Positions 1 through 15,913 of a stretch of 15,913 bases of DNA are shown piece by piece. The translations under genes were made by a program, and so were the position numbers. Below the pieces are notes generated by a model. It was not told the DNA's origin and did no database searches. It was given only the letters and a program-made list of their open reading frames with translations. Where the stretch lies: positions 1-15,913 of the forward strand of contig QLUP01000011.1 of NCBI GenBank assembly GCA_018725485.1. The letters are read 5' to 3'. The stretch is from Candidatus Lithacetigena glycinireducens (GTDB lineage: Bacteria > Coprothermobacterota > HKB111). Positions within the stretch are counted from its first letter, which is position 1, and each line of letters starts with the position of its first letter.

Positions 1-779
1 CTTATTGACGTAGAACCAGTAATTAGTTCCTTTTTAAGCTTACTTAATGCCCGCCTTTGCAGTCGGGAAACCTGTACCTGGGAAACTCCTAATTTTTTAG
101 CAATGTCGGCTTGTGGTAGATGATCATAAAATCTCCACTCAATAACTCGTCTTTCGTTACCGGGAAGTTTCTCCAGGGCTGCTTTTAAAAATATCCTTTC
201 ATCTTCATTTTCCTTATCGTAGGAATTAAAGGAAGCTATTTCATTAAATGGTCTTGATTTTTCATCATCATCATTAAATGTGGCATCCAGAGAAAGGGCA
301 TCATAAGAAGCTCCTGCTGACATAGCTTCCATTGCCTCTTCTTCGGTAATCCCAAGTTTAAGGGCTATTTCGCTATACTTGGGAGTTCTTCCTAACTCCT
401 GGGATAACTGGTCAACAGATTTTTGTATTTTTAAACCTAACTCCTGCAATCTTCTCGGTACTTTAATATCCCAGCTTTTATCCCTGAGATACCTTTTCAT
501 TTCACCCAGTATGGTAGGAATAGCATAAGAAAGAAAATCTTTTTTTAAAGAAGGGTCAAACCTCTTAATTGCCTGAACTAAACCGAGAAAACCAACCTGT
601 TCCAGATCTTCCTTATTTATATAGGATTTGAATTTACGGGCTAAATAATAGACAATTCCTCCATAATGGCGGACTAAATCCTCCAGAATGCTCTCATTTT
701 TTTCTTTTTTATAGCTGAGCAGTAGCCTTTCTATATCTTCTTTACTTTTCTGCTCTACCTCACCTCGAAGAAGCAGCAT
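1..779 (-). CDS. SigB/SigF-family alternative RNA polymerase sigma factor (3' end cut by window edge)
   Basis: An uninterrupted frame of 259 codons runs from an ATG at 777-779 off the window edge. Bacillus SigB has about 262 residues, so only a few are probably missing. Region 2 is clear: residues 58-76 carry the core-binding and -10 segment (EDLEQVGFLGLVQAIKRFD), and residues 93-110 (EMKRYLRDKSWDIKVPRR) match the RDK-W and VPRR signature of SigB/SigF/SigG factors. Region 3 follows at about 118-160. Region 4 ends in a helix-turn-helix at about 221-245 (ADIAKKLGVSQVQVSRLQRR). The start lies inside the anti-sigma gene (20-base overlap), so translation is probably coupled; no strong ribosome binding site precedes it. 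As the last visible gene of the operon it is probably co-made with its regulator. Family membership is secure. Whether it acts in stress response or sporulation is inference; the YtxG/YtxH neighbours favour stress. Confidence 0.93.
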   Translation of the reverse strand, partial: MLLLRGEVEQKSKEDIERLLLSYKKEKNESILEDLVRHYGGIVYYLARKFKSYINKEDLEQVGFLGLVQAIKRFDPSLKKDFLSYAIPTILGEMKRYLRDKSWDIKVPRRLQELGLKIQKSVDQLSQELGRTPKYSEIALKLGITEEEAMEAMSAGASYDALSLDATFNDDDEKSRPFNEIASFNSYDKENEDERIFLKAALEKLPGNERRVIEWRFYDHLPQADIAKKLGVSQVQVSRLQRRALSKLKKELITGSTSI

Positions 780-1128
780 GTTTAACTATTCTTACCATTA
801 CCCCCCTTCTGGTATTTGTTCTTTCAACATTATCGGTTAAACAATTAAGTAAAATATTGGTAATATCTTGATCTAAAAAGCATGAATACCTCCGGGGAAT
901 TTCCATTAATAAGTAAAACACTTCGTCTTCCATTTCATAGGAGATTTTTATAGTTCCACGCCTTACTTCAGTATTAAGTAAGCAACCCATTAACTCAGCC
1001 ACGGTAAACTTCAAATCTTCAACTTCTTCAAACCCAAGTCCTGCTTGAGTTGCTGCACCCGAAACAAATAACCTGAGCTGGGTTAGAAATGATTCTTCCA
1101 CGGGGAGAATCAAAAAAGCCTTACTCAC
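760..1128 (-). CDS. RsbW/SpoIIAB-like anti-sigma factor with a degenerate ATP-binding site
   Basis: This 122-residue protein would bind and inhibit the sigma factor encoded next to it. It starts at GTG (1126-1128), overlapping the YtxH stop as GTGA. Residues about 14-51 (LTQLRLFVSGAATQAGLGFE, then EVEDLKFTVAELMGCLLN) line up with the N-terminal half of RsbW, including the EDLK helix. The GHKL ATPase hallmarks are eroded. The N-box E-x-x-x-N has E45 but C49 in place of Asn. No D-x-G-x-G motif is present; that stretch reads MEIPRRYSCFLDQD. The glycine-rich lid before the final helix is replaced by DITNI, and the rest of that helix (LLNCLTDNV) is retained. RsbW and SpoIIAB use ATP to phosphorylate an anti-anti-sigma partner and switch partners. 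This version probably cannot, so release of the sigma factor would need another mechanism. Homology is inferred by eye. Confidence 0.8.
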   Translation of the reverse strand: MSKAFLILPVEESFLTQLRLFVSGAATQAGLGFEEVEDLKFTVAELMGCLLNTEVRRGTIKISYEMEDEVFYLLMEIPRRYSCFLDQDITNILLNCLTDNVERTNTRRGVMVRIVKHAASSR

Positions 1129-1355
1129 TTTTCTTCTTCCAGTATTATTTCTTCTTCGGTCTTTAATATTTCACCGATAACTTTTTTTAGCTCATCAACC
1201 TTTTTAACTAACTCGTTCTTAGCAATCTTGCTGGTTTGAACGATTTTTTTCCTGGTATCTTCTCCAGTTTCAGGAGCATATAATACTCCAAATACTCCTC
1301 CAATTACCAATCCAGCAACAAACCACCCTAAATTGTTAAATATTCTGTCAGACAT
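1125..1355 (-). CDS. YtxH-family small membrane stress protein
   Basis: A 76-residue protein with one N-terminal membrane segment (about residues 8-26) followed by the YtxH hallmark YAPETGEDTRKK (about 26-37), and then a charged helix predicted to be coiled-coil to the end. Family members are membrane-anchored proteins of unknown biochemical role; in Bacillus subtilis ytxH belongs to a stress operon transcribed by SigB and SigH. The start is supported by a strong ribosome binding site (CCTCCT on the plus strand at 1364-1369, eight bases before the ATG) that lies within the last codons of the upstream gene. It overlaps the anti-sigma start by four bases, so the two are probably coupled. Its place beside a SigB-type sigma factor fits a stress regulon. 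Confidence 0.88.
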   Translation of the reverse strand: MSDRIFNNLGWFVAGLVIGGVFGVLYAPETGEDTRKKIVQTSKIAKNELVKKVDELKKVIGEILKTEEEIILEEEK

Positions 1356-1359
1356 TTAA

Positions 1360-1686
1360 TTAACCTCCTTTCTTTTTAATAATTGAAGATACTTTTTTAC
1401 TTATATCTACTACCATTTTCATAGTGCTCAAAAAATATAAAGCACCTGTTACCTGAGGTAATAGATGGGTAGAAACTCTTACTTTATTCAATATTACCCT
1501 GGAATCACGTAAAAGCCCTTTTCCCTCTCTGATTAGTTCCTTACCTTCGTTTTCTACGAAGTAGCTTAATTCTCTGCTGATTTTATCTATCTTTTTTGTC
1601 AATATAAAAGTACTCGAGAGAAATACAATCAGCATAATCCATAAGGGAATTCCTACAAAAACAATTAACACCCAGTTATCTACCAT
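1360..1686 (-). CDS. DUF948/YtxG-like membrane protein
   Basis: A 108-residue protein with a single N-terminal membrane helix (about residues 5-30), then an amphipathic, probably coiled-coil region (about 31-72), a second moderately hydrophobic stretch (about 77-95) and a lysine-rich tail (IIKKKGG). This layout and its position immediately before a YtxH gene match YtxG of Bacillus (DUF948), whose biochemical function is unknown. The ATG at 1684-1686 has a strong AGGAGG ribosome binding site (plus-strand 1695-1700, eight bases upstream). Its last codons form the ribosome binding site of the YtxH gene. The gene starts inside the end of the RseC-like gene (11-base overlap). Assignment rests mainly on architecture and context, so it is less secure than that of YtxH. 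Confidence 0.75.
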   Translation of the reverse strand: MVDNWVLIVFVGIPLWIMLIVFLSSTFILTKKIDKISRELSYFVENEGKELIREGKGLLRDSRVILNKVRVSTHLLPQVTGALYFLSTMKMVVDISKKVSSIIKKKGG

Positions 1687-2101
1687 TACTAAAACCTCCT
1701 TTCATTAACTCTACCACTTTAGGTTGAAAGGAAATAAATTTCCTCAAAATATAAACACAGCTAATACCTATTATAAAACCTAATGTTCCACCAAGCAAGT
1801 AGCCGGTATTGGCATTGTCATTCAAATTACCCCCAATTACCACCCCTGTTATTAAAGCAACCGTAGGTATTAAAAAAACGATAGTAGATAACATAAATAC
1901 AGATTGGTCCGGAATATACACAACCACCCTATCGCCAACAGAAGCATTTTCAAATAAATCATCAGGTAGGTTGGCTTTCAAATTGGGTGTTCTTTTACTG
2001 CAACCCCATCCACAACTCTGGCAATTTGAAGATTCCCCAGGAAAGCATTTTACTTCCACTTCTTTATTATTAATAGAAACTACCTGTCCAGATCTATACA
2101 T
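1676..2101 (-). CDS. RseC/MucC-like membrane protein with N-terminal cysteine cluster
   Basis: A 141-residue protein. A small N-terminal beta-rich domain (about 1-65) holds four cysteines at about 19, 27, 30 and 34 (CFPGESSNCQSCGWGCSK), a plausible iron-sulfur or redox site. Two membrane helices follow (about 68-90 and 102-121), then a short basic tail. The order (cysteine domain, conserved GDRVVV strand, paired helices) is that of the RseC/MucC family, which acts in envelope-stress signalling and SoxR reduction in proteobacteria and accompanies Rnf complexes elsewhere. No Rnf gene is visible here; instead it leads an operon with YtxG/YtxH and a sigma/anti-sigma pair, suggesting redox or envelope sensing (inference). 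The ATG has no Shine-Dalgarno sequence, and the nearest candidate promoter would leave a leader of only about ten bases. Confidence 0.82.
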   Translation of the reverse strand: MYRSGQVVSINNKEVEVKCFPGESSNCQSCGWGCSKRTPNLKANLPDDLFENASVGDRVVVYIPDQSVFMLSTIVFLIPTVALITGVVIGGNLNDNANTGYLLGGTLGFIIGISCVYILRKFISFQPKVVELMKGGFSNGR

Positions 2102-2118
2102 TATTAATATGAATAAAG

Positions 2119-2145
2119 CTACCCGCCGTGCCGTTTGGCTTGAAC
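2119..2145 (-). promoter_or_regulatory. Candidate sigma-B-type promoter for the RseC-YtxG-YtxH-anti-sigma-sigma operon
   Basis: On the minus strand, GTTCAA (2140-2145) is followed after 15 bases by GGGTAG (2119-2124). The sigma-B consensus is GTTTAA, a 13-15 base spacer and GGGTAT, so each half matches five of six positions with correct spacing. The first ATG of the operon lies 17 bases after the -10 element, giving a very short leader. The operon encodes a SigB/SigF-family sigma factor, so positive autoregulation, as for sigB in Bacillus, is the natural reading. The match was found by eye and is untested. Confidence 0.5.
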
Positions 2146-2163
2146 ATTACAAACCTTGTGTCT

Positions 2164-2256
2164 AAAAAGTGGAATCCATTAGAGTACTTCTGCTGGACCC
2201 TGTATATCAGTGTTAAGTTGTATGTCTAGCCTTAACACGTACACGGCAGGATTCCC
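2164..2256 (-). ncRNA. Candidate structured small RNA or leader RNA, family not recognised
   Basis: About 93 nt on the minus strand begin at the position expected for an extended -10 promoter and end in five T (2168 to 2164). The ends pair: GGAATCC (2255-2249) with GGATTCC (2177-2171). A symmetric 4-by-4 internal loop follows, then GTGTAC (2244-2239) pairs with GTACTC (2187-2182) with one mismatch. Stacked directly on this is a perfect 8-bp hairpin, GTGTTAAG (2238-2231) with CTTAACAC (2217-2210), with a 13-nt loop. A 22-nt segment (2209-2188) remains unpaired and would be available for a ligand, protein or RNA partner. The T run two bases after the closing stem suggests termination, although no compact terminator hairpin sits there. 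It does not match 6S RNA, SRP RNA, T-box or the common riboswitch cores that I know. It could be free-standing or a cis leader of the next operon. Confidence 0.5.
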
Positions 2257-2280
2257 TGAATCATTATAACACATTTCAGG
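2255..2280. repeat. Inverted repeat around the -10 element, possible operator
   Basis: CCTGAA (2255-2260) and TTCAGG (2275-2280) form a 6-bp inverted repeat with a 14-base spacer. The -10 hexamer at 2263-2268 lies inside the spacer and the expected start site is at the edge of one arm, so a dimeric regulator bound here would block the promoter. The arms are short enough that chance is possible. Confidence 0.35.
2263..2271 (-). promoter_or_regulatory. Extended -10 promoter for the structured RNA segment
   Basis: The minus strand reads TGTTATAAT, a perfect TATAAT (2268-2263) with the TG extension. Seven bases downstream is a G at 2256, the first base of the GGGAATCC that opens the folded RNA. 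No good -35 is visible at 16-18 bases, which is usual for extended -10 promoters. Confidence 0.6.
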
Positions 2281-2321
2281 ATTGCCAGGAAAATTAAGTA
2301 ATGGAAAAAATATTTGTCCTG

Positions 2322-3146
2322 CTATCTATTGCCATTCTTACCCCTATAAGGTAGGGGTATATACTGTACTGAGGGTTTACTTGAAGGCTGAGGGTACAAA
2401 TCCATAAGTTTATAAATATTAACCGGCATTTCTTTTTTTACCGGTAAACCAAGTCTTGTAGCATCTTCAAAGGTAATTGGGTGGTCGTGAGTCCACCTTC
2501 CTTCAGTCAGTATTTTAGCTAAATCTCTCGCTTTTTCTTCTCCTACCTTATCTTCGAGAAGGTGATGAACTTTTGTTTCTACCTGGTATAAGGCTTTCCG
2601 GGCTATATCTGCAAGTATGAGAATCTTGTCTGATATATCCTGCGGTTCTTTCAAATCCAGAACTCTTACCAGGGAAGCTGCCGGATAGTTACCAATCTGT
2701 GGGTCCACAGGCCCAAGAACTGCGTTTTCGTCCATCACTATTTCATCAGCAGCCAGGGCAATCATAGTTCCCCCCGACATAGCATAGTGAGTAATATACA
2801 TCGTTACTTTAGCAGGATGTTTTTTTAAAGCAAAGGCTATTTGTTCTGAAGCCAGAGTAATTCCTCCAGGTGTATGTAATATTAAATCTATGGGCATTTC
2901 GGGAGAAGTCAGCCTTATAGCTTTTAGTATCTGTTCGGAATCTTCAATGCTAATGTACCTGAAAACTGGAATACCTAAAAAACTAACAGCTTCCTGCCGG
3001 TGTATCATAACGATTACCCGGGAATTTCTTTCTTTTTCTAACTTGCTTATAAAATTAAATCTTCTAACAGATAGAATGCTTTTTTGCATTACCGGGATAA
3101 AGAAACTGATAATTAGGATTGCCAAAAATATCATATAAAAATCCAT
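2322..3146 (-). CDS. Membrane-anchored SDH-family (ClpP-fold) serine protease
   Basis: A 274-residue protein with an N-terminal membrane anchor (about 1-21) and a ClpP/crotonase-fold protease domain of the SDH proteinase family (PF01972), related to SppA. Family landmarks are LILHTPGG (about 88-95), HYAMSGGTMIALAADEIV (about 120-137) with the probable nucleophile Ser124, and the AVLGPVDPQIG segment after it. The C-terminal part has the RWTHDHPIT motif (about 218-226) typical of the family. The substrate is unknown; a role in membrane protein or signal-peptide turnover is inferred from the fold and anchor. The start is firm: AGGAGG (plus-strand 3153-3158) lies six bases before the ATG, inside the end of the rhomboid gene. 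It is the last gene of the housekeeping block; no convincing terminator hairpin follows it. Confidence 0.88.
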   Translation of the reverse strand: MDFYMIFLAILIISFFIPVMQKSILSVRRFNFISKLEKERNSRVIVMIHRQEAVSFLGIPVFRYISIEDSEQILKAIRLTSPEMPIDLILHTPGGITLASEQIAFALKKHPAKVTMYITHYAMSGGTMIALAADEIVMDENAVLGPVDPQIGNYPAASLVRVLDLKEPQDISDKILILADIARKALYQVETKVHHLLEDKVGEEKARDLAKILTEGRWTHDHPITFEDATRLGLPVKKEMPVNIYKLMDLYPQPSSKPSVQYIPLPYRGKNGNR

Positions 3147-3149
3147 AAG

Positions 3150-3788
3150 TTACCTCCTCTGAGAATTTTTTATTGGTAAAGCCCAGATATATCCAGCTAT
3201 GAAACCTCCCACATGTGCCCACCAGGCCACACCCCCTTCAGAAACTACACCCAAACTGGAAAAGCCATATATCAATTGAATAATGAACCATAAACCCAGA
3301 AAGATATAGGCTGGTAGAGCAACCACTGTAATAAACAATCCTAGTGGTACCAAGGTAAGGATTTTAGCCCTGGGGAAAAGCACAAAATACGAGCCTATAA
3401 CTCCTGAAATAGCACCACTTGCTCCTATAAGCGGTAGGTTGGAGTTTAAATCTAAAACTGTATGTGTCATAGTTGCCACTACCCCGGCAGTCAAAAACAT
3501 AACTATAAAGTTTATATGCCCTAATCTATCTTCCACATTGTCTCCAAAAACCCAGAGAAAAAGCATATTTCCCAGAAGATGTATAAAACCTCCATGAATA
3601 AACATGGAACTAAACAGGTCTAATAGAGAGATATTTGAGGGGATAAATCCGAACTCCATAATAAAAGCCATATATTCTTTAGATGAAAGGGAAAGCATAA
3701 AAAGATAAACAGCAATATTTAAAAACATTAGACCGATATTAAAAATACAAAATGTTTTTGCTGGTATATTATCTTTTAAAGGAATCAT
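3150..3788 (-). CDS. Rhomboid-family intramembrane serine protease
   Basis: A 212-residue protein with at least six hydrophobic segments, the usual bacterial rhomboid core. Signature elements are FIHGGFIHLLGNMLFLW (about 63-79, with His70 and Asn74), the nucleophile motif GASGAISG (122-129, Ser124) and AHVGGFIAGY (191-200, His192), giving a complete Ser-His dyad. Rhomboids cleave transmembrane substrates within the bilayer; the substrate here cannot be read from sequence. It begins directly after the RlmB stop codon, with only a weak ribosome binding site, so it probably relies on coupling. Three bases separate its stop from the SDH-family protease start, so the two membrane proteases are likely co-expressed. 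Confidence 0.93.
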   Translation of the reverse strand: MIPLKDNIPAKTFCIFNIGLMFLNIAVYLFMLSLSSKEYMAFIMEFGFIPSNISLLDLFSSMFIHGGFIHLLGNMLFLWVFGDNVEDRLGHINFIVMFLTAGVVATMTHTVLDLNSNLPLIGASGAISGVIGSYFVLFPRAKILTLVPLGLFITVVALPAYIFLGLWFIIQLIYGFSSLGVVSEGGVAWWAHVGGFIAGYIWALPIKNSQRR

Positions 3789-4535
3789 CTATTGGTAAAA
3801 TCTCTGTTTTAAAGCTTCAAAAAGTATAACAGCTGTAGCTACCGAAACATTCAAGCTTTCTATTTTCCCCAGCATAGGAATCTTTACCAGAAAGTCGCAT
3901 TCTTTAACTATATTATCTCTAAGTCCCTTGCCTTCACTACCAACAACCAGGACTAAGGGTATTTTTAAATCTGCTTTAAAATATTCCTTATCGCTTTCCA
4001 TATGTGCACCCACAATCCAGAAACCTTTCTTCTTAAGATTTTTTAATGATGCCAGAAGATTTTTCACCCTGACAATCTTTAAGTGGAATATAGCACCTGT
4101 GGAAGCTTTGACTACTGCTCCGGTTATGGGTGCAGTTCTCCTCTCACTCATAATAACACCACTTACCCCTGCACCCTCAGCAGAGCGCATAATCGCACCT
4201 AAATTATATGGGTCCACTATTTCATCTAATACCAGAATTATGGGGTAAGATAATTTTAATGATTCTGCCAAAATCTCTTCTATATCAGAAAAAGGGAAAG
4301 TTGAAGTTACAGCGATAATTCCCTGGTGATGTCTTGAACCGCAGGTAAAAGAAAGAGTATCCTCACTTACCCTTCTTAAGGGGATGCCACGAGCTTTTAT
4401 TTCTCGCACAATATTATCGTTAAAATGCTTACTCAGGTAAACTTCCTCAATATATTTACCAGCTTTAAGAGCTTCGCTTACTACTTTTCTACCGAATATT
4501 ATTTCTCTTAGTATTTCGGTAGAATCTTGTTCCAT
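3789..4535 (-). CDS. rlmB: RlmB/TrmH-family SPOUT RNA 2'-O-methyltransferase
   Basis: A 248-residue enzyme. The N-terminal RNA-binding domain (about 12-80) begins with the typical [12 protein letters not shown] segment. The SPOUT domain has motif 1 (DPYNLGAIMRSA, 108-119, Asn111), motif 2 (VVGSEGKGL, 197-205) and motif 3 (SLNVSVATAVILFE, 227-240), all intact for S-adenosylmethionine binding in the trefoil knot. RlmB methylates 23S rRNA (G2251 in E. coli), and the Bacillus orthologue (yacO) follows cysS in the same way. Its first 47 bases lie inside the end of cysS, and an AGGA about eight bases upstream supports the start. The exact target nucleotide is inferred; another TrmH-type site is possible. 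Confidence 0.9.
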   Translation of the reverse strand: MEQDSTEILREIIFGRKVVSEALKAGKYIEEVYLSKHFNDNIVREIKARGIPLRRVSEDTLSFTCGSRHHQGIIAVTSTFPFSDIEEILAESLKLSYPIILVLDEIVDPYNLGAIMRSAEGAGVSGVIMSERRTAPITGAVVKASTGAIFHLKIVRVKNLLASLKNLKKKGFWIVGAHMESDKEYFKADLKIPLVLVVGSEGKGLRDNIVKECDFLVKIPMLGKIESLNVSVATAVILFEALKQRFYQ

Positions 4536-5910
4536 AGGAGGAATCCTGAATAATTAAGCCTAAATCCATCAAAGATGTTCTAATCTGGTCAGCTTCATCG
4601 TATTTTCCATTTTCCCGCCTATCCTGTCTATAACTTAAAATCAGCTCAATTATTTTTCTAACTTCTTTATCTTCTTCCACTTTTAAACCTAATATTTCCA
4701 GGGCTAAAACTATCTCTTCTAATACTTTACCCAGTATTAACTGAGACCCACCTTTTATCAGGTTAAGGTCATTTAAAAACTGAAACAACACCCCTAAAGA
4801 ACCAGCATAGTTAAAATCATCAGCTAAATGTTCTTTAAATCTGGTAATAAAGCTATCTAATGCTTGCAAAATACCCTGATCCTCAGGATGCTCTGCACTA
4901 CTACCCTGGTCTATCATCATTTTGAAATGGTAATAAGAATCTTTTAATTTAAGAAGTGTTTCAGCTCCCTCATTTAAAAGCTCGGGATAAAAATCCATCG
5001 GACTGCGATAATGAGATTTCAGGAGGGTGATTCTAACAACCATCGGATCGTAAATCTCTAATACTTTTTTTAGAGAAATCACATTCCCTACCGATTTAGA
5101 CATCTTTGACTCTCTAAGATTAAACAATCCTGAATGCATAAAATACCTGGCATAAGGAGATTCTCCAGAGTACGCTTCAGATTGAGCTATTTCATTTTCA
5201 TGGTGAGGAAATACTAAATCCTGTCCTCCTCCATGAATATCAAAACCCATACCCAGATATTTTAAATTCATAGCAGAACATTCAATATGCCAACCTGGTC
5301 TGCCCGGTCCCCAGGGGCTATTCCAGTAAGGTTCAGAGGGTTTGGCAGATTTCCATAAAGCAAAATCGAGGGCATCCTCTTTAATTTCATTAGCTTCCAT
5401 TCTAACTCCCGATTTTAGTTCTTGAAGTGATTGACCACTTAATTTTCCATAAGCAGGAAAGTTTCTAACCCTGAAATATACATCACCCTCTATCTCATAG
5501 GCAAAACCTTTTTTCACCAGTACTTCAACCATTTCAATAATTTCCGGGATGTGTGCAGCAGCTCTGGGATAAAGAGATGCAGATTTAATATTTAGAGCCT
5601 TCATATCCTCAAGACAGGATTCAATATATCTCTCAGCTAAAAATTGGGGGTGCTCACCAAGTTTATTGGCTTTAGAAATAATCTTATCGTCAATATCTGT
5701 AAAGTTTAAGAGATAAGTAACCTTATTACCATAAGTTTCTAATACCCTCCTTATAACATCAAAGGTAATAAAAGTTTTAGCATGCCCGAGATGAAGGTGG
5801 TCTTGAGGTGTTAAACCGCAAACATACATACTAACTTCACCAGAACGCTTACTCTGGAAATTTTCCTTTTTTCGGGTTAAAGAGTTATAAATTAAAATAG
5901 TGTCTTTCAT
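4489..5910 (-). CDS. cysS: Cysteinyl-tRNA synthetase
   Basis: A 473-residue class I synthetase that charges tRNA-Cys. The catalytic elements are present: HLGH at 40-43 (the HIGH motif), KMSKS at 269-273, and the four expected zinc ligands Cys31, Cys211, His236 and Glu240. GWHIECSAM (206-214) and [14 protein letters not shown] (227-240) are typical. The HIGH region is unusual: it reads [15 protein letters not shown] where most bacterial enzymes have CGPTVYD..HIGNAR. The C-terminal anticodon-binding helices are present, and the protein extends past the usual GTRF end by a few residues that overlap rlmB. It lies 11 bases after the small membrane protein gene, with GAAGG just before the ATG. The neighbouring gltX matches the Bacillus arrangement, but cysE is absent. 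Confidence 0.97.
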
Positions 5911-5921
5911 CCTGCCTTCAT

Positions 5922-6143
5922 TTAATCCATAGCTGGAGGCAATAGAGGGTCGGGTTGGATAGTATCATTCGGTGGTTTAACAGGGTAAAGACCATTTTGG
6001 ATTTCATTTTCACCCCGATTGAAAAAATGATTATATAATGCTGCCCCAAATAGAAGAGCCATCAAAACAGTGATTAATACTAAAGCAGTAATTACTTTCT
6101 TAAAAAAAGTATTATTGTTTTTCATGATTTGTAAGTATAGCAT
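5922..6143 (-). CDS. Small single-pass membrane protein, function unknown
   Basis: A 73-residue protein, or 67 residues if the second ATG (6125) is used. The first ATG (6143) has AGAAAGG four bases upstream and is slightly preferred; both starts lie inside the end of gltX. A short basic N-terminus is followed by one membrane helix (about 17-38, ITALVLITVLMALLFGAALY) and a short tail that is proline-rich and acidic (YPVKPPNDTIQPDPLLPP). By the positive-inside rule the tail is outside. It occupies the place of cysE between gltX and cysS but is unrelated to serine acetyltransferase. I recognise no family. Coupling to gltX and the membrane-then-tail pattern argue that it is real, but short length leaves some doubt. 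Confidence 0.65.
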   Translation of the reverse strand: MLYLQIMKNNNTFFKKVITALVLITVLMALLFGAALYNHFFNRGENEIQNGLYPVKPPNDTIQPDPLLPPAMD

Positions 6144-7548
6144 CTAACCTTTCTAAAACTTTATCTCTTCCCAAAGAAGATATTATGATATTTAATTCCA
6201 CCCCTTTTTCTTCGCCCGTCAGGGTTTTTCTGATTAAAGGCAGGTATCCCTTCTTAGGCAACCCGAGCTTTTGCGATAGGTCGTTCAGGAAATTGTTAGC
6301 TTCGTCAAAACTAAAGTCTTCTTTCCACAGGGAAACATCCTTTCTTACTCCATCAAGGACTTCTCTTTCCGAAGGTGATATAGAAAATAATTCGGGAGAC
6401 TTAAAGTAAAATCTGATTCTTGCTGGCAACTCTTCCAACCTATGAAGACTGCTTTTAATAGAGCTAATTAACTTCCTGAGTCTATTATCATTTTTATCAA
6501 CCTGGTAGTCAGTTCTTATAAGGTAAGGCAGTGAAATATCAAAAATCTCTTTTTCATTCAGGTTGGAAATGTGGTAATGGTTTACCCATCTGAGTTTCTC
6601 ATCGTCAAAAATAGCAGGACTTTTACCAACTCGGCTTAAATCAAATACTCTTATCAGCTCTTCTAAATCAAATAGTTCTCTTTCATCTCCGGCTGACCAT
6701 CCTAATAATGCAAGGTAGTTGGTAATTGACTGGGGTAAGTAACCCATCTCACGGTATTCGTGAACTCCCATAGCACCATGCCTTTTACTTAATTTTGACT
6801 TATCTTTTCCCAATACCATGGGGAGGTGCCCAAAGTATGGCGTATTCCACCCTAATTCCTGATAAACAACTATCTGTCTTGGTGTATTGCCATGGAGGTG
6901 GTCTTCACCTCTTATTACATGGGTTATTTTCATCAAATAATCATCAATTACCACAGCAAAATTATAGGTCGGTGTTTTATCGCTTCTCTGGATTATAAAA
7001 TCATCGAGATCCTGATAGGCAAAAGTAAGGTTCCCTCGAATAATATCTTCAACAATTATTTCTCCCTGTAAGGGGGTTTTAATCCTGATAGCCGGTACAA
7101 TGCCTTTTTCCATCAACCCTACTCTTTCAGCATTGCTTAGCTCCCTGCATCTCCGGTTATAACGGGGAATAGCTCCTCTAACTAAAGCTTCCTCCCTCTC
7201 TTTCTCTAAATAATCCGCTGAACAAAAGCATTCATAAGCTTTATTCTCTTTTAATAGTGCTTGGGCATACTCCTGATAAATAGCAAATCTTTCAGACTGC
7301 CTGTAGGGAGCATAAGAGCCGCCTATATCAGGTCCTTCATCCCACTTAAGTCCCATCCATAATAAATCTTCCATTATAGCTGTTTCATATTCTTTTTTAC
7401 TTCTTGTGGGGTCTGTGTCTTCAATCCTTAATACAAAAACACCTTTTTCTTTTCTGGCAAATAACCAGTTAAAAATTGCGGTTCTTGCGGTTCCCAGATG
7501 TAAAAAACCGGTGGGGCTCGGCGGAAACCTAACTCTAATGTTACTCAT
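6112..7548 (-). CDS. gltX: Glutamyl-tRNA synthetase
   Basis: A 478-residue class Ib synthetase that charges tRNA-Glu. Landmarks are RFPPSPTGFLHLGTARTA (7-24), containing the HIGH-like HLGT, and KLSKRHGA (252-259), the KMSKS loop. A possible zinc site is formed by Cys107, Cys109 and Cys134 with Tyr130, similar to the E. coli enzyme. The HVIRGEDHLHGNTPRQ segment (210-225) is typical of the active-site domain, and the C-terminal 150 residues are the helical anticodon-binding domain. Whether it also charges tRNA-Gln depends on residues I cannot judge by eye and on whether GatCAB is present elsewhere. It overlaps the end of ispF by eight bases, so its translation is probably coupled. Confidence 0.97.
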   Translation of the reverse strand: MSNIRVRFPPSPTGFLHLGTARTAIFNWLFARKEKGVFVLRIEDTDPTRSKKEYETAIMEDLLWMGLKWDEGPDIGGSYAPYRQSERFAIYQEYAQALLKENKAYECFCSADYLEKEREEALVRGAIPRYNRRCRELSNAERVGLMEKGIVPAIRIKTPLQGEIIVEDIIRGNLTFAYQDLDDFIIQRSDKTPTYNFAVVIDDYLMKITHVIRGEDHLHGNTPRQIVVYQELGWNTPYFGHLPMVLGKDKSKLSKRHGAMGVHEYREMGYLPQSITNYLALLGWSAGDERELFDLEELIRVFDLSRVGKSPAIFDDEKLRWVNHYHISNLNEKEIFDISLPYLIRTDYQVDKNDNRLRKLISSIKSSLHRLEELPARIRFYFKSPELFSISPSEREVLDGVRKDVSLWKEDFSFDEANNFLNDLSQKLGLPKKGYLPLIRKTLTGEEKGVELNIIISSLGRDKVLERLDAILTNHEKQ

Positions 7549-8026
7549 CAGTTGTTTTCTCCTTTAACATGCAGACTGCATAAGCTTCCATTCCTTTTTT
7601 CCTGCCAATAGGGCCCAAACCCTCGCTGGTAGTAGCCTTTACATTAATTTTACTGCAATCTATTTCTAAAACCCGAGAAATATTATTTTTCATAATTTCA
7701 TAAAAATCCTTCAAAACCGGTGACTCAGCAACAATAGTTATGTCAATGTTTAATACAGAATAATTATTTTCCAGAAAATTTTCCTTTATCTTATTTAAAA
7801 GAATAAGACTTGATATATTCATATATTCTTTTTCACCGGGGGGGAACAATAATCCAATATCTCCTTTTCCCATAGCACCCAACAGGGCATCCATCAGCGC
7901 ATGTATTACTACATCAGCATCTGAGTGCCCTTTTAAGCCTTTATAGTAGTTAATTACCTGGCCTCCCAGGGTTAATCGCCTTCCTTTTTTTAAAGGGTGA
8001 ATGTCATAACCAAAACCAACTCTCAT
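7541..8026 (-). CDS. ispF: 2-C-methyl-D-erythritol 2,4-cyclodiphosphate synthase
   Basis: A 161-residue enzyme of the MEP isoprenoid pathway that cyclises CDP-methylerythritol 2-phosphate and releases CMP. The metal ligands are seen as Asp8 and His10 (FGYDIHPL) and His42 (HSDADVVIHALMDALLGA), with GDIGLLFP (55-62) after them. The C-terminal TTSEGLGPIGRKKGMEA segment is the conserved substrate loop. Length is normal for the trimer-forming family. It overlaps ispD by four bases (ATGA), consistent with coupled production of two enzymes of the same pathway. Confidence 0.97.
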   Translation of the reverse strand: MRVGFGYDIHPLKKGRRLTLGGQVINYYKGLKGHSDADVVIHALMDALLGAMGKGDIGLLFPPGEKEYMNISSLILLNKIKENFLENNYSVLNIDITIVAESPVLKDFYEIMKNNISRVLEIDCSKINVKATTSEGLGPIGRKKGMEAYAVCMLKEKTTDE

Positions 8027-8718
8027 TTTTTATTTCTTCCGAGTAAATATTCAGTAAAAGCAAGGTCCTCTTTAATAGTAACCTTTATGTTTTCGGGATC
8101 CCCGGGTACGGGGTAAACAGAATATCCAGCTGCATAAACCAGCGAACCTTCATCAGAAAAACCTTCCCAGTTTTCAACTCGTTGATAGGCAGTTCTTAAC
8201 AAATCCTTTTTAAAACCCTGCGGGGTTTGCACTAATCTTAAACATTCCCTGCTCAAAGAATAAGTAAGCCTTCCCTCAAAATCAACCACCGCTACCTTGT
8301 CAAACACATTTAATACAGGAACTGCACATCCTTTTTCTTCTGTGGTACCGAGTATGTTTTGTATTAAATTATAAGATACAGCTGGTCTTGCTCCATCGTG
8401 GATTAACACCATCTCCACTTCCTCGCAGATCGATTGAAATCCATTGTATACGGAAATAGCCCGTGTTCTACCGCCCTCCTCTATTCTTAAGTCCTTCTCG
8501 CAGTAGTTTATGGGTAAAACTTTACCGAATAATTCCATTTCTCCTTCAGGTACTACTACCACAATCGGGTTTAAACCTGGATATTTAATAAAATTCCTCA
8601 GGGCATAAAGAATAAGAGGTTCATCCTTAATGAATGATAGTAGCTTCTTTTCCGGGGATAAATATCTGAGCCCAAGACCTGCTGCAGGAATAATGACGCC
8701 AGTTTTCATTACTTTCAT
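8023..8718 (-). CDS. ispD: 2-C-methyl-D-erythritol 4-phosphate cytidylyltransferase
   Basis: A 231-residue nucleotidyltransferase that joins CTP and methylerythritol 4-phosphate in the MEP pathway. The nucleotide-binding loop is IIPAAGLGLRYLSPEKK (9-25), somewhat divergent from the usual AAGxGxRMG...PKQ, but with its Lys near 25. Further markers are EEGGRTRAISV (80-90), IHDGARPAV (106-114) and LVQTPQGF (162-169), and the family's C-terminal DPENIKVTIKEDL. Length is normal. The start shares ATGA with the upstream PIN-TRAM gene; a second ATG three codons in is a less likely alternative. All substrate-binding landmarks are present, so it should be active. Confidence 0.96.
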   Translation of the reverse strand: MKVMKTGVIIPAAGLGLRYLSPEKKLLSFIKDEPLILYALRNFIKYPGLNPIVVVVPEGEMELFGKVLPINYCEKDLRIEEGGRTRAISVYNGFQSICEEVEMVLIHDGARPAVSYNLIQNILGTTEEKGCAVPVLNVFDKVAVVDFEGRLTYSLSRECLRLVQTPQGFKKDLLRTAYQRVENWEGFSDEGSLVYAAGYSVYPVPGDPENIKVTIKEDLAFTEYLLGRNKK

Positions 8719-9755
8719 TTAGGTTTTGCGAATATCATCTTTCCTGAAGATGTCTGTAAAATACTGCTTACTGTGACTTCAATTGACCTTCCCAGGTATT
8801 TTTTTCCATCTTCAACTACAATCATAGTGCCGTCATCCAGATATCCTATTCCCTGAGCATATTCTTTCCCTTCTCGAATAACTGCTACATTCAAATCTTC
8901 TCCTGGAAGAACCTGTGGCCTTAAAGCATAACTTAACTCGCTCAGGTTTAGTACCCTGATACCCTTTAGTCTTCCAATACGAGTAAGGTTGTAATCGTTG
9001 GTGATTAACACCCCTTTGAACTGCCTTGCTATTTCCACCAAAACCTCATCCACGCTAAGCAAAGCCTTTTTTGTCTCCACTACCTCAATGGGAAGCATCC
9101 TACTTTCTTTAACAGCGTTCAAAGTATCCAGTCCCCTTCTTCCACGAGCTCTTTTAAGATAATCTGTTGAGTCAGCAATTTTTTGGAGTTCACTTAGTAC
9201 TACTCCAGGGATGACAATTATTCCTTCCAGGATTCCTGTTTGTAGAAACTCATTAAGTCTACCGTCAATGATAGCGCTGGTATCAATAATAAAGTATTTC
9301 AAAAAGCTCTTTTTATCAGTTTTTGCTGGTGATAAAGTTTGCTTTATTTCAGCTCTTTTTTTCCAGGAAATGTAAGCTCCTAATAAAGAAAGAGTAATTA
9401 TCAGAAGAGCTTTTAAGTATTCACCAACCACAGGGATTAACTGTAAAAAAGGGAAAAAAAGTAAGGAAATAGAAGCTCCTGCAAATAATCCAAAAATGAA
9501 AATCAATATGTCGACTACTGAAAAATTACTAAAAAGCTGGTCAAGTTTTGGTAAAAACCATCTCAAAAACTTTGACAGATAGATTGCTATTAAGGATCCA
9601 ACCAGAATACCTGCAAAACCACCCAGTACTGCTGTCATAAATTTGTTATAGGGTAGTTTGATATAGTCGCTGTAAATATATCCCAGACTTGCCCCGCTTA
9701 TAGTAAATAAAATAATTACAAAAATCTTTAAAACTGTTAAAACTTTGTTTTCCAT
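8715..9755 (-). CDS. Membrane-anchored PIN-TRAM domain protein (YacL type)
   Basis: A 346-residue protein. Four hydrophobic segments (about 9-28, 38-60, 81-104 and 112-130) anchor it to the membrane. A PIN nuclease-fold domain (about 154-280) carries the acidic set Asp158 (IIDTSAIIDGR), Glu189 (LSEL), Asp236 and Asp254 (ITNDYNL). A TRAM RNA-binding domain (about 283-345) follows, with GIGYLDDGTMIVVEDG. This is the architecture of Bacillus YacL, found in the same clpC-radA-ispD context; its physiological role is poorly defined, and RNA or DNA cleavage is inferred from the fold. A GGGGTGG lies about five bases before the ATG. In many Firmicutes disA sits between radA and this gene, but here only 12 bases separate them. 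Confidence 0.93.
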   Translation of the reverse strand: MENKVLTVLKIFVIILFTISGASLGYIYSDYIKLPYNKFMTAVLGGFAGILVGSLIAIYLSKFLRWFLPKLDQLFSNFSVVDILIFIFGLFAGASISLLFFPFLQLIPVVGEYLKALLIITLSLLGAYISWKKRAEIKQTLSPAKTDKKSFLKYFIIDTSAIIDGRLNEFLQTGILEGIIVIPGVVLSELQKIADSTDYLKRARGRRGLDTLNAVKESRMLPIEVVETKKALLSVDEVLVEIARQFKGVLITNDYNLTRIGRLKGIRVLNLSELSYALRPQVLPGEDLNVAVIREGKEYAQGIGYLDDGTMIVVEDGKKYLGRSIEVTVSSILQTSSGKMIFAKPK

Positions 9756-9767
9756 AAGGCCACCCCT

Positions 9768-11111
9768 TTAGGATGTAAATATTTTTTTTAATCCCCGGAT
9801 TTCCTTTATAATTTTAACCTGTAAACCCGAATTTTTAAAGTCTGAATTAGGTTCATCAGGTATAATCACCTCCTTATATCCTCGCTTTAATAGTTCTCTT
9901 AACCGTCTCTCCAATTGCGATACTTTTCTTACTTCACCCTGAAGACCTACTTCTCCAATAAAGAACTTTATCTTATCAGTGGTGCTTTCATAATAACTGG
10001 AAAGTAAAGCCGCAATAATAGCCAGGTCAGCAGATCTGTCTTTAATATTAAGGTTACCCGTAGTACTAATATATACATCTGACTTTGCCAGGTTTAACCC
10101 GCATCTCCTATCAACAACCGCTAATAACTGCAGGGCCCGGTTAAAATCTACTCCGGAAAATACTCTTCTGGGATAAGGGGAAAAAGTAGGGGATATGAGC
10201 GCTTGAATCTCTGCCAGGTACAACCTGCTTCCTTCTAAAATTATGGTCATTGAAGTTCCCGGAAGGAAGGAAAATTCCCCCATACCAGCTTCCAACTCGT
10301 AATCAGATACAGCTTTAAAACCATTTTCTTTCATCTCCAGGAAAGCAATTTCAGATGAAGAACCAAAACGATTTTTAGTAGCCCTGAGCATCTTCAAAGG
10401 ACTATGAGTTTCACCTTCTAAATAAAGCACTACATCAACCATGTGTTCGAGAGTTTTAGGACCGGCTATAATCCCTTCCTTGGTAATATGACCTACGATA
10501 ATCAGTGGGATATTCCTTTCTTTGGCTATCCTGATTAAAATCTGGGCACATTCTCTAACCTGAGAAATGGTTCCTGCTGAACTGGGAATGGCTGTGCTTT
10601 GTATAGTCTGGATAGAGTCAACAATTATAGCTCCGGGGTTAAGAGTTTCCACATCCTCTACAATATTTTCTAGGTAGGGTGTGTATTTAAAATAAATATT
10701 ATTTAAATTAATCCCCACTCTTCTTGCCCTGTCCACCAACTGCTCTTCGATTTCTTCCCCTGAAAAATATATGACCGGGTCAACTTTAGCCAGTTCGGGT
10801 AAAAAAGATAATAACAGGGTTGATTTACCTATACCAGGTTCTCCGCTTATAAGTATTGAAGAACCAGAAACGATACCACCTCCCAGAACATTATCAAAAT
10901 TACTGAAACTCGTTTTTATTCTTTCGTTTTTTACGGTTAATAACTCTTCCGCTTTTCTGGGAGATTGTCTTTGAAGCGATGTTTTCTGCCCTTCTATTAT
11001 ATTTACCCTTTCTAAAGTATCCCAGCTACCACAAGTAGGACATTTTCCGGACCACTGAATGCTGCTATATCCACATTCACGACAGAGATAATCAATTTTT
11101 GACTTTTTCAT
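9768..11111 (-). CDS. radA: DNA repair protein RadA
   Basis: A 447-residue RecA-family helicase that promotes branch migration during recombinational repair. The N-terminal zinc finger has Cys10, Cys13, Cys24 and Cys27 (CRECG and CPTCG). The RecA-like core has Walker A GEPGIGKST (90-98), Walker B IIVDSIQ (162-168) and the RadA-specific KNRFG motif (246-250). The C-terminal domain (about 280-447) is the Lon-protease-like, non-proteolytic fold with VFSGVDFNRALQLLAV and DLAIIAALLSS. Length is normal. It starts within the end of clpC (20-base overlap) with only a weak ribosome binding site, so translation is probably coupled to clpC. Confidence 0.97.
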   Translation of the reverse strand: MKKSKIDYLCRECGYSSIQWSGKCPTCGSWDTLERVNIIEGQKTSLQRQSPRKAEELLTVKNERIKTSFSNFDNVLGGGIVSGSSILISGEPGIGKSTLLLSFLPELAKVDPVIYFSGEEIEEQLVDRARRVGINLNNIYFKYTPYLENIVEDVETLNPGAIIVDSIQTIQSTAIPSSAGTISQVRECAQILIRIAKERNIPLIIVGHITKEGIIAGPKTLEHMVDVVLYLEGETHSPLKMLRATKNRFGSSSEIAFLEMKENGFKAVSDYELEAGMGEFSFLPGTSMTIILEGSRLYLAEIQALISPTFSPYPRRVFSGVDFNRALQLLAVVDRRCGLNLAKSDVYISTTGNLNIKDRSADLAIIAALLSSYYESTTDKIKFFIGEVGLQGEVRKVSQLERRLRELLKRGYKEVIIPDEPNSDFKNSGLQVKIIKEIRGLKKIFTS

Positions 11112-13533
11112 AACTGCTCGCTTTTTTTCTGAACGATATTTCTTCTCCTTCTAAATCAACCAGAATAGTATCATCAGCATGGAAAGAAGATTTTAGTATT
11201 TCTTCGGATAAGGGATCTTCTATAAGTTTCTGAATCTTTCTCCTTAAAGACCTGGCACCATACTCTTTATCATAACCCCAATCAGCTAACTTCTCTTTCA
11301 ACTCCTTGGAAAAAACAATACTAAACCCTTGTAAAGCTAACTCTGTTTCTACTCGAGATAGCATTATATTTACAATTTCCAGCATATTTTTGGGGGATAA
11401 AGGTTTGAAAACTATAATATCATCAATTCTGTTCAGGAATTCAGGCTTAAAAGAATTTTTTGCTTCTTCAAGCATCCTATCCCTCATCTTTTCATAGTTC
11501 TCTTCCTGACTTATAAAAGATTTAAACCCAGGAGCGGTATTTTTAAAGATTTTTCCCGTCCCCAGGTTTGAAGTCATAATAATTATTGTGTTGGAGAAAG
11601 ATACCACCCGACCCTGACCATCGGTCAACTTTCCATCATCAAATATTTGTAGAAGAATATTAAATACCTCTACATGTGCTTTTTCAATTTCATCGAGAAG
11701 TATCACCGAGTAAGGTTTTCTCCTTATGGCTTCTGTCAGTTGTCCACCTTCTTCGTAACCTATATAGCCAGGCGGAGCACCGGTTAAGCGGGAAACCGTA
11801 TGCCTTTCCATAAACTCTGACATATCCAGCCTTACCATCTGCCCCTCATCTTTAAAAAGCGTTTCTGTCAATGTCCTGGCAAGTTCTGTCTTGCCAACAC
11901 CGGTAGGTCCTAAAAACATGAATACTCCCAGTGGTCTTTTGGGATCTTTAAGACCGGTTCTGGCTCTTCTAACAGCTTTGGCTACAATTCTTATGGCTTC
12001 TTCCTGGCCAACAACCCTTTTTCTCAAGGTATCTTCTAAGGAAAGTAGCTGTTTTTGCTCTTCTTCCAATAAGCGAATCAGGGGAATCCCTGTCCATAAA
12101 GATACTACCTGAGCAACATCTTCCGCATTTACCAGGCTCTGGCTTCCTGCTGACTTTCTCTTCCAGCTATTCCTAAACTCCTGATACTTATCCAATAACT
12201 CTTTTTCCTGGTCTCTTAACCTTTTAGCCTCTTCATCATTCTGGGTAGAAACAGATTGCTTTTTCAGCTGTTGAATACCGCTAAGTTCCTTTTCAACTTC
12301 CTTTATTTCCGGAGGAATATCTTCTCCCCGAAGGTAAACTCGGGTACAGGCTTCATCCAGAATATCAATAGCTTTATCAGGTAAATATCTATCTTTAATA
12401 TAACTACTGCTTAATCTGGTTGCTGCAGTAATAGCTTCGGGAGAAATATGAACCTGATGGAACTCTTCGTATTTAGAAGCTAATCCAGTAAGAATTTCCA
12501 AAGTTTCTGCTTCTGTAGGTTCCATAACCTGAATAACCTGGAACCTACGCTCAAAGGCTGGATCTTTCTCCATATGCTTTTTATATTCCGTAAGAGTGGT
12601 TGCCCCAATACACTTTATATCCCCTCTAACCAGGAAAGGTTTCAAAATGCTGGCTGCATCCAAAGCACCTTCAGCAGCTCCAGCTCCTACCAGTGTATGA
12701 ATTTCATCAACAAATAAAACAACTTTTCCACTCTGCTTTTGTACTTCCTCTATAAGATTTTTTAGTCTTTCCTCAAACTCTCCCCGATATTTAGTACCAG
12801 CAATCAGTCCTGTTAAGTCAAGAGCCAACAGGCGCTTGCCTCTTAGTTTTTCTGGAACTAAATTTTTAGTGATTCTGGTCGCTAAACCTTCTACTATTGC
12901 TGTCTTCCCCACTCCAGGCATCCCCAGCAGTATCGGGTTATTCTTAGTTCTGCGTAAAAGTACCTGAATAATCCTTTCCATTTCCTTCTCTCTACCTATA
13001 ACCGGGTCAAGCTTATCTTTTATGGCCATTTGAGTTAAATCCCTGGAAAACCTGTCTAACATGGGTGTTTTACTTTTAGTCTTTATAGTTTCCTGGTTAT
13101 CACCTACCAAAGAGAGGATTTTATCTTTTACAGCATTATAGGTTATATTTTCTTCTTCCAGAATTGCCGATAGTTGTCCACCCTGATCAAGTATTCCTAA
13201 AAGTAAGTGTTCTGACCCAATTGCTTCACTCCCCAGGTAGTCTGCCTCCCTTCTGGCTGATTCCAGGACCAGGTCGCTGGTGCGCGAAAACTCCCGGTAA
13301 TTACCAGAAAAAGTGGGCTTAATATTGTAAGGAGGCATAAGTCTTCTTAATAGGTTATCTACATCAACATTTAAATCTCTTAGAGCAATTACTGCAACAG
13401 AGCCTCGGTCTTGAAGAAGAGAAAGAAAAATATGGATTGGTTCCACATAGGAATGACCCCATTGACGGGAGAGGTCCTGGGCTATACTTAAGACCTTTTT
13501 AGCTCGCTCCGTAAACCTTTTACTGTTATACAA
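11092..13533 (-). CDS. clpC: AAA+ unfoldase ClpC
   Basis: An 813-residue Hsp100 protein that unfolds substrates for ClpP. The Clp N-domain repeats are at about 4-145. The first AAA module has Walker A GMPGVGKT (204-211) and Walker B VLFVDE (272-277). A short coiled-coil middle domain is at about 405-455, the length expected of ClpC rather than ClpB. The second AAA module has Walker A GPTGVGKT (542-549), pore loop GYIGYE (589-594) and Walker B VILLDE (610-615). The ClpP-binding loop tripeptide appears as PGF (668-670) instead of the usual VGF or LGF. The start is TTG (13531-13533), chosen because GGAGG stands six bases upstream. No ctsR-mcsA-mcsB genes precede it and no CtsR or CIRCE operator is visible, so its control must differ from that in Bacillus. 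Confidence 0.97.
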
Positions 13534-13539
13534 GCTTAA

Positions 13540-13544
13540 CCTCC
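13540..13544 (-). promoter_or_regulatory. Ribosome binding site that fixes the TTG start of clpC
   Basis: The minus strand has GGAGG followed by six bases (TTAAGC) and then TTG. No ATG or GTG in the frame is better placed, and the protein begins [12 protein letters not shown] as ClpC proteins do. Confidence 0.8.
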
Positions 13545-13598
13545 GGCAAAATAGCAGCAGGTAACGAAAAAATTACCTTACCCTGAGTTTACCCATTT

Positions 13599-15671
13599 TT
13601 AAGCTTCTTCTTCTTTGCTAGCCTTGGTTTCTGCTATGATCTTCTCTTGAATATGTGCTGGTACTTCTTCGTATCTGAAAAAATCATAGGAAAATGAACC
13701 TCTTCCCTGGGTTATAGATCTCAAAGAAGCTCCGTATCTCAATATCTCAGCAAGAGGTACCAATGACTCAATTTTTCTCAAATTTCTTTCTTCACCTATA
13801 CCCAGTATGCGCGCTCTACGAGTATTCAAATCTGATATAACATCACCCATAAATGTTTCAGGTACAACTACGAAAAGCTTAACCATCGGTTCTAAAATTT
13901 GAGGTTTTGCTTGCAGCATACCTTTTTTTAAAGCCATCTGACCTGCTATTTTAAAAGAAATATCTGAGGAATCCACCTCATGATACGAACCATCAAAAAG
14001 GGTAACTTTTATATCTACTATAGGGAAACCTGCCAGCACTCCTTCATGCAAAGATTCACGAACACCTTTTTCCACTGAAGGAACATATTGTTTGGGTACA
14101 GAACCACCAAAAATTTCTTCATCAAAGATGAAACCATCACCCCTGGGTAAAGGTTGAATTCTCAGAAAAACATGCCCAAACTGACCCCTACCACCACTTT
14201 GTTTCTTATGTTTATATTCGCTTTCAACTTTGGCAGAAGCGGTTTCTTTATAAGGTATCTTTGGCTCTTCAAGTAGAACTTTAGCTCCAAATTTTGATTG
14301 GAGCCTGTCAATCATAGCTTCTAAGTGAACTTCACCCATACCTTTTATCAAAACCTGATTGGTAGTAATTTCTCTTTCTACACTCAGCGTTGGGTCGCTT
14401 AGAAGCATTTTTTGTAAAGCACCACCTAATTTATCTTCGTCTCCCTTACTTAGTGGTTTTACTGCTAAGATTGCCATAGGTGAAGGATATTTCACGGAAT
14501 CATACAGTAGAGAGTTGTTTTTATCTGATAAGGTGTCATTAGTGTGGGTGTCTTGAAGTTTAGTCACAATTACTATATCTCCAGCAAAAACTTCCTCTAC
14601 TACAGATTGATTTTTACCCCTCAAACGATAGAGCTGGCTAATTTTCTCCTCTTTGTTTTTGTTAACATTTACCACCACGCTATCAGGGGTCAACTTACCC
14701 GTTTGAACCTTTAGATAATTTAGCTGACCAACATAAGGGTCAGCAACTGTCTTAAAGACAAAGGCACTGAAGGGCTTATTCACATCAGTGTTAACCTGGA
14801 CTTTTTCACCTGTACGAGTGTTGGTAGCCATCATGACCTTGTGGTGAGCATCAGGGAAAGCTTTAAGGTAATGAAGTGTCCTTCGTAAACCAGCAAGGTT
14901 TGCGGCTGAGCAGGCCAGAACAGGAAAAATTCTTCTTTCCTTAATACCTACCTCTAAAGCTTTAATTAACTCAAAAGTTTCAATATCCTGGCCTTCAAGA
15001 TATTTATTCAGCAAATCATCATCCAGTTCAACCAGCTTTTCTACTAATAGTTCACGCATAATCTGAAACTCTTTTTTCTGTAAATCAGTAATCTCCAGGG
15101 TTGTTTCCTCTTTACCTTTGGGAATACCAAATGATTCTTCTACGAGGAAATCATAAATACCCTTGAAAGTTACTCCCTCACCAATAGCTCCAACTAACGG
15201 AATTACAGATGTGCCAAAAGTTGCTCTCAATTCTTCAAAATTCTTAAAGAAATTAGCGCCTTCCCTTTCCATTTTATTGATTAAAAATATTAAGGGTAGG
15301 TTATTCTCCTGGGCATACCCCCATACTTTCTCAGTTCCAACCTCCACTCCGGAAGTACCGGAAACAACCACTACCGCTCCATCACTAATGTGCAATCCTG
15401 CTTTTATATCTCCAATAAAATCATCAAATCCTGGTAAATCGATTAGATTGAGTTTGAACTCTTCTAAGTTAATAGGTAATATTGAAAGATTTATACTGTT
15501 TCTTCGTTTTATTTCATCCGCATCGTAATCAGAAACGGTGTTTCCCTCATCTACTCTACCAAGACGATCTACAAGGCCGTTTAAATATAAAAATGCTTCT
15601 GAAATAAATGTTTTACCTGCTCCTGCATGAGAGGCCAGGCATATATTTTTAATGGTACTTTCGCCTTTCAT
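13599..15671 (-). CDS. Elongation factor G paralogue (EF-G-like GTPase, EF-G2 type)
   Basis: A 690-residue translational GTPase. The frame is open for 15 more codons upstream, but GGAGGT (plus-strand 15682-15687) ten bases before the ATG at 15669-15671 sets the start. The G domain has P-loop SHAGAGKT (14-21), INKME (131-135) in place of NKMD, and DLPGF (78-82) in place of DTPGH, so the usual catalytic His is Phe. Switch I is also divergent (KRRNSIN for the RGIT type). Domains II to V follow in normal order; domain IV contains SGGRGQFGHVFLRIQP. These changes are typical of EF-G paralogues such as FusA2/EF-G2 of Thermus and mycobacteria, whose role is uncertain, rather than the essential EF-G, which usually sits in the str operon. 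It precedes clpC by 65 bases and may be co-transcribed with it. Confidence 0.92.
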   Translation of the reverse strand: MKGESTIKNICLASHAGAGKTFISEAFLYLNGLVDRLGRVDEGNTVSDYDADEIKRRNSINLSILPINLEEFKLNLIDLPGFDDFIGDIKAGLHISDGAVVVVSGTSGVEVGTEKVWGYAQENNLPLIFLINKMEREGANFFKNFEELRATFGTSVIPLVGAIGEGVTFKGIYDFLVEESFGIPKGKEETTLEITDLQKKEFQIMRELLVEKLVELDDDLLNKYLEGQDIETFELIKALEVGIKERRIFPVLACSAANLAGLRRTLHYLKAFPDAHHKVMMATNTRTGEKVQVNTDVNKPFSAFVFKTVADPYVGQLNYLKVQTGKLTPDSVVVNVNKNKEEKISQLYRLRGKNQSVVEEVFAGDIVIVTKLQDTHTNDTLSDKNNSLLYDSVKYPSPMAILAVKPLSKGDEDKLGGALQKMLLSDPTLSVEREITTNQVLIKGMGEVHLEAMIDRLQSKFGAKVLLEEPKIPYKETASAKVESEYKHKKQSGGRGQFGHVFLRIQPLPRGDGFIFDEEIFGGSVPKQYVPSVEKGVRESLHEGVLAGFPIVDIKVTLFDGSYHEVDSSDISFKIAGQMALKKGMLQAKPQILEPMVKLFVVVPETFMGDVISDLNTRRARILGIGEERNLRKIESLVPLAEILRYGASLRSITQGRGSFSYDFFRYEEVPAHIQEKIIAETKASKEEEA

Positions 15672-15721
15672 ATATAAAAAGACCTCCAAATTTTTCTTTA
15701 TTTTAACATATAACAATAAAT

Positions 15722-15750
15722 GTTAAACACTTACTTACTTTGATTGTCAA
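15722..15750 (-). promoter_or_regulatory. Sigma-A-type promoter for the EF-G-like gene
   Basis: The minus strand carries a perfect TTGACA (15750-15745), a 17-base spacer and TTTAAC (15727-15722), matching four of six -10 positions. The start codon lies about 50 bases downstream, after an AT-rich leader and a strong ribosome binding site. It may serve the following clpC cluster too, since no clear promoter is seen in the 65 bases before clpC. Confidence 0.6.
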
Positions 15751-15808
15751 CCCAAAATAGAAATGTCCTGTTTTATGTTATTGCCTCAATAAAGTTTTTG
15801 GGTTCATG

Positions 15809-15831
15809 TAATTCAGAAACGCTCTGAATTA
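15809..15831. repeat. Perfect 9-bp inverted repeat at the end of the upstream gene
   Basis: TAATTCAGA (15809-15817) and TCTGAATTA (15823-15831) pair around a five-base loop. The repeat overlaps the stop codon of the partial upstream gene. No T run follows on the minus strand, so it is not a standard rho-independent terminator; it could aid termination, stabilise the 3' end of the mRNA or bind a protein. Confidence 0.5.
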
Positions 15832-15913
15832 TTTGATTCTATTACCGTTCCTTTTAAAACACCCTTGAATTTTATGCGCTCTCCTTTGGAAGGTAGATTA
15901 TCAGTCTTGATAG
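15813..15913 (-). CDS. C-terminal end of an unidentified protein (5' part outside the window)
   Basis: One minus-strand frame is open from the window edge to a TGA at 15813-15815 and gives 32 residues: NLPSKGERIKFKGVLKGTVI in the centre and SNNSERF at the end. The alternation of charged and hydrophobic residues around KGERIKFKGVLKG resembles the strands of a small beta-barrel such as an OB fold, but this is a weak guess. The other two minus frames stop sooner. The spacing of about 140 bases to the EF-G-like start, with a promoter between, suggests a separate transcription unit. Confidence 0.45.
   Translation of the reverse strand, partial: IKTDNLPSKGERIKFKGVLKGTVIESNNSERF

Follow-up and report, generated by a model that had tools for sequence, protein, structure and literature searches.

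The sigma factor operon and its surroundings

The window, that is, the whole stretch of 15,913 nucleotides analysed here, is one complete contig of a source genome of 1.24 Mb, which is divided into 204 contigs and is 83% complete. An apparent operon of five genes is located at the beginning of the window on the reverse strand. Neighbouring genes in this operon overlap or are separated by at most 4 bases. The first gene (1676..2101) encodes an RseC/MucC-family membrane protein with a cysteine cluster (PF04246, E 1.6e-17). The next gene (1360..1686) encodes a 108-residue membrane protein, which was assigned to the place of DUF948 (YtxG-like) by its position and appearance only, since the Pfam profile search gave no DUF948 match for it. 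A YtxH-family small membrane protein (PF12732, E 5.1e-13) is encoded at 1125..1355, and its gene overlaps by 4 nt the gene of the anti-sigma protein (760..1128). The latter gene has a GTG start and encodes a pocketless RsbW/SpoIIAB-like protein of 122 amino acids, which was characterized with NCBIfam profiles, an AlphaFold model and a residue table. It in turn overlaps by 20 nt the gene of a SigB/SigF/SigG-family sigma factor (3..779), the reading frame of which reaches the contig edge and is cut there.

The same order of five genes was found in G001, a genome of the same genus. The sigma ortholog of G001 is intact (255 aa, 90% identity), is followed by alaS, and scored 248.7 bits against the SigB/F/G model TIGR02980, the cut-off of which is 234.35. 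A preliminary description of this DNA had placed the anti-sigma gene directly before a SigB/SigF-type sigma gene, and both the overlap and the score of the G001 ortholog agree with this arrangement, which is that of the RsbW/SpoIIAB family.

A non-coding stretch of about 170 nt (2105-2270) lies upstream of the rseC gene. It occurs as a single copy in the genome and contains a perfect 8-nt inverted repeat (2210-2217/2231-2238) together with an outer 9-nt one (2122-2130/2242-2250); a search against Rfam gave no match. A SigB-like promoter, GTTCAA-N15-GGGTAG, was spotted by eye upstream of rseC. This candidate was dropped because it is missing from G001, the upstream DNA of which contains TTGACA-N18-TATACT instead. 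Two proteases are encoded at 2322-3788, directly upstream of the operon and in the same orientation. One is a serine proteinase of the ClpP-like SDH type (PF01972), the other a rhomboid protease (PF01694). It is possible that these proteases are linked to the turnover of the anti-sigma protein.

Fold and nucleotide pocket of the anti-sigma protein

The profile searches proposed in the preliminary description were carried out. The match to Pfam HATPase_c_2 was weak (E 0.03). The NCBIfam RsbW models NF003144 and TIGR01924 matched well above chance, with E-values of 1.9e-8 (33.9 bits) and 2e-7 (30.5 bits), scores that lie far below the equivalog cut-offs for the serine kinase (145 and 155.05, respectively). 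Since the Pfam match alone was too weak for classification, the family was decided by the NCBIfam models and by structure. The AlphaFold model, which was built from a 37-row alignment, had a pLDDT of 91.2 and a pTM of 0.84. Its best structural match was UsfX (8ih8_D; Z 16.6), with 118 of the 122 residues aligned, and RsbW (6m37_C) matched with a Z of 16.4 over 112 residues. Foldseek gave an E-value of 3.5e-9 against 6m37_A, and the histidine kinases in the structure search were well below the UsfX and RsbW matches. The predicted structure thus has the GHKL (Bergerat-type) fold of RsbW/SpoIIAB across the whole domain. Judging from this model, the anti-sigma protein is a true RsbW/SpoIIAB relative across nearly its full length. 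The kinship stated in the preliminary description is therefore upheld by the NF003144 match, but its restriction to the N-terminal half is not, as shown by the extent of the UsfX alignment. No relative of the protein was found in the viral contigs searched.

The pocket residues were compared in a table with Bacillus RsbW as the reference. The N-box asparagine (N53 of RsbW) is replaced by Cys49, D84 and G86 of the G1 box are replaced by Ile and Arg, and the ATP lid GLGLYL is replaced by DITNIL. The N-box Asn, the G1 Asp/Gly and the GLGL lid of the RsbW serine kinase are thus all lost, as had been read from the letters beforehand (Cys49, no D-x-G-x-G, no glycine-rich lid). In the model, the strand 70-78 passes straight to two short helices (79-86 and 88-97), which leave no space for a G1 loop and a lid. 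The residues R23, D42, K44 and E49 of RsbW are kept as R19, D38, K40 and E45. In the crystal structure of the RsbV/RsbW complex, these residues of RsbW touch RsbV (PMC7340262).

Conservation of the pocket loss and occurrence of STAS proteins

Conservation within the phylum was analysed in a sample of nine genomes. The anti-sigma ortholog of G001 shows 85% identity, identical pocket losses and an intact frame. Between these two genomes of one genus, which are the only ones in the comparison, the anti-sigma gene has a dN/dS of 0.21. Its dN (0.070) is lower than those of the RseC, DUF948-position and YtxH genes (0.099-0.108); the value for the sigma gene is 0.043. The gene is under purifying selection within the genus. 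An ortholog with the same losses and a dN/dS of this size indicate that the pocket loss is not simple decay.

Five genomes from a second family carry a homolog of 110-116 aa, the gene of which immediately precedes the sigma gene, overlaps it by about 4 nt and has aspS upstream. It matched an RsbW-family profile with a probability of 92% (E 6.9e-7), and its pocket is lost too. The survey of homologues that had been suggested beforehand thus showed the loss in both genomes of the genus and in the second family. In this family, the equivalent of R23 is Q or E and that of E49 is K; the interface may therefore be drifting there. No RseC, YtxH or DUF948 gene was found at the locus of the second family. 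In total, a homolog lies upstream of the sigma gene in seven of the nine genomes. A 125-aa ORF upstream of the sigma gene in a third family was left uncounted, since its profile probability of 0.1% did not establish homology. In the sigma tree, the sigma factor of the window falls into a group with Bacillus SigB that lacks firm support, and the analysis neither demonstrated nor rejected that the sigma genes in the two families share one origin (p-AU 0.27).

The preliminary description had seen no anti-anti-sigma gene upstream in the operon. Indeed, no STAS gene lies upstream of the anti-sigma gene at the locus, and profile searches with STAS (PF01740) and STAS_2 (PF13466) detected none in any of the nine phylum genomes, while 10 and 7 of 14 genomes, respectively, were positive in the control searches. 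Since the window genome is incomplete, the absence of STAS from it leans on its relatives, several of which are 91-99% complete; it is also worth noting that profile searches can overlook very divergent STAS proteins. Neither the STAS anti-anti-sigma partner of the RsbW serine kinase nor an RsfA/RsfB-type STAS antagonist, as in the RsbW1/UsfX type, was thus detected in the nine genomes. No SpoIIE phosphatase was found over the cut-off in the phylum genomes. Three of them gave weak matches, of which the one inspected (L033) is by eye an ordinary PP2C phosphatase.

The other proteins of the phylum above the HATPase_c_2 cut-off are encoded in iron-sulfur/hydrogenase-type loci, and the N-box and G1 motifs are kept in the four that were read. 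The pocket loss is therefore specific to the sigma-linked protein. Two proteins from the genus of the window (L028:495-1403 and L029:1465-2379) have a CBS-like N-terminal region fused to HATPase_c_2 with intact motifs, and their genes adjoin a ferredoxin/hydrogenase-like gene.

To survey relatives in other phyla, named genomes were scanned using the alignment of sigma factors. Among the best 80 loci, which are mostly Bacillaceae SigB, an RsbW-like ORF lies directly upstream of the sigma gene in 79. Both the N-box Asn and the lid are lost in 10 of these 79: five Dormibacterota-type MAGs (two named so, three joined to them by the tree), three Coriobacteriia/Actinobacteria, one MAG labelled Proteobacteria and one labelled Acidobacteriota. 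No STAS gene was found at any of the 10 pocketless loci, in contrast to 67 of the 69 others. As for the two exceptions, L078 is at a contig edge, and the STAS gene of L113 was found just upstream by a genome search. Genome-wide, no STAS protein was found in the five Dormibacterota-type genomes, whereas the other five genomes with pocketless loci have 4-10 matches elsewhere; in a larger mixed group containing Dormibacterota genomes, 20 of 41 were positive. The association between pocket loss and STAS loss is not separable from kinship, since the well-supported branches offer no more than 2 independent pairs. It is broken by G023, G127 and G024, which have His, Cys and Thr, respectively, at the Asn position and keep the adjoining STAS gene. 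These sequences suggest that the pocket may have been lost before STAS, within a deep tree that is poorly resolved and offers few independent comparisons. In the RsbW of a Lysinibacillus MAG (L096:3529-4002), the N-box Asn is Tyr, and the lid, a G1-like motif and the adjoining STAS gene are kept.

The sigma loci L002, L003, L046, L053, L094 and L123, from unrelated phyla, are flanked by aspS or DUF948/YtxH genes and by alaS. This gene order suggests that the neighbourhood of aspS or DUF948/YtxH, sigma and alaS may be old and conserved.

Mode of action and comparison with known systems

The nucleotide-binding motifs are missing, related genomes share their loss, and no STAS gene was detected locally or genome-wide. 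Classical partner switching of the RsbW type therefore looks excluded, and, since neither a STAS antagonist nor a clear SpoIIE was detected, the sigma factor would not be released in this way. We consider it probable that the protein is an anti-sigma factor of the RsbW/UsfX type which no longer binds ATP or acts as a kinase, that it most likely binds and inhibits the sigma factor stoichiometrically, and that classical partner switching does not free the sigma factor. The fold, the motif loss, the conserved adjacency, the purifying selection within the genus and the lack of detectable STAS were observed by computation; sigma binding and inhibition are what we infer from them. The anti-sigma protein would be co-produced with the sigma factor by means of the gene overlap and would hold it without ATP. 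The activity of the sigma factor would then more likely depend on how much of each coupled product is made relative to the other, on whether the inhibitor is degraded or unfolds, or on a non-STAS partner. A modelling study of the Bacillus network reportedly deals with the effect that the relative synthesis of operon partners has on SigB output (PMC5207722), so that control by ratio without a switch seems possible.

There are other possible interpretations of these results. The anti-sigma factor could be switchable and be released by an adjoining non-STAS partner, for example the YtxH, DUF948-like or RseC protein, which would sense a membrane or redox signal, as the preliminary description had proposed. 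In the two genomes of the genus, all five genes have the same orientation and either overlap or almost adjoin, and YtxH or DUF948-type genes repeatedly adjoin related sigma loci. However, the second family has aspS alone upstream, so that these neighbours cannot be a general release device. DUF948/YtxH genes are also present at L003 and L113, which keep STAS; their linkage is thus not tied to pocket loss, and they are no substitute for STAS. The cysteines 49, 83 and 95 are conserved only within the genus, and a redox role is therefore not general. This proposal is thus unlikely, and the earlier interpretation as a whole is partly supported. UsfX, by the title of Malik et al. 2008 (cited in PMC7693655), reportedly has a novel nucleotide binding and hydrolysis activity, and a non-canonical nucleotide binding of this sort might persist in the present protein. 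This is very unlikely, because the N-box Asn, the G1 Asp/Gly and the entire lid are replaced, a helix follows directly on the strand at the place of the G1 loop and lid in the predicted structure, and in M. smegmatis kinase activity is found only in RsbW2, which retains the N, G1 and G2 motifs (PMC7693655).

It is also conceivable that the protein is not an inhibitor but a bound chaperone or stabilising subunit, which the sigma factor needs for folding or activity. The kept partner face, the missing switching apparatus and the co-production suggested by the gene overlap would fit this. No such case is found for the RsbW family in the literature cited here, in which one mycobacterial homolog without kinase activity, RsbW1, is an inhibitor and the other, RsbW3, antagonizes RsbW1 (PMC7693655, PMC10950880), and we regard this role as quite improbable. 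Finally, the successive loss of the pocket, of STAS and then of surface residues in the second family, in small genomes, might be taken to mean that the protein is decaying and leaves the sigma factor without regulation. Given the dN/dS within the genus, the intact frame in both of its genomes and the persistence of a homolog upstream of the sigma gene in seven of the nine phylum genomes, this can hardly be the case.

The preferred reading, a stoichiometric inhibitor without ATP, can be tentatively extended. It is possible that an ancestral STAS/RsbW/sigma switch was reduced to two proteins in several deep lineages, among them Coprothermobacterota, Dormibacterota and Coriobacteriia, and that the pocketless inhibitor releases its sigma factor without ATP or STAS by a mechanism that would be undescribed. 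RsbW-type anti-sigma factors are textbook switches operated by ATP and phosphorylation, and a conserved version without the pocket and without a detectable antagonist raises the question of how the sigma factor is controlled. The STAS-less Dormibacterota and the relatives that have lost the Asn and kept STAS suggest a testable order, the pocket first and STAS later. Should the second family prove to be Coprothermobacter, which is a cultivated genus, a living organism would be available for this question.

The anti-sigma protein shares with SpoIIAB (1l0o, 1til, 1thn), the anti-SigF factor of endospore formers, the fold (Z about 15) and the place in the operon beside a SigF-type sigma gene, but SpoIIAB works with ATP and the STAS protein SpoIIAA. 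With Bacillus RsbW (6m36/6m37), it shares the fold, the place before a SigB-type sigma gene and R23/D42/K44/E49; unlike it, this anti-SigB serine kinase has the N-box, G1, the lid and an adjoining RsbV. A pocketless or kinase-less RsbW as such is already known from mycobacterial RsbW1/UsfX, and the distinct feature of the present case is that no STAS antagonist was detected either: release of mycobacterial SigF needs the STAS proteins RsfA and RsfB (PMC7693655, PMC10950880), which mycobacteria retain, and M. smegmatis also has RsbW2 as a separate kinase. This precedent of an anti-sigma factor that is not a kinase had been left unnamed in the preliminary description. RsbW1 of M. smegmatis lacks kinase activity, is placed in a cluster of other kinase-less anti-sigma factors, and both binds SigF and inhibits it (PMC7693655). 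The sequence of UsfX has no N-box Asn, G1 or lid, and the entry 8jzt is titled as a complex of SigF and its anti-sigma factor. Like mycobacterial RsbW1/UsfX (8ih8, 8jzt), and as that type is defined (PMC7693655), the protein of the window has an RsbW fold without the N, G1 and G2 motifs of canonical ATP binding and kinase activity, and is encoded directly before a SigF-type sigma gene.
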